Shown here in pieces: positions 1 through 52,431 of a stretch of 52,431 nucleotides of DNA. The translations under genes were made by a program, and so were the position numbers. The stretch comes from Bifidobacterium breve (GTDB lineage: Bacteria > Bacteroidota > Bacteroidia > Flavobacteriales > Flavobacteriaceae). The stretch is from NCBI GenBank assembly GCA_943323545.2, contig CALPIE020000003.1, positions 1-52,431 on the forward strand, in the 5' to 3' direction. Positions within the stretch are counted from its first letter, which is position 1. Each line of letters begins with the position of its first letter. The notes under the pieces were generated by a model that saw only the letters and a program-made list of their open reading frames with translations, did no database searches and was not told where the DNA came from.

Positions 1-79
1 AAAAAAAGAAACGGAGAAAATCGTTTTAAAGAAACTATAATATTAGCCAAAATCATCCCAACTCGAAATTACATTAATA

Positions 80-107
80 TTTGTCAAAGTTCAAAACTTT
101 GACAAAG
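80..107. repeat. REP-like palindrome upstream of RAYT
   Basis: TTGTCAAAGT-TCAAA-ACTTTGACAA, perfect 10-bp arms (81-90 / 96-105). Confidence 0.85.
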
Positions 108-150
108 GTTTAAAGGGTAAAATAGAAAAGTGTTTAAATTAAAAATAACA

Positions 151-774
151 ATGAACATAAGAAATGAAATTTTAGAACCAGATGCTTTTTATCACATTTA
201 TAACAGAGGTATAAACAGTGAAAAAATATTTGATACTGAAGAAAATTATTTGTTCTTTTTGTTGAAATTTAAAATATATTTAAATCCTGTTTGCGATGTA
301 TTTGCTTATTGTTTAATGCCAAATCATTTTCATTTTTTAATAAAAGTGAAGTCTGAAATTGAGATAAACACTTTTGCCAAAGTTTTGAACTTTGACAAAA
401 AGGATATAACTAAACAAGAAAAAGGACTTCACTCTTTTGATTCAATAGTGAGCAAACAAATGGGAAAATTTGTAAGTAGTTACAGTCAGGCTTATAACAA
501 AGTTACCAATAGACACGGCGCATTATTAGAATCTCCATTTAAAAGAAAACGGGTGGAAAATGAAGAGTATTTACGAAATTTAATTATTTACATTCATTTG
601 AATCCGATAGATATTAAGAAAAATTTTGAGAGTTATATTTTCTCATCATATAAAGCAATCCTGTCTAAAGTTAAAACGAATCTGAAACGTGAAGAAACGA
701 TTACCGTTTTTGGGGATATAGATAATTTTATTTATTTGCATAATTACCCACCTAAATTTGATTTTAAATTTTAA
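151..774 (+). mobile_element. REP-associated tyrosine transposase (RAYT, IS200-like Y1/HUH family)
   Basis: ORF has the HUH motif in 'LMPNHFHFLIKV' and the typical 'PFKRKRVENEEYLRNLIIYIHLNPI' C-terminal motif. ORF track starts at GTG 130; ATG at 151 is the more likely start. Flanked by matching palindromes. Confidence 0.9.
372..400. repeat. REP-like palindrome inside the RAYT coding sequence
   Basis: TTTTGCCAAAGTT TTG AACTTTGACAAAA, one mismatch between arms; same motif as the flanking palindromes. Confidence 0.75.
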
Positions 775-780
775 TTACAA

Positions 781-811
781 CCTTTGTCAAAGTTTTAAAC
801 TTTGACAAAGG
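781..811. repeat. REP-like palindrome downstream of RAYT
   Basis: CCTTTGTCAAAGTTT-T-AAACTTTGACAAAGG, perfect 15-bp arms. Confidence 0.9.
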
Positions 812-829
812 AGTTTAAGAAACTATAAC

Positions 830-1156
830 ATGAACCTAAAAAATTCCCAACTCGAAGTCGACAATTGGATAAAAAACCACGGTGTTCGTTATTTCAATGA
901 GTTAACCAACATGGCGCAACTCACTGAAGAAGTCGGCGAAGTAGCCCGAATTATAGCACGTCGTTACGGAGAACAATCCGAAAAAGAAAGCGATAAAAAC
1001 AAAGACCTTGGCGAAGAACTCGCCGATGTAGTTTTTGTAGTTTTGTGTTTGGCCAACCAAACCGGAATAGATTTACAATCGGCTTTCGATAAAAAAATGG
1101 AACTGAAAACCAACCGAGATCACGACCGCCATCAAAATAATGATAAATTGAAATAA
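830..1156 (+). CDS. MazG-like nucleotide pyrophosphohydrolase
   Basis: 108 aa with 'LTEEVGEVARI...DLGEELADVVFVVLCLAN', MazG-like EExxE...ExxD arrangement. Confidence 0.85.
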   Translation: MNLKNSQLEVDNWIKNHGVRYFNELTNMAQLTEEVGEVARIIARRYGEQSEKESDKNKDLGEELADVVFVVLCLANQTGIDLQSAFDKKMELKTNRDHDRHQNNDKLK

Positions 1157-1163
1157 GTTGGAA

Positions 1164-1202
1164 ACACTCTGTGCTCTCTGTGCTCTTCCGTGCATCTCTG
1201 TG
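1164..1202. repeat. CTCTGTG-type imperfect tandem repeat (about 9-10 bp period)
   Basis: ctctgtg/ctctctgtg/ctcttccgtg/catctctgtg just upstream of aroA. Confidence 0.7.
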
Positions 1203-1235
1203 AAATAAAAAAAGAATCCTTAGGTGAATAATAAA

Positions 1236-2513
1236 ATGAATTTACTTTTAAAACATGCTATAGTTAACCAACAATCAACAATTAAAATTACAGGTTCCAA
1301 ATCAGAAACCAACCGATTGTTATTGTTACAAGCACTATATCCAAACATCACTTTAGAAAACACATCTAATTCGGATGATTCGCAAGTGATGATTCAAGCG
1401 TTGAAAAGTCAAGATGCGTTAATCGATGTGCATCACGCCGGAACAACCATGCGTTTTCTTACCGCTTTTTTTGCTATTCAAGAAGGTCGCGAAGTAACGC
1501 TTACAGGGTCTAATCGAATGAAAGAACGTCCAATTAAAATCCTTGTCGATGCTTTGCGGCAACTCGGAGCTGAAATTGGCTACGAAGAGAAAGACGGATT
1601 TCCACCACTAAAAATTATCGGAAAAAAACTGACACAAAATAAAGTGTCACTTCCTGCAAATGTTAGCAGTCAATACATTTCAGCACTTTTGTTAATCGCT
1701 CCAAAATTAGAAAACGGTTTAGAACTAACACTTGAAGGCGAAATTACCTCCATTCCCTACATCAAAATGACATTGGCATTACTCAATGAAATCGGAGTAA
1801 AAACCTCATTTGTAAACAACAAAGTTCATGTTAACCGACAACCAACAACCAACAACCGACAACCAATAACAATAGAATCTGATTGGTCATCTGCATCCTA
1901 TTTTTATTCCATAATCGCTTTATCCCAAATCGGAACACAAATCACACTTTCTAGCTACAAACAAAATAGTTTGCAAGGTGATTCCGTTTTGGAAGAAATC
2001 TATAAAGACTTCGGAGTTGAGACTACATTCACAGATAATACTATTTTAATTAAAAAGGTGAATAATTATCAATTATCAACGGTTAATTATCAATTAAATA
2101 ACGCGCCAGACATTGCCCAAACCATAGCTGTAACGTGTTTCGGATTGGGAATTGGATGTCATTTAACAGGATTACATACTTTAAAAATTAAAGAAACCGA
2201 TCGATTACAAGCATTGAAAAATGAACTTGAAAAACTCGGAGCAAATGTTACTATTAGTAATGATAGTTTAATATTGAAAACTTATTCCCCTCCTTTGGAG
2301 GGGTGCCCGCAGGGCGGGGTGGTAGAAATCTCAACCTACCAAGACCACCGCATGGCAATGGCTTTTGCGCCTTTAGCTTTAAAAACGTCATTAATAATTG
2401 AAGATGCTGAAGTAGTTTCTAAATCGTATCCTACCTTTTGGGACGATTTAAAAACGATTGGTTTTAGGTTCGCTCCGTTTGGCGAAGCCTCAGGTCAAAT
2501 AGAAACACATTAA
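1236..2513 (+). CDS. aroA: 3-phosphoshikimate 1-carboxyvinyltransferase (EPSP synthase)
   Basis: Motifs 'AGTTMRFLTAFFA', 'GSNRMKERPI', 'ESDWSSASYFY', 'LKIKETDRL', 'TYQDHRMAMAFAPLAL'. ORF track starts at GTG 1224; ATG at 1236. Confidence 0.93.
   Translation: MNLLLKHAIVNQQSTIKITGSKSETNRLLLLQALYPNITLENTSNSDDSQVMIQALKSQDALIDVHHAGTTMRFLTAFFAIQEGREVTLTGSNRMKERPIKILVDALRQLGAEIGYEEKDGFPPLKIIGKKLTQNKVSLPANVSSQYISALLLIAPKLENGLELTLEGEITSIPYIKMTLALLNEIGVKTSFVNNKVHVNRQPTTNNRQPITIESDWSSASYFYSIIALSQIGTQITLSSYKQNSLQGDSVLEEIYKDFGVETTFTDNTILIKKVNNYQLSTVNYQLNNAPDIAQTIAVTCFGLGIGCHLTGLHTLKIKETDRLQALKNELEKLGANVTISNDSLILKTYSPPLEGCPQGGVVEISTYQDHRMAMAFAPLALKTSLIIEDAEVVSKSYPTFWDDLKTIGFRFAPFGEASGQIETH
1833..1867 (+). 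repeat. Intragenic heptanucleotide repeat (AACCRAC x5) inside aroA
   Basis: aaccgac aaccaac aaccaac aaccgac aaccaat in exact 7-bp register. Confidence 0.9.
2064..2098 (+). repeat. Intragenic heptanucleotide repeat (AATTATC) inside aroA
   Basis: aattatc aattatc aacggtt aattatc aattaaa, 7-bp register. Confidence 0.75.
2287..2322. repeat. CCCCTCC palindromic repeat inserted in frame in aroA
   Basis: cccctcc-ttt-ggagggg then gccc-gca-gggc; near-identical 36-bp copy at 35446-35481. Confidence 0.9.
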
Positions 2514-2567
2514 AAAACTTCGCCACTTACTGTCTTTGCGGTAAAACTAAAAATAAACGTTAAAACA

Positions 2568-2600
2568 CTTGACATCGCCTATCTCACAATCGTATATTTG
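2568..2600 (+). promoter_or_regulatory. Candidate Bacteroidota promoter for queA
   Basis: cTTGac at 2568 and TATATTTG at 2593-2600 (TTG-N21-TANNTTTG). Confidence 0.4.
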
Positions 2601-2663
2601 CCCGCGTTTAAAAAGCTCACAATACGTAACTTTCTAAACGCTTAAACTTCTAAACCTTTTTAA

Positions 2664-3713
2664 ATGAAATTATCTCATTTCCAATTCAATTTACCAACCG
2701 AATTATTAGCTGAATTTCCTGCCGAAAACCGTGACGAATCTCGTTTAATGGTAATCGATCGTAAAAAAGGAACCATCGAACACAAAATGTTTAAAGACAT
2801 CATAAATTATTTTGATGATGGCGATGTTATGGTAATTAATAACACCAAAGTATTTCCAGCTAGAATGTTTGGCAATAAAGAAAAAACTGGAGCCAGAATC
2901 GAAGTATTTTTATTAAGAGAGTTAAACGCTGAGCAACGCCTTTGGGATGTGCTTGTAGATCCAGCTCGAAAAATCAGAATTGGAAATAAATTGTATTTTG
3001 GTGACGACGATTCATTAGTTGCTGAGGTAATTGACAATACCACTTCACGTGGAAGAACATTGCGTTTTCTATATGATGGTTCGTATGAAGAATTCCGTAA
3101 AAAATTGACAGAACTTGGCGAAACTCCAATCCCAAAATACATCAATCGTGAAGTAACACCAGAAGATGCAGAGCGTTACCAAACTATTTATGCTAAAGAA
3201 GAAGGCGCTGTAGCAGCACCAACTGCTGGATTGCATTTCTCAAAACATTTATTGAAAAAACTTGAAATTAAAGGAATAGATTTCGCCGAAGTAACCCTTC
3301 ACGTAGGCTTAGGAACTTTTAATCCAGTTGAAGTTGAAGATTTATCTAAACATAAAATGGATTCAGAAGAATTGAAAATAAATCAATTGGCTTGTGATAT
3401 TGTAAATAATGCAAAATTAAAAAAGAAAAGAATTTGTTGTATAGGTACTACTTCTATGCGCGCTATAGAAAGTTCTGTTTCCTCTCAACGTACTTTAAAT
3501 CCGTTTGACGGATGGACAAATAAATTTATTTTTCCTCCCCATGATTTTAGTATTGCCGACTGTATGGTAACCAATTTTCATACGCCTAAATCAACTTTGT
3601 TAATGATGATTTCTGCATTTTGTGGACATGATTTAATGAAAAAAGCTTACGAAGAAGCTATCAAAGAAAAATACAAGTTCTATTCGTATGGTGACGCCAT
3701 GTTGATTTTGTAA
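2664..3713 (+). CDS. queA: S-adenosylmethionine:tRNA ribosyltransferase-isomerase
   Basis: Full-length QueA-like sequence: '[33 protein letters not shown]', '[11 protein letters not shown]', '[15 protein letters not shown]', '[13 protein letters not shown]', '[20 protein letters not shown]'. Confidence 0.95.
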
Positions 3714-3737
3714 GTCAAAAGTCGAAAGTAAAAAGTC

Positions 3738-3770
3738 AAAAATCCCGTCAGCTATGATGGGATTTTTGGT
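3738..3770 (+). terminator. Rho-independent terminator candidate after queA
   Basis: AAAAATCCC - loop - GGGATTTTT followed by a T-rich stretch. Confidence 0.65.
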
Positions 3771-3819
3771 TTTATGAGGTACGAAATAATCAGAAGCGAA
3801 TGGCTTGGGTATCCTTGGT

Positions 3820-3902
3820 TTCCGTTTTCCTGCTTTTCGTTTCAATATCTTTGTCAAAGTTTAAAACTTCGACAAAGATGATTTCCACTACAATCAGGGC
3901 TA
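3820..3902. repeat. Composite dispersed element, copy B (conserved ends with RAYT-type palindrome core)
   Basis: Left end 'tcctgcttttcgtttcaatatct', core TTGTCAAAGTTTAAAACTTCGACAA (3851-3875), right end 'gatttccactacaatcagggcta'; ends match the elements at 43101-43196 and 52014-52110. Confidence 0.7.
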
Positions 3903-3940
3903 AATAGTAATCGTCTTGCACAAAATCAAATTGCTCTCTA

Positions 3941-3970
3941 AAACTCTGTGCTCCTCTGTGAATCTCTGTG
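3941..3970 (+). repeat. Decanucleotide repeat NNNCTCTGTG x3 upstream of kynU
   Basis: aaactctgtg ctcctctgtg aatctctgtg in exact 10-bp register, ending 13 nt before a TATTTTTG box. Confidence 0.8.
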
Positions 3971-3983
3971 TAATTTTTTTCCC

Positions 3984-3991
3984 TATTTTTG
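3984..3991 (+). promoter_or_regulatory. Candidate -7 box (TATTTTTG) for kynU
   Basis: Matches TANNTTTG 20 nt before the probable ATG at 4012. Confidence 0.35.
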
Positions 3992-4011
3992 CTTACAAAA
4001 TAAACCCAAAA

Positions 4012-5286
4012 ATGACATTTCAAAATTCCATAGAATTCGCACAACAACTCGACAATCAAGACGAATTGCAACACTATCGTGACCAATTTATTTTTCCACA
4101 ACACAACGGAAAAGAAGTTATTTATTTCACAGGAAATTCACTTGGATTACAACCAAAAAGTGCCAAAACCTTCATTGATGAAGTCATGAACGATTGGGCA
4201 AATTTAGCGGTGGAAGGACATTTTTATGCCGAAAAACCTTGGTGGGACTATCACGAACGTTTTGCACAACCTTTAGCTAAAATAATTGGTTCAAAACCTT
4301 CTGAAGTAACCGTTATGAATACGCTAACAGTGAATTTGCATTTACTGATGGTGTCCTTTTATCGTCCAACAAAAACCAGATATAAAATAATTTGTGAAGA
4401 AAAAGCATTTCCTTCCGACCAATATATGTTTCAATCACAAGTCATACACCATGGTTTTAAACCCGAAGATGCGATTGTTGAAATTAAAAGAAGAAAAGGA
4501 GAACACAACATACGTTTAGAAGATATAATAGCGAAAATTAACGAGGTGGGTGACGAATTAGCTCTAGTTCTTTTTGGTGGCGTAAATTATTACACCGGAC
4601 AAGTGTTTGATATGGAGGCCATCACTAAAGCCGGACATAATGTAGGAGCCATTGTTGGTTTCGATTTGGCTCACGCCGCCGGAAATATCAAGTTAGAACT
4701 CCACAATTGGAACGTAGATTTTGCAGCTTGGTGCTCCTATAAATACATGAATTCCGGGCCAGGTAATGCATCAGGATGTTTCATAAACGAAAAACACCAC
4801 CATACTAATTTACCTCGTTTTGCTGGTTGGTGGGGACACAATAAAGAACGTCGTTTTAAAATGGAATCCACTTTTGATCCAGTACATGGCGCTGATGGAT
4901 GGCAAATAAGCAATTTACCAATTTTATCTTTAGCGCCGTATTTGGCTTCAGTTGAAATGTTTGCCGAAGTCGGAATGGAAAAACTGATAAAAAAACGAAA
5001 TCAAATCACTGCTTATTTAGAATTCATTCTCCATGAAATAGACAAAGAAGTGGAGAGTTCTTTTGAGATAATAACTCCGAGTAATCAAGAAGAAAGAGCC
5101 TGTCAATTATCGGTTTTCCTTCACGGAGAAGGCAGAAGTTTATTTGATTATCTGATGAAAAACGGCGTAATTACCGATTGGCGTGAACCTAATGTTATTC
5201 GATTAGCGCCAGTTCCTTTGTACACTTCTTATGTTGATATGTATAATTTCGGACAGATTTTAAAAGCCGGAATTGTAAAAATCTAA
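4012..5286 (+). CDS. kynU: Kynureninase
   Basis: PLP-dependent fold; 'FTGNSLGLQPKSA', 'FDLAHAAGNIKLELHNWNVDFAAWCSYKYMNSGPGN', 'FAGWWGHN'. ORF track starts at 3916, but the N-terminal 32 aa read through the upstream repeat; ATG 4012 is preferred. Confidence 0.93.
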   Translation: MTFQNSIEFAQQLDNQDELQHYRDQFIFPQHNGKEVIYFTGNSLGLQPKSAKTFIDEVMNDWANLAVEGHFYAEKPWWDYHERFAQPLAKIIGSKPSEVTVMNTLTVNLHLLMVSFYRPTKTRYKIICEEKAFPSDQYMFQSQVIHHGFKPEDAIVEIKRRKGEHNIRLEDIIAKINEVGDELALVLFGGVNYYTGQVFDMEAITKAGHNVGAIVGFDLAHAAGNIKLELHNWNVDFAAWCSYKYMNSGPGNASGCFINEKHHHTNLPRFAGWWGHNKERRFKMESTFDPVHGADGWQISNLPILSLAPYLASVEMFAEVGMEKLIKKRNQITAYLEFILHEIDKEVESSFEIITPSNQEERACQLSVFLHGEGRSLFDYLMKNGVITDWREPNVIRLAPVPLYTSYVDMYNFGQILKAGIVKI

Positions 5287-5363
5287 AGTTATTAAAAGCA
5301 ACAATTTCATCTATTTTCCAATATAATAAAAGTATTCTTTAAATTAAGAAGCTATTTAAGACA

Positions 5364-6452
5364 ATGACAAAACAAGAAATCATACAAAACTTCGACCCAA
5401 GTCAACCTGGACTTGCAGATGCCACCATATTCGGTTTACCATTTTCCGCCGAGCAATCCGAAATTATTATTATTCCAGTGCCTTGGGAAGTAACTGTAAG
5501 TTATGGATCTGGCGCTTCAGATGGACCACAAGCTATTCTCGATGCTTCATTTCAAGTCGATTTAAATCATCAAGATTTTCCAGAATTATGGAAACTCGGA
5601 ATGTTTTATGCTGAAATCCCTAAGGAATGGAAATCCAATTCAGATAAAAACAAAGCACTTGCACAACCCATAATAGAAGCGCTTGAAGCGGGTCAAGACC
5701 TTAACAATCATTCCAATTTGTTAAACGATTTAGCAACTATTAATAGTGTATGCAGCGACTTACATCATCAAGTAAAAGAAACTGTTCTCTATTGGATGAA
5801 CCAAGGCAAAAAAGTAGTGTTATTAGGCGGAGATCATTCAACACCATTAGGATATTATGAAGCTTTGGCAACAAAATACGATAACTTCGGAATTTTACAT
5901 CTTGATGCACATATGGATTTGCGAATTGCCTATGAAGGATTTACCTATTCTCATGCTTCTATAATGTACAATGCATTACAAATTCCACAAATCTCTAAAA
6001 TTGTACAAGTCGGAATCCGAGATTTCTGTGAACAAGAAGTAGCTGTTGTAAAAAATGAAAAAGGTAGGGTTTTAATTAACACCGATTCTGATTTAAAAAA
6101 GGAAACCTTTGAAGGCAAAACTTGGCAACAGCAATGTGATACTATTATTACTTCACTTCCACAAAGAGTTTGTATTAGTTTTGATGTTGATGGCATGTAT
6201 CCTTGGTATTGTCCAAATACTGGAACGCCAGTTCCTGGTGGATTTTCTTTTGAACAAGCTACTTATTTATTCAACAAATTAGCCGAAAGTGGCAAAGAAA
6301 TTATTGGTTTCGATTTGGTAGAAGTAGCGCCAGGTGATAACGACGATTGGGACGGAAACGTTGGCGCCCGAATGTTATTTCACATGTGTGGGGTTTTGGC
6401 GAAAAACAACGGACTTAATGTTGGACAAAAAATTGATTTTAAAAGAGTATAA
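5364..6452 (+). CDS. Ureohydrolase (arginase/agmatinase/formimidoylglutamase) family protein
   Basis: 'GGDHSTPLGYYEAL', 'LHLDAHMDLR', 'SFDVDGMYPWYCPNTGTPVPGG' metal-binding motifs. Confidence 0.85.
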   Translation: MTKQEIIQNFDPSQPGLADATIFGLPFSAEQSEIIIIPVPWEVTVSYGSGASDGPQAILDASFQVDLNHQDFPELWKLGMFYAEIPKEWKSNSDKNKALAQPIIEALEAGQDLNNHSNLLNDLATINSVCSDLHHQVKETVLYWMNQGKKVVLLGGDHSTPLGYYEALATKYDNFGILHLDAHMDLRIAYEGFTYSHASIMYNALQIPQISKIVQVGIRDFCEQEVAVVKNEKGRVLINTDSDLKKETFEGKTWQQQCDTIITSLPQRVCISFDVDGMYPWYCPNTGTPVPGGFSFEQATYLFNKLAESGKEIIGFDLVEVAPGDNDDWDGNVGARMLFHMCGVLAKNNGLNVGQKIDFKRV

Positions 6453-6456
6453 AAAA

Positions 6457-6500
6457 AGAGTGTTAAGTATATTTAAATTACTTAACACTCTTATAAAATA
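6457..6500. terminator. Bidirectional terminator hairpin between convergent genes
   Basis: AAGAGTGTTAAG (6457-6468) / CTTAACACTCTT (6481-6492) with A/T tracts on both sides. Confidence 0.8.
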
Positions 6501-6510
6501 AAAAAATACT

Positions 6511-7314
6511 TTAGTTTTTTACTATTTTTTTAGTAGTAGTTTCTCCATTTGCAGTAATAATATTTACTAAATAATTACCAGGACTTAAATCTGATAAATC
6601 AATAGAATTGGTATTTGAATAAGTTTTTAAAACATTTCCTAACATCCCAATTACTTTTACAGATTCAATAGCATCATTAGATTCAATTGTTACTAGACCT
6701 GTTGTTGGATTAGGGTAAACAGTTTTATTTTGTGAATCAAAAGTTATGTTACTTAAAGTTCCTTGAACACTTACAGTATCCAAAAACCAATTATCACCAT
6801 CATCTTGCGACATTTTAAATGCAATATATATTTGTTGACCAGAATAAGCACTCAAACTTACAGTTTTTAAATCTGCAGCTGCCATAGGTGTTGTAGTTAA
6901 TAAAAAATCAGATTCTGCAAAAGTAGCCTCAGTAGTAAAACTTGATATTGATGTTTGTGAAGTAGTTGAAACTAGTATTTCATAAACAGTTCCATATGCT
7001 GCAGTATATTGCTGATTCGCATAAAATCTCAACGATGCATTAGTATAGTTAGTTAAATTAATTAAAGGCGTAACCAACCAATCTTCATTTACACCACCAG
7101 TGGTAGCTTCATATCTTACAAATGCAATATTAGCACCCGAATTAGCTCTTGGACTAGCTATAAATGTCCAGTCAAATGCAGTACCTAAACCATTGGCACC
7201 TCTAAAAGAAGTCCAACCTGCAGGTATAGTCAGTCCTGCATCAAAATTTTCAGAAAATTGTCCGTAACTAAAAGTAGTTAAAGCAATCATAAATAAAGAG
7301 TAGATTTTTTTCAT
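6511..7314 (-). CDS. Secreted T9SS type A sorting domain protein with choice-of-anchor/cleaved-adhesin-like domain
   Basis: Signal peptide; 'NEDWLVTPLINL' core; C-terminal 'VYPNPTTGLVTIES...LSPGNYLVNIITANGETTTKKIVKN'. Confidence 0.85.
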   Translation of the reverse strand: MKKIYSLFMIALTTFSYGQFSENFDAGLTIPAGWTSFRGANGLGTAFDWTFIASPRANSGANIAFVRYEATTGGVNEDWLVTPLINLTNYTNASLRFYANQQYTAAYGTVYEILVSTTSQTSISSFTTEATFAESDFLLTTTPMAAADLKTVSLSAYSGQQIYIAFKMSQDDGDNWFLDTVSVQGTLSNITFDSQNKTVYPNPTTGLVTIESNDAIESVKVIGMLGNVLKTYSNTNSIDLSDLSPGNYLVNIITANGETTTKKIVKN

Positions 7315-7587
7315 AAGTTAATTGTTTTTAAGGTTAAATAAATAAATTTTAGGTTATTTCTATGTAGAATTACAATTTATAAAGCAAATATAATGATTTT
7401 ATTTAAAAACAAATTAAAATCACATAAAGCACTTATTTTTTATTTTATAATTATAATCTTGATTTTGAATTAATTATAATTTATTTTTTTAACTATTTTT
7501 TTTGTTTTTTTTTAATTTGTATTGTGTTGAATCGAAATAAAATAGTTACCTTATTGTTTTATTTGAAATTAGTATAAACGATATTTT

Positions 7588-7595
7588 TATATTTG
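7588..7595 (+). promoter_or_regulatory. Candidate -7 box (TATATTTG) for the acylase gene
   Basis: TTTG at 7562-7565, N22, TATATTTG. Confidence 0.35.
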
Positions 7596-7609
7596 ATAAA
7601 TTAATTTAA

Positions 7610-9994
7610 ATGAAAATATTAAAAAAAGCGCTCCTTGTGCTAATTTCAATTGTTGCACTATTTTTCCTTTCCTTGTATATTTATTTACAAACGACAAAAC
7701 CTAAATATGAAGGTGAAGTTAGTCTTCAAAATTGTAATTCAACTACTACTGTTTATTTTGATGATTTTGGCGTACCTCATATTTATGCCAATTCTCAAAA
7801 AGACGCTATGACTGTTTTGGGTTATGTTCATGCTCAAGATCGATTATGGCAAATGGAACTAATGCGGCGAATTGCTCCAGGAAGGTTATCAGAACTTTTC
7901 GGCACAAAAGCATTAAAAAATGATTTGTTTTTTGCTGGAATTGGAATCGATGAAAATTCTGAAAAGGCAATTGCCGAATTGGATAAAAATTCACAAGCCT
8001 ATCAACTCGCAATGGCGTATTTAAATGGCGTAAATCAATTCATTGAAAACGGAAAAACACCAATAGAATTTAGTCTAATCGGAATTAAAAAAGAAAAATA
8101 TACCCTAAAAGACGTTTATAATATCTTCGGATTTATGTCATTCAGTTTCGCAATGGCACAAAAAACAGATCCTTTACTTACCGATATTCGCGATAAATTC
8201 GGAATCGCATATCTTAAAGATTTTGGTTTGGATGGATCTTTGGCAAAAACCCAATTAAAAAGTTATAAAGTTGAATCGAACGATTATGCTGAAATTTCAA
8301 AATCGCTGACAAGTTTATTAGACAATTCGCCAGTTCCAACATTTATTGGAAGCAACAGTTGGGTTATTGGCGCACCAAAATCCAAAAACGGAAAAGTCAT
8401 TTTTGCCAACGATCCTCATATTATGTTCTCCCAACCAGGTACTTGGTACGAAGCACATATTGTAACACCCGATTATGAAATGTATGGTTATTATTTAGCT
8501 GGAACTCCGTTTCCACTTTTAGGACACAATCGCAATTATGCTTATGGTTTAACGATGTTTGAAAACGATGACTTGGATTTATTTCAGGAAGAAGAAAATC
8601 CGAGTAATCGCAATCAATACAAAACAATAGATGGTTTTAAAAATTACAAAATCAACAAAAAAACAATTAAAGTTAAAGACAGTGCATCGGTAACTTTAAT
8701 TGTAAAAGAATCGATACACGGACCAATATTGAACGGTTTGTTGACAAATCTTCAAGTCAAAAAACCAGTGGCAATGTCGTGGATTTACACCCAACAAAAA
8801 AATCAAATATTAGAAGCAGTATATCAATTATCTCATGCAAAAAAAGTAAACGATTTTTATAAAAATGTCGAACTAATTCACGCTCCCGGCTTAAACATTA
8901 TGTATGGCGATGCTAAAAACAATATCGCTTGGATAACTTCTGGGAAATTGTATAAGTTAGATAAATCAATCAATCCAAATTTTATTTTGAATGGTGCAAA
9001 CGGCATCGATGATAAAAAAGAATTTTTACCATTTTCTAAAAATCCGTCGGCTATAAATCCACCTTGGTATTACGTTTATTCTTCCAACAACCAACCCGAA
9101 GCAATTGATGGCTATTTGTATCCAGGCTACTATTTGCCAGAAGACCGAGCTAATCGAATCAAAGGATTATTAGAATCCAAAAACAATTGGACTTCCAACG
9201 ATGTAAAAAAAATGATTACCGATAATACTTCTGCGGTAGCACCGAATATTGTTTCCAATTGGACGTTGACTTTAGATGAAAAAGCACTAAATCCAAATCA
9301 AAAACAAGCTTTGAAAATTTTAAAAAATTGGAATGGCTCCAATAATTTAAAAGACATAGCACCAACTATATACAACAAATGGGTGTATTGCTATTTAAAA
9401 AACACCTTTCAAGATGAATTAGGTTCATCAGATTTTGAAGCGTTACTCGTAACTCATATTATCAAACAAGTTATTGCAGGACAAAGCGCAAACGAAACTT
9501 CTGTTTGGTGGGACAATGTTACTACAAAAAATAAAAAAGAAACGAGGACAGCTATTTTGAATCAATCGTTCCAAGAAGCGATTACAGCTTTAGAAAAACA
9601 ATTGGGAAATAACACCGCAAAATGGACATGGAATAAAGTACATACTTTAGAAAACCAACATCCAATAGGAAAAGTTGCACTATTTAAAAAATTTTTCAAT
9701 GTCGGTCCATTTGAAATTGATGGCGCTAATGAAGTTATTAATAACCAAATGTTTGTATACAACGAAAGCGGGAAGTACGAAGTAAAAGCAGGTCCGTCAA
9801 CCCGAAGAGTCATCGATTTTTCAGATATCGAAAACAGTTACAGCATTCTTCCAACAGGACAATCGGGAAATCCAATGAGCAAACATTATGACGATCAAGC
9901 CGAAATGTATGTGCAAGGAAAATTCCGAAAAATGAAAATGAATAAAAGGGAAATCATAGCAACATCTACTAAATTGGAATTCAAACCGAAATAA
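7610..9994 (+). CDS. Penicillin acylase family protein (Ntn hydrolase, S45)
   Basis: 'DDFGVPHIYANSQKDAMTVLGYVHAQDRLWQMELMRRIAPGRLSELFG' and nucleophile-Ser region 'GSNSWVIGAPKSKNGKVIFANDPH'. Confidence 0.9.
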   Translation: MKILKKALLVLISIVALFFLSLYIYLQTTKPKYEGEVSLQNCNSTTTVYFDDFGVPHIYANSQKDAMTVLGYVHAQDRLWQMELMRRIAPGRLSELFGTKALKNDLFFAGIGIDENSEKAIAELDKNSQAYQLAMAYLNGVNQFIENGKTPIEFSLIGIKKEKYTLKDVYNIFGFMSFSFAMAQKTDPLLTDIRDKFGIAYLKDFGLDGSLAKTQLKSYKVESNDYAEISKSLTSLLDNSPVPTFIGSNSWVIGAPKSKNGKVIFANDPHIMFSQPGTWYEAHIVTPDYEMYGYYLAGTPFPLLGHNRNYAYGLTMFENDDLDLFQEEENPSNRNQYKTIDGFKNYKINKKTIKVKDSASVTLIVKESIHGPILNGLLTNLQVKKPVAMSWIYTQQKNQILEAVYQLSHAKKVNDFYKNVELIHAPGLNIMYGDAKNNIAWITSGKLYKLDKSINPNFILNGANGIDDKKEFLPFSKNPSAINPPWYYVYSSNNQPEAIDGYLYPGYYLPEDRANRIKGLLESKNNWTSNDVKKMITDNTSAVAPNIVSNWTLTLDEKALNPNQKQALKILKNWNGSNNLKDIAPTIYNKWVYCYLKNTFQDELGSSDFEALLVTHIIKQVIAGQSANETSVWWDNVTTKNKKETRTAILNQSFQEAITALEKQLGNNTAKWTWNKVHTLENQHPIGKVALFKKFFNVGPFEIDGANEVINNQMFVYNESGKYEVKAGPSTRRVIDFSDIENSYSILPTGQSGNPMSKHYDDQAEMYVQGKFRKMKMNKREIIATSTKLEFKPK

Positions 9995-10000
9995 TTTCCA

Positions 10001-10045
10001 TTTATTGCTAATCTGACGAGATTCTTCCTTCGTCTGAATGACAAA
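10001..10045 (-). repeat. GTCATT..GACGAAGGA..AATCTC family repeat
   Basis: Reverse complement reads gtcattcagacgaaggaagaatctcgtcag, similar to 11510-11535 and to the core of the element at 43121. Confidence 0.6.
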
Positions 10046-10060
10046 ATTGAGAAAAAAATA

Positions 10061-10068
10061 TACCTTTG
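10061..10068 (+). promoter_or_regulatory. Candidate -7 box (TACCTTTG) for kmo
   Basis: TANNTTTG match followed by a structured, GC-richer leader. Confidence 0.35.
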
Positions 10069-10158
10069 CACCCGAGGCCGTAAGGCCGAACTGTATGACC
10101 CGAACTGCGAAAGCGGTGAACGGAACGAAGTTAAATAAAAACCGTTTATATATTCTAA

Positions 10159-11499
10159 ATGCAAACTCCACAAAAAATTGCTGTCGTTGGTTCGGGACTT
10201 GTCGGAACCTTATTAGCAATCTACTTAAAAAAACTCGGGCATACGGTTCACGTTTATGATAGAAGCGTCGACATCAGAAATGTAGAATTTTCTGGTCGTT
10301 CTATCAATTTAGTGATGTCAGATCGTGGTTGGAAAGCAATGAAGGATGTAGGTTTGGAAGATGAAATTCGCAAAATCGGAATCCCAGTCGACAAACGAGC
10401 TATTCATACCCAAGACGATAAAATAAATTACCAATATTATGGTAAAGAAGGAGAAGCTATTTTTTCTCTTTCTCGTGGTATTTTAAACAGAAGAATGATT
10501 GATTTAGCTGAAGACGTTGGCGTTGAATTTTTCTTCGAACATAAAATTTGGGATGTAACTTTAGCCGATGCAACACTTCATATCGGAGAAACCGAAAGAG
10601 GCGAGTGGCATGATTTAAAATACGATAAAGTTTTCGGTGCCGATGGTGCTTTTTCTAGAATTCGACACCGAATGCAAAGACAAAGTTTATTTGATTATTC
10701 GCAAGAGTTCATGAAAATGGGCTATAAAGAATTGCACATTCCAGCAAATGCAGACGGAACACACAAAATAGATAAAAATTCCCTACACATTTGGCCAAGA
10801 GGCAACTTTATGTTGATGGCGTTAGCAAATTTAGACGGAACATTTACTTGTACATTGTTCATGCCTTTTGAAGGTGAAAATTCTTTTGATCAATTAAAAG
10901 ACGAAGCTAAACTTTTAGAATTCTTTGCTAAATTCTTTCCCGACACGGCTGCTGTTATTCCAGATTTGGTGAAAGATTTCTTTAAAAATCCAACTAGTTT
11001 TTTGGTAAAAATGAAATGTTATCCATGGACATTTGAAGATAAAGTGGCGTTAATTGGCGATTCGGCTCATGCGATTGTTCCGTTTTACGGACACGGAATG
11101 AACGCTGGTTTCGAAGACATCACGATTTTATCGGAAATGATTGCCAAATACAATGACGATTGGAAGACCATTTTTTCAGAATATCAAGAATCTCGCAAGC
11201 CCAATGCCGATGCAATTGCCGAATTGTCAAGTCGAAATTTTATTGAAATGAGTACGAAAACAGCCGATGCCAATTTCCTGCTTCAAAAGAAAATCGAAAA
11301 ATGGTTTTCAGATAAACACCCCGATAAATGGACTCCGTTATACAGTCGCGTTACTTTTAGTTTACAACCGTATTCCGATGCGTTGGCAATTGGTGATTTC
11401 CAAAATAAAATTATGGAAGTCATCATGCAAATTCCAAATATCGAAGAAAAATGGAACAGCGAGGAAGTGGAGAATAAGATAATTGAGTTGTTGAAGTAG
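10159..11499 (+). CDS. kmo: Kynurenine 3-monooxygenase (FAD-dependent)
   Basis: 'KIAVVGSGLVGTLLAIYLKKLGHTVHVYDR', 'GRSINLVMSDRGW', 'FGADGAFSRIRH', 'ALIGDSAHAIVPFYGHGMNAGFED'. Confidence 0.92.
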   Translation: MQTPQKIAVVGSGLVGTLLAIYLKKLGHTVHVYDRSVDIRNVEFSGRSINLVMSDRGWKAMKDVGLEDEIRKIGIPVDKRAIHTQDDKINYQYYGKEGEAIFSLSRGILNRRMIDLAEDVGVEFFFEHKIWDVTLADATLHIGETERGEWHDLKYDKVFGADGAFSRIRHRMQRQSLFDYSQEFMKMGYKELHIPANADGTHKIDKNSLHIWPRGNFMLMALANLDGTFTCTLFMPFEGENSFDQLKDEAKLLEFFAKFFPDTAAVIPDLVKDFFKNPTSFLVKMKCYPWTFEDKVALIGDSAHAIVPFYGHGMNAGFEDITILSEMIAKYNDDWKTIFSEYQESRKPNADAIAELSSRNFIEMSTKTADANFLLQKKIEKWFSDKHPDKWTPLYSRVTFSLQPYSDALAIGDFQNKIMEVIMQIPNIEEKWNSEEVENKIIELLK

Positions 11500-11509
11500 T
11501 CAGGATTTT

Positions 11510-11605
11510 GTCATTTCGACGAAGGAGAAATCTCATCTAGTTATCCTGATTATGTGATTTACTTCGTCTGTTCGCTATTGCTCGAGTCTCCTTCGTCGAA
11601 ATGAC
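11510..11605. repeat. Long inverted repeat between convergent genes
   Basis: GTCATTTCGACGAAGGAGA (11510-11528) is the perfect reverse complement of TCTCCTTCGTCGAAATGAC (11587-11605). Confidence 0.9.
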
Positions 11606-11612
11606 AGAAAAA

Positions 11613-11981
11613 CTATTCCTCTCTGTGTACTTTCATGAAATCAAAAGCAGGTTTACAAATCGCAATGTATTCACAAGGTTCGTCAAACGGATTGGAATAT
11701 TGCACGCGCGTATTTTTTTCAATTTTTATTGATTGTCCCGCTTCTAGAATAACTATTTCTCCTTCTATAATAAATTGCTTTTTTCCTGAGATAATATAAG
11801 TGTATTCTTCAAACTCTGGTGTTTGAAAAGGTTCACTCCATTTTGGTGGAGCAATCATGTGAGCAATAGAAATTTCTGTATTTTTGGTAGTTGGAATTCC
11901 GTGATGCTCTTCTATTAATTTGCCATCCGAAGTCGGAACTTTAAAAGGTGATTTTTGTATAAAGTACTTTTTCATAAACAA
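11613..11981 (-). CDS. Cupin domain-containing protein
   Basis: 'EEYTYIISGKKQFIIEGEIVILEAGQSIKIEKNTRVQYSNPFDEPCEYIAIC'. Start may be internal Met at 11975. Confidence 0.8.
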   Translation of the reverse strand: MFMKKYFIQKSPFKVPTSDGKLIEEHHGIPTTKNTEISIAHMIAPPKWSEPFQTPEFEEYTYIISGKKQFIIEGEIVILEAGQSIKIEKNTRVQYSNPFDEPCEYIAICKPAFDFMKVHREE

Positions 11982-12012
11982 AAGTCTATATTTTTGTTCT
12001 TTGTTCTTTTCT

Positions 12013-13521
12013 CTATTTTTTAAACATTTTCATCAAAACACCAAAAACGCCTCTTATAAAAGTAGCGCTTGTCACCACTTTGGTTACCGATTTTCCGATT
12101 ACTTCGGCAGTACTAGGTTCGTTACTTTTCTTTGGTGAAACATCTTGTTCTTCTGCTTGCTGAATAGCGTTTTCTATTTTTTTATTTAATATTTCATAAG
12201 CACTTTCCCTTTCAATTTCTTCCGAATATTTCCGAACCAATTTCGACTTCGCATTAATTTCTGCAATTTCAGAATCGATTAAAACATCCATTCTGCTCAT
12301 TGGAGCACGAAGCATTGTTGCAGCCAATGGCGTCGGAATACCTTTTTCGTTCAAAGCGGTAACAAATGCTTCTCCTATTCCCAGAGAAGTTAATACTTCA
12401 TCAGTTTTATAATAATCGGATGTTGGATAATTGTCGGCAGTTTGTTTAATTGCTTGTCTATCGTTTGCAGTAAATGCTCTCAACGCATGTTGGATTTTCA
12501 ATCCCAATTGTGCTAAAACGCCTTTCGGAATATCCATCGGATTTTGCGTTACAAAATATACGCCAACACCTTTCGAACGAATTAATTTAATAATGGTTTC
12601 AATTTGTTCTAATAAAACTTTACTAGCTTCATTAAAAATTAAATGAGCTTCGTCAATAAATAATACGAGTTCGGGTTGTTCAACATCTCCTTTTTCTGGC
12701 ATTTGTTGGTAAATTTCGGCGAGAAGACTCAACATAAAAGTCGAGAATAATTTTGGTTTATCTTGAATATCTGTCAAACGAATGATGTTTACGTAACCTT
12801 TCCCGTTTTCATCTATTCTCATTAAATCATCAATTTCAAATGATTTTTCGCCAAAAAAGAAATCGCCCCCTTGTTGTTCCAATTCAATTATTTTACGAAG
12901 AATCGTTCCAGTTGTTGCGGTTGAAATCTTTCCGTATGCTGAAGAAATTTCGTCTTTTCCTTCTTCGGTAATATAATTCAGTACTTTTTTGATATCCTTT
13001 AAATCCAAAAGCGGCATTTTTTTATCATCACAATATTTAAAAATCACCGAAACTACGCCAGATTGTGTATCATTCAAATCTAAAATTCTAGAAAATAATA
13101 CCGGACCAAATTCTGAAATTGTTGCTCTTAATCGAACACCATCTTGAGTTGATAGCGTCATTAATTCGACTGGGAAAGCTGCAGTTGAATACGGAATATT
13201 TATTTTAGAATGTCGCTCAGTAATAAAAGTTTTTTCAACTCCTTCTTTTGCGATTCCAGAGAAATCACCTTTTATATCCATCATTAAAACCGGAATTCCA
13301 AATGAAGATAATTGTTCTGAAAGTACTTGAATGGTTTTTGTTTTTCCAGTACCAGTAGCACCTGCTATTAATCCGTGGCGGTTTAAAGTTTTTAATGGAA
13401 TTTTAATTTGGGTTTCACCAATTGGTTCCCCATTAAGTAAAGCTGCTCCAAGAAGAATACTATCGCCTTTTAAAGTATAACCTTGATTAATGTGTTGTAT
13501 AAAAGATTCGGTGTTAGTCAT
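12013..13521 (-). CDS. HerA-like/DUF853 (YjgR-type) P-loop ATPase
   Basis: 'GLIAGATGTGKTKTIQVLSEQL' Walker A, 'ELVLFIDEAHLIFNEASK' Walker B, 'KGVGVYFVTQNPMDIPKGVLAQLGLKIQHALRAFT'. Confidence 0.88.
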   Translation of the reverse strand: MTNTESFIQHINQGYTLKGDSILLGAALLNGEPIGETQIKIPLKTLNRHGLIAGATGTGKTKTIQVLSEQLSSFGIPVLMMDIKGDFSGIAKEGVEKTFITERHSKINIPYSTAAFPVELMTLSTQDGVRLRATISEFGPVLFSRILDLNDTQSGVVSVIFKYCDDKKMPLLDLKDIKKVLNYITEEGKDEISSAYGKISTATTGTILRKIIELEQQGGDFFFGEKSFEIDDLMRIDENGKGYVNIIRLTDIQDKPKLFSTFMLSLLAEIYQQMPEKGDVEQPELVLFIDEAHLIFNEASKVLLEQIETIIKLIRSKGVGVYFVTQNPMDIPKGVLAQLGLKIQHALRAFTANDRQAIKQTADNYPTSDYYKTDEVLTSLGIGEAFVTALNEKGIPTPLAATMLRAPMSRMDVLIDSEIAEINAKSKLVRKYSEEIERESAYEILNKKIENAIQQAEEQDVSPKKSNEPSTAEVIGKSVTKVVTSATFIRGVFGVLMKMFKK

Positions 13522-13809
13522 TTTTATAAAATTGAATTTGCCACTATTTTTAGTGCAAGATACTATTTTCCAGTATTAAAAAGTAAGATAAAAGATGTCT
13601 ATAAAAAAAATAGTTATTAACAGAAATATACTAAATACAATTAAATAAACGTTATAATCTGGGAAAATAAGATTGTAAATTATTATAAATCAATTGATTT
13701 GGCAAGAATAATAAAAAATGAAGAGGGATATTAATTAAAAAAACTACACGCCCAAATTATGGCAATGTTATAATTAGTAAAAAAAGTTTTTTTATTTCAA
13801 CTAAAAAAT

Positions 13810-13817
13810 TAAATTTG
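13810..13817 (+). promoter_or_regulatory. Candidate -7 box (TAAATTTG) for the exbB operon
   Basis: TANNTTTG match in the AT-rich region upstream of exbB. Confidence 0.35.
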
Positions 13818-13881
13818 TCCCTATTCAAGTTTATTTACAACTAAAAACTATTAAATTATTTAAACATTAAAAATTTTTAAA

Positions 13882-14700
13882 ATGGCAAACGTTAAAAAAG
13901 AAAAAGGATCAAACGGAGGCGGAATGTTCTCTGGAATTGTAATTGTATTATGTGTTTTTGTAGGATGGATTATTTGGAATTTCATAATGGGTTCTGGGTC
14001 AAATTTTGAAGGAGGAGTAAATACAGGACATCCGCTACCAGGAAATTATTTAGCCATGGTTTATAAAGGAGGTCCAATTGTACCAGTTTTAATGGGTTTA
14101 TTATTAATGGTTATCGTTTTTTCATTTGAAAGATATTTTGTAATTTCAAAAGCATCAGGAAAAGGAAATCTTGACCAGTTTATGAGCAAAGTTCAAGCGA
14201 GTATTAACGGAGGGAATATAGAAGATGCAATTGCAACATGCGATAAACAACAAGGTTCTGTAGCTAATGCTATTAAATCAGCATTAGTAAAATACCAAGA
14301 TGTAAAAAAAGAAGGATTTAATAGCGAAGAAGCATCTGAAATGATCCACAAAGAAATAGAAGAAGCTACTTCACTTGAAATGCCAATGTTAGAGAAAAAT
14401 ATGACCATTCTTTCTACTTTAGTTTCTTTAGGAACTCTTGCTGGATTATTAGGAACTGTAACAGGGATGATTAAAGCATTTGGAGCTTTAGCAACTGCAG
14501 GTACTCCAGATCAAGCATTATTAGCAAATGGTATTTCTGAAGCACTTATCAATACAGCGACTGGAATTTCTACTTCTGCATTAGCTATTGTAGCATACAA
14601 TTTCTTCACTTCTAAAATTGATACGCTTACTTATTCTATCGATGAAGCTGGAACAGCTATCGTAAATACTTACAGAAGATTCAGAGGAAGTTTAAAATAA
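13882..14700 (+). CDS. exbB: MotA/TolQ/ExbB proton channel family protein
   Basis: 'LGTLAGLLGTVTGMIKAFGALATAGTPDQALLANGISEALINTATGI'. Confidence 0.9.
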   Translation: MANVKKEKGSNGGGMFSGIVIVLCVFVGWIIWNFIMGSGSNFEGGVNTGHPLPGNYLAMVYKGGPIVPVLMGLLLMVIVFSFERYFVISKASGKGNLDQFMSKVQASINGGNIEDAIATCDKQQGSVANAIKSALVKYQDVKKEGFNSEEASEMIHKEIEEATSLEMPMLEKNMTILSTLVSLGTLAGLLGTVTGMIKAFGALATAGTPDQALLANGISEALINTATGISTSALAIVAYNFFTSKIDTLTYSIDEAGTAIVNTYRRFRGSLK

Positions 14701-14717
14701 AATACTACAAAAAGAAA

Positions 14718-15347
14718 ATGGCAAAAATAACAATGTCTAAAAAAGCGGCGTCTATCGACATGACAGCAATGTGTGATGTGGCTTTCCTTTTGCTTACGTT
14801 CTTTATCTTAACAGCTACTGCCAAACAGCAAGAGCCACTTCCTGTTCAAACTCCAGCTTCAACTGTACAAACTAAATTGCCAGAAACGGGTTTAGTAACT
14901 TTGACTCTCGGAAGTTATGAAGGAAAACCAAAAGTATTCTTCGGAATGAAAGATAGAGATATTCGTAAAAAAACGATTGAATTAATTGAAAGCAGATTTA
15001 AACTGGGTCTAACAGAACAAGAACAACTTCAGTTTGAATTGATTGATGAATTCGGTGTTCCGATGAGTAATTTGAAACAAATCATAGGAATGAAAAGTTC
15101 GGATAGAAACAAAGTTGGTTTTCAAACAGGGATTCCTTTTGATTCAATCGACAATCAATTAAAAGAATGGATTTACACTGCTCGACAAGCAAATGTTGAA
15201 TTGGGTAAAACAAAAGAACTTGACTTCGCTATTAAAGGCGATGCTAAAGAACAATATCCACAAATCAAAAAGATTATGGATATTTTACAAGACCAAAAAA
15301 TCAATAGCTTTAATTTAGTTACTGGTTTAAGAGGAAAAGACTATTAA
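14718..15347 (+). CDS. exbD: ExbD/TolR family biopolymer transporter
   Basis: 'IDMTAMCDVAFLLLTFFILTATAK'. Confidence 0.88.
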   Translation: MAKITMSKKAASIDMTAMCDVAFLLLTFFILTATAKQQEPLPVQTPASTVQTKLPETGLVTLTLGSYEGKPKVFFGMKDRDIRKKTIELIESRFKLGLTEQEQLQFELIDEFGVPMSNLKQIIGMKSSDRNKVGFQTGIPFDSIDNQLKEWIYTARQANVELGKTKELDFAIKGDAKEQYPQIKKIMDILQDQKINSFNLVTGLRGKDY

Positions 15348-15364
15348 TTCAATAAATAGAAAAA

Positions 15365-15934
15365 ATGGCTGAATTAAATACCGGTGACGGTGGTGGCAAA
15401 AAAGGAAGTGGTAAGGTAAGAAGTAAAAAACAAAACTCTAAAGTAGATTTAACTGCAATGGTGGATTTGGCTTTCTTATTAATCACGTTTTTTATGTTGA
15501 CTACATCATTATCAAAACCACAATCTATGGATTTAGGGTTGCCTGATAAAGAGGATGATCCACTTAAAGATAAACCAGTAAAAACTGACCAAAGAAGAAC
15601 AGTAACTGTAATTCTTGGTGACAATGATAAAATAAAATGGTATCACGGACTTCTTGAAGCACCTGAGCCTAATGGTAAACCAACAGATGCAGTTTATGGT
15701 AAAGATGGGATACGTAAAGAGTTATTGAAAAGAGTAAAATCGGTTCCAGAAATAGTGGGTGCTAAGAAAGGATTAATAGTTATTATTAAACCTACAAAAA
15801 AATCAACCTATAAAAATTTGGTTGATATTTTAGATGAAATGGCTATTTGTGGTGTTCCTACATATGCTATTGTAAATGATTTTTCGCCAGAAGAAAAAGC
15901 ATTGGCTGAAAAGATGAACACGAATACTCCGTAA
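15365..15934 (+). CDS. exbD: ExbD/TolR family biopolymer transporter (second copy)
   Basis: 'VDLTAMVDLAFLLITFFMLTTSLSKP'. Confidence 0.88.
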   Translation: MAELNTGDGGGKKGSGKVRSKKQNSKVDLTAMVDLAFLLITFFMLTTSLSKPQSMDLGLPDKEDDPLKDKPVKTDQRRTVTVILGDNDKIKWYHGLLEAPEPNGKPTDAVYGKDGIRKELLKRVKSVPEIVGAKKGLIVIIKPTKKSTYKNLVDILDEMAICGVPTYAIVNDFSPEEKALAEKMNTNTP

Positions 15935-15960
15935 AAGTATTCCTAAAAAATATTTATTAT

Positions 15961-16752
15961 ATGAAATTAGACTTATTAAAAAAACAATGGCTCGACATCG
16001 TTTTTGAAGGTCGTAACAAAAGTTATGGTGCTTATGATTTGAGAATAAAAAGTGGTAATATAACTTTACGCGCTATGCTTATTGGAGCTGTTGTATTTGC
16101 TATTGCAGTAGCAACTCCTATGATTGTTGATTTTATTGGCAGTGCTGCTGAAGATGATACTGCTTTAGATCAAAAAATAACAACAATTAAGTTACCACCT
16201 AAAGAAAAACCAAAAGAAGATATTCCACCACCACCACCTCCTCCTCCTAAAGTAGATCAGGTTAAGTTTGTAAAACCTGTTGTTGCAAAAACGGAAGAGG
16301 TTACTGAAGAGCCACCAAAAGTGGAAGAAATTAAAGATAAAAAATTAGGTGATGAAACTATAAAAGGAGATCCAGATGCTCCAATAACAGTTGAACCAGT
16401 TGGTAACGGTAAAGAAGTGGTTGAAGAAGATAATAATGTTTACAATTCTGCAGGAATTGAAGTAAAACCAGAATACCCAGGGGGGTTAGCTAAATTTTAT
16501 AGCTTTATTAAAAACAATTACCAAGCTCCAGATGAAGAAGGTTTGAAAGGGAAAGTTATTGTTTCTTTTGTGGTTGAGAAAGACGGGTCATTAACAGATA
16601 TTAAAGTTTTAAAAGATATTGGTTACGGAACCGGAACAGAAGCTATCCGTGTATTAAAAAAATGCGCAAGATGGACACCTGCTGAACAAAATGGTAAAAA
16701 AGTAAGATGTTCTTATCAAATTCCAATTGCTATAGAAACAGCGTCTGAATAA
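15961..16752 (+). CDS. tonB: Energy transducer TonB
   Basis: 'FEGRNKSYGAYDLR' N-terminus, Pro-rich 'DIPPPPPPPPK' and C-terminal TonB domain. Confidence 0.9.
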   Translation: MKLDLLKKQWLDIVFEGRNKSYGAYDLRIKSGNITLRAMLIGAVVFAIAVATPMIVDFIGSAAEDDTALDQKITTIKLPPKEKPKEDIPPPPPPPPKVDQVKFVKPVVAKTEEVTEEPPKVEEIKDKKLGDETIKGDPDAPITVEPVGNGKEVVEEDNNVYNSAGIEVKPEYPGGLAKFYSFIKNNYQAPDEEGLKGKVIVSFVVEKDGSLTDIKVLKDIGYGTGTEAIRVLKKCARWTPAEQNGKKVRCSYQIPIAIETASE

Positions 16753-16982
16753 TGATAAAAAGTTTAATTAATAATTTTCAGAAGAAATCGCTTAATGAGC
16801 GATTTCTTCTATTTATAGGGATTTTGTTTTTTTTGATTTATTTAACATTAGGGTTACTAATAATTTTTTGGGAAAAACTACCTTTGAAAATGCCTTTAGC
16901 TTATAGAATTGCATTTGGTGTTTTGCTTATTGTATATTCGTTTATTCGCTTTCTACGTTTCTTTAATACTGCAAAAGAGTAA
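16752..16982 (+). CDS. Small hypothetical membrane protein
   Basis: 76 aa, two hydrophobic segments; TAATG overlaps with both neighbours suggest translational coupling. Confidence 0.7.
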   Translation: MIKSLINNFQKKSLNERFLLFIGILFFLIYLTLGLLIIFWEKLPLKMPLAYRIAFGVLLIVYSFIRFLRFFNTAKE

Positions 16983-17899
16983 TGAAAAAGTACTTAAAAT
17001 ATATTGTCTTTTTATCCATAATGATTTTTGGATTCATTTTTTCGTGTGCTAAAAAAGATCCAAATGCCCCGAAAAGTGATACTATAGTTGAAGGTAAGAC
17101 AACTATTTTGGTAGATGAAACCTTGTTGCCTATTATTGAAGATCAATTGGCTGTTTTTGAAAACAATTACAATTCTAAAATTACTTTGGTTCCGCAATCT
17201 GAAAAAGAGAGTGTTTTAGCTTTAACCAATGGGAAAGCCGACATAGTAGTTTTGTCAAGAGAATTGAATAAAGAAGAGCAAGCTGTATTTAAACAAAAAA
17301 AGATTGCGCCAAAATCAACTCCCTTTGCAATTGATGCAATAGCATTTGTTAAAAACAAAAAATCAAACGATACTTTGATTGATTTGAAAGAGATTATAGA
17401 TTTTATTAAAGGAAATAAAACCAATATTAAAGGGTTGGTTTTTGATAATCCCAATTCAAGTACAGTAAGATATTTAAGTGAATTAGCAGGAGTTACTGCA
17501 TTACCGGAAGTAGGTGTTTTTTCATTCAAGACCAACGAAGATGTAATCAAATATGTTTCCGAAAATGATGGTATGATTGGAGTAGTTGGTAATAATTGGT
17601 TGTATCAACCAAAAGTATCAATGCAAAAATATATTGATAATATCAACATTTTAAGTGTTAAAGGAATGAATAGCAAGGAATATGTTTTTCCTAGTCAGGA
17701 TAATGTTGCAAAAAGGGTTTATCCTTTGGCACGTGTTTTGTTTATCGTCAATTGTCAGGGCTACGAAGGTTTAGGAATGGGCTTTGCTTCATTTATAGCC
17801 GGAGAAAAAGGACAACGAATTATTTTAAAATCAGGCCTCGCTCCTATGAGAGAACCCAGCCGAAATATTAGAATAAGAAACCAAATCGAAAAAAAATAA
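16982..17899 (+). CDS. PstS-like periplasmic phosphate/substrate-binding lipoprotein
   Basis: Lipobox 'GFIFSCAKK'; 'ADIVVLSRELNKEE...IDAIAFVKNKKS...LAPMREPSRNIRIR'. Confidence 0.82.
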   Translation: MKKYLKYIVFLSIMIFGFIFSCAKKDPNAPKSDTIVEGKTTILVDETLLPIIEDQLAVFENNYNSKITLVPQSEKESVLALTNGKADIVVLSRELNKEEQAVFKQKKIAPKSTPFAIDAIAFVKNKKSNDTLIDLKEIIDFIKGNKTNIKGLVFDNPNSSTVRYLSELAGVTALPEVGVFSFKTNEDVIKYVSENDGMIGVVGNNWLYQPKVSMQKYIDNINILSVKGMNSKEYVFPSQDNVAKRVYPLARVLFIVNCQGYEGLGMGFASFIAGEKGQRIILKSGLAPMREPSRNIRIRNQIEKK

Positions 17900-17901
17900 T
17901 A

Positions 17902-19590
17902 ATGAAAAAGATTATAAAATTCAGCAACATGAATACATTAAAGATTTTTAGTATCGCTTTATTAACTTCAGCAACAGTTCATGCACAAGATATAGAACTG
18001 GCAAAGAAAGCAATTGACGCTGAACAATATGAAAAGGCAAAATCAATGCTTAAAAGTATTATTCAAGCTAAACCTTCAAACGGAAAAGCTTCCTTTTTAT
18101 TAGGAACCATTTATTTAAAACAGAACATCGAAGATTCAGCGGCAGTAGCTTTTCAAAAAGGACTTTCTGCTTCTGAAGGCGCAAAATTTAATGCTATTGG
18201 ATTAGGTCAAATGGATCTTGATAAAGGAGATGCTACTGCCGCGAAATCAAAATTTGATATGGTCGCAAAGGATCTTAAAAAGAAAGATTTTGAAGAATAT
18301 GTTTATATCGCCAAAGCATACATGAATGCAGAAAAGCCAAATTTTAAAAGTGCTATTGAAGTTTTATTAAAAGCAAAAACTTTAAATCCAAATGCTGCTG
18401 AAGTACAATTAGCGTTAGGAGATGCTTATTATGGAGACAAAAATCAAAATGAAGCTTATGCTTCATATAGAAGTGCTTATTCTATAGATGCCTCTTTAAT
18501 TAGAGCTAAAATGCAATTAGGGGTCTTATTAAAAGGAGCTAAAGCATATACAGAAGCAATAAAAGCTTTTGATGAAGTAATAAAAATTGATTCAAATTAT
18601 GGTCCAGTATATAGAGAATTGGCAGAGACCTATTACTTATGGGGAAATAATGAACCAAAAAAATACACAGAAAATATTTCTAAAGCATTAGGATACTATG
18701 AGAAATATATGAGTATGACCGATTATTCGTTAACATCTCGTATGCGTCATGCCGACTTTTTAATATTGGCTAAAGATTACAAAGCATTAGAAGTTGAAGC
18801 CAATCAAATGAAACAATTGGATAAAGTAAATCCAAGAATCTTACGTTATTTAGGTTATTCTGCTTATGAAAATGGAAATACCGATGCAGCAATTACAGCA
18901 CTTACGGATTTCACAACTAGAGGAACCAATAAACTTATTGCAAGAGATTACCTTTATTTAGGATTGGCGAAACTTAAAAAAGCAACAGGTGTAGACGGTA
19001 AAACTGTCGATACTAATTTGTTAAGTGCAGCTTCAGCAGATATTAGAAAAGCTGTCGAATTAGAGCCAACAATGGTAAATGAATTAAATGAAGTTGGGAA
19101 AAAATATTTTACGCTAAAATCATACAAAGTAGCTGCATCTATTTTTGAAATTGCAATTTCAAATCCCAATTCAAAAAATTATTTAGAAGACAATGTTTAT
19201 TTTGGCCTTTGCTCCTATACAGAAAACAAAGGAAAAGATGCAACAACTATTGACAAGGTTTCTTTAGGTAAAGCCGATGTTGCTATGGATAATGTATTAG
19301 TAGCAAACCCCAATTATCAAGAAGCTTATTTGTATAAAGCGAGAATTAACAATATACTTGATTTGGATGAAAAAATGGCAATAAATTATCAAAAATTTAT
19401 CGATATGGTTCTTGCAAAAGGTAACGAAGAAGTTACTAAAAACAAAAAGAAAATCACCGAATCTTACAATGCAATTGCTGCCTATTATGCCAATACTGAT
19501 AAAGCAAAAGCAAAAGAATTTTTTAATAAAACACTAGCTTTAGAACCAACAGATTCATACGCTCTTGAATCATTAAAGATTTTGAAATAA
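17902..19590 (+). CDS. Tetratricopeptide repeat protein
   Basis: Repeated TPR-type helices; signal peptide 'MNTLKIFSIALLTSATVHAQ' suggests a start at 17929. Confidence 0.82.
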   Translation: MKKIIKFSNMNTLKIFSIALLTSATVHAQDIELAKKAIDAEQYEKAKSMLKSIIQAKPSNGKASFLLGTIYLKQNIEDSAAVAFQKGLSASEGAKFNAIGLGQMDLDKGDATAAKSKFDMVAKDLKKKDFEEYVYIAKAYMNAEKPNFKSAIEVLLKAKTLNPNAAEVQLALGDAYYGDKNQNEAYASYRSAYSIDASLIRAKMQLGVLLKGAKAYTEAIKAFDEVIKIDSNYGPVYRELAETYYLWGNNEPKKYTENISKALGYYEKYMSMTDYSLTSRMRHADFLILAKDYKALEVEANQMKQLDKVNPRILRYLGYSAYENGNTDAAITALTDFTTRGTNKLIARDYLYLGLAKLKKATGVDGKTVDTNLLSAASADIRKAVELEPTMVNELNEVGKKYFTLKSYKVAASIFEIAISNPNSKNYLEDNVYFGLCSYTENKGKDATTIDKVSLGKADVAMDNVLVANPNYQEAYLYKARINNILDLDEKMAINYQKFIDMVLAKGNEEVTKNKKKITESYNAIAAYYANTDKAKAKEFFNKTLALEPTDSYALESLKILK

Positions 19591-19611
19591 AAACACATAA
19601 TTATAAAACTA

Positions 19612-19643
19612 AAAAATCGTCTAAGAAATTAGATGATTTTTTT
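19612..19643 (+). terminator. Terminator candidate after the exb operon
   Basis: AAAATCGTCTAA-GAAA-TTAGATGATTTT plus T-tract. Confidence 0.65.
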
Positions 19644-19732
19644 TGTGCAAATGTTAAAACTTGTAAGAAATTATTTATTTAAATAATAAAGTGATTAATT
19701 CGCAGTTATTAATAAAATCAAAATATATTTTT

Positions 19733-22516
19733 ATGCCCAAATCTTTATTTGCTCTTGTAATTTTCTTTATTTGCTCTTTTTCTTTCGGACAAAATGGATT
19801 TACTTTAAAAGGAAAAGTCATCGACGAAACGACAAAATTACCTATTGAATCAGCCACGGTTTATCTTTCTAATGCAAAAGATTCTACAGTTATTGATTAC
19901 ACTATAACAAATAAACTAGGGAACTTCGATCTTAAAATTAAAAAAATCAATTATCCAGTGTTGCTAAAAGTTTCTTTTGTTACCTATCAGGAATATAAAA
20001 TAGCTCTTGAAAAAGTTTCTGAAAATAAAGATTTTGGAACATTAGTTTTAAAAGAACGAATCAACAATCTAAATGAAGTGGTCATCAAAAGTGAAGCACC
20101 TCCTATCAGAATAAAAAAAGACACATTAGAGTTTAATGCCTCTTCATTTAAAGTTAGACCCGATGCGAATGTAGAAACGCTACTCAAACAATTACCAGGT
20201 GTCGAAATTGATGAAGTTGGAAAAATAACCGTTAACGGCAAAGAAGTAAATCAAATTCTTGTGAACGGAAAACCTTTTTTCGATAAAGATGGAAAAATTG
20301 CACTTCAAAATTTACCATCCGATATTATTAATAAAGTCCAAGTAACCGATACAAAAACGAAGAAAGAAGAACAAACAGGAGCAGCAGCCAGTTCGAATAA
20401 TGCCAGTATAAATTTAACAATAGACGAAAAGAAAAATAAAGGTTTCTTTGGGAAAGCAATGGCGGGTTATGGTTCAGATAAACGATATGAAAGCAGTATG
20501 TTGCTCAATCACTTCGAAGGAAAACGGAAGATTAGTGTTTTAGCATCGTCCAACAATATTAATGCAACGGGGTTTTCAATGGATGAAGTTTTTGACAATA
20601 TGAGTGGAGGAAGAAATCGAAATGTTTGGTTCAATGATAACGGTTCTTTTGGGATAAATGGTAGGCGTTTCGGAAGTGGCAACGGAATTACACAATCCAA
20701 TCTCGTCGGAATCAACTATTCGGATGAATGGATTAAAGATTCAGAAGCTTCATTAAGTTATTTTTATTCGGGTGCCAACACTAAAAATAACAACAGAACG
20801 AGTTCAACTATTTTTTTACCTTCCGGAAATTTTACCACCAACTCTAAATCGAATACCGATGAAGATAGATATGTACATAATGCTTCTGCTGTTTTCGAAT
20901 TCAAAATCGATTCAACGGCATCAATTATAGTAGAACCCAATTTCACAAAATCCAATACTAAAAATAGAAGTATAGCTTCTCAAAAATCACTTAACGCCAC
21001 AAATACACTTTTAAACGAAAGCGTTTCCGACAATTTCTACGAAAATAATTTGAACAGTTTTGCCAATACATTATCATATACCAAATCCTTCAAAAAGAAA
21101 GGAAAATATATTAGTTTGGTTTTTGAAAATGAAAATGCCATAAACAAAGATGACGAAAACATCAATTCGAATACTATTTTTTATCAAGATGCAATTCCCG
21201 ATGATACTCGGAACCAATTCAATAATTCCAAAAACAGAAGTGAAAAATACAATACGGAATTCGAGTTTTTTCAACCCATTACCGATTCATTGCAAATTAA
21301 ATTGGGATTTGAATATTTGATTAATACTAAAAAAGAAAGTCGAGAATCGTTCGAATTTGATGCTGCAAATCAATCGTATTCGATATATAATGATGTGCTT
21401 TCCAATAGTTTTAATTCAAACGAGAAAACAATCATTCCCAATACGGGATTGACTTTTAACAAAACTAAATTAAACATGAATTTGAACGTTGGAACATCAA
21501 TTATAAATTACGATACCAATTCCAATTACTTGAGTTTGACTACAAATCTAACCAAAGAGTATTTGTTGCCCTATGTTAATCTTTATGGAAGTTATCGATT
21601 TTCCAAATCAAAAAATATTTGGGTAAACTATAATTATGAATACAGTTTACCATCTGCAAGACAGATTTTACCTGTCGAAGATTTGGCGAATCCACTCAAT
21701 ACAATAATTGGGAATCCGAATCTTGAATTGAATAAATACCACTCCATATATTTTTCTTACAGAGATTTTGATTATGAAACGCGTTCTGGTTACGGCGTAA
21801 ACGCTGGTGGTAATTTTAACGATAGTCAAATTGTAGCTTCGGTTACTTTTGACGATAACAGAAAGCGAACAACAACTTATAATAATGTTTCCGGAACATA
21901 TAATTCTTGGTTTGGCGCTTATTGGAATAAATCCATTAAAAAGGATGGATTTAAATTTAGATATGAATTGCGTATGAACAATAACTTCGGATTGTCTAAA
22001 GGTTTTACAGATGGTCAATTGTACAGTGCTAGGTCGTATAACTTTTCTCCAAGAGTAAATCTAACTTACGAATATGGTGAATTGTTGACGATAAATCCAT
22101 CATACAATTATTCGTTAAACAATATTAAGTATACCAATTATGTGATTGAGGAAGCATCTAATTTTACACATAAATTCAATGTGCAAATCACAAGTTTTTG
22201 GCCAAAAAATTGGACTTTCGGAAATGATTTTGGATATTCTTACAATTCCAATATTGCTGAAGGATTTAAGAAAGATTTTTTCTTATGGAATTCTAGTTTG
22301 TCTTACAGTTTCTTCCAAAAGCAATTAATGGCAAAAGTGAAAGTTTATGATTTGTTAAACCAAAATCAAAGTGTTACCAGAAACATTAATGCAACATCTA
22401 TTCGGGAAGAAGAGAACACTGTTTTACAACGCTATGTGATGTTTTCATTAACCTATAAACTGGATAAATTTGCTAATAAAGAGAAAAAGCCTTCAGGAGG
22501 TATAATTTGGCATTAA
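19733..22516 (+). CDS. TonB-dependent receptor-like outer membrane beta-barrel protein with CarboxypepD_reg-like N-terminus
   Basis: 'FTLKGKVIDETTKLPIESATVYLSNAKDSTVI', plug-like 'LKQLPGVEIDEVGKITVNGKEVNQILVNGKPFF'. ORF track starts at 19691; Met at 19733 gives a signal peptide. Confidence 0.88.
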   Translation: MPKSLFALVIFFICSFSFGQNGFTLKGKVIDETTKLPIESATVYLSNAKDSTVIDYTITNKLGNFDLKIKKINYPVLLKVSFVTYQEYKIALEKVSENKDFGTLVLKERINNLNEVVIKSEAPPIRIKKDTLEFNASSFKVRPDANVETLLKQLPGVEIDEVGKITVNGKEVNQILVNGKPFFDKDGKIALQNLPSDIINKVQVTDTKTKKEEQTGAAASSNNASINLTIDEKKNKGFFGKAMAGYGSDKRYESSMLLNHFEGKRKISVLASSNNINATGFSMDEVFDNMSGGRNRNVWFNDNGSFGINGRRFGSGNGITQSNLVGINYSDEWIKDSEASLSYFYSGANTKNNNRTSSTIFLPSGNFTTNSKSNTDEDRYVHNASAVFEFKIDSTASIIVEPNFTKSNTKNRSIASQKSLNATNTLLNESVSDNFYENNLNSFANTLSYTKSFKKKGKYISLVFENENAINKDDENINSNTIFYQDAIPDDTRNQFNNSKNRSEKYNTEFEFFQPITDSLQIKLGFEYLINTKKESRESFEFDAANQSYSIYNDVLSNSFNSNEKTIIPNTGLTFNKTKLNMNLNVGTSIINYDTNSNYLSLTTNLTKEYLLPYVNLYGSYRFSKSKNIWVNYNYEYSLPSARQILPVEDLANPLNTIIGNPNLELNKYHSIYFSYRDFDYETRSGYGVNAGGNFNDSQIVASVTFDDNRKRTTTYNNVSGTYNSWFGAYWNKSIKKDGFKFRYELRMNNNFGLSKGFTDGQLYSARSYNFSPRVNLTYEYGELLTINPSYNYSLNNIKYTNYVIEEASNFTHKFNVQITSFWPKNWTFGNDFGYSYNSNIAEGFKKDFFLWNSSLSYSFFQKQLMAKVKVYDLLNQNQSVTRNINATSIREEENTVLQRYVMFSLTYKLDKFANKEKKPSGGIIWH

Positions 22517-22517
22517 T

Positions 22518-22551
22518 AAAAAATCGCCTTCAGCAGATGAAGACGATTTTT
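22518..22551. terminator. Terminator hairpin candidate
   Basis: AAAAATCGcCTTCA-GCAGA-TGAAGaCGATTTTT between convergent genes. Confidence 0.65.
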
Positions 22552-22592
22552 ATATTTCTTTATACAATAATCGTGTTGCAAAAAGTTTTCCA

Positions 22593-22634
22593 ACTGAACA
22601 CTGAACACTGAACACTGAACACTGAACACTGAAC
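22593..22634. repeat. Perfect heptanucleotide array (ACTGAAC)x6
   Basis: Six identical 7-bp units; the last base is shared with the TPM gene stop codon (cta, 22634-22636). Confidence 0.97.
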
Positions 22635-23416
22635 TACCAACTTCCTCCAGCACCTCCGCCAGAAAATCCGCCGCCGCCAAATCCACCGCCGAATCCACCG
22701 CCGCCAGATGAGCCACCGCCAAATCCGCCGCCAGAACTCCTTCCCATATTACTTAAAATAATCATATCAAGTAAACTTGGACCTCCACTACTGTTTCCAG
22801 AGTTTCCTCCTTTATTTCTAGATATTAATATCATAATAACTATGAAAATGATAACAAAAATTAGAATTGGTGGAAAACCATCATTGTTTTTTTCTTTTCT
22901 TGTTCCTTTGTATTTTCCAATTAAGACTTTAAAAATAGCATCGGCACCTTTATCCAAACCATTGTAATAACTTCCCGCTTTGAATTCTGGAATAATTATG
23001 TTTCTGATTATTTCGCCATTAATACCGGCAACCAATCTGTCTTCCACGCCATATCCTGGAGCAATCCAAATTTTTCGTTCTTGCTTTGCAAGCAGTATAA
23101 AAATACCATTGTCTTCTTTTGCTTGTCCAACTCCCCATTCATGTCCCCATTTTGGAGCCAATATTCCGATATCTTCACCTTTAATAGTTTCAACTGTAAC
23201 AACAACAATTTGCGTTGTTGTAGAGTCGGAATATTTGATTAGTTTTTCTTCTAATTGTGATTTTTCACTATCACTTAAAAGTTTGGCGTAATCATAAACA
23301 GATGTTTGAAAATCGGGTTTTTTCGGAATTTCAAATTGGGAGAACCCTAAATGACTTAACAAAAACAAAAATGTTATCAAAAGAAATTGGGCTACTTTGT
23401 AAAATAATTGTATCAT
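22634..23416 (-). CDS. TPM domain-containing protein with Gly-rich C-terminus (YgcG-like)
   Basis: 'VYDYAKLLSDSEKSQLEEKLIKYSDSTTTQIVVVTVETIKGEDI...VAGINGEIIRNIIIPEFKAGSYYNGLDKGADAIFKVL', GGGFGGG tail. Confidence 0.88.
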   Translation of the reverse strand: MIQLFYKVAQFLLITFLFLLSHLGFSQFEIPKKPDFQTSVYDYAKLLSDSEKSQLEEKLIKYSDSTTTQIVVVTVETIKGEDIGILAPKWGHEWGVGQAKEDNGIFILLAKQERKIWIAPGYGVEDRLVAGINGEIIRNIIIPEFKAGSYYNGLDKGADAIFKVLIGKYKGTRKEKNNDGFPPILIFVIIFIVIMILISRNKGGNSGNSSGGPSLLDMIILSNMGRSSGGGFGGGSSGGGGFGGGFGGGGFSGGGAGGSW

Positions 23417-23884
23417 TTATCCTTTTGATATTTCGTTAGTAAGTTCATCGGCATCTTCGCTATGATATGGGAAATGTTTTTTAAGTTGTTCACCCGCATT
23501 ATGAATTCCGTCTACCAATGCTTGTTTGTTATTTCCGTTTTTGAAATGTTCCAACATGATGTCTTTGGTGCAATTCCAAAAATCATCCGCTACTTTTTCA
23601 TTGATACCTTTATCACCATAGATGGCAAATTGTTTACTTTTTACAGCGACATAAATGATAACACCATTTCGATCTTTGGTATTGTCCATTTTTAATTCAT
23701 TAAAAACAACCACTGCTCTCTCTATGGGAGCAATGGAGTTTTGCTTCGCCAGTTCGCCTTCTAGGCTCGGGCCCTTTTCTATATGGACACGGATCTCGCC
23801 TGAAGTGTTTTTTTCGGCCAATCGAATCGCTTCAACTACTTCTGTTTCTTCTTCTTTGGATAAAAAAGCTTCTACTTTTGACAT
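23417..23884 (-). CDS. TPM domain-containing protein
   Basis: 'VVEAIRLAEKNTSGEIRVHIE...VAVKSKQFAIYGDKGINEKVADDFW'; directly abuts the preceding TPM gene. Confidence 0.85.
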   Translation of the reverse strand: MSKVEAFLSKEEETEVVEAIRLAEKNTSGEIRVHIEKGPSLEGELAKQNSIAPIERAVVVFNELKMDNTKDRNGVIIYVAVKSKQFAIYGDKGINEKVADDFWNCTKDIMLEHFKNGNNKQALVDGIHNAGEQLKKHFPYHSEDADELTNEISKG

Positions 23885-24495
23885 TATTTTGCTTCTTTTT
23901 TGTCGAAGTTGAATTCTACATCCGGCGCTTTATCTGCACCAGTAACCGCTTCAAAATATGGTTTTTCCTTGAATCCAAACATTTTAGCAAACAAGCTTCT
24001 TGGAAAAGTTAAGATGCTATTGTTAAATGGTTTTATAGCCTCATTATAACGAGTTCGAGCTGTAAGAATTTGATTTTCTGTACTTGCTAATTCATCTTGT
24101 AATTTCAAGAAATTTTCATTAGCTTTCAAGCTAGGATATTGCTCAACTGTAACTAATAAACGCGATAAAGCACTACTCATACCACCTTGCGCTTGGCTAA
24201 ATTGTGCCAATTGTTCTGGAGTGATATTAGTTGGATCAATGGTTACAGAAGTAGCTTTTGCACGTGCTTCAATTACTGCAGTTAAAGTTCCTTTTTCATA
24301 TTCAGCAGCCCCTTGAACCGTTTTAACTAAATTACCGATAAGGTCATTTCTTCTTTGATAAGACGTTTGTACATTTCCCCAGCTTTCTTTTACTCCTTGT
24401 TCTAAAGTAACTGCTGTATTGTTAATTCCTTTTAAATAGAAGTATCCAATTAATAAGATTCCTCCTAAAATTATCCAAGGCAAAAATTTTCTCAT
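23884..24495 (-). CDS. lemA: LemA family protein
   Basis: 'GVKESWGNVQTSYQRRNDLIGNLVKTVQGAAEYEKGTLTAVIEARAKA'. Confidence 0.92.
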   Translation of the reverse strand: MRKFLPWIILGGILLIGYFYLKGINNTAVTLEQGVKESWGNVQTSYQRRNDLIGNLVKTVQGAAEYEKGTLTAVIEARAKATSVTIDPTNITPEQLAQFSQAQGGMSSALSRLLVTVEQYPSLKANENFLKLQDELASTENQILTARTRYNEAIKPFNNSILTFPRSLFAKMFGFKEKPYFEAVTGADKAPDVEFNFDKKEAK

Positions 24496-24544
24496 AATTT
24501 CTAATTTTTAAAGTTTATTTGTTGTTTTTAATTTTGATTGTTAT

Positions 24545-24877
24545 TTATAAATTATTTTTGATATTCGTCAATTCGGCTTTTATTCCTTCTAATTTGTTGA
24601 TAATTTCAAACTTGTCTAAGGATTTTTTCTGACCTTCTTTTAAATGCGTTTTAGCACCTTCTAATGTAAAACCACGTTCTTTTACCAAATGATAAATGAG
24701 TTGTAAATTTTTCACATCTTCTTGCGTAAACATACGGTTTCCTTTGGCATTTTTCTTAGGTTTTAAAATGTCAAATTCTTTGTCCCAAAACCGAATAAGA
24801 GATGCATTTACATTAAACGCATCGGCCAATTCACCAATACTAAAATAGCGTTTGTCTTTTGATAGTTCTATATGCAT
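24545..24877 (-). CDS. MerR family transcriptional regulator
   Basis: 'RYFSIGELADAFNVNASLIRFWDKEFDILKPKKNAKGNRMFTQEDVKNL'. Confidence 0.9.
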   Translation of the reverse strand: MHIELSKDKRYFSIGELADAFNVNASLIRFWDKEFDILKPKKNAKGNRMFTQEDVKNLQLIYHLVKERGFTLEGAKTHLKEGQKKSLDKFEIINKLEGIKAELTNIKNNL

Positions 24878-24911
24878 AGTTTTTTATTTTATAAAATTTT
24901 GAACACTGACA

Positions 24912-25892
24912 TTAGTCCAACGATTGATTCTCTTGATTCGCAATTTTTGAAATAGCAACATATTCTGCCGCCGAAATATTTCCGTAATAAAAATTAATAG
25001 GGTTGACAGTTTTTCCATCTTTGTGCACTTCATAATGCAAATGCGGTGCTTCACTTCGTCCTGTGCTTCCAACATAGCCAATAATATCACCTCTTTTAAC
25101 TTTTTGACCACGTCTTACTTTATATTTGCTCAAATGTCCGTATAAAGTTAAATAGCCAAATCCGTGTGTTATTTCAATATGATTACCATAACCCGATAAA
25201 GAGTTATCTGCACTTTTCACCACGCCATCACCTGTAGCATAAATTGGCGTTCCTGTTTTTGCCGTGAAGTCCATTCCTTCGTGCATTTTACGTGCTTTTG
25301 TAAATGGATCACTTCGATAACCAAATCCCGATGCCATTCGTTTTAATTCTTCATTTTTTACAGGTTGAATCGCCGGAATAGCTTCTAATAAATTACTTTT
25401 AGCTTTTGCCAATTTCAATATTTCATCTAACGATTTCGATTGAACTGCTAGTTCTTTTGTTAACACATCAACACGTTTGGAAGTATTCACAACTAAATCT
25501 GAATTGTTATACCCTTCTAAATTTTTATAACGATCGGCTTCTTTAAATCCTGCTTTGCGTATTTCTGTTGGAATAGGTGCCGAATTAAAATACGCGCGAT
25601 ACAAATTATCATCTCGGTCTTCTAATGCTGCTGTAACTTCATCTAATTGATCCATTTTTTTATTTAAAATGGCATAATTCAATTTCATATTATCCAATTC
25701 CCTTGATAATAACTTATCCTTTGGCGTTTCAAAATAAGGGGTATTTATTAAAAGTACCATACATATAAATCCAAATAAAGCCGAAGCAAGTAAAAATAAA
25801 GCAGCATATCCGAACTTTCTTCCCTTTTTTAGCTTAATTTTTCGATAAGCCAAACTTTCTGTGTCGTAATAATACTTAACTTTCTTCGACAT
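24912..25892 (-). CDS. M23 family metallopeptidase
   Basis: 'GYRSDPFTKARKMHEGMDFTAKTGTPIYATGDGVVKSADNSLSGYGNHIEITHGFGYLTLYGHLS...APHLHYEVHKDGKTVNP'. Confidence 0.92.
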   Translation of the reverse strand: MSKKVKYYYDTESLAYRKIKLKKGRKFGYAALFLLASALFGFICMVLLINTPYFETPKDKLLSRELDNMKLNYAILNKKMDQLDEVTAALEDRDDNLYRAYFNSAPIPTEIRKAGFKEADRYKNLEGYNNSDLVVNTSKRVDVLTKELAVQSKSLDEILKLAKAKSNLLEAIPAIQPVKNEELKRMASGFGYRSDPFTKARKMHEGMDFTAKTGTPIYATGDGVVKSADNSLSGYGNHIEITHGFGYLTLYGHLSKYKVRRGQKVKRGDIIGYVGSTGRSEAPHLHYEVHKDGKTVNPINFYYGNISAAEYVAISKIANQENQSLD

Positions 25893-26046
25893 TTCTTAAA
25901 TTATACTATTTTTGTGGGGTTTTAAAATAACAATGGTTATACGAACAAATTTACTAAATGTTTCAATCGGAATCTATTTTTATTTTTTAGAAGCGAAACT
26001 TTTGGCATCTTTGCAATCCATGTTCCTGCTTTCCGCTTTATTTTTA

Positions 26047-26077
26047 TACCTAACAGGTTTTTAAAACCTGATAGGTA
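26047..26077. repeat. REP-like palindrome TACCTAACAGGTTTT/AAAACCTGATAGGTA
   Basis: 15-bp arms with one mismatch and a 1-nt loop, preceded by 'ttcctgctttccgcttt' as in the composite element at 3820. Confidence 0.8.
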
Positions 26078-26177
26078 CAAAAGATACCGCGTTAAATGCA
26101 AAGTATTCACCGAACACTTATTAAAAATAAGAGTTAAGTGAGATAATCAGGGATAAACAGTAAGCCATTTAAACAAA

Positions 26178-26217
26178 ATCTAATTATCTAAAGATCTAAC
26201 CATCTAATAATCTATAA
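26178..26217 (+). repeat. Octanucleotide repeat ATCTAANN x5 running into the alaS start codon
   Basis: atctaatt atctaaag atctaacc atctaata atctataa in exact 8-bp register; ATG at 26217. Confidence 0.85.
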
Positions 26218-28853
26218 TGAAATCACAAGACATTCGTAAGCAATTTTTACAATTCTTTGAAAGCAAAGGACACTTAATAGTTCCTTCTGCTCCTATCGTG
26301 CTTAAAGACGATCCAACCCTAATGTTTAACAACTCGGGAATGGCACAATTCAAAGAATATTTTTTAGGAAACGGAACGCCTAAAAGCAAACGAATCGCCG
26401 ATACACAAAAATGCCTTCGTGTTTCAGGAAAACATAACGATTTAGAAGATGTCGGTTTTGATACCTATCACCACACCATGTTTGAGATGTTGGGAAATTG
26501 GTCTTTTGGCGATTACTTCAAAAAGGATGCGATTAATTGGGCATGGGAATTACTGACAGAAGTCTACAAAATTCCAAAAGAAAATTTATACGTTTCGGTT
26601 TTTGAAGGTAATCCAGATGAAAATGTTCCCTTCGACCAAGAAGCGTGGGACATTTGGAAAGGTTTAATAGATGAAGACCGCATCATCCCCGGAAATAAAA
26701 AAGACAACTTCTGGGAAATGGGCGATCAAGGTCCATGTGGTCCGTGTTCTGAAATCCATGTCGATTTACGTTCGGAAGAAGAAAAGTCAAAAGTCTCAGG
26801 AAAAAGTTTAGTGAACAACGATCATCCACAAGTAGTTGAAATCTGGAACAATGTGTTCATGGAATTCAACCGTAAAGCCGATGGTTCCTTGGAAAAATTA
26901 CCAGCGCAACATGTCGATACCGGAATGGGATTCGAGCGTTTGTGTATGGCATTGCAAGGAAAAACGTCCAATTACGACACCGATGTTTTCACGCCGCTGA
27001 TTGAAAAAGTAGAACAAATTACTAGATTTAAATATACTTCTAACGAAGTTCAAAATATATCTGAAGAACAAAATAAAACCAATATTGCCATTCGTGTTAT
27101 TGTCGATCACGTTCGTGCGGTGGCGTTTGCTATTGCCGACGGACAGTTGCCTTCCAATACCGGAGCGGGTTATGTAATTCGTAGGATTTTGCGTCGCGCG
27201 ATTCGATACGGATTTACATTCTTAAACACCAAAGAGCCATTTATCAATAAATTGGTAGAAGTGTTAGCGAATCAAATGGGCGAATTTTTTCCAGAAATAA
27301 AATCACAACAACAATTGGTTACTAATGTAATTCGCGAAGAAGAAGCATCATTTTTACGTACTTTAGACCAAGGATTGCAATTGTTAGAAAACGTAGTTTC
27401 AGAAACCAATGGCAACGAAGTTTCTGGCGCAAAAGCTTTTGAATTGTACGACACTTTCGGATTTCCTATCGACTTAACTGCTTTAATTCTTCGTGAAAAA
27501 GGTTATGAATTAGACGAAGCCGGATTTGCTACTTCTATGCAAGAACAAAAAAACCGTTCACGTGCAGCGTCTGAGGTTTCTACCGAAGACTGGTCGGTCT
27601 TAATTCCGGGAAATGTTGAAACTTTTGTTGGATATGATCAAACGGAAAATGATGTCAAAATCACCCGCATCCGTAAAGTCGATTCTAAAAAAGATGGAAT
27701 TCTATACCAAATCGTTTTGAACAACACACCATTTTATCCAGAAGGTGGTGGACAAGTTGGCGATAAAGGAACCTTAGTTTCCGCAAATGAAATCATCGAC
27801 ATCATCGATACGAAAAAAGAAAACAACTTAATTCTGCATTTCGCAAAGCAACTTCCAGAAAATGTAAATGCCAATTTTGTAGCGAAAGTCAATACCGATT
27901 TAAGAACGTCTACTTCTAAAAATCACTCGGCTACACATTTGATGCATTTGTCATTGCGTACCATTTTAGGAACGCATGTTGAGCAAAAAGGCTCATTAGT
28001 AAATCCGAATCATTTGCGTTTTGATTTTTCGCATTTCAGTAAAGTTACGGATGAAGAAATTAGAAAAGTGGAAGATTTTGTCAATGTCAGAATTGAAGAA
28101 CAATTGCAATTGGTAGAGCACAGAAATATTCCGATTCAACAAGCGATGGAGCAAGGAGCAATGGCGTTGTTCGGAGAAAAATATGGCGACAATGTGCGCA
28201 TGATTGAATTTGGTGAGAGTAAAGAATTATGTGGTGGCATTCACGTAAAGAATACAGCCGAAATCTGGCATTTCAAAATCCTTTCAGAAGGAGCAGTAGC
28301 AGCCGGAATACGTCGTATTGAAGCGATTACTGGAGATGCTGTAAAAGCTTTTTTCACACAACAAGAAAACGATTTAGATTCGATAAAAGAAATTCTAAAA
28401 AATCCACAAGATGCCATTAAAGCAGTGGTTTCTTTACAGGAAGATAATGCCAAATTGAAAAAACAAATTGAGCAATTGTTGAAAGAAAAAGCGAAAAATC
28501 TAAAAGGCGAATTGGCTTCTCAATTACATGAGGTAAACGGAGTGCAATTCCTAGCCACACAAGTCGATTTGAATGCCGAAGGAGCAAAAGATTTGGCCTA
28601 CGAATTGGGAACTTTAGGAACGAATCTATTCTTGGTTATTGCCACATCAGAAGATGATAAGCCGATGCTAACCTGTTATATTTCGAAAGAATTAGTAGCT
28701 GCCAAAAACCTAAACGCCGGAACAGTTGTTCGTGAATTAGGAAAATACATACAAGGTGGCGGAGGCGGACAACCTTTCTTTGCGACCGCAGGAGGAAAAA
28801 ATGCAGCAGGAATTCAAGAAGCTTTAGAAAAAGCAGTTGATTTTGTGAAGTAA
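26217..28853 (+). CDS. alaS: Alanine--tRNA ligase
   Basis: '[51 protein letters not shown]', '[26 protein letters not shown]', '[12 protein letters not shown]'. Confidence 0.97.
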
Positions 28854-28858
28854 TAATT

Positions 28859-28883
28859 CTCGCAAAGGAGCGGAGGTGCAAAG
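28859..28883. repeat. Inverted-repeat arm upstream of GxxExxY gene
   Basis: ctcgcaaaggagcggaggtgcaaag; reverse complement matches 29325-29349 at 20/25. Confidence 0.75.
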
Positions 28884-28933
28884 TTTTTTTATTGTTGCTA
28901 GCGATTGGATAATTTTAATTTCAAATAATTCGT

Positions 28934-29311
28934 ATGACGGAAAATGAGATTTCAAAGATAATTGTGGATGCTAGTTATACTATGCATGTAAAATTAGGTC
29001 CAGGTTTATTGGAATCGGTTTACGAAACGATATTGGAACATGAATTAATTTCCAAAGGTCTGAAAGTTGAAAGACAAAAAGCGTTGCCAGTACTTTGGAA
29101 TGATAAAAAAATGGATATTGGTTTTAGAGCGGATTTAATTGTTGAAGATAAAGTTATCATTGAAATTAAATCGGTTGAAAATATTATTCCAGTTCATCCA
29201 AAACAAGTATTGACCTATCTAAAAATAACAGGTTTAAAACTTGGTTTGCTAATAAATTTTAATGAAGTATTAATTAAAAACGGAATCACAAGAATTGTAA
29301 ACAACTTGTAA
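28934..29311 (+). CDS. GxxExxY protein (PD-(D/E)XK-like small domain)
   Basis: 'LGPGLLESVYETILEHEL...FRADLIVEDKVIIEIKSVENIIPVHPKQVLTYLK'. Confidence 0.9.
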   Translation: MTENEISKIIVDASYTMHVKLGPGLLESVYETILEHELISKGLKVERQKALPVLWNDKKMDIGFRADLIVEDKVIIEIKSVENIIPVHPKQVLTYLKITGLKLGLLINFNEVLIKNGITRIVNNL

Positions 29312-29324
29312 TTCTTTTTGTTAA

Positions 29325-29349
29325 CTCTGCGCCTCTGCGTCTTTGCGAG
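29325..29349. repeat. Inverted-repeat arm downstream of GxxExxY gene
   Basis: ctctgcgcctctgcgtctttgcgag. Confidence 0.75.
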
Positions 29350-29352
29350 CAT

Positions 29353-31098
29353 TTACTTCCGCTCCCCAATCTGCTGTCTCCACATCGCATAATACAAACC
29401 TTTATCTAAAAGTAACTCGTCGTGCTTACCTTGCTCGATAATTTTTCCTTGCTCTAAAACAAAGATTTTATCCGCATGCATAATCGTCGAAAGGCGGTGG
29501 GCAATCAACACCGTAATTCTATTTTTGTCCGAAATCGAACGAATGGTCGAGTTGATTTCTTCTTCTGTAATCGAATCCAATGCCGAAGTCGCTTCGTCAA
29601 AAATCAATAAATTAGGATTCCGTAATATCGCACGGGCAATCGACAATCGTTGTTTTTCGCCACCAGAAACTTTTATTCCGCCTTCACCAATCGTAGAACT
29701 CAGACCGTTTTCGGCACGATTTAATAATGTGTCACAACTGGCTCTGTGCAATACATCGTGTAATTCTTCATCGGTAGCATCGGGTTTTACAAACAGTAAA
29801 TTTTCCCGAATCGTTCCTGAGAACAGCTGCGCATCTTGTGTGACAAATCCCAATTGCTTTCTCAAATCGACTAAATCTACAGCGTTGGAATTGATCGTAT
29901 TGTACAACACTTCGCCTTCTGCCGGTGGATACAATCCTACTAACAGTTTTACCAAGGTGGTTTTTCCCGAACCGGACGGACCAACAAAAGCTACGGTTTC
30001 GCCTTGCTTAATGTCGAAATTAATTTTTTCTACAGCTGGATACATGGCGCTTTTATGTTTGAAAGTGACATTAGCAAAACGCAATGACGAAATCGTACCA
30101 ATGTGTTTTGGATTAGCAGGACGGAATTCCGATTTGGCATTCAGCAACGCTTCAAAATTTTCCATCGAGACTTTGGTTTCATTTTTAACGATGATGAACT
30201 GACTCAATTCCTGCAACGGACCAAAAATAAAGAAGGTAAAAAACACCATCGTCAATAAATCGCCAACCAGAATTTTATCGCCAAATAAAAAGTAATACAA
30301 CGCAAAAATGACACAGGTTCTTAAAAAGTGAACTGTAGTTCCTTGGATGAAACTCAAACTTCGGATGAAACGAATTTTTTGCAATTCTAAACTTAATATT
30401 TTTTGCGTATTACTGTTGAGTCGACCTTCTTCCTGTTCGGTTAATCCCAAACTTTTCACCAACTCAATGTTGCGTAAACTTTCGGTGGTAGAACCCGCAA
30501 GCGAATTGGTTTGGGTAACTATTCGTCTTGAAATGACTTTGATTTTTTTTCCTAAAAAGGAACTCAAAACCGCAATAATCGGAGCCGAAATTAAAAAGAT
30601 AATGGCTATACGATAATCGATTCGGGAGATATAAATAATGACAAACACAAATCCTACAATCGTCTGAAAGATCAATGATATAGAAAGTGTAATTAACTTT
30701 TCAGAATCGGTTCGAACCTTTTGTAAACGACTCAATGTTTCGCCACTGCTTTGGTCTTCGAAATCTTCAAAAGGTAAGTCTAATGATTTTTTGATACCGT
30801 CGGTGTACATTTCGGCACCCGTTCGTTGAATGACAATATTGGTAAAATAGTCCTGAAAATTCTTAGTAACTCGCGATACCATAGCAGCACCTAAAGAAAG
30901 CATCAGCCAAAAACCAACTGCTTTTATAAAATCGAATTCACGACCTTTATATTTTGCAATTCCAACACCACAATCTTGCATTAATTTTCCGGTTATAATC
31001 GAATCCGATAAGCTAAAACAAATGTTTATTGCCGCCATTATCAAAGCCACGAACAATAACAATTTGTGTTTTTTTATGTAAAAATATAATAGTTTCAT
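29353..31098 (-). CDS. ABC transporter, fused permease/ATP-binding exporter
   Basis: 'VAFVGPSGSGKTTLVKLLVG' Walker A, 'VSGGEKQRLSIARAILRNPNLLIFDEATSALDS' signature/Walker B, N-terminal TM domain. Confidence 0.93.
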   Translation of the reverse strand: MKLLYFYIKKHKLLLFVALIMAAINICFSLSDSIITGKLMQDCGVGIAKYKGREFDFIKAVGFWLMLSLGAAMVSRVTKNFQDYFTNIVIQRTGAEMYTDGIKKSLDLPFEDFEDQSSGETLSRLQKVRTDSEKLITLSISLIFQTIVGFVFVIIYISRIDYRIAIIFLISAPIIAVLSSFLGKKIKVISRRIVTQTNSLAGSTTESLRNIELVKSLGLTEQEEGRLNSNTQKILSLELQKIRFIRSLSFIQGTTVHFLRTCVIFALYYFLFGDKILVGDLLTMVFFTFFIFGPLQELSQFIIVKNETKVSMENFEALLNAKSEFRPANPKHIGTISSLRFANVTFKHKSAMYPAVEKINFDIKQGETVAFVGPSGSGKTTLVKLLVGLYPPAEGEVLYNTINSNAVDLVDLRKQLGFVTQDAQLFSGTIRENLLFVKPDATDEELHDVLHRASCDTLLNRAENGLSSTIGEGGIKVSGGEKQRLSIARAILRNPNLLIFDEATSALDSITEEEINSTIRSISDKNRITVLIAHRLSTIMHADKIFVLEQGKIIEQGKHDELLLDKGLYYAMWRQQIGERK

Positions 31099-31215
31099 AG
31101 GGAAAAAAGGAATTAAAACAACTTGACTTTTTTAGTTGTAAAGTGATGCAAAAATAGTAAATAAATAAGCGCAACAGAATTCCGACTGTTAATTGATTAC
31201 TAATTTTGTATTTTT

Positions 31216-31246
31216 GACTCGAGCGTATGCGAACAGAAGAAGTAAA
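31216..31246. repeat. Dispersed repeat shared with 11558-11588
   Basis: Reverse complement TTTACTTCTTCTGTTCGCATACGCTCGAGTC vs TTTACTTCGTCTGTTCGCTATTGCTCGAGTC (26/31). Confidence 0.7.
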
Positions 31247-31263
31247 GTAGTAAATAAAAACCG

Positions 31264-32217
31264 ATGAACTTCACGACCAAAATCCCGATTCCAAAATCTG
31301 ATAAACCCATAAATTATAATTCCAAAATAGTTTTGTTGGGATCCTGTTTTGCAGAAAACATGGGAGAGCAACTCGAATATTTTAAATTTCAAAATACGGT
31401 CAATCCTTTCGGAATAATCTTCAATCCGGTTTCTATTGAGAAGTTGGTTTCGAGAATTATAGACAAGCAAGAGTTCACAGAAAACGATATTTTCTTTCAC
31501 AACGAACGTTGGCATTCTTACGATGTACATTCGGATTTAAGTCATGAGAATAAGGACGAATTTCTAAATCAACTCAATCAAATAATCCAAAATTCCAACA
31601 ATCGAATAATCGAATCGTCACACATTATCATCACCTACGGAACATCATGGATTTACAAATTAAAATCCACCAATGAAGTTGTTGCTAACTGTCATAAAGT
31701 TCCGCAAGTTGAATTTGAAAAAGAAATTCTATCGGTGGAAATTATCGAAAAATCCATCCAAAATACCATCGATTACATTCGAAAAACAAATCCGAATTGT
31801 AAAATAATTTTCACAGTTTCTCCTGTGCGGCATCTCAAAGACGGATTTATAGCAAATCAACTCAGCAAAGCACATCTTATAACTGCAATTCATGAAACCG
31901 TTAACCGACAACTGACAACCGACAACTATTTTCCTTCCTATGAAATCATGATGGACGAACTACGCGATTACCGTTTTTATGGTTCAGACATGCTGCATCC
32001 CAATCAGGTCGCGATTGATTATATATGGGAAAGGTTTTTTGAAACTACCATTTCAGAAGCAAGTTATCCAAATATGGAAACCGTTTCGAGCATTCAAAAA
32101 GGATTGGCGCACCGGCCGTTTCACCCGAATTCGAAAAGCCATCAAAAATTTCTGGAAGAAATTCAGCAAATGATAAAAGTAGTACAACAGCAATTTCAAC
32201 ACATTGATTTTAATTGA
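31264..32217 (+). CDS. GSCFA domain-containing protein
   Basis: 'VLLGSCFAENMGEQLEYFKF...NPFGIIFNP', 'TYGTSWIY', 'DELRDYRFYGSDMLHPNQVAIDYIWERF'. Confidence 0.9.
   Translation: MNFTTKIPIPKSDKPINYNSKIVLLGSCFAENMGEQLEYFKFQNTVNPFGIIFNPVSIEKLVSRIIDKQEFTENDIFFHNERWHSYDVHSDLSHENKDEFLNQLNQIIQNSNNRIIESSHIIITYGTSWIYKLKSTNEVVANCHKVPQVEFEKEILSVEIIEKSIQNTIDYIRKTNPNCKIIFTVSPVRHLKDGFIANQLSKAHLITAIHETVNRQLTTDNYFPSYEIMMDELRDYRFYGSDMLHPNQVAIDYIWERFFETTISEASYPNMETVSSIQKGLAHRPFHPNSKSHQKFLEEIQQMIKVVQQQFQHIDFN
31903..31923 (+). repeat. Intragenic heptanucleotide repeat (AACYGAC x3) in GSCFA gene
   Basis: aaccgac aactgac aaccgac. Confidence 0.8.
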
Positions 32218-32257
32218 CGATTGTTCGATTTTTGGATTGTTCTAGTAAAAATAATTC

Positions 32258-32265
32258 TATATTTG
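32258..32265 (+). promoter_or_regulatory. Candidate -7 box (TATATTTG) for TetR gene
   Basis: TANNTTTG match just before ATG 32271. Confidence 0.35.
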
Positions 32266-32270
32266 AATGA

Positions 32271-32840
32271 ATGAAACCAATCGACAGAAAAACCGAAATC
32301 ATCAATGTAGCCGCCAAACTTTTTAAAGAAAAAGGATATAGCGCTGTAACCATGCGCGACATTGCACAAGCCATGGATATCAAAGCGGCAAGTTTGTACA
32401 ACCACATCAAATCCAAACAAGAAATTCTAGTTTTAATAGTTATTGAAATAGCAGAAGAGTTCACCAATGTGATGAACGAAATCGTTAATTCAGAAATTTC
32501 AGCCATTAAAAAAATAGAGAATGTAATTCAGTTGCATATCGATATTACGCTCCGAAATGCTGACGCCTTGGCTTGCTTAAATAACGATTGGATGCATTTA
32601 ACAGCCAATGATTTGGTTTATTTCATTAAAATGCGAGAAGAGTATGAAGATAATTTCAGAATCATTATCCAAAAAGGGATTGCCGACGGTGAAATCAAAA
32701 ACCTAAACATCGAAGTCATTATATTTTCCACTCTTTCTACTTTGCGAACATTATACCTTTGGTACGGTAAGAAAAAAAGTCCCAATCCCCAAGTTTTAAA
32801 ATCCAATATGATTCAAGTTTTGCTTAACGGAATCGTTTAA
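32271..32840 (+). CDS. TetR/AcrR family transcriptional regulator, candidate regulator of the paa cluster
   Basis: 'RKTEIINVAAKLFKEKGYSAVTMRDIAQAMDIKAASLYNHIKSKQEIL' HTH. Confidence 0.9.
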   Translation: MKPIDRKTEIINVAAKLFKEKGYSAVTMRDIAQAMDIKAASLYNHIKSKQEILVLIVIEIAEEFTNVMNEIVNSEISAIKKIENVIQLHIDITLRNADALACLNNDWMHLTANDLVYFIKMREEYEDNFRIIIQKGIADGEIKNLNIEVIIFSTLSTLRTLYLWYGKKKSPNPQVLKSNMIQVLLNGIV

Positions 32841-32921
32841 TTTGAAACCAAATCCTCCTACAAAATCTGTTACGATTTAAATAAATTACAACGTTTTCGT
32901 AGCAACTATTAAAATAATGAC

Positions 32922-32929
32922 TAAATTTG
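32922..32929 (+). promoter_or_regulatory. Candidate -7 box (TAAATTTG) of the paa operon
   Basis: TANNTTTG match 43 nt before the paaE ATG. Confidence 0.45.
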
Positions 32930-32935
32930 CATAAC

Positions 32936-32955
32936 AAACTAACAACCGTTAGTTT
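32936..32955. promoter_or_regulatory. Candidate TetR operator: AAACTAAC-AACC-GTTAGTTT
   Basis: Perfect 8-bp inverted repeat with 4-bp spacer, immediately after the -7 box and between the TetR gene and paaE. Confidence 0.6.
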
Positions 32956-32972
32956 TAATAAAACATAAATAA

Positions 32973-34046
32973 ATGTCGAAATTTCATAGCATTAAAGTCG
33001 CTGATATTTATAAGGAAACAAAGGACTGTTCGGTAATTACTTTAGAAATTCCGGAAGCTTTGAAAAACGAATTTCAATACAAACAGGGACAACACTTAAC
33101 AGTAAAAGCAACCGTCGACGGAAGCGAAGTCAGACGTAATTATTCATTATGTTCCTCGCCGATGGAGAGCAAATGGCAAGTGGCTGTAAAAAAAATCAAT
33201 GGTGGATTATTTTCTTCCTATGTGAATGATACATTAAAAAAAGGAGATTTTATCGATGTTATCGCGCCTCATGGGACTTTTAACACGGAAGTTAATCCAA
33301 ACAAAGCTAAAAATTATATCGCATTTGCTGCTGGAAGCGGAATTACACCTTTACTTTCTATCATCAAAACGCATTTAGCAGTCGAACTAAAAAGTACTTT
33401 CAAACTTTTTTATCTCAATCGAAGCATAAAATCTATTATCTTTAAGGAAGAAATTGAGCAGCTCAAAAATACCTATTTCGACCGATTCGAAATCTTCCAT
33501 TTCTTAACTAAAGAACACCGAAGCATCGAACTGTTAAACGGCCGATTTACTAAAGAAAAGTTACAAGTTCTAACGAATAAAATTATCGATATTCCATCCG
33601 TTGACGAATGTTTTATCTGCGGTCCCGAGCAAATGATTTTCCTCATTCGTGATGAATTGGTCGCTGCCGGTTTGGATAAAAATAAAGTGCATTTTGAATT
33701 GTTTACTTCAGGAAATTCTGAAGAAGACAAAGTAAGAATAAATAAAATATTAGAGCATAAAACCGAAGGAACCGACGTAACCATAATCGATGGTGGAAAA
33801 GAATTCCATTTCATCATGGACGACGATTTCGACAACATACTCGATGGAGCATTAGCTGCTGGTGCCGATTTACCGTTTGCCTGCAAAGGAGGCGTTTGTA
33901 GTACCTGTAAATGCAAAGTCGTTTCGGGAACTGTCGAAATGAAAATCAATTATGCACTCGACGAAAATGAAGTAAAAAAAGGTTTGGTGTTAAGTTGCCA
34001 GGCCGTACCTACTTCCGAAAAAGTCGTGGTCGATTTCGGAGTATAA
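32973..34046 (+). CDS. paaE: 1,2-phenylacetyl-CoA epoxidase, reductase subunit PaaE
   Basis: FNR-type 'RRNYSLCSSP', 'FAAGSGITPLLSIIKTHL', C-terminal [2Fe-2S] 'PFACKGGVCSTCKCKVVSG'. Confidence 0.93.
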   Translation: MSKFHSIKVADIYKETKDCSVITLEIPEALKNEFQYKQGQHLTVKATVDGSEVRRNYSLCSSPMESKWQVAVKKINGGLFSSYVNDTLKKGDFIDVIAPHGTFNTEVNPNKAKNYIAFAAGSGITPLLSIIKTHLAVELKSTFKLFYLNRSIKSIIFKEEIEQLKNTYFDRFEIFHFLTKEHRSIELLNGRFTKEKLQVLTNKIIDIPSVDECFICGPEQMIFLIRDELVAAGLDKNKVHFELFTSGNSEEDKVRINKILEHKTEGTDVTIIDGGKEFHFIMDDDFDNILDGALAAGADLPFACKGGVCSTCKCKVVSGTVEMKINYALDENEVKKGLVLSCQAVPTSEKVVVDFGV

Positions 34047-34053
34047 AAAAATT

Positions 34054-34109
34054 GTTTCAAGTTCCAAGTTTCAGGTTGTATAACTTGAAACTTGAAACCT
34101 GAAACTTAA
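34054..34109. repeat. Heptamer-built inverted repeat between paaE and paaA
   Basis: Left arm gtttcaa gttccaa gtttcag gttgtat; right arm aacttga aacttga aacctga aacttaa; arms are near reverse complements. Confidence 0.85.
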
Positions 34110-34120
34110 AACAAAATAGT

Positions 34121-35077
34121 ATGTCAGAATCAGAAGTTAAAAACCTAGAAGCCATCTTCGATGCTCGTATCGCTCGTGACGAAAAAATCGAACCCAAAGA
34201 TTGGATGCCCGAGAAATACCGTCAAACACACATTCGTCAGATTTCACAACACGCCCATTCCGAAATTGTCGGGATGTTACCCGAAGGGAATTGGATAACT
34301 CGCGCGCCTTCCTTAAAAAGAAAAGTAGCCTTACTGGCCAAAATTCAAGACGAAGCGGGTCACGGTTTATATTTGTACAGCGCTTGTGAAACACTAGGAG
34401 TTTCACGTGAGGAATTATACGAACAACTGCATTCCGGTAAAGCAAAATATTCAAGTATCTTTAATTATCCAACTTTAACTTGGGCCGATATGGGCGCTAT
34501 AGGATGGCTGGTAGATGGCGCTGCGATTATCAATCAGGTGCCGTTAACCACAACGTCATTCGGACCGTACGCTCGTGCGATGGTGCGCGTTTGTAAGGAA
34601 GAGAGTTTCCATCAACGTCAGGGATTTCAAATCATGATGACCTTGGCCAACGGAACTCCCGAACAAAAAGAAATGGCGCAAGATGCACTCAACCGTTGGT
34701 GGTGGCCGTCTCTAATGATGCTCGGTCCAACTGATGCCGAATCGGTGCACACCGAACAATCGATGAAATGGAAATTGAAACGCAAAACCAACGACGAACT
34801 ACGTCAGCAGTTTGTTGATCAAACGGTTCCACAAGCCGATTTAATCGGATTAACCATTCCTGATCCCAATCTAAAATGGAACGAAAAAACCAAATCGTAC
34901 GACTTCGGTGAAATGGACTGGGACGAATTTTGGCAAGTCGTAAAAGGCCACGGTCCCTGTAATAAAGAACGTATTTTCGCCAGAGTCAACGCCTGGGAAA
35001 ACGGAAAATGGGTGAGAGACGCCGCTATGGCGTATGCCGAAAAGCAAAGTAATAAAGAAGTAAAAAAAGCAATATAA
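34121..35077 (+). CDS. paaA: 1,2-phenylacetyl-CoA epoxidase subunit PaaA
   Basis: '[70 protein letters not shown]'. Confidence 0.97.
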
Positions 35078-35109
35078 ATTGTTGTCAGTTTTCTGTTCTC
35101 CGTTTTTAA

Positions 35110-35140
35110 AACCGACAACCGACAACCGACAACCGACAAC
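35110..35140 (+). repeat. Heptanucleotide array (AACCGAC)x4 between paaA and paaB
   Basis: aaccgac x4 + aac, exact; same unit as in aroA, E2 and GSCFA genes. Confidence 0.95.
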
Positions 35141-35150
35141 TTTAAAAACA

Positions 35151-35432
35151 ATGAAAAACTGGCCACTTTGGGAAGTATTTATAAGAAGTAAAAACGGATT
35201 AGAGCACCGTCATTGCGGAAGCTTACACGCCAGCGATGCAACAATGGCTTTAGAAAATGCACGCGATGTCTACACCAGAAGAATGGAAGGTGTAAGCATT
35301 TGGGTTGTTCCATCTGCACAAATCACCGCATCCAATCCTGATAATAGCGCCGAGCTTTTTGAACCTGCAAAAGACAAAGCGTATCGCCATCCCACTTTTT
35401 ATGAATTGCCCGATGAACTAAAACACATGTAA
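35151..35432 (+). CDS. paaB: 1,2-phenylacetyl-CoA epoxidase subunit PaaB
   Basis: 'MKNWPLWEVFIRSKNGLEHRHCGSLHASDATMALENARDVYTRRMEGVSIWVVPS'. ORF track start 35079 reads through the repeat array; ATG 35151 is preferred. Confidence 0.95.
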   Translation: MKNWPLWEVFIRSKNGLEHRHCGSLHASDATMALENARDVYTRRMEGVSIWVVPSAQITASNPDNSAELFEPAKDKAYRHPTFYELPDELKHM

Positions 35433-35445
35433 GATATAGAGTATT

Positions 35446-35481
35446 CCCCTCCTCTGGAGGGGTGCCCGAAGGACGGGGTGG
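35446..35481. repeat. CCCCTCC palindromic repeat between paaB and paaC
   Basis: cccctcctctggaggggtgcccgaaggacggggtgg; near-identical to 2287-2322 in aroA. Confidence 0.9.
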
Positions 35482-35526
35482 CAAATAAGTAATTTAAAAC
35501 AATAATTACTTTAATTTAAACAAAAA

Positions 35527-36279
35527 ATGAACAACAATTTAATTCAATACATATACGGAATCGCAGATAACGCCCTTATCCTAGGACAGCGTCTCGGCGA
35601 GCTTTGTGGTCACGGTCCAAGTCTGGAAACCGACATCGCCATGACCAATATTTCTCTCGATTTATTAGGACAAGTACGCAGTTATTACCAATACGCTGCC
35701 AAGATAATTGGAGGTGAAGCGACCGAAGACACTATCGCATTCCTTCGTAAAGAACGGGAATACAAAAATGTACTTTTGGTTGAACAACCCAACACCGATT
35801 TTGCTTATTCGATTACCAGACAATTTCTATTTGACATGTTTCATTTACTATTGTTAGAAGAATTGCAAAACAGTTCCGATGCGACGTTATCGGCAATAGC
35901 CAAAAAAAGCATCAAAGAAGTTTCCTACCACACGCGTTTTTCCTCCGATTGGATCAGACGATTAGGTGACGGAACCGAAGAAAGTCACAACAGAATTCAA
36001 GAAGCAATGAATCATTTATGGGCATTTACCGATGAATTGTTTCATCAAACCGATGCCGATAAAGCAATGGTTGCAGAAGGAATTGGAGTAGATGTAACCA
36101 AATTAAAAGATACCTTTTACAGAAAAGTAAGTAGTATTTTAGAGGAATCAACATTACAAACGCCTAATTTACAGTATTTTCAAAAAGGAGGAAAAAACGG
36201 AATTCACAGCGAACACATGGGTTACATTTTAACAGAAATGCAATTTATGCAACTTAGTTATCCCAACATGAATTGGTAA
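35527..36279 (+). CDS. paaC: 1,2-phenylacetyl-CoA epoxidase subunit PaaC
   Basis: 'ADNALILGQRLGELCGHGPSLETDIAMTNISLDLLGQVRSYYQYAA...HMGYILTEMQFMQ'. Confidence 0.95.
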   Translation: MNNNLIQYIYGIADNALILGQRLGELCGHGPSLETDIAMTNISLDLLGQVRSYYQYAAKIIGGEATEDTIAFLRKEREYKNVLLVEQPNTDFAYSITRQFLFDMFHLLLLEELQNSSDATLSAIAKKSIKEVSYHTRFSSDWIRRLGDGTEESHNRIQEAMNHLWAFTDELFHQTDADKAMVAEGIGVDVTKLKDTFYRKVSSILEESTLQTPNLQYFQKGGKNGIHSEHMGYILTEMQFMQLSYPNMNW

Positions 36280-36285
36280 AAACCA

Positions 36286-36347
36286 TTGCGATCTTTGCGT
36301 ATCCCGACGCATCGGGATTGCGTGCTTTGCGGTTAAACGCGGTTAAA
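36286..36347. repeat. TTTGCG-type repeat with hairpin ATCCCGA-CGCA-TCGGGAT between paaC and paaD
   Basis: attgcgatctttgcgtATCCCGACGCATCGGGATtgcgtgctttgcggttaaacgcggttaaa; stem 36301-36318. Confidence 0.8.
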
Positions 36348-36349
36348 AT

Positions 36350-36850
36350 ATGACAGAAGAAGTAACACATATCGAACAAAAACTATTCGAAATTCTAGCA
36401 TCGGTTTCCGATCCTGAAATTCCAGTATTGTCGATTATGGAAATGGGAGTTGTTCGTTCTGCAAAAATGGTAAACGGAATTGTTGAAATTGAAATAACGC
36501 CAACCTACAGCGGTTGCCCAGCTATGGACGTTATTGCAGACGATATTAAATTGGCATTCCGTGAAAAAGGTTATGAAGCAAAAGTAGAATTAATATTATC
36601 GCCAGCTTGGACTACCGATTGGATTACGCCAAAAGGAAGAGCGGCATTAGAGAAATACGGAATTGCATCACCCTTATCCGCCGATGCCGATAAAGAAGCG
36701 CTTCTGGGAAATAAAAAATTAGTGAAATGTCCACAATGTGGTTCATTAAATACAAAATTAGTTAGTCAATTCGGATCAACAGCCTGCAAAGCATTGTTTC
36801 AATGCGACGATTGCTTGGAACCGTTTGACTATTTTAAATGTTTAAAATAA
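36350..36850 (+). CDS. paaD: 1,2-phenylacetyl-CoA epoxidase subunit PaaD
   Basis: 'ILASVSDPEIPVLSIMEMGVVRSAKM', C-terminal 'KCPQCGSLNTKLVSQFGSTACKALFQCDDCLEPFDYFKCL'. Confidence 0.95.
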   Translation: MTEEVTHIEQKLFEILASVSDPEIPVLSIMEMGVVRSAKMVNGIVEIEITPTYSGCPAMDVIADDIKLAFREKGYEAKVELILSPAWTTDWITPKGRAALEKYGIASPLSADADKEALLGNKKLVKCPQCGSLNTKLVSQFGSTACKALFQCDDCLEPFDYFKCLK

Positions 36851-36864
36851 GTTTATTCCTAAGA

Positions 36865-36898
36865 CCCTTTTCCTTTGGAGAAGGGCTGGAGGAGAGGT
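36865..36898. repeat. CCCTTTTCCTTTGGAGAAGGG palindromic repeat between paaD and paaG
   Basis: Imperfect dyad cccttttcc-ttt-ggagaaggg followed by ctggaggagaggt. Confidence 0.65.
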
Positions 36899-36908
36899 AA
36901 AATAAAGT

Positions 36909-37691
36909 ATGAGTAATTCAATAGAAATAAAAATCGAAAATAGTGTAGCATGGATTACACTTAATCGTCCCGAAGTTTTCAACAGTTTCAATCGTGAAAT
37001 GGCTTTGCTATTGCAGAAAACATTAGACGATTGCAATATAGATGAAAACGTTCGAGTAATCGTAATTACAGGAAATGGAAAGGCATTTTGTGCTGGTCAA
37101 GACTTAAAAGAAGTTACCGATCCAGAATTGAATCCTGGTTTCAGAAAAATTTTAGAAGAACATTACAATCCAATTATACAAAGAATTAGAAACATCGAAA
37201 AACCAATAATTGCTGCAGTAAATGGTGTAGCTGCTGGAGCTGGAGCAAATATTGCTTTAGCTTGTGATTTTGTTCTAGCATCTGAGCAAGCAAGTTTTAT
37301 TCAAGCATTTAGTAAAATTGGATTAATTCCGGATAGTGGCGGAACATTTTTCTTACCCAGAATAATTGGTTTACAAAAAGCTACTGCTTTAATGATGTTA
37401 GGAGATAAAGTAACAGCTCAAGAAGCACTTCAAATGGGTATGATATATAAAATTTTTCCTGTTGCTTTTTTGGAAGAAGAAGTAATGGCATTAGTAAAAA
37501 ATATAGCTAATATGCCAACAAAAGCATTAGGGCTAACAAAAAGATTATTAAATAAATCAATGAGTAATTCTTTAGAAGAACAATTAGCATTAGAAAGCGA
37601 TATACAAATTGAAGCTAGTTCTTCTAATGATTATAAAGAGGGTGTAGTCGCTTTTATAGAAAAAAGAAAGCCAGCATTTAAAGGAAATTAA
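36909..37691 (+). CDS. paaG: Enoyl-CoA hydratase/isomerase, probable 1,2-epoxyphenylacetyl-CoA isomerase PaaG
   Basis: Crotonase motifs 'GNGKAFCAGQDLKEVTD', 'GVAAGAGANIALACDFVLASEQASFIQAFSKIGLIPDSGGTFFLPRIIG'. Confidence 0.9.
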   Translation: MSNSIEIKIENSVAWITLNRPEVFNSFNREMALLLQKTLDDCNIDENVRVIVITGNGKAFCAGQDLKEVTDPELNPGFRKILEEHYNPIIQRIRNIEKPIIAAVNGVAAGAGANIALACDFVLASEQASFIQAFSKIGLIPDSGGTFFLPRIIGLQKATALMMLGDKVTAQEALQMGMIYKIFPVAFLEEEVMALVKNIANMPTKALGLTKRLLNKSMSNSLEEQLALESDIQIEASSSNDYKEGVVAFIEKRKPAFKGN

Positions 37692-37709
37692 TAATCCAAC
37701 AATCGAAAA

Positions 37710-38861
37710 ATGAAAGTAGCCATAATCGGATCAGGAACTATGGGAATTGGCATTGCGCAAGTAGCCGCTACTTCGGGTTGTGAAGTAAAAATTTATGACA
37801 CCAATCTCGATGCACTTGCCAAAAGCAAAACCAATCTTGAAAGTACCTTATCCAAATTAGTAGAAAAAGGAAAAATCGATGCCGCCGAAAAATTCAGAAT
37901 CATTCACAACATAGATCATGTACACACATTAGGCGAATTATCACACTCTGATTTGGTCATCGAAGCCATAGTCGAAAATTTAGAAGTCAAGAGAAAAGTG
38001 TTTTCGGATGTCCAAAATTACGTCTCGCCCGAAACCATTTTAGCATCCAATACATCCTCTTTATCGATAGCTTCCATTGCTGCTTCTTGCCAAAAACCAG
38101 AACGCGTCATTGGAATTCACTTTTTTAATCCAGCTCCTTTAATGCAATTGGTTGAGGTAATTCCAGCGGTACAAACAAGTGAAGAAGTGCTGATAAAAAC
38201 GATTCAAATTATTACCGATTGGAAAAAAGTGGTTGCCGTTGCCAAAGACACACCTGGTTTCATAGTTAATCGTGTGGCGCGACCTTACTACAGCGAAAGT
38301 TTGCGTATTTATGAAGAAGGTGTGGCCGATTTTGCTACTATAGATTGGAGTCTGAAAACCATTGGAGCGTTCCGAATGGGACCTTTCGAGTTAATGGATT
38401 TCATCGGAAATGATGTCAATTATACCGTAACAGAAACCGTCTTTACTTCCTTTTATTTTGATCCAAAATTCAAACCGTCATTCACCCAAAAACGGTTGGT
38501 GGAAGCCGGTTTTCTTGGAAGAAAGTCAGGACGAGGTTTTTTTAATTATAACGAAGAACTGCCAACGGCATCAGAAGATTTAGTTTTGGCTAAAACGATT
38601 TTCGACAGGGTAATCGTAATGCTCATCAACGAAGCGGCGGATACTTTATTTTTGAATATCGCTTCCGCAGATGATATAGACAACGCCATGACCAAAGGCG
38701 TTAATTATCCGAAAGGATTATTGACTTGGGCAGACGAATTGGGAATCAATTGGTGTGTCGAAAAATTGGATGCGCTCTATAACGAATACCACGATGACCG
38801 CTACCGTTGCAGTCCGATTTTGAGAAGAATGAGCAGTCAAAATAAAACGTTTTTCAACTAA
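37710..38861 (+). CDS. paaH: 3-hydroxyacyl-CoA dehydrogenase PaaH
   Basis: 'VAIIGSGTMGIGIAQVAATSGCEVKIYD', 'ASNTSSLSIASIAA', 'GIHFFNPAPLMQLVEVIP'. Confidence 0.93.
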   Translation: MKVAIIGSGTMGIGIAQVAATSGCEVKIYDTNLDALAKSKTNLESTLSKLVEKGKIDAAEKFRIIHNIDHVHTLGELSHSDLVIEAIVENLEVKRKVFSDVQNYVSPETILASNTSSLSIASIAASCQKPERVIGIHFFNPAPLMQLVEVIPAVQTSEEVLIKTIQIITDWKKVVAVAKDTPGFIVNRVARPYYSESLRIYEEGVADFATIDWSLKTIGAFRMGPFELMDFIGNDVNYTVTETVFTSFYFDPKFKPSFTQKRLVEAGFLGRKSGRGFFNYNEELPTASEDLVLAKTIFDRVIVMLINEAADTLFLNIASADDIDNAMTKGVNYPKGLLTWADELGINWCVEKLDALYNEYHDDRYRCSPILRRMSSQNKTFFN

Positions 38862-39268
38862 TGGAAGGAACAAAAATTCCATACAAAATGCTTTCACTAG
38901 ACCCCTTCAGTCAATGGTTGGGGATAGAAATTCTCGAATGTGAAGTCGGAAACTGCAAAGTAGCGATGACCGTTCGCAAAGAAATGCTCAACAGTATGGG
39001 ATATGCACATGGCGGAATTACATACTCCTTAGCGGATACTGCATTTGGGTTTTCGGCCAATACCAATGGACGATTTGCGGTTTCCATAGAAACCTCAATC
39101 AATCATATTGAAGCTTTGGTTGAAGGCGATTATATCATAGCCGAAGCAAGTTTAGAAAGTTTAAAAAACAAATTAGGCTTCTACATAATACAAGTAAAAA
39201 AAGGGGAAATGTTAGTGGCACTTTTCAAGGGCGTGGCTTTCAGAACTCCAAAAGAATGGGAAGAATAA
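38861..39268 (+). CDS. paaI: Hydroxyphenylacetyl-CoA thioesterase PaaI (hotdog fold)
   Basis: 'NSMGYAHGGITYSLADTAFGFSANTNG'; overlaps the paaH stop. Confidence 0.9.
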   Translation: MEGTKIPYKMLSLDPFSQWLGIEILECEVGNCKVAMTVRKEMLNSMGYAHGGITYSLADTAFGFSANTNGRFAVSIETSINHIEALVEGDYIIAEASLESLKNKLGFYIIQVKKGEMLVALFKGVAFRTPKEWEE

Positions 39269-39283
39269 TAGAAGTTTTGAAAT

Positions 39284-39311
39284 CATAATTCAAAACTCAT
39301 AATTCATAATT
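39284..39311. repeat. Heptamer repeat CATAATT upstream of the thiolase gene
   Basis: cataatt caaaact cataatt cataatt. Confidence 0.8.
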
Positions 39312-39317
39312 ATTGAA

Positions 39318-40520
39318 ATGGAAGCATACATCATAGACGGAGTTCGAACTCCAATAGGAAGTTACCAAGGGACATTAGCATCGGTTCGCGCTGATGATTT
39401 AGGCGCGTTGGTTATTAAAACTGTAGTGGCTAATAATCCAAACATTCCGGAAGCTGCCTATGATGATGTGATTATGGGTTGTGCCAATCAGGCAGGCGAA
39501 GACAACCGTAATGTAGCGCGCATGTCGTTGCTTTTGGCAGGATTGCCATTCACCGTTCCTGGAGAAACCGTAAACCGTTTATGCAGCTCCGGATTATCAG
39601 CAATTATTCATGCTAATCGCGCTATCAAAGCTGGAGACGGACACGTTTTTATTGCAGGTGGAATAGAAAACATGACACGCGGACCATTAGTAGTTTCCAA
39701 ACCATCAGCAGCTTATGGAACCGATTCTAAAATGTACGATTCGAGTTTCGGATGGCGTTTTATCAATCCGAAAATGCAATCGATGTTCGGTACGGATGCC
39801 ATGGGAGAAACCGCCGAAAATTTAGTTGAGAAATACAATATTTCAAGAGAAGATCAAGATGCATTTGCTTTACATAGTCAACAAAAAGCAACAGCAGCTC
39901 AAATTTCAGGAAGATTGGCGAAAGAAATAGTCACGGTAGAAATTCCACAACGAAAAGGCGATGCAATTCAATTTTCTAAAGACGAATTCATAAAACCAAA
40001 TACGTCTATGGAAGGCTTATCTAAGTTGCGACCTGCATTCAAAAAAGACGGAAGCGTTACCGCCGGAAATGCCTCCGGATTAAATGATGGTGCTTGTGCA
40101 ACGATTATAGCATCTGCGGAAGCTGTTAAAAAATACAATCTACAACCATTAGCACGAATCGTATGTTCGGCAGTAGTGGGAGTAGAACCAAGAATCATGG
40201 GAATTGGTCCGGTGGAAGCAACTAAAAAAGCTTTAGCAAAAGCCAATTTGACTTTAGATCAAATAGACATCATCGAATTAAATGAAGCCTTCGCTTCACA
40301 AAGTATAGCTTACCTTCGTGAGTTAGGTCTAAAAGATAATGATCCAAGAGTAAATCCAAACGGAGGAGCCATCGCAATCGGACATCCATTAGGAGTAACA
40401 GGAGCACGTATTGCTAATTCCGCCGCATTAGAATTACAATTAACAGGAAAAAGATATGCCTTAATCACCATGTGTATCGGAGTCGGTCAAGGATACGCCG
40501 TCATTATAGAAAGAGTATAA
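39318..40520 (+). CDS. paaJ: 3-oxoadipyl-CoA/3-oxo-5,6-dehydrosuberyl-CoA thiolase (PaaJ/PcaF)
   Basis: 'RTPIGSYQGTLASVRADDLGALVI', 'VNRLCSSGLSAI', 'NPNGGAIAIGHPLGVTGARI', 'ALITMCIGVGQGYAVI'. Confidence 0.93.
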   Translation: MEAYIIDGVRTPIGSYQGTLASVRADDLGALVIKTVVANNPNIPEAAYDDVIMGCANQAGEDNRNVARMSLLLAGLPFTVPGETVNRLCSSGLSAIIHANRAIKAGDGHVFIAGGIENMTRGPLVVSKPSAAYGTDSKMYDSSFGWRFINPKMQSMFGTDAMGETAENLVEKYNISREDQDAFALHSQQKATAAQISGRLAKEIVTVEIPQRKGDAIQFSKDEFIKPNTSMEGLSKLRPAFKKDGSVTAGNASGLNDGACATIIASAEAVKKYNLQPLARIVCSAVVGVEPRIMGIGPVEATKKALAKANLTLDQIDIIELNEAFASQSIAYLRELGLKDNDPRVNPNGGAIAIGHPLGVTGARIANSAALELQLTGKRYALITMCIGVGQGYAVIIERV

Positions 40521-40521
40521 A

Positions 40522-40580
40522 ATAATTCGTGAAAATTTGTGTAATTCGTGGTAAAAAAATCTGCGAATTTGCGGTTAAAC
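40522..40580. repeat. ATTCGTG/TTTGCG-type repeat upstream of paaZ
   Basis: aattcgtg aaaatttgtg taattcgtgg taaaaaaat ctgcgaat ttgcggttaaac. Confidence 0.65.
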
Positions 40581-40589
40581 AAAAAAAGT

Positions 40590-43085
40590 ATGAATAACAT
40601 TCAAAATTACATCCAAGGAAATTGGACATCAGGCGCTGGTGAAGGTGTTCCGTTATTCGACTCGGTAACGGGTGAACTTATTGGAAACGCATCTACACAA
40701 GGACTCGATTTCGGTGAAATCCTCCACTACGGAAGAACCAAAGGCAGTGAAAAACTCCGCAAAATGACCTTCCAGGAAAGAGGAAACATGATTAAAAAAT
40801 TGGCGTTGTACCTTAACAAACGCAAAGAACAATTCTACGACATCAGTTATAGAACCGGTGCTACACGCATCGACAGCTGGATTGACATCGAAGGCGGTTT
40901 CGGAAATTTATTTGCCAATGCATCCTTGAGAAAGTTATTCCCCAACCAACCGTATCATGTTGAAGGCGATCCAATAGATTTATCAAAAGGAGGTCGTTTC
41001 ATGGCACATCATATTTTGGTTCCTAAAAAGGGAGTGGCGGTTCATATTAATGCATTCAATTTCCCGATTTGGGGAATGTTAGAAAAGTGTGCTGTCAATT
41101 GGATGGCTGGAGTTTCAGCTGTTGTAAAACCAGCTACGTCAACATCGTATTTAACTGAAGCGGTGGTTCGTGAAATCATCGCATCCAACATATTACCAGA
41201 AGGGGCGCTGCAATTAATCTGCGGTTCAGCAAACACACTTTTAGATACTGTCGAAAGTCAAGACGTAGTTACGTTTACAGGTTCTGCAAGTACCGGACGA
41301 ATGCTAAAAGCACATACCCGAATCATCAACGAATCGGTGCCTTTTAATATGGAAGCCGACTCATTAAATTCTTCTATTTTGGCAGAAGACGCTATTCCTG
41401 GAACTCCCGAATTCGATTTATTCGTTAACCAAGTGCGAAGCGAAATGACGGTGAAATGCGGACAAAAATGTACCGCCATCAGAAGAATAATTGTCCCGGC
41501 CAACTTAATGGATGAGGTACAAACAGCCCTCGGAAAAGCACTCGACAAAGTAACCATTGGCGACCCGCGTTTGAAGGAAGTCCGAATGGGTTCACTAGTT
41601 TCCAAAGACCAATTAGAAGAAGTAAAAGCAAGAACACACGAAATTGCCAAAACCGCCAAATTGGTCTATGGTGATTTTGATAAATTAGATTTAATCGGAG
41701 CTAACGACAAGGGTGCTTTTATAAGTCCGATGCTGCTTCGCGAAGAAAATCCGTTTACGAATTTAACTGCCCACGAAACCGAAGCATTCGGTCCGGTTGC
41801 GACGATTATGCCCTACAAAAACCTCGATGAAGCTATCGAATTGGCGCAAATGGGGAAAGGTTCGTTAGTGTCTTCTATCGTCACCAACTCGGATGCAATT
41901 GCCAAAGACTACGTCATCAACGCCGCTTCCCACCATGGAAGAATTTTGGTGTTGAACAGAGAAAACGCCAAACAAAGTACCGGTCACGGTTCTCCATTAC
42001 CATTATTGGTTCACGGTGGTCCTGGACGTGCCGGAGGTGGAGAAGAGATGGGCGGCGTACGTGGAATCAAACACTATATGCAACGTTGTGCGATTCAAGG
42101 TTCGCCAACGACTTTAACCGAAATAACTGGAATTTATCAGCCGAATTCCAAATACAAGGAAAGTGCGCTGCATCCGTTTCAATACCATTGGGAAGACATT
42201 CAACCAGGAATGTCATTACGAACGCACAACCGCACTGTTACCGATACCGACATCATCAATTTTGCGAATGTAACTTGGGATCATTTCTACGCGCATACCG
42301 ATATTACATCGCTCGACGGAAGTATTTTCAAAAAGCGAACAGCGCACGGCTATTTCATATTAGCTGCTGCTGCCGGATTATTTGTGTATCCAAACAAAGG
42401 ACCAGTTGCCGCCAATTACGGTTTGGAAGAATGTCGTTTTTTACGTCCGATTTACCATAATGATACCGTTTATGTACGGCTAACCTGCAAACAGAAAATC
42501 GATCGCGATGTGGCTTCAGCCGAACATCCTAGCGGTATTGTGAAATGGTTTGTAGAAGTTTTTGATACTAGGGATGAATTGGTTGCAGTGGCCACAATAT
42601 TAACAATGGTACAGAAAAAACAAGAAGTTTTTGTCGAAATGACCGATTCAAAAATTCAGGAATGTTTGAACAAATTGATCGAAAATTCTAAACCAAAATG
42701 GGGAATTTTAACACCACAACATCTTTTGGAACATTTGGAACATGGCTACAGAATCATGTCGGGTGAAATTCAGGATTTTGAAATAGCTACGCCAGAAAAG
42801 ATTTTGGATACCGTGCACCATTCGTTATACAATTATGAGAAATTCCCGAAAGGAACCAGTTTTCCAACCATGAAAAAAGGAGCATTGGAAGATTTGGTGT
42901 ATCCCGATTTTGAAACAGCAAAAGCTAAATTTCTCGAAGCAAGAGCAGCCTACCTGAATTTTTTCAAGGAAAATCCAGATGCGGTTTTAAAAAACATGGT
43001 TTTCGGCGAATTAAATAAATACGAATCCTATTTATTAGAACGCAAACATTTAAATCATCATTTCGAACAATTCGGAATTTTATAA
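40590..43085 (+). CDS. paaZ: PaaZ (aldehyde dehydrogenase + MaoC-like hydratase) with extra C-terminal DinB/DUF1569-like domain
   Basis: ALDH part 'HINAFNFPIWGMLEKCAVNWMAG...VTFTGSASTGR'; MaoC part 'ITNFANVTWDHFYAHTD'-like; extra ~150 aa 'WGILTPQHLLEHLEHGYRIMSGE...NMVFGELNKYESYLLERKHLNHHFEQFG'. ATG at 40590 preferred over 40548. Confidence 0.92.
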   Translation: MNNIQNYIQGNWTSGAGEGVPLFDSVTGELIGNASTQGLDFGEILHYGRTKGSEKLRKMTFQERGNMIKKLALYLNKRKEQFYDISYRTGATRIDSWIDIEGGFGNLFANASLRKLFPNQPYHVEGDPIDLSKGGRFMAHHILVPKKGVAVHINAFNFPIWGMLEKCAVNWMAGVSAVVKPATSTSYLTEAVVREIIASNILPEGALQLICGSANTLLDTVESQDVVTFTGSASTGRMLKAHTRIINESVPFNMEADSLNSSILAEDAIPGTPEFDLFVNQVRSEMTVKCGQKCTAIRRIIVPANLMDEVQTALGKALDKVTIGDPRLKEVRMGSLVSKDQLEEVKARTHEIAKTAKLVYGDFDKLDLIGANDKGAFISPMLLREENPFTNLTAHETEAFGPVATIMPYKNLDEAIELAQMGKGSLVSSIVTNSDAIAKDYVINAASHHGRILVLNRENAKQSTGHGSPLPLLVHGGPGRAGGGEEMGGVRGIKHYMQRCAIQGSPTTLTEITGIYQPNSKYKESALHPFQYHWEDIQPGMSLRTHNRTVTDTDIINFANVTWDHFYAHTDITSLDGSIFKKRTAHGYFILAAAAGLFVYPNKGPVAANYGLEECRFLRPIYHNDTVYVRLTCKQKIDRDVASAEHPSGIVKWFVEVFDTRDELVAVATILTMVQKKQEVFVEMTDSKIQECLNKLIENSKPKWGILTPQHLLEHLEHGYRIMSGEIQDFEIATPEKILDTVHHSLYNYEKFPKGTSFPTMKKGALEDLVYPDFETAKAKFLEARAAYLNFFKENPDAVLKNMVFGELNKYESYLLERKHLNHHFEQFGIL

Positions 43086-43100
43086 TAATTAGAAGCTAAT

Positions 43101-43196
43101 CCCGCTATCCGCTGCAATCTGTCATTGCGAGGAACGAAGCAATCTCATCATGATTGTTTACCGCAATGCCAGGATTTCCACTACTATCGGGGCTAG
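43101..43196. repeat. Composite dispersed element, copy A (GTCATTGCGAGGAACGAAGCAATCTC-type core)
   Basis: Left end cccgctatccgctgcaatct, core 43121-43170, right end aggatttccactactatcggggcta. Confidence 0.75.
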
Positions 43197-43219
43197 AAAT
43201 AAAGTGAAACAACACACCC

Positions 43220-43259
43220 TGCGAACTTTGCGACAACCTTGCGGACTTTGCGGTTAAAT
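43220..43259. repeat. TTTGCG-type tandem repeat upstream of paaF-like gene
   Basis: gcgaactt tgcgacaacct tgcggactt tgcggttaaata. Confidence 0.7.
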
Positions 43260-43266
43260 AAAAAAT

Positions 43267-44016
43267 ATGGACGCATACGTAAAACAAGACATACAAAATA
43301 ACATCGCCACCATCGAGTTTTTTCATCCCGAACAAAACTCGTTGCCAGGCGATGTATTAAAAAAATTCGCCGATACGATTACCGAAGTCGGCAACAATCC
43401 CAAAGTAAAAGTCATCATCTTAAAAAGTGGTGGCGACCGAACCTTTTGTGCCGGAGCCAGTTTTCAGGAACTCATCGCCATTAACGACGCCGAAACCGGA
43501 AAAGTATTTTTCTCCGGTTTTGCCAACGTTATCAATGCCATGCGTAAATGCCCGAAGTTCATCATCGGACGAATCCAAGGAAAAACTGTTGGAGGAGGCG
43601 TTGGCATTGCAGCAGCCACCGATTATTGCATGGCAACGAAATTCGCTGCGATAAAACTCAGCGAACTCAATGTTGGCATCGGACCATTTGTTGTGTCACC
43701 AGCTATCGAAAGAAAAATGGGCGTTTCCGCTATGTCGCAAATCGCAATTGACGCCAACACATTTTATGATGCATCATGGGCAAGAGAAAAAGGGTTGTAC
43801 GCCAGCGTGTACGAAAGCATCGAAGAATTGGATTCAGCCGTGCAAAAATTTGCCGAGCATTTATGTACCTACAATCCAAAAGCCATGATTGAAATGAAAA
43901 AGATTTTCTGGCGAGGCACTGATAATTGGGACCAATTATTAGCCGAAAGAGCCGCCATCAGCGGAAGATTGGTGTTGTCTGATTTTACAAAAGAAACGTT
44001 GAAGAAATTTAAGTAA
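43267..44016 (+). CDS. paaF: Enoyl-CoA hydratase/isomerase (PaaF-like)
   Basis: 'GGDRTFCAGASFQELIAIND', 'QGKTVGGGVGIAAATDYCMATKFAAIKLSELNVGIGPFVVSPAIERKMG'. Confidence 0.82.
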   Translation: MDAYVKQDIQNNIATIEFFHPEQNSLPGDVLKKFADTITEVGNNPKVKVIILKSGGDRTFCAGASFQELIAINDAETGKVFFSGFANVINAMRKCPKFIIGRIQGKTVGGGVGIAAATDYCMATKFAAIKLSELNVGIGPFVVSPAIERKMGVSAMSQIAIDANTFYDASWAREKGLYASVYESIEELDSAVQKFAEHLCTYNPKAMIEMKKIFWRGTDNWDQLLAERAAISGRLVLSDFTKETLKKFK

Positions 44017-44078
44017 AGTTATAAGTTATGAATTATGAGTTATGAATGAGTAACTCATAATTCATAACTCATAATTCA
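44017..44078. repeat. Heptamer-built inverted repeat
   Basis: agttata agttatg aattatg agttatg aatgag / taactca taattca taactca taattca. Confidence 0.9.
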
Positions 44079-44090
44079 TAAATACAAAAA

Positions 44091-44699
44091 ATGGTATACG
44101 AATTTAAAGGGTTCATCCCAGTCATACATGAAAGCAGTTTCATCCATCCGCAAGCTGCGGTAACGGGGAATGTGATTATTGGGAAAAACGTGTATGTTGG
44201 TCCCGGTGCTGCGATTCGTGGCGATTGGGGCGAAATCATCATTGAAGACGGATGTAACGTTCAGGAAAATTGCACGATTCACATGTTTCCAGGAAAATCG
44301 ATGGTGTTGAAAGTAGGAGCGCATATCGGTCATGGAGCCATCATTCATGGCGCCAATATCGGTGCGAATTGCTTAGTCGGAATGAATGCGGTCATCATGG
44401 ATGACGTGAATGTAGGCGACGAATGCATTATCGGCGCCTTGAGTTTTATCAAAGCCGGAATGGAAATCCCCAACCGTAAAATGGTGGTCGGAAATCCAGC
44501 CGTAATTATAAAAGAGGTGACTGATGACATGATCGATTGGAAAACTAAAGGAACCGCATTATATCAGCAATTGCCAAAGGAATGTTACGAAACCTTAAAA
44601 GCAGTAGCGCCGTTGCGGGAAATTCCAGCCAATCGGCCAACACAAGATGCGTTTTACAAAACATTAGAAGAATTTAAATTAAAAGAAAATAGAAAATAG
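44091..44699 (+). CDS. paaY: PaaY-like hexapeptide-repeat transferase / gamma-carbonic-anhydrase-like protein
   Basis: Left-handed beta-helix hexapeptides 'AAVTGNVIIGKNVYVGPGAAIRGDWGEIIIEDGCNVQENCTIHMFPG...GHGAIIHGANIGANCLVGMNAVIMDD'. Confidence 0.9.
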   Translation: MVYEFKGFIPVIHESSFIHPQAAVTGNVIIGKNVYVGPGAAIRGDWGEIIIEDGCNVQENCTIHMFPGKSMVLKVGAHIGHGAIIHGANIGANCLVGMNAVIMDDVNVGDECIIGALSFIKAGMEIPNRKMVVGNPAVIIKEVTDDMIDWKTKGTALYQQLPKECYETLKAVAPLREIPANRPTQDAFYKTLEEFKLKENRK

Positions 44700-44753
44700 A
44701 GAAAAGAATATAGACCGATTCAAAAGTCTATTTTCTATGCTCTATTCTCTTTC
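44685..44753. repeat. Heptamer-built inverted repeat overlapping the paaY stop
   Basis: gaaaata gaaaata gagaaaa gaatata / gtctatt ttctatg ctctatt ctctttc. Confidence 0.85.
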
Positions 44754-44764
44754 ATCTAAAAAAA

Positions 44765-46036
44765 ATGATAATAGAATTCAAAATGCCCAAAATGGGTGAA
44801 AGCATTTCCGAAGCTACCATCATTACCTGGTTGAAAAACGTGGGTGATTTTGTGGAAGCCGAAGAAACCATTGTCGAAGTCGCCACCGATAAAGTCGATA
44901 GCGATGTGCCCTCACCAGTTACGGGAGTAATCACTGAAATACGTTTTCAGAAAGATGACGTAGTTGGAGTTGGAACAGTTTTGGCGTTAATAAATTCTGA
45001 TGGGAAGCAAGAAGCAGGAAGCAAGAAGCAAGAAAATGTTGAAGTAAAAATCAATCAACCAAAACCTCAAAACCCAGAACCTAAAACCCAACATAAATCC
45101 AATTCCGATGCATTCATTTCGCCTTTAATAATTTCAATTGCTCAAAAAGAAAATTTATCTATAGAAGAATTGCAAACCATACCAGGTTCAGGTACCGAAG
45201 GCAGATTGCAAAAAAGTGATGTATTTAATTATCTAAAAAACAGAAAATATCCACTTCACTCTAAGCCGACAACCGACAACCGACCACCGTCAACTTTTCC
45301 AAAGCCTAAAATCAATTTCATAGAAGGAAAAGATAGAATTGTAGAAATGGATCGCATGCGCAAAATGATTGCCGATCATATGGTGTATTCCAAACAAACA
45401 TCGCCTCATGTAACTTCGTATATCGAAGTGGATGTGACGAATTTGGTGAATTGGCGCAATGAAAACAAAGACAATTTTCAAGAAAAACACAATCAAAAAC
45501 TAACATTTACGCCAGTTTTTGTCCAAGCTGTAGCCAAAGCCATAGTAGATTTTCCAATGATCAATGTTTCTGTTGAAGATGCAACTATTATTGTTCACAA
45601 TGATATTCATATCGGAATGGCAACAGCACTTCCCAACGGAAATTTAATTGTGCCTGTAGTTCGAAATGCCAATGAAAAAGATTTAATAGCATTAGCGTCA
45701 GCTGTGAATCATTTAGCAGTTGCTTCTCGAAATAACAATCTAAAACCCGAAGAAGTTCAAGGAAGTACGTTTACGATTTCGAACGTTGGAACCTTTGGAA
45801 GTTTAATGGGAACACCAATTATTAACCAACCCGAAGTGGCCATTTTAGCACTCGGAATCATAAAAAAACGTCCAGAAGTAATTACCACTTCCAAAGGCGA
45901 CGAAATAGCTATTAGAAGCATGATGTATCTTTCTCTATCCTTTGACCATCGTGTGGTTGACGGATTTTTAGGAGGTTCGTTCTTGCGAAAAATAGGCGAT
46001 TATTTAGAACAATTTGATACCAATACAACATTTTAA
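44765..46036 (+). CDS. 2-oxoacid dehydrogenase E2 (dihydrolipoamide acyltransferase)
   Basis: Lipoyl domain 'VATDKVDSDVPSPVTGVI', E3-binding domain 'FISPLIISIAQKENLSIEELQTIPGSGTEGRLQKSDVFNYL', catalytic 'LSFDHRVVDGFLGGSFLRKI'. Confidence 0.95.
   Translation: MIIEFKMPKMGESISEATIITWLKNVGDFVEAEETIVEVATDKVDSDVPSPVTGVITEIRFQKDDVVGVGTVLALINSDGKQEAGSKKQENVEVKINQPKPQNPEPKTQHKSNSDAFISPLIISIAQKENLSIEELQTIPGSGTEGRLQKSDVFNYLKNRKYPLHSKPTTDNRPPSTFPKPKINFIEGKDRIVEMDRMRKMIADHMVYSKQTSPHVTSYIEVDVTNLVNWRNENKDNFQEKHNQKLTFTPVFVQAVAKAIVDFPMINVSVEDATIIVHNDIHIGMATALPNGNLIVPVVRNANEKDLIALASAVNHLAVASRNNNLKPEEVQGSTFTISNVGTFGSLMGTPIINQPEVAILALGIIKKRPEVITTSKGDEIAIRSMMYLSLSFDHRVVDGFLGGSFLRKIGDYLEQFDTNTTF
45004..45031 (+). 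repeat. Heptamer array (GAAGCAA)x4 in E2 linker 1
   Basis: gaagcaa gaagcag gaagcaa gaagcaa. Confidence 0.9.
45059..45093 (+). repeat. Degenerate heptamer array in E2 linker 1
   Basis: ccaaaac ctcaaaa cccagaa cctaaaa cccaaca. Confidence 0.65.
45266..45293 (+). repeat. Heptamer array (CCGACAA)x4 in E2 linker 2
   Basis: ccgacaa ccgacaa ccgacca ccgtcaa. Confidence 0.9.
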
Positions 46037-46041
46037 AAAGT

Positions 46042-47109
46042 ATGGAAACAGTAATGACACCTGCAATAAAAATTACAAAAGTTGCACAATCCAAAGTAAG
46101 TGAAGTGGATTTGAATAACGTTTCAATGGGAACTCATTTTTCAGATCACATGTTTATTTGTGATTATGATAATGGCAAATGGAACAATCCAAGAATTGAA
46201 CCTTTAACCTTAATTCCAACTCATCCTGCAGCCATGGCTTTGCATTATGGACAAGCCATTTTTGAAGGGATGAAAGCCACTTTAGGAAAAGACGGAACAC
46301 CGTTATTATTCCGTCCTGATAAAAATGCAAAACGGCTAAATCACAGTGCCGACAGAATGGGAATGCCATTTTTTCCTGAAGATTTATTTGTAGAAGCAGT
46401 AAAAAAATTCACATCGTTAGAAAAGGAATGGATTCCAACGCAGGAAGGAAGTGCTTTGTACTTGCGTCCTTTCATGTATGCCGATGAAGCGTTTATAGGA
46501 ATGCGTGCCGCTACTAGTTTTAAATTTATCGTAATGGGATCGCCATCCGGACCTTTTTTTAGCAGAAAAATAAAGTTATTCGCTGAAAAAAAATACGTTC
46601 GTGCGGTAAATGGAGGAACAGGAGAAGCCAAAGCAGCAGGAAATTACGCCGCTGCGATTCGTCCAACCGAATACGCCAAAGCGCAAGGTTACGACCAGGT
46701 ATTATGGTTGGATGCACAAGAATTTGAATACGTTCAGGAAGTGGGAACCATGAATATTTTTTTCAAAATTGCTGGTAAATTTATCACTCCAGATTTGAGC
46801 GGTTCGATTTTAGCAGGCATTACCAGAATGAGTGTGATTGATATTTTGAGGGAAAATGGATTTGAAGTAACTGAAAGGCCAATTACTATTTCTGAAATTA
46901 TTGCTGCTTCTAAAAATGGTACCTTAGAAGAAGCATTCGGAACTGGTACAGCAGTTGGAATTGCTATGGTAGAAGAAATTGGCAATGTTGATTTCTCAAT
47001 TAAATTACCTGTTTCAAACCCTGTTTCGAATATGGTGAATGATACGTTGAATGCTATAAAAGTTCAAGATATTGAAGATAAATTTGGTTGGATTGTAGCC
47101 GCAAAATAA
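46042..47109 (+). CDS. ilvE: Branched-chain amino acid aminotransferase
   Basis: PLP class IV; 'ALHYGQAIFEGMKATLGKDGTPLLFRPDKNAKRLNHSADRMGMP', 'EFEYVQEVGTMNIFFKI', 'AFGTGTAVGIAMVEEIG'. Confidence 0.95.
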   Translation: METVMTPAIKITKVAQSKVSEVDLNNVSMGTHFSDHMFICDYDNGKWNNPRIEPLTLIPTHPAAMALHYGQAIFEGMKATLGKDGTPLLFRPDKNAKRLNHSADRMGMPFFPEDLFVEAVKKFTSLEKEWIPTQEGSALYLRPFMYADEAFIGMRAATSFKFIVMGSPSGPFFSRKIKLFAEKKYVRAVNGGTGEAKAAGNYAAAIRPTEYAKAQGYDQVLWLDAQEFEYVQEVGTMNIFFKIAGKFITPDLSGSILAGITRMSVIDILRENGFEVTERPITISEIIAASKNGTLEEAFGTGTAVGIAMVEEIGNVDFSIKLPVSNPVSNMVNDTLNAIKVQDIEDKFGWIVAAK

Positions 47110-47112
47110 TAT

Positions 47113-47153
47113 TTAACCGCAAGGTTCGCAAAGAGTGCGCAACGAGCGCAAAG
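47113..47153. repeat. CGCAAAG-type repeat upstream of E1 gene
   Basis: ttaaccgcaagg ttcgcaaaga gtgcgcaacga gcgcaaag. Confidence 0.65.
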
Positions 47154-47183
47154 TTTTTTACTTTTCAGATAAGCATTTAATAA

Positions 47184-49262
47184 ATGAATTTAGACAAGTC
47201 GATTCTTAAGAAAGCGTTTTCAACAATGGCAACGGCAAAAGCCATGACCGAATTGTATGAAGATAATTTTAAGATAGTTTCCAAATACGTTCACGCCACT
47301 TCACGTGGTCACGAAGCCATTCAAATTGCATTAGCAATGCAACTCTTACCTCAAGATTATGCATTTCCTTATTATCGTGATGATTCGATGTTATTGGGAA
47401 TTGGTATGCAACCTTATGATTTGATGTTGCAATTGATGGCAAAAAGAGATGATCCTTTTTCGGGAGGGAGAACGTATTATTGTCATCCCAGTTTGAAAGA
47501 CGCTGATAAGCCTAAAATCCCTCATCAATCATCGGCTACTGGAATGCAAGCTATACCGGCAACTGGTGCGGCTATGGGATTTTGGTATAAAGAAAACTGC
47601 CCCCCGACCCCCGAAAGGGGAGGTTTTGCTGATGAAATCCCCCCTTTGGGGGCTAGGGGGCTAGTAGTTTGTTCATTGGGTGATGCCTCAGTAACCGAAG
47701 GTGAAGTTGCAGAAGCTTTTCAAATGGCAGCTTTAAAGCAATTACCTATTTTATATTTAGTTCAAGATAACGGTTGGGATATATCCGCCAATGCTGCAGA
47801 AACTCGTGCACAAAACGCCTTTGATTATGTAAAAGGATTTTATGGTATTGAGGCTATTTCAATAGATGGAGCTAATTTTACAGAAAGCTATTTAGCAATT
47901 CAAGAGGTTATAAAAACCATTCGTGAAGAACGACGGCCGTTTTTAATTCATGCGAAAGTACCGTTGTTAAATCATCACACATCAGGTGTTCGAATGGAAT
48001 GGTATCGTGATGATTTGGAAGAAGCACAATCAAGAGATCCATATCCGGTATTGATAAATCAATTGTTAGCAGTAGGATTTACAAAAAATGAAATCCAAAC
48101 AATAGAAAATTCTGCTATAGTCAAAGTCCAAGCAGATTTTGATAAAGCGCAACTAGCCGAAGATCCAACGCCAGAAGATTTATTCACACACGATTTTGCA
48201 CCAACACCAATTACAGAAGAAGAAGGAGAGCGAAATCCACTTCGTGAAGACAAAGTTGTAATGGTCGATTGCGCTTTATTTGCCGTCGAAGAATTGATGA
48301 AAAAACACCCAGAATGTTTGCTTTACGGACAAGACGTTGGCGGACGATTGGGAGGCGTTTTTAGGGAAGCGGCTACGCTGGCGCAAAAGTTTGGAGACGA
48401 ACGCGTATTCAATACGCCAATTCAAGAAGCATTTATTGTAGGTTCCACTGTCGGAATGTCGGCTGTGGGATTAAAGCCAATTGTTGAGGTGCAATTCGCC
48501 GATTATATTTGGCCTGGATTGAATCAGTTGTTTACAGAAGTCAGTCGTTCGTGTTATTTAACCAACGGGAAATGGCCAGTAAGTATGATTTTGCGTGTCC
48601 CAATTGGCGCTTATGGAAGTGGCGGACCATATCATTCGTCTTCAGTAGAAAGCGTTTTAACCAACATTCGCGGAATCAAAATCGCCTATCCAAGTAATGG
48701 CGCAGATTTAAAAGGCTTGATGAAAGCAGCTTATTACGATCCAAATCCAGTGGTGATTTTAGAACACAAAGGTTTGTATTGGAGTAAAGTAAAAGGCACT
48801 GAGGAAGCCCGTGTTTTTGAACCAAGCGAAGAGTATATCTTACCTTTTGGAAAAGCAAATTCCGTTCAAGAAATTTGGGAGCAGGAATCCGACGAAACCA
48901 TTTCGGTAATTACCTACGGAATGGGAGTGCATTGGGCATTGAATGCTTCTGCGAACATGAAAAACCAAGTTGAAATTATAGATTTAAGAACTTTATATCC
49001 GCTAGATGAAGAAGCAATTCTCAAATCGGTTAAAAAAACTAAAAAATGTCTTATTGTAACTGAAGAACCAACTAATAATTCTTTTGCCAGAAGTTTAGCG
49101 GGGATGATTCAGGAAAAATGTTTCAAACACCTCGATGCACCAGTTATGGTCATTGGTTCTGAAAATATGCCTGCAATCCCTTTGAATAGTACATTGGAAT
49201 TTACCATGATTCCGAATAGTGATAAAGTAAAGTTGAAAATGGAGGAGTTGTTGAACTATTAG
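47184..49262 (+). CDS. 2-oxoacid dehydrogenase E1, fused alpha+beta subunits
   Basis: Alpha part 'HATSRGHEAIQIALAMQL...SLGDASVTEGEVAEAFQMAALKQLPILYLVQDNGWDIS'; beta part 'LYGQDVGGRLGGVFREAATLAQKFGDERVFNTPIQEAFIVGSTVGMSAVGLKPIVEVQFADYIWPGLNQLFTEVS'. Confidence 0.95.
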   Translation: MNLDKSILKKAFSTMATAKAMTELYEDNFKIVSKYVHATSRGHEAIQIALAMQLLPQDYAFPYYRDDSMLLGIGMQPYDLMLQLMAKRDDPFSGGRTYYCHPSLKDADKPKIPHQSSATGMQAIPATGAAMGFWYKENCPPTPERGGFADEIPPLGARGLVVCSLGDASVTEGEVAEAFQMAALKQLPILYLVQDNGWDISANAAETRAQNAFDYVKGFYGIEAISIDGANFTESYLAIQEVIKTIREERRPFLIHAKVPLLNHHTSGVRMEWYRDDLEEAQSRDPYPVLINQLLAVGFTKNEIQTIENSAIVKVQADFDKAQLAEDPTPEDLFTHDFAPTPITEEEGERNPLREDKVVMVDCALFAVEELMKKHPECLLYGQDVGGRLGGVFREAATLAQKFGDERVFNTPIQEAFIVGSTVGMSAVGLKPIVEVQFADYIWPGLNQLFTEVSRSCYLTNGKWPVSMILRVPIGAYGSGGPYHSSSVESVLTNIRGIKIAYPSNGADLKGLMKAAYYDPNPVVILEHKGLYWSKVKGTEEARVFEPSEEYILPFGKANSVQEIWEQESDETISVITYGMGVHWALNASANMKNQVEIIDLRTLYPLDEEAILKSVKKTKKCLIVTEEPTNNSFARSLAGMIQEKCFKHLDAPVMVIGSENMPAIPLNSTLEFTMIPNSDKVKLKMEELLNY
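47595..47664. repeat. CCCCC-rich palindromic repeat inserted in frame in E1
   Basis: aactgccccccgacccccgaaaggggaggttttgctgatgaaatccccctttgggggctagggggcta; C/G runs unlike the surrounding AT-rich gene. Confidence 0.85.
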
Positions 49263-49303
49263 TTTTCAGTCTCAGTCGCAGTTTTCAGTCACCTATAATT
49301 AAT

Positions 49304-49337
49304 AAAAAAACCGTAACAACTCTGCTACGGTTTTTTT
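49304..49337. terminator. Bidirectional terminator after E1 gene
   Basis: AAAAAAACCGTA...TACGGTTTTTTT. Confidence 0.8.
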
Positions 49338-49365
49338 ATTTCTCTAAACTGCAATGGAACACAGT

Positions 49366-49902
49366 TTACTTTTTCTGTGGTGGGTATTGCTCTAAAATCT
49401 TAGTCACAAATTCTTTAATATTTTCGTCTTTTTTTTCTACACTTTTGGTTAACTCTCCTTCTCCAATTCCTTGCCATATCAATTCTTTTTTCTTAGCATC
49501 AATTAGGTCGATGGTTAAAGTTCCTACTACATATTTATTTACATTGATGTTGTTGCCTCCCCACATCCAAGGGTTCCATCCCCAACCCCAGCCAAAGCCC
49601 CAACCCATATTGAATTGGTTAACCTCAACTTGTTCTTTTTCTTTTGTAAAAAAACCAATTAGTAAATCTGGAGTTTCGCTTTTTGTAAAGCCTTTAGTTG
49701 TCATCACTTCATCAATAGATCGCAAAATTCTTTTTTTATCTATGTCAGAAATAGCTACTTTATCAATAGTGTTTTTTTGGTACGCGTACGTTTTGTAATT
49801 ATCAAAAGTTGCGTTTTTTTCATAATCAGAATATACTCTTACCGGACTGCAGGATGCGAGCAGAAAGAGAAGAAGGTACGGTAGAATTTTAATTGTTTTC
49901 AT
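49366..49902 (-). CDS. DUF4136-like lipoprotein with Trp/Gly-rich insert
   Basis: Lipobox 'LLFLLASCSP'; 'DYEKNATFDNYKTYAY'; 'NMGWGFGWGWGWNPWMWGGNNI'. Confidence 0.8.
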   Translation of the reverse strand: MKTIKILPYLLLFLLASCSPVRVYSDYEKNATFDNYKTYAYQKNTIDKVAISDIDKKRILRSIDEVMTTKGFTKSETPDLLIGFFTKEKEQVEVNQFNMGWGFGWGWGWNPWMWGGNNINVNKYVVGTLTIDLIDAKKKELIWQGIGEGELTKSVEKKDENIKEFVTKILEQYPPQKK

Positions 49903-49919
49903 ATTTTTTTGTTTAAAAA

Positions 49920-49980
49920 GTTTCAGGTTTCAGGTTTCAAGTTGTTTCGGTACAAACCTGAAACTTTAAACTTGAAACAA
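49920..49980. repeat. Heptamer-built inverted repeat overlapping the hutU 3' end
   Basis: gtttcag gtttcag gtttcaa gttgttt / aaacctg aaacttt aaacttg aaacaaa; hutU stop at 49966-49968 lies inside. Confidence 0.85.
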
Positions 49981-51948
49981 ATTATCATCAACCAAATTAG
50001 GGATGGTAATTTTCAACAAAGGTTGCGTTTCCATCGCTCTTTTTATTGCAAAAATCGCTCCTTCGTTTCGCGCCCAGCTTCGTCTTGAAATTCCGTTGTT
50101 GACATCCCAAAAAAGCATCGATTCTAATCGTCTTGACGCGTCGGCACTTCCATCAAGAACCATACCGAAACCGCCATTAATTACTTCGCCCCAACCTACA
50201 CCACCACCATTGTGAATCGACACCCAAGTAGCGCCACGAAAGCTATCGCCAATAACATTTTGTATTGCCATATCGGCAGTAAAACGGGAACCATCATAAA
50301 TGTTGGAGGTTTCTCGATAAGGCGAATCGGTACCCGAAACATCATGGTGATCGCGTCCTAAAATAACATAGCCAATTTCTCCTTTTGCAATAGCTTGGTT
50401 GAAAGCTTCAGCGATTTTAATTCGGCCTTCAGCATCAGCATATAATATTCGCGCTTGAGAACCAACCACCAATTTATTTTCTTGAGCACCTTTTATCCAT
50501 TGGATGTTGTCGGCCATTTGCTGTTGGATTTCTTCTGGAGAATTTTTCATCATTTCTTCGAGTACATCACAGGCAATTTTGTCGGTTTTCGCTAAATCTT
50601 CTGGTTTTCCTGATGCGCAAACCCAGCGAAATGGGCCAAATCCATAATCAAAACACATCGGTCCCATAATATCTTGTACATAACTATTATATTTAAAATC
50701 GATGTGGTTTTCAGCAAAAACATCAGCTCCTGCTCGGGAAGCTTCTAGTAAAAAGGCATTTCCGTAATCGAAAAAATAGGTTCCTTTGGCGGTGTGTTTG
50801 TTTATGGCGGAGGCATGACGGCGCAATGTTTTTTGAACTTCTTCTTTGAATTTTGAGGGATTATTTGCCATCATTTCATTCGATTCTTCAAAGGTAAATC
50901 CGATAGGGTAATAACCACCTGCCCAAGGATTGTGCAAGGAAGTTTGATCGGAACCCAAATCGATATGTACATTTTCTTGGTCAAATTTCTCCCAAACTTC
51001 AACGATGTTACCGAGATAAGCAATCGAAACTACTTCTTGGTTTTCCAATGCTTTTTTAACTCTCGGAACAAGTTCTTCGATGTTGTCGATGATTTCATTT
51101 ATCCACCCTTGCGAGTGGCGAATATGTGTTATTTTCGGATTGACTTCGGCGCAAACCGTAACACAACCGGCGATGTTTCCAGCTTTGGGTTGTGCGCCAC
51201 TCATTCCGCCTAAACCAGAAGTGACAAACAATCCGCCTTTTGGAGCTTTTTTTATTTTTCGAAATCCGTTTAAAACGGTGATGGTAGTGCCGTGAACAAT
51301 GCCTTGCGGACCGATGTACATATAACTTCCGGCAGTCATTTGCCCGTATTGGGAAACGCCCAGTGCATTCATTTTTTCCCAATCGTCGGGTTTGGAATAA
51401 TTGGGAATTACCATTCCGTTTGTCACAACAACTCTTGGTGCGTCTTTGTGTGAAGGGAACAATCCCATAGGATGACCTGAATACATAGCAAGGGTTTGTT
51501 CATCTGTCATTTCTGACAAGTATTGCATGGTCAATAAATACTGTGCCCAGTTTTGAAAAACCGCACCGTTGCCACCATACGTAATTAATTCGTGTGGGTG
51601 TTGTGCCACGGCATAATCCAAATTGTTTTGAATCATGAGCATAATGGCTTTTGCCTGTTCGCATTTTCCGGGATATTCGGAAATGGGACGCGCGTACATT
51701 TTATAATCGGGGCGCAAACGGTACATATAAATACGTCCGAACTTTTCGAGTTCTGCTTTGAATTCGGGAAGTAATTCGGCATGATGTTTAGCATCGAAAT
51801 AACGTAATGCATTTCGTAACGCTAGTTTTTTTTCTTCCTCTGAAAGGATTTCTTTGCGTTTGGGTGCGTGGTTTATTTGAACTTCATACGGTTTTGGTTG
51901 TGGTAATACCGGGGGAATTCCTTGTTGTATTTGATCTTGAAATGTCAT
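49966..51948 (-). CDS. hutU: Urocanate hydratase
   Basis: 'LITYGGNGAVFQNWAQYLLTMQYLSEMTDEQTLAMYSGHPMGLFPSHKDAPRVVVTNGMVIPNYS', 'WVSIHNGGGVGWGEVINGGFGMVLDG'. Confidence 0.96.
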   Translation of the reverse strand: MTFQDQIQQGIPPVLPQPKPYEVQINHAPKRKEILSEEEKKLALRNALRYFDAKHHAELLPEFKAELEKFGRIYMYRLRPDYKMYARPISEYPGKCEQAKAIMLMIQNNLDYAVAQHPHELITYGGNGAVFQNWAQYLLTMQYLSEMTDEQTLAMYSGHPMGLFPSHKDAPRVVVTNGMVIPNYSKPDDWEKMNALGVSQYGQMTAGSYMYIGPQGIVHGTTITVLNGFRKIKKAPKGGLFVTSGLGGMSGAQPKAGNIAGCVTVCAEVNPKITHIRHSQGWINEIIDNIEELVPRVKKALENQEVVSIAYLGNIVEVWEKFDQENVHIDLGSDQTSLHNPWAGGYYPIGFTFEESNEMMANNPSKFKEEVQKTLRRHASAINKHTAKGTYFFDYGNAFLLEASRAGADVFAENHIDFKYNSYVQDIMGPMCFDYGFGPFRWVCASGKPEDLAKTDKIACDVLEEMMKNSPEEIQQQMADNIQWIKGAQENKLVVGSQARILYADAEGRIKIAEAFNQAIAKGEIGYVILGRDHHDVSGTDSPYRETSNIYDGSRFTADMAIQNVIGDSFRGATWVSIHNGGGVGWGEVINGGFGMVLDGSADASRRLESMLFWDVNNGISRRSWARNEGAIFAIKRAMETQPLLKITIPNLVDDNLFQV

Positions 51949-52013
51949 TTTTAGTTGCTGAGTTTTGTCGTGGCTAAGTTACTGAGATTTTTTTATTTTA
52001 TTGTAGATTGCGT

Positions 52014-52110
52014 TAGGGATAGCAGTGGAAATCCTTTTTTTGAAGGATTTCTCGAAGCGGAGCGAAGAGAAATCAAACCTTCAATAAAAGATTGCAACGA
52101 ATAGCCCGCT
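52014..52110. repeat. Composite dispersed element, copy C (reverse orientation)
   Basis: tagggatagcagtggaaatcctt - hairpin core - aaaagattgcaacgaatagcccgct; reverse complement ends match copies A and B. Confidence 0.75.
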
Positions 52111-52130
52111 CGAACGCCCTTATTTATAAA

Positions 52131-52310
52131 TTACTTTTTTTTAATATCTCCTGTTTTTTTATCAAATCCATAGGGGCAATGGCGGCAGCCACTTTTACAG
52201 CAATGCCCTCGTTTTAAATGATATTTCTCCGTAAAACAGCGGTAGCCTTCAGGGGTGAGGTAATAATCTTCGCCTTCGATTAAATTATTTGGACTTAATT
52301 CTTCGTTCAT
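52131..52310 (-). CDS. Small Cys-rich protein (DUF5522-like), 59 aa
   Basis: Manual translation: MNEELSPNNLIEGEDYYLTPEGYRCFTEKYHLKRGHCCKSGCRHCPYGFDKKTGDIKKK*. Not in the supplied ORF track. Confidence 0.8.
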   Translation of the reverse strand: MNEELSPNNLIEGEDYYLTPEGYRCFTEKYHLKRGHCCKSGCRHCPYGFDKKTGDIKKK

Positions 52311-52338
52311 AGCTACAAATTTAGCAACTTTGTGGGAT

Positions 52339-52431
52339 ATGATATTGATCGTTTTTAAATATTTAACACCGAGAGGTTTTAGCGGATTTACTTTTTATCC
52401 GTTTGTAATTTTGACGGATGCTGCAAATAAA
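52339..52431 (+). CDS. Partial CDS running off the window end, hypothetical
   Basis: Manual translation MILIVFKYLTPRGFSGFTFYPFVILTDAANK..., no stop before window end. Confidence 0.5.
   Translation, partial: MILIVFKYLTPRGFSGFTFYPFVILTDAANK

Follow-up and report, generated by a model that had tools for sequence, protein, structure and literature searches.

In-frame palindromes, intragenic REPs and heptamer repeats are all known already. As summarised in the part of PMC10969869 used here, Rickettsia palindromic elements (RPEs) are short palindromic repeats carried in frame by unrelated metabolic genes, where the peptide inserts are compatible with function. Intragenic REPs are described, in the sections of PMC3733652 available to us, as palindromes of 20-40 bp that are mostly intergenic and sometimes lie in ORFs, including those of repair genes, with mobilisation by RAYTs hypothesised. 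The TAACTGA heptamers are mostly intergenic repeats with a period of seven; according to the portion of PMC4679880 at hand, they were reported in five Bacteroidetes, with one set in a putative purC, and among repeats of this kind heptamers form the most common class, for which a 7-nt polymerase contact or footprint was suggested as a possible cause. Among the open-licence papers searched, none linked EPSP synthase, Flavobacterium and tandem repeats, and none dealt with in-frame palindromic repeats in F. psychrophilum; a concentration of such repeats in AroA is unreported in the literature found.

Here, two unrelated classes of non-coding repeat, tandem heptamers and several REP-like palindromes, fill the hairpin tips of a single enzyme, AroA, in Flavobacterium. 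These loop repeats turn over fast, keep the reading frame and spare the conserved catalytic motifs. The palindromes resemble RPEs in being translated in-frame inserts. RPEs, however, are about 150 bp long and spread over many genes, whereas the Flavobacterium elements measure about 20-40 bp, belong to several families, are joined by tandem heptamers and hit the equivalent hairpins of one gene repeatedly across the genus; judged by length only, the window's element (about 36 bp) falls outside RPEs proper. They are like GTAG/CGTC-tagged REPs in size and in being mostly intergenic and sometimes genic, a likeness drawn without reference to the tags, but a concentration on AroA hairpins is absent from the description of those REPs in the sections of PMC3733652 available to us. 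The heptamers share the period of seven with the known heptanucleotide repeats, and AACTGAT fits the AAYYNNN pattern described below. In-ORF repeats of the TAACTGA type are mostly placed at protein ends in the same portion of PMC4679880, whereas those of AroA occupy four internal or N-terminal hairpins, with in-register turnover of units and little or no change in length.

The gene under study, aroA, lies on the + strand at positions 1236-2513 of the window, by which we mean the whole stretch of DNA that was analysed (52,431 nucleotides). It is a single intact EPSP synthase ORF of 425 aa, as the first-pass annotation had read it, and in profile searches it matches PF00275 (E 4.3e-79) and TIGR01356 (298.3 bits, above the curated cut-off of 287.25). 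An AlphaFold (AF2) model, for which 34 related AroAs served as input, has a mean pLDDT of 85.6 and is matched in a fold search by solved EPSP synthases in the PDB (8umm, E 2.9e-32). The catalytic motifs of EPSP synthase (GSKSETNR, SSQ, DHRMAM and SKS) fall in columns that are invariant or nearly so in the 34-sequence alignment, in agreement with the initial claim that they are kept despite the repeat segments. The closest named AroAs come from Flavobacterium, and the genome assembly holding the window comprises 2.53 Mb in 220 contigs and is 86.7% complete. Several MAG records labelled Candidatus Nitrotoga, Chryseobacterium gleum or Rhizobium (L049, L065, L074 and L075) carry Flavobacterium-like aroA contigs; the titles or bins of these records look wrong.

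Up to four repeat-derived insertions had initially been proposed in this gene. All four segments are repeat-related, with differing strength, and two of them are insertions. The tandem AACCGAC/AACCAAC array at the tip of hairpin 4 (1833-1867, + strand, residues 200-211) stands as described: TRF counts 5.4 copies, and its lag-7 window matches at 19/21 positions, relative to a maximum of 17/21 reached in 2000 codon shuffles. The imperfect AATTATC stretch at the tip of hairpin 5 (2064-2098, + strand, residues 277-288) reaches 14/21, which on its own is within the shuffle range, but 51 of 143 AroAs have a heptamer site in this loop. In an alignment with about 110 relatives, both loops are of ordinary length; because the relatives' loops are equally long, neither segment is an insertion, and both replace ordinary loop sequence without adding length. 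A further site, absent from the first-pass list, is the decayed heptamer stretch aaccaacaatcaacaatt at hairpin 1 (1265-1292, + strand, residues about 6-17), with a best lag-7 window of 14/21 in this genome; across the genus it is the strongest heptamer site. The tip of hairpin 2 (1407-1418, + strand, residues 58-61) is without a repeat in the window's genome, and in many relatives it carries an array (median +6 aa) or a palindrome.

The true additions are the palindrome and the C-terminal tail, both extra sequence relative to the roughly 110 aligned relatives. The palindrome (CCCCTCC..GGAGGGG) is inserted at the tip of hairpin 6 (2287-2322, + strand, residues 351-363, SPPLEGCPQGGVV) and lengthens the protein by about 6 residues. 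A count of its core, CCCCTCCTTTGGAGGGG, across the 2.53-Mb genome at up to 2 mismatches gives about ten places, with none for the reversed control, which bears out its reading as a dispersed element. Copies lie in frame in unrelated genes of the same genome, namely AroA, LeuS (contig C8:21290, L209) and PolA (C27:6870, L206); the LeuS peptide, SPPLEGCPEGGV, is read in the same frame as that of AroA (SPPLEGCPxGGV), and PolA uses another frame. In addition, a heptamer-like peptide, AQQPTKDNQQP, occurs at the N-terminus of LeuS. The tail (2469-2496, residues about 411-422), read on the opposite strand, has no genome copy within 3 mismatches, and the idea that it is a near-identical repeat was rejected. 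It is accepted at the family level only, as a diverged member of GACCYGAG-N-GCGAA, which has 8 members in the genome and none for the reversed control; the tail's reverse complement is one of the 8, and GACCCGAGGCAAAGCCGAACGGAGCGAA on contig C62 is an example of the others. Both elements are thus dispersed and multi-copy in the manner of REPs or RPEs, with about ten places for CCCCTCC..GGAGGGG and 8 for GACCYGAG..GCGAA.

The EPSP-synthase fold consists of six repeated subdomains. By the AF2 model, the four heptamer loops and the palindrome loop are the beta-hairpin tips of five of the six (residues 6-12, 58-61, 200-210, 275-281 and 348-362). Each is a tip joining two strands, with the exception of hairpin 2, which leads from helix to strand, and the helices with conserved motifs come shortly after these tips in the model. 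The placement of the repeat-derived segments in surface loops and at the C-terminus, as first suggested, is therefore supported by both the model and the alignment of relatives. At the third hairpin (residues about 129-135), which is better conserved, the lag-7 signal is absent from a nucleotide self-match of 89 aligned Flavobacterium AroA genes. The repeat loops are the least conserved columns of AroA, with a pair identity of 0.35 vs 0.76 elsewhere, and the refuting condition named in the first-pass annotation, conservation of these residues in distant relatives without repeat character, accordingly does not hold. A sequencing artefact is excluded by the recurrence of these repeats in dozens of genomes, a complete one included.

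Repeat filling of AroA loops is widespread in the genus. The 89-gene self-match peaks at residues about 5-17, 53-63, 203-212 and 275-287 and does so at lags 7 and 14 only (up to 0.65 vs about 0.26), other lags being flat. When the loops are read directly, the units vary by species and include AATTCAC, AACCCGC, AACCATC, AACCTAC, AATCTGC, AACTTCC and AAAAGTC, among others. Most tandem heptamers in loops fit AAYYNNN, and inside genes they mostly end in C, so that TAA is avoided. In a sample drawn from a genus list, which is independent of the peptide-pattern search and weighted toward the most similar sequences, 42 of 90 AroAs hold one or more strict arrays, for a total of 73, relative to 3 at lag 8 and none at lags 5, 6, 9 or 10; across the ranges of this control, lag 7 gives 73-93 arrays, lag 8 gives 3-5 and lags 5, 6, 9 and 10 give 0-1. 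Tandem 7-nt units therefore exceed chance at period 7 alone, both in the window's array (19/21) and in the genus lag controls. In 20 other genera we found 5 arrays in all. Among 143 AroAs, loops with an array have a median length of 21 vs 20 for loops without one at hairpin 1, 27 vs 26 at hairpin 4 and 32 vs 31 at hairpin 5, such that arrays at these tips add at most about one codon; hairpin 2 does gain length from arrays (median 24 vs 18), and palindromes lengthen hairpins 2, 5 and 6. At least four palindrome families have entered these hairpins.

This filling is concentrated on aroA. In 89 loci, AroA accounts for 112 arrays in 99 kb (113 per 100 kb), a count inflated by relatives that were found through peptide patterns, some of them repeat-derived, compared to 2 in 657 kb of other ORFs (0.3 per 100 kb) and 24 in 91 kb of intergenic DNA (26 per 100 kb); the ORF control consists mainly of aroA-flanking genes, 400 kb of one complete genome and MurA. 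The AroA arrays are essentially of lag 7 and its multiple 14. Intergenic DNA of the same loci also has period-8 (16) and period-14 (22) arrays, in addition to those of period 7. Palindromes were counted by motif family because a perfect-stem inverted-repeat scan under-counts imperfect ones and misses the window's own; three families amount to 28 copies in AroA, 14 in intergenic DNA and none in 675 kb of other ORFs. The complete genome, whose AroA has four arrays, shows two in ORFs over the 400 kb sampled, one in an MnmE-like ORF and one at the 5' edge of a NadD-like ORF, names that we assign from reading the sequence. The MurA genes of 24 genomes, retrieved by profile search, encode an AroA paralogue of the same fold and contain no array within the CDS, vs 62 in the AroAs of those genomes. 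Two MurA matches (L253 and L258) are AACCGAC arrays just upstream of the start codon.

Other genes do carry such repeats, rarely. The window's genome has 95 heptamer matches vs 4 for the reversed pattern. Genes other than aroA that carry arrays there include those for a DegT-family aminotransferase, an RmlD-family reductase and a GSCFA protein, as well as that for an E2 acyltransferase, in which the arrays fall in the linkers. Within the window, an AACCGAC-type array is found in the GSCFA-family ORF (31896-31927, + strand; peptide VNRQLTTDN), an AACC heptamer-like stretch in the linker from the lipoyl to the E3-binding domain of the 2-oxoacid dehydrogenase E2 ORF (45059-45091, + strand) and a CCGACAA array in the second linker of that ORF (45266-45294, + strand). 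Since 7 and 3 have no common factor, one array encodes the same cycle of seven residues whichever of a strand's three frames is read (N R Q P T T D for AACCGAC), which explains the recurring peptide. The intergenic gap at 44017-44081, between two + strand ORFs, is filled by two heptamer arrays in inverted orientation, NNNRRTT followed by AAYYNNN, and similar minus-then-plus pairs occur on contigs C9, C38, C43, C74 and C93. At 35110-35140, an AACCGAC array lies directly upstream of the start codon of a small ORF; this position, like that of the two arrays before murA, is one described for TAACTGA repeats in Beggiatoaceae. Near aroA, a Y1-transposase/RAYT-like ORF (130-774) matches Y1_Tnp at E 2.7e-5 and falls below the cut-off of NCBIfam REP_Tyr_transpos. 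Four of the five genome copies of the palindrome TTTGTCAAAGTTTNAAACTTTGACAAA lie within 3.9 kb of the window's start (80-106, 373-399, 783-809 and 3850-3876), one of them inside that ORF itself; this flanking palindrome differs from the one in aroA.

Close relatives illustrate how quickly the loops change. Two 90%-identical AroAs carry AAAAGGG x4 and AAAAGGC x4 at hairpin 1, equal in place and length; their hairpin 2 units differ at equal length, and at hairpin 4 one has an array and the other a palindrome. On a loop-masked FastTree phylogeny, on which change counts are lower bounds, each heptamer loop requires at least 27-40 state changes and hairpin 6 requires 8 for its eight palindrome bearers. 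The codons that the hairpin-6 palindrome occupies vary slightly between lineages, pointing to separate insertions. In each loop, the AAYY core has a strongly concentrated phase with respect to the conserved flank, as would be expected of inherited arrays whose units change together; constraint by the flanking codons could contribute.

We favor, with a probability of about 0.6, an explanation in which the AroA hairpins are near-neutral sites that take in REP-like elements and whose heptamers are homogenised, with no shift of frame, by misalignment copying. The hairpin tips would be nearly neutral in sequence in one part of the genus and would there behave like intergenic DNA. Polymerase slippage or transient misalignment, with 7 nt as the preferred step, would both create the heptamers and homogenise them where they stand, and transient misalignment may copy the bases of a neighbouring unit at unchanged length, so that frame and loop length survive. 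Palindromes would arrive as REP-type insertions, possibly via RAYT/Y1 transposases, and selection would retain only those that are in frame, stop-free and located in loops. Slippage and insertion are here deduced from comparison between species. The repeat-derived loop peptides are probably passengers. The weak point of this explanation is that tolerance of five hairpins is by itself insufficient for a several-hundred-fold excess over other ORFs. A clade-specific process that actively rewrites the loops with repeat DNA as a form of loop diversification, with the AroA hairpins as preferred or selected landing pads, is an alternative that we regard as unlikely.

The turnover of units could instead be driven by ectopic gene conversion, with intergenic arrays elsewhere in the same genome as donors, a proposal that we likewise hold to be doubtful. 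Loops of one genome do share a unit more often than shuffled ones (10.6% vs 2.2%, with a maximum of 5.6% in 500 shuffles), the array in the DegT aminotransferase ORF of the window's genome equals the AroA array at 31/32 bases, and at least three genomes with AACCCGC x3 in AroA have it at other places too. AATTCAC x3, however, was present in 5 of 16 genomes tested and solely inside AroA in all five, so widespread intergenic donors are not a general source of copied units; AAAAGTC x3 is likewise confined to AroA in two of four genomes. Somewhat less credible again is that selection maintains the arrays because they act in aroA at the DNA or RNA level, perhaps as binding targets of a factor with 7-nt periodicity such as Rho (pyrimidine-rich, unstructured) or of a translational regulator, as proposed for the TAACTGA repeats of Beggiatoaceae. 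The strict 7-nt period, the sense-strand AAYY core, the four sites in one gene and the heptamers upstream of MurA in two genomes all fit such a role, and a translational role of heptamers is put forward in the available portion of PMC4679880. Yet at a given loop 90%-identical sisters differ in unit or have a palindrome instead, roughly half of the Flavobacterium AroAs sampled are without an array, the MurA CDS has none, and avoidance of stop codons would equally give the sense-strand bias.

Two further explanations were rejected. Phase variation, in which a change in 7-nt copy number shifts the frame and toggles AroA off and on, draws on the fact that seven is not a multiple of three and on earlier work, summarised in the same portion of PMC4679880, in which heptamer repeats are slippage-prone; we consider it improbable, as the arrays have only about 4-5 units, loop lengths differ by one or two codons rather than by 7- or 21-nt steps, and no array-bearing AroA examined is frame-disrupted, the sole short ORF ending at a contig edge. 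That the pattern is a mere coincidence of amino-acid usage in loops rich in N, Q, T, P and S is refuted by the lag controls (73-93 arrays at lag 7 vs 0-5 at other lags in 90 AroAs) and by a period of seven that runs out of codon phase across unrelated peptides (QFTIHNSQF, NPQPATRNPQ and EKSKVKSQKSKV).

A practical consequence is that QPTTDNR, SPPLEGCPxGGV and similar loop peptides of Flavobacterium proteins are repeat signatures and should not be taken for conserved domains. More broadly, the hairpins of AroA offer a natural, replicated record of non-coding repeats becoming protein, in which equivalent loops have taken up different repeats in many lineages and units have changed in register. 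The system allows tests of heptamer homogenisation inside an essential reading frame, of whether palindromes choose their sites or are merely tolerated there, and of why one gene takes up coding repeats hundreds-fold more than its neighbours.

Follow-up and report, generated by a model that had tools for sequence, protein, structure and literature searches.

The closest described counterpart of the repeat analyzed here is the Flavo-1 motif (RF01705), which a 2010 paper lists as a candidate RNA with no regulatory role assigned (Weinberg et al., PMC2864571), and to which Rfam gives the type 'Gene; sRNA'. A second body of work concerns REPs and the REP-associated tyrosine transposases (RAYTs, TnpA_REP), wherein in-frame REP insertions within the gene have been reported for TnpA_REP subclass 2.4 (PMC6006769), and REP dimers nested in longer palindromes are described from A. 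variabilis (GTAG-15) and H. neapolitanus (CGTC-1) (PMC3733652). The nesting of REPs therefore has a precedent. Modular shells, swapped interiors and captured repeats are absent from the Flavo-1 papers that we found, and the open-licence literature yielded no description of modular interiors or of exchange for this element, so novelty is not proven.

The stretch of DNA that we analyzed (the window; 52,431 nucleotides) carries three loci that an earlier note, made from the letters alone, had described as a modular repeat with conserved ends and exchangeable hairpin cores, and for which its author knew of no named element. The element does have a name. An Rfam scan of the window gave three matches over threshold, all to RF01705 and all above its gathering cut-off of 42 bits (Table 1), and these are exactly the reported copies, which lie where the note had placed them. 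Flavo-1 is a known, named Flavobacterium element that is listed as an RNA. A family search recovered 74 matches in the 2.53-Mb genome to which the window belongs, 57 of them over the cut-off, and no match in any of the 14 control genomes. The same element is matched in 58 of 61 congeneric genomes, many of which reach the scoring cap, and its spread through the order is patchy (40 of 148 genomes).

The end patterns that had been proposed as shared by the three loci fared unevenly. The right end recurs at exactly these three places with zero or one mismatch, and no shuffle produced as many matches, but the left end alone, when three mismatches are allowed, falls within the range of chance (18 of 100 shuffles). 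Significance lies in the pair of ends plus the structure, not in the left end alone. Genome-wide, the ends do co-occur, and homology by descent does not extend to all of the cores; these were the two points on which the earlier note had staked its reading.

Table 1. Positions of the Flavo-1 copies, their cores and the RAYT locus in the window
Feature	Position	Strand	Context and basis
RAYT-flanking palindrome, upstream	77..107		Repeat family D4
RAYT gene (REP-associated tyrosine transposase, TnpA_REP)	130..774	+	PF01797 over cut-off; own-genome match C3:190-414
Same palindrome, in frame within RAYT gene	370..400		D4
RAYT-flanking palindrome, downstream	780..810		D4
Flavo-1 copy 1	3822..3905	-	Between queA and kynureninase; RF01705 67.4 bits, E 1.1e-12; outer shell TAGCCCTGAT...AGCAGGA; own model R1 score also 67.4 bits
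Core of copy 1	3847..3877		Palindrome CTTTGTCAAAGTTTAAAACTTCGACAAAG, as in RAYT-flanking repeats; repeat family D4
Probable 5'-truncated Flavo-1 remnant	26010..26079	-	Upstream of alaS; ACCTAACAGG...CCTGATAGGT palindrome; read by eye
Flavo-1 copy 2	43094..43198	-	Between paaZ-like and enoyl-CoA hydratase-like genes; RF01705 62.3 bits, E 2.8e-11
Core of copy 2	43120..43171		TGTCATTGCGAGGAACGAAGCAATC...CCGCAATGCCA; resembles inverted pair of CGTC-type REPs; read from sequence
Flavo-1 copy 3	52001..52115	+	Upstream of hutU; RF01705 52.5 bits, E 1.4e-8
Core hairpin of copy 3	52039..52084		TTGAAGG...CCTTCAA; read from sequence

Copies from the window's own genome exhibit nested layers: outermost is a shell, next comes a middle stem whose internal loops are conserved, and at the apex lies a hairpin of free sequence. 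The elements are 47-140 nt long and have the ends TAGCCC...GGA. The usual outer shell has the form TAGCCC-N-GAT...AGC-N-GGA (TAGCCCNGAT...AGCNGGA), and an alternative shell reads GCGTTAGGGAT...AGCCCG...AACGC. The claim that the three window copies share the same ends holds for the middle stem, which is common to all of them, but the outer shell of copy 3 is of the second type (GCGTTAGGGAT...AGCCCGC...AACGC), wherein GCGTTAGGGAT ... AGCCCGCTCGAACGC stand in place of TAGCCCNGAT ... AGCNGGA, and the match of our own model R1 to this copy is limited to model positions 6-55. The three cores differ in the way that had been described, and no named relative was found for the core hairpin of copy 3. 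The region before alaS, which the note had considered similar but with another palindrome, appears by eye to be a 5'-truncated copy; Flavo-1 copies on contigs C148, C62 and C38 have cores that match its palindrome, but the region falls below threshold with both RF01705 and R1.

Several other arrangements were observed. A second middle module (ATTGTTTGAGCTC...core...AAGCGAGTT) resides within the same outer ends at loci L103, L105, L106, L111, L113, L123 and L191, and has a weak or zero score with the covariance model. Long cores of about 90 nt (L201, L203, L211, L189, own-genome copies) have a common apical GCGACCAACGGAAGC hairpin, and L107, L114 and L127 carry this hairpin too, inside a shell of the second type. 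Near copy 2, window positions 43216-43266, which precede the enoyl-CoA hydratase-like gene, hold a CTTTGCG-rich stretch that is also found in many congeneric genomes. Elsewhere in the window, positions 2283-2322 and 35442-35481 are two 93% identical copies of a repeat of the form CCCCTCC...GGAGGGGTGCCCG...GGGCGGGGTGG, the first of them inside a predicted ORF, and a repeat resembling it adjoins Flavo-1 in L126.

Orthologous sites bear out the idea of a container whose cores are exchanged or nested, because they hold different interiors between conserved flanks. For 29 orthologous pairs from three genomes, which were obtained with the covariance model (an earlier, stricter pattern search of the same genomes gave only 16), identity exceeds that of randomly paired loci by 0.19 and 0.15 in the two outer flanks but by 0.02 in the core, and the core is retained in only one pair. 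In a wider set of 31 pairs whose flanks are 70% identical or more on both sides, and which are not independent because many involve the copy-2 site, the interior is less than 50% identical in 8, 50-70% in 10, and more than 70% in 13. The clearest case is the comparison of L200 in genome G013 with L191 in G067, wherein the left flank is common through TAACCCTGAT and the right flank is common for some 40 nt beginning at GCAGGA, whereas the interiors are 27 nt and an unrelated 58 nt, respectively. A comparable replacement between flanks distinguishes L210 from L179.

The site between queA and kynureninase is equally varied. Genomes G000, G027, G137 and G147 have the TAGCCC kind of shell there with four different cores, and G137 (L126) and G027 (L115) match in both flanks and arms while G137 carries a CGTC-like core and G027 an AAACCTGACAGG core. 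The G137 form is also found at this site in the MAG Jr-19feb18-71 (L219). Further species have the second shell, a different middle stem, or no element at this position, and the second shell as it stands here in F. glaciei, F. sinopsychrotolerans, F. xueshanense and F. weaverense varies in its side hairpin (CCCCAAGGG versus CCCGCTGAAAAGCGGG). At the copy-2 site, one interior is kept in the related genomes G013, G067, G140 and G123, and therefore replacement is frequent rather than constant or universal. In many cases the middle stem and the apex give way to unrelated hairpins, but the site and the outer ends remain.

The compared pairs differ by roughly 10-20% in their flanking genes, and for this reason intermediate steps are unseen; no exchange within one species was observed among them. 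Approximately half of the compared sites are unoccupied. A MITE would have terminal inverted repeats, a target-site duplication and an autonomous partner. The ends of Flavo-1 pair imperfectly, no partner was found, and, among the cases listed, no precise empty site with conserved flanks offers a clean junction, such that neither an insertion boundary nor a target duplication is definable.

Base pairing in the lower stem is preserved with great fidelity. In 46 copies with the core trimmed, the seven lower pairs are formed in 99.1% of cells, compared to only 25-63% for controls in which the partners were slid. Changes on both sides affect 81 cells versus 28.5 expected, four of the pairs have such both-side changes, and columns 7/53 represent all four Watson-Crick pairs. 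Among 219 distinct elements, the four variable pairs comprise 790 Watson-Crick, 19 G-T, 3 A-C and 50 other combinations. Because G-T exceeds A-C by 19:3, these data suggest that the Rfam strand is the strand that folds. The wobble share of the variable pairs is 19 of 809 (2.3%), versus 40 of 434 (9.2%) in tRNAs of the same contigs, which is low for RNA helices, although this tRNA control is small (20 genes only).

The orientation of the elements is also skewed. In three genomes, elements that lie between codirectional genes have their Rfam strand antisense to these neighbours in 33 of 43, 23 of 27 and 17 of 20 cases (33:10, 23:4 and 17:3; 73 to 17 in total). All three copies in the window are likewise antisense to their neighbours, which are queA and kynureninase for copy 1, the paaZ-like and enoyl-CoA hydratase-like genes for copy 2, and hutU for copy 3. 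Replication-strand bias was rejected as the cause of this orientation, as there is no significant strand switch along two single-contig genomes. A function as an intrinsic terminator was also rejected, since the queA site has a separate terminator hairpin before the element that is conserved where Flavo-1 is absent.

These characteristics must be weighed against the possibility that Flavo-1 is a genuine structured RNA (an sRNA or UTR element). In that case, a protein would recognise the lower stem, nothing would constrain the apex, and divergence or replacement of a core would have no effect. The strict covariation of the lower stem, the conserved internal loops and the excess of G-T over A-C mismatches on the Rfam strand would all be in keeping with such a role, and part of the matches coincide with transcribed 5' regions (PMC9723704). 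However, published RNA-seq reveals no consistent strand and places many matches outside transcripts, and what is conserved at the queA site is a separate intrinsic terminator and not Flavo-1. Judged on sequence only, the wobble and orientation counts argue against a noncoding RNA, while the G-T/A-C ratio argues for one. Furthermore, a structured RNA alone gives no account of the wholesale replacement of interiors between identical flanks. Taken together, the few wobble pairs and the antisense placement mean that a folded DNA repeat fits better than a co-transcribed RNA, and we consider a structured RNA to be unlikely.

Some of the apices are standalone repeats of the genome, and the RAYT-flanking palindrome is among them. 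Specifically, copy 1 has as its core the palindrome CTTTGTCAAAGTT...AACTTTGACAAAG, standalone copies of which lie around and inside the RAYT gene of the window (matches at 92.9-96.4%) and bracket that gene in the arrangement of a REPtron. The same arrangement exists on contig C39 of genome G093, where this palindrome flanks a RAYT that is 64% identical to that of the window. The RAYT gene in the window also matches NF047646 with an E value of 1.9e-9, which is under that model's own cut-off. The palindrome is found in 60 of 150 genomes, and its reversed control in none; by inspection, no GT[AG]G foot is present in the RAYT-flanking palindrome or the copy 1 core. When compared by eye with the text of PMC3733652, where CGTC-type REPs have a CGTC or TGTC start, an 8-9 bp stem, a 4-5 nt loop and a CCA tail, the core of copy 2 exhibits several of these features. 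The TGTC start is present, and the window copy has CTC where L126 has the CCA tail. Core-only matches to copy 2 occur in other genomes, for example over 33 of 33 nt in G146.

In a sampled part of each of three genomes, near-copies that lie outside every Flavo-1 element exist for 15 of 110 cores, versus approximately 0.2 expected from palindrome-preserving shuffles. The description of the cores as REP hairpins, although correct for some, fits only part of them, because most cores in this sample have no detectable standalone copy. The cores are genome-specific: a core has its nearest neighbour within its own genome in 73 cases versus 44.7 expected, a value reached by none of 2000 label shuffles, in a test that leans on the sharing of short A/T-rich hairpins. 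Motif counts, which gave an assignment to only 69 of 170 elements, agree with this result (for example, TTGCCT...AGGCAA is present in six G067 elements and in none from the other two genomes). Single-linkage clustering of the cores was discarded, as families were not separated and one group formed via A/T runs.

Perhaps resident RAYTs mobilise REPs into the apex of the Flavo-1 hairpin, where they are later lost or replaced. The identity of the copy 1 core with the palindrome at the window RAYT gene, the corresponding G093 locus, and the REPs nested in larger palindromes in other phyla (PMC3733652) would be expected from such a process. However, most cores have no standalone REP counterpart in the sample, and copy 1 has its usual CCTTTT...AAAAG arms replaced rather than interrupted. 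Moreover, several Flavo-1-rich genomes (including G004, G029 and G052) have no Y1_Tnp match, and because these genomes carry many copies, a RAYT is not needed for the Flavo-1 family. We therefore rejected the mobilisation of Flavo-1 itself by RAYTs, and we regard the insertion of REPs by transposition as an improbable general source of the interiors. Neither does Flavo-1 as a whole conform to the definition of REPs, as it is not a 20-40 nt palindrome with a GTAG/GTGG or CGTC foot and, in the same three genomes, does not co-occur with a RAYT. A RAYT may supply some of the REPs.

Integron attC sites are composed of conserved folded ends around a variable terminal structure. A dedicated recombination system that works in a similar manner, though not on attC sites, might read the folded ends of Flavo-1 and swap hairpin cassettes between precise boundaries, while the chromosomal sites and the order of modules stay fixed. 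The replacement boundaries are indeed precise (at CCCTGAT and GCAGGA), the folded ends are conserved around a variable terminal structure, and module order and orientation are kept. However, the copies are dispersed rather than arrayed, and ectopic gene conversion requires no special enzyme; we judge such a system, for which Y1_Tnp was the only recombinase candidate looked for, to be quite doubtful. An assignment to attC sites proper was rejected because the R''/R' boxes (RYYYAAC/GTTRRRY) are absent from the 46-copy Flavo-1 consensus. The interiors might also differ simply because an unconstrained loop diverges fast, and chance might produce similar hairpins. This is very unlikely, for although the cores are short and A/T-rich and several orthologous interiors differ only moderately, lengths jump (for example from 27 to 58 nt) between nearly identical flanks, and near-copies of cores elsewhere in the genome are far more numerous than in shuffles.

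We conclude that Flavo-1 is probably a modular palindromic DNA repeat, the interior of which is overwritten from other hairpins of the genome, with REPs as one source. It would be a high-copy, nested repeat of Flavobacteriales in which a shell surrounds the middle stem and apical hairpin. For the mechanism of the exchange seen at orthologous sites, we infer that the element-carrying strand folds as single-stranded DNA and that the sequence of a different hairpin in the same genome is copied over its interior. Such copying might proceed by ectopic gene conversion or by template switching, with the shared ends serving as homology, and a REP might sometimes be captured directly. That the paired ends persist suggests recognition of the folded base by a host factor, with the apex left free to change. 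If Flavo-1 is indeed a DNA repeat that is rewritten in place, then its sRNA annotation is misleading, the strong covariation behind the Rfam entry has another cause, and the family offers a natural system for the study of hairpin exchange between sites on bacterial chromosomes.

Compared with the published Flavo-1 entry (RF01705; PMC2864571), the elements described here have the same lower stem and the same internal loops and likewise belong to Bacteroidetes, but what is listed there as a candidate RNA exhibits modular shells, swapped interiors and captured repeats. The palindrome of the copy 1 core flanks a RAYT gene and has one copy in frame inside that gene, the latter a trait reported for REP/RAYT systems of subclass 2.4 (PMC6006769). 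In contrast, Flavo-1 is longer than REPs, is without a GT[AG]G foot, and is present in genomes without any Y1 transposase gene. The resemblance to integron attC sites is restricted to how the two might work, as Flavo-1 forms no cassette arrays. The nearest published precedent that we found is the nesting in A. variabilis and H. neapolitanus, where REP dimers lie inside a longer palindromic carrier. Each of those carriers holds one REP family, whereas the Flavo-1 carrier accommodates many types of hairpin, which replace one another at orthologous sites.
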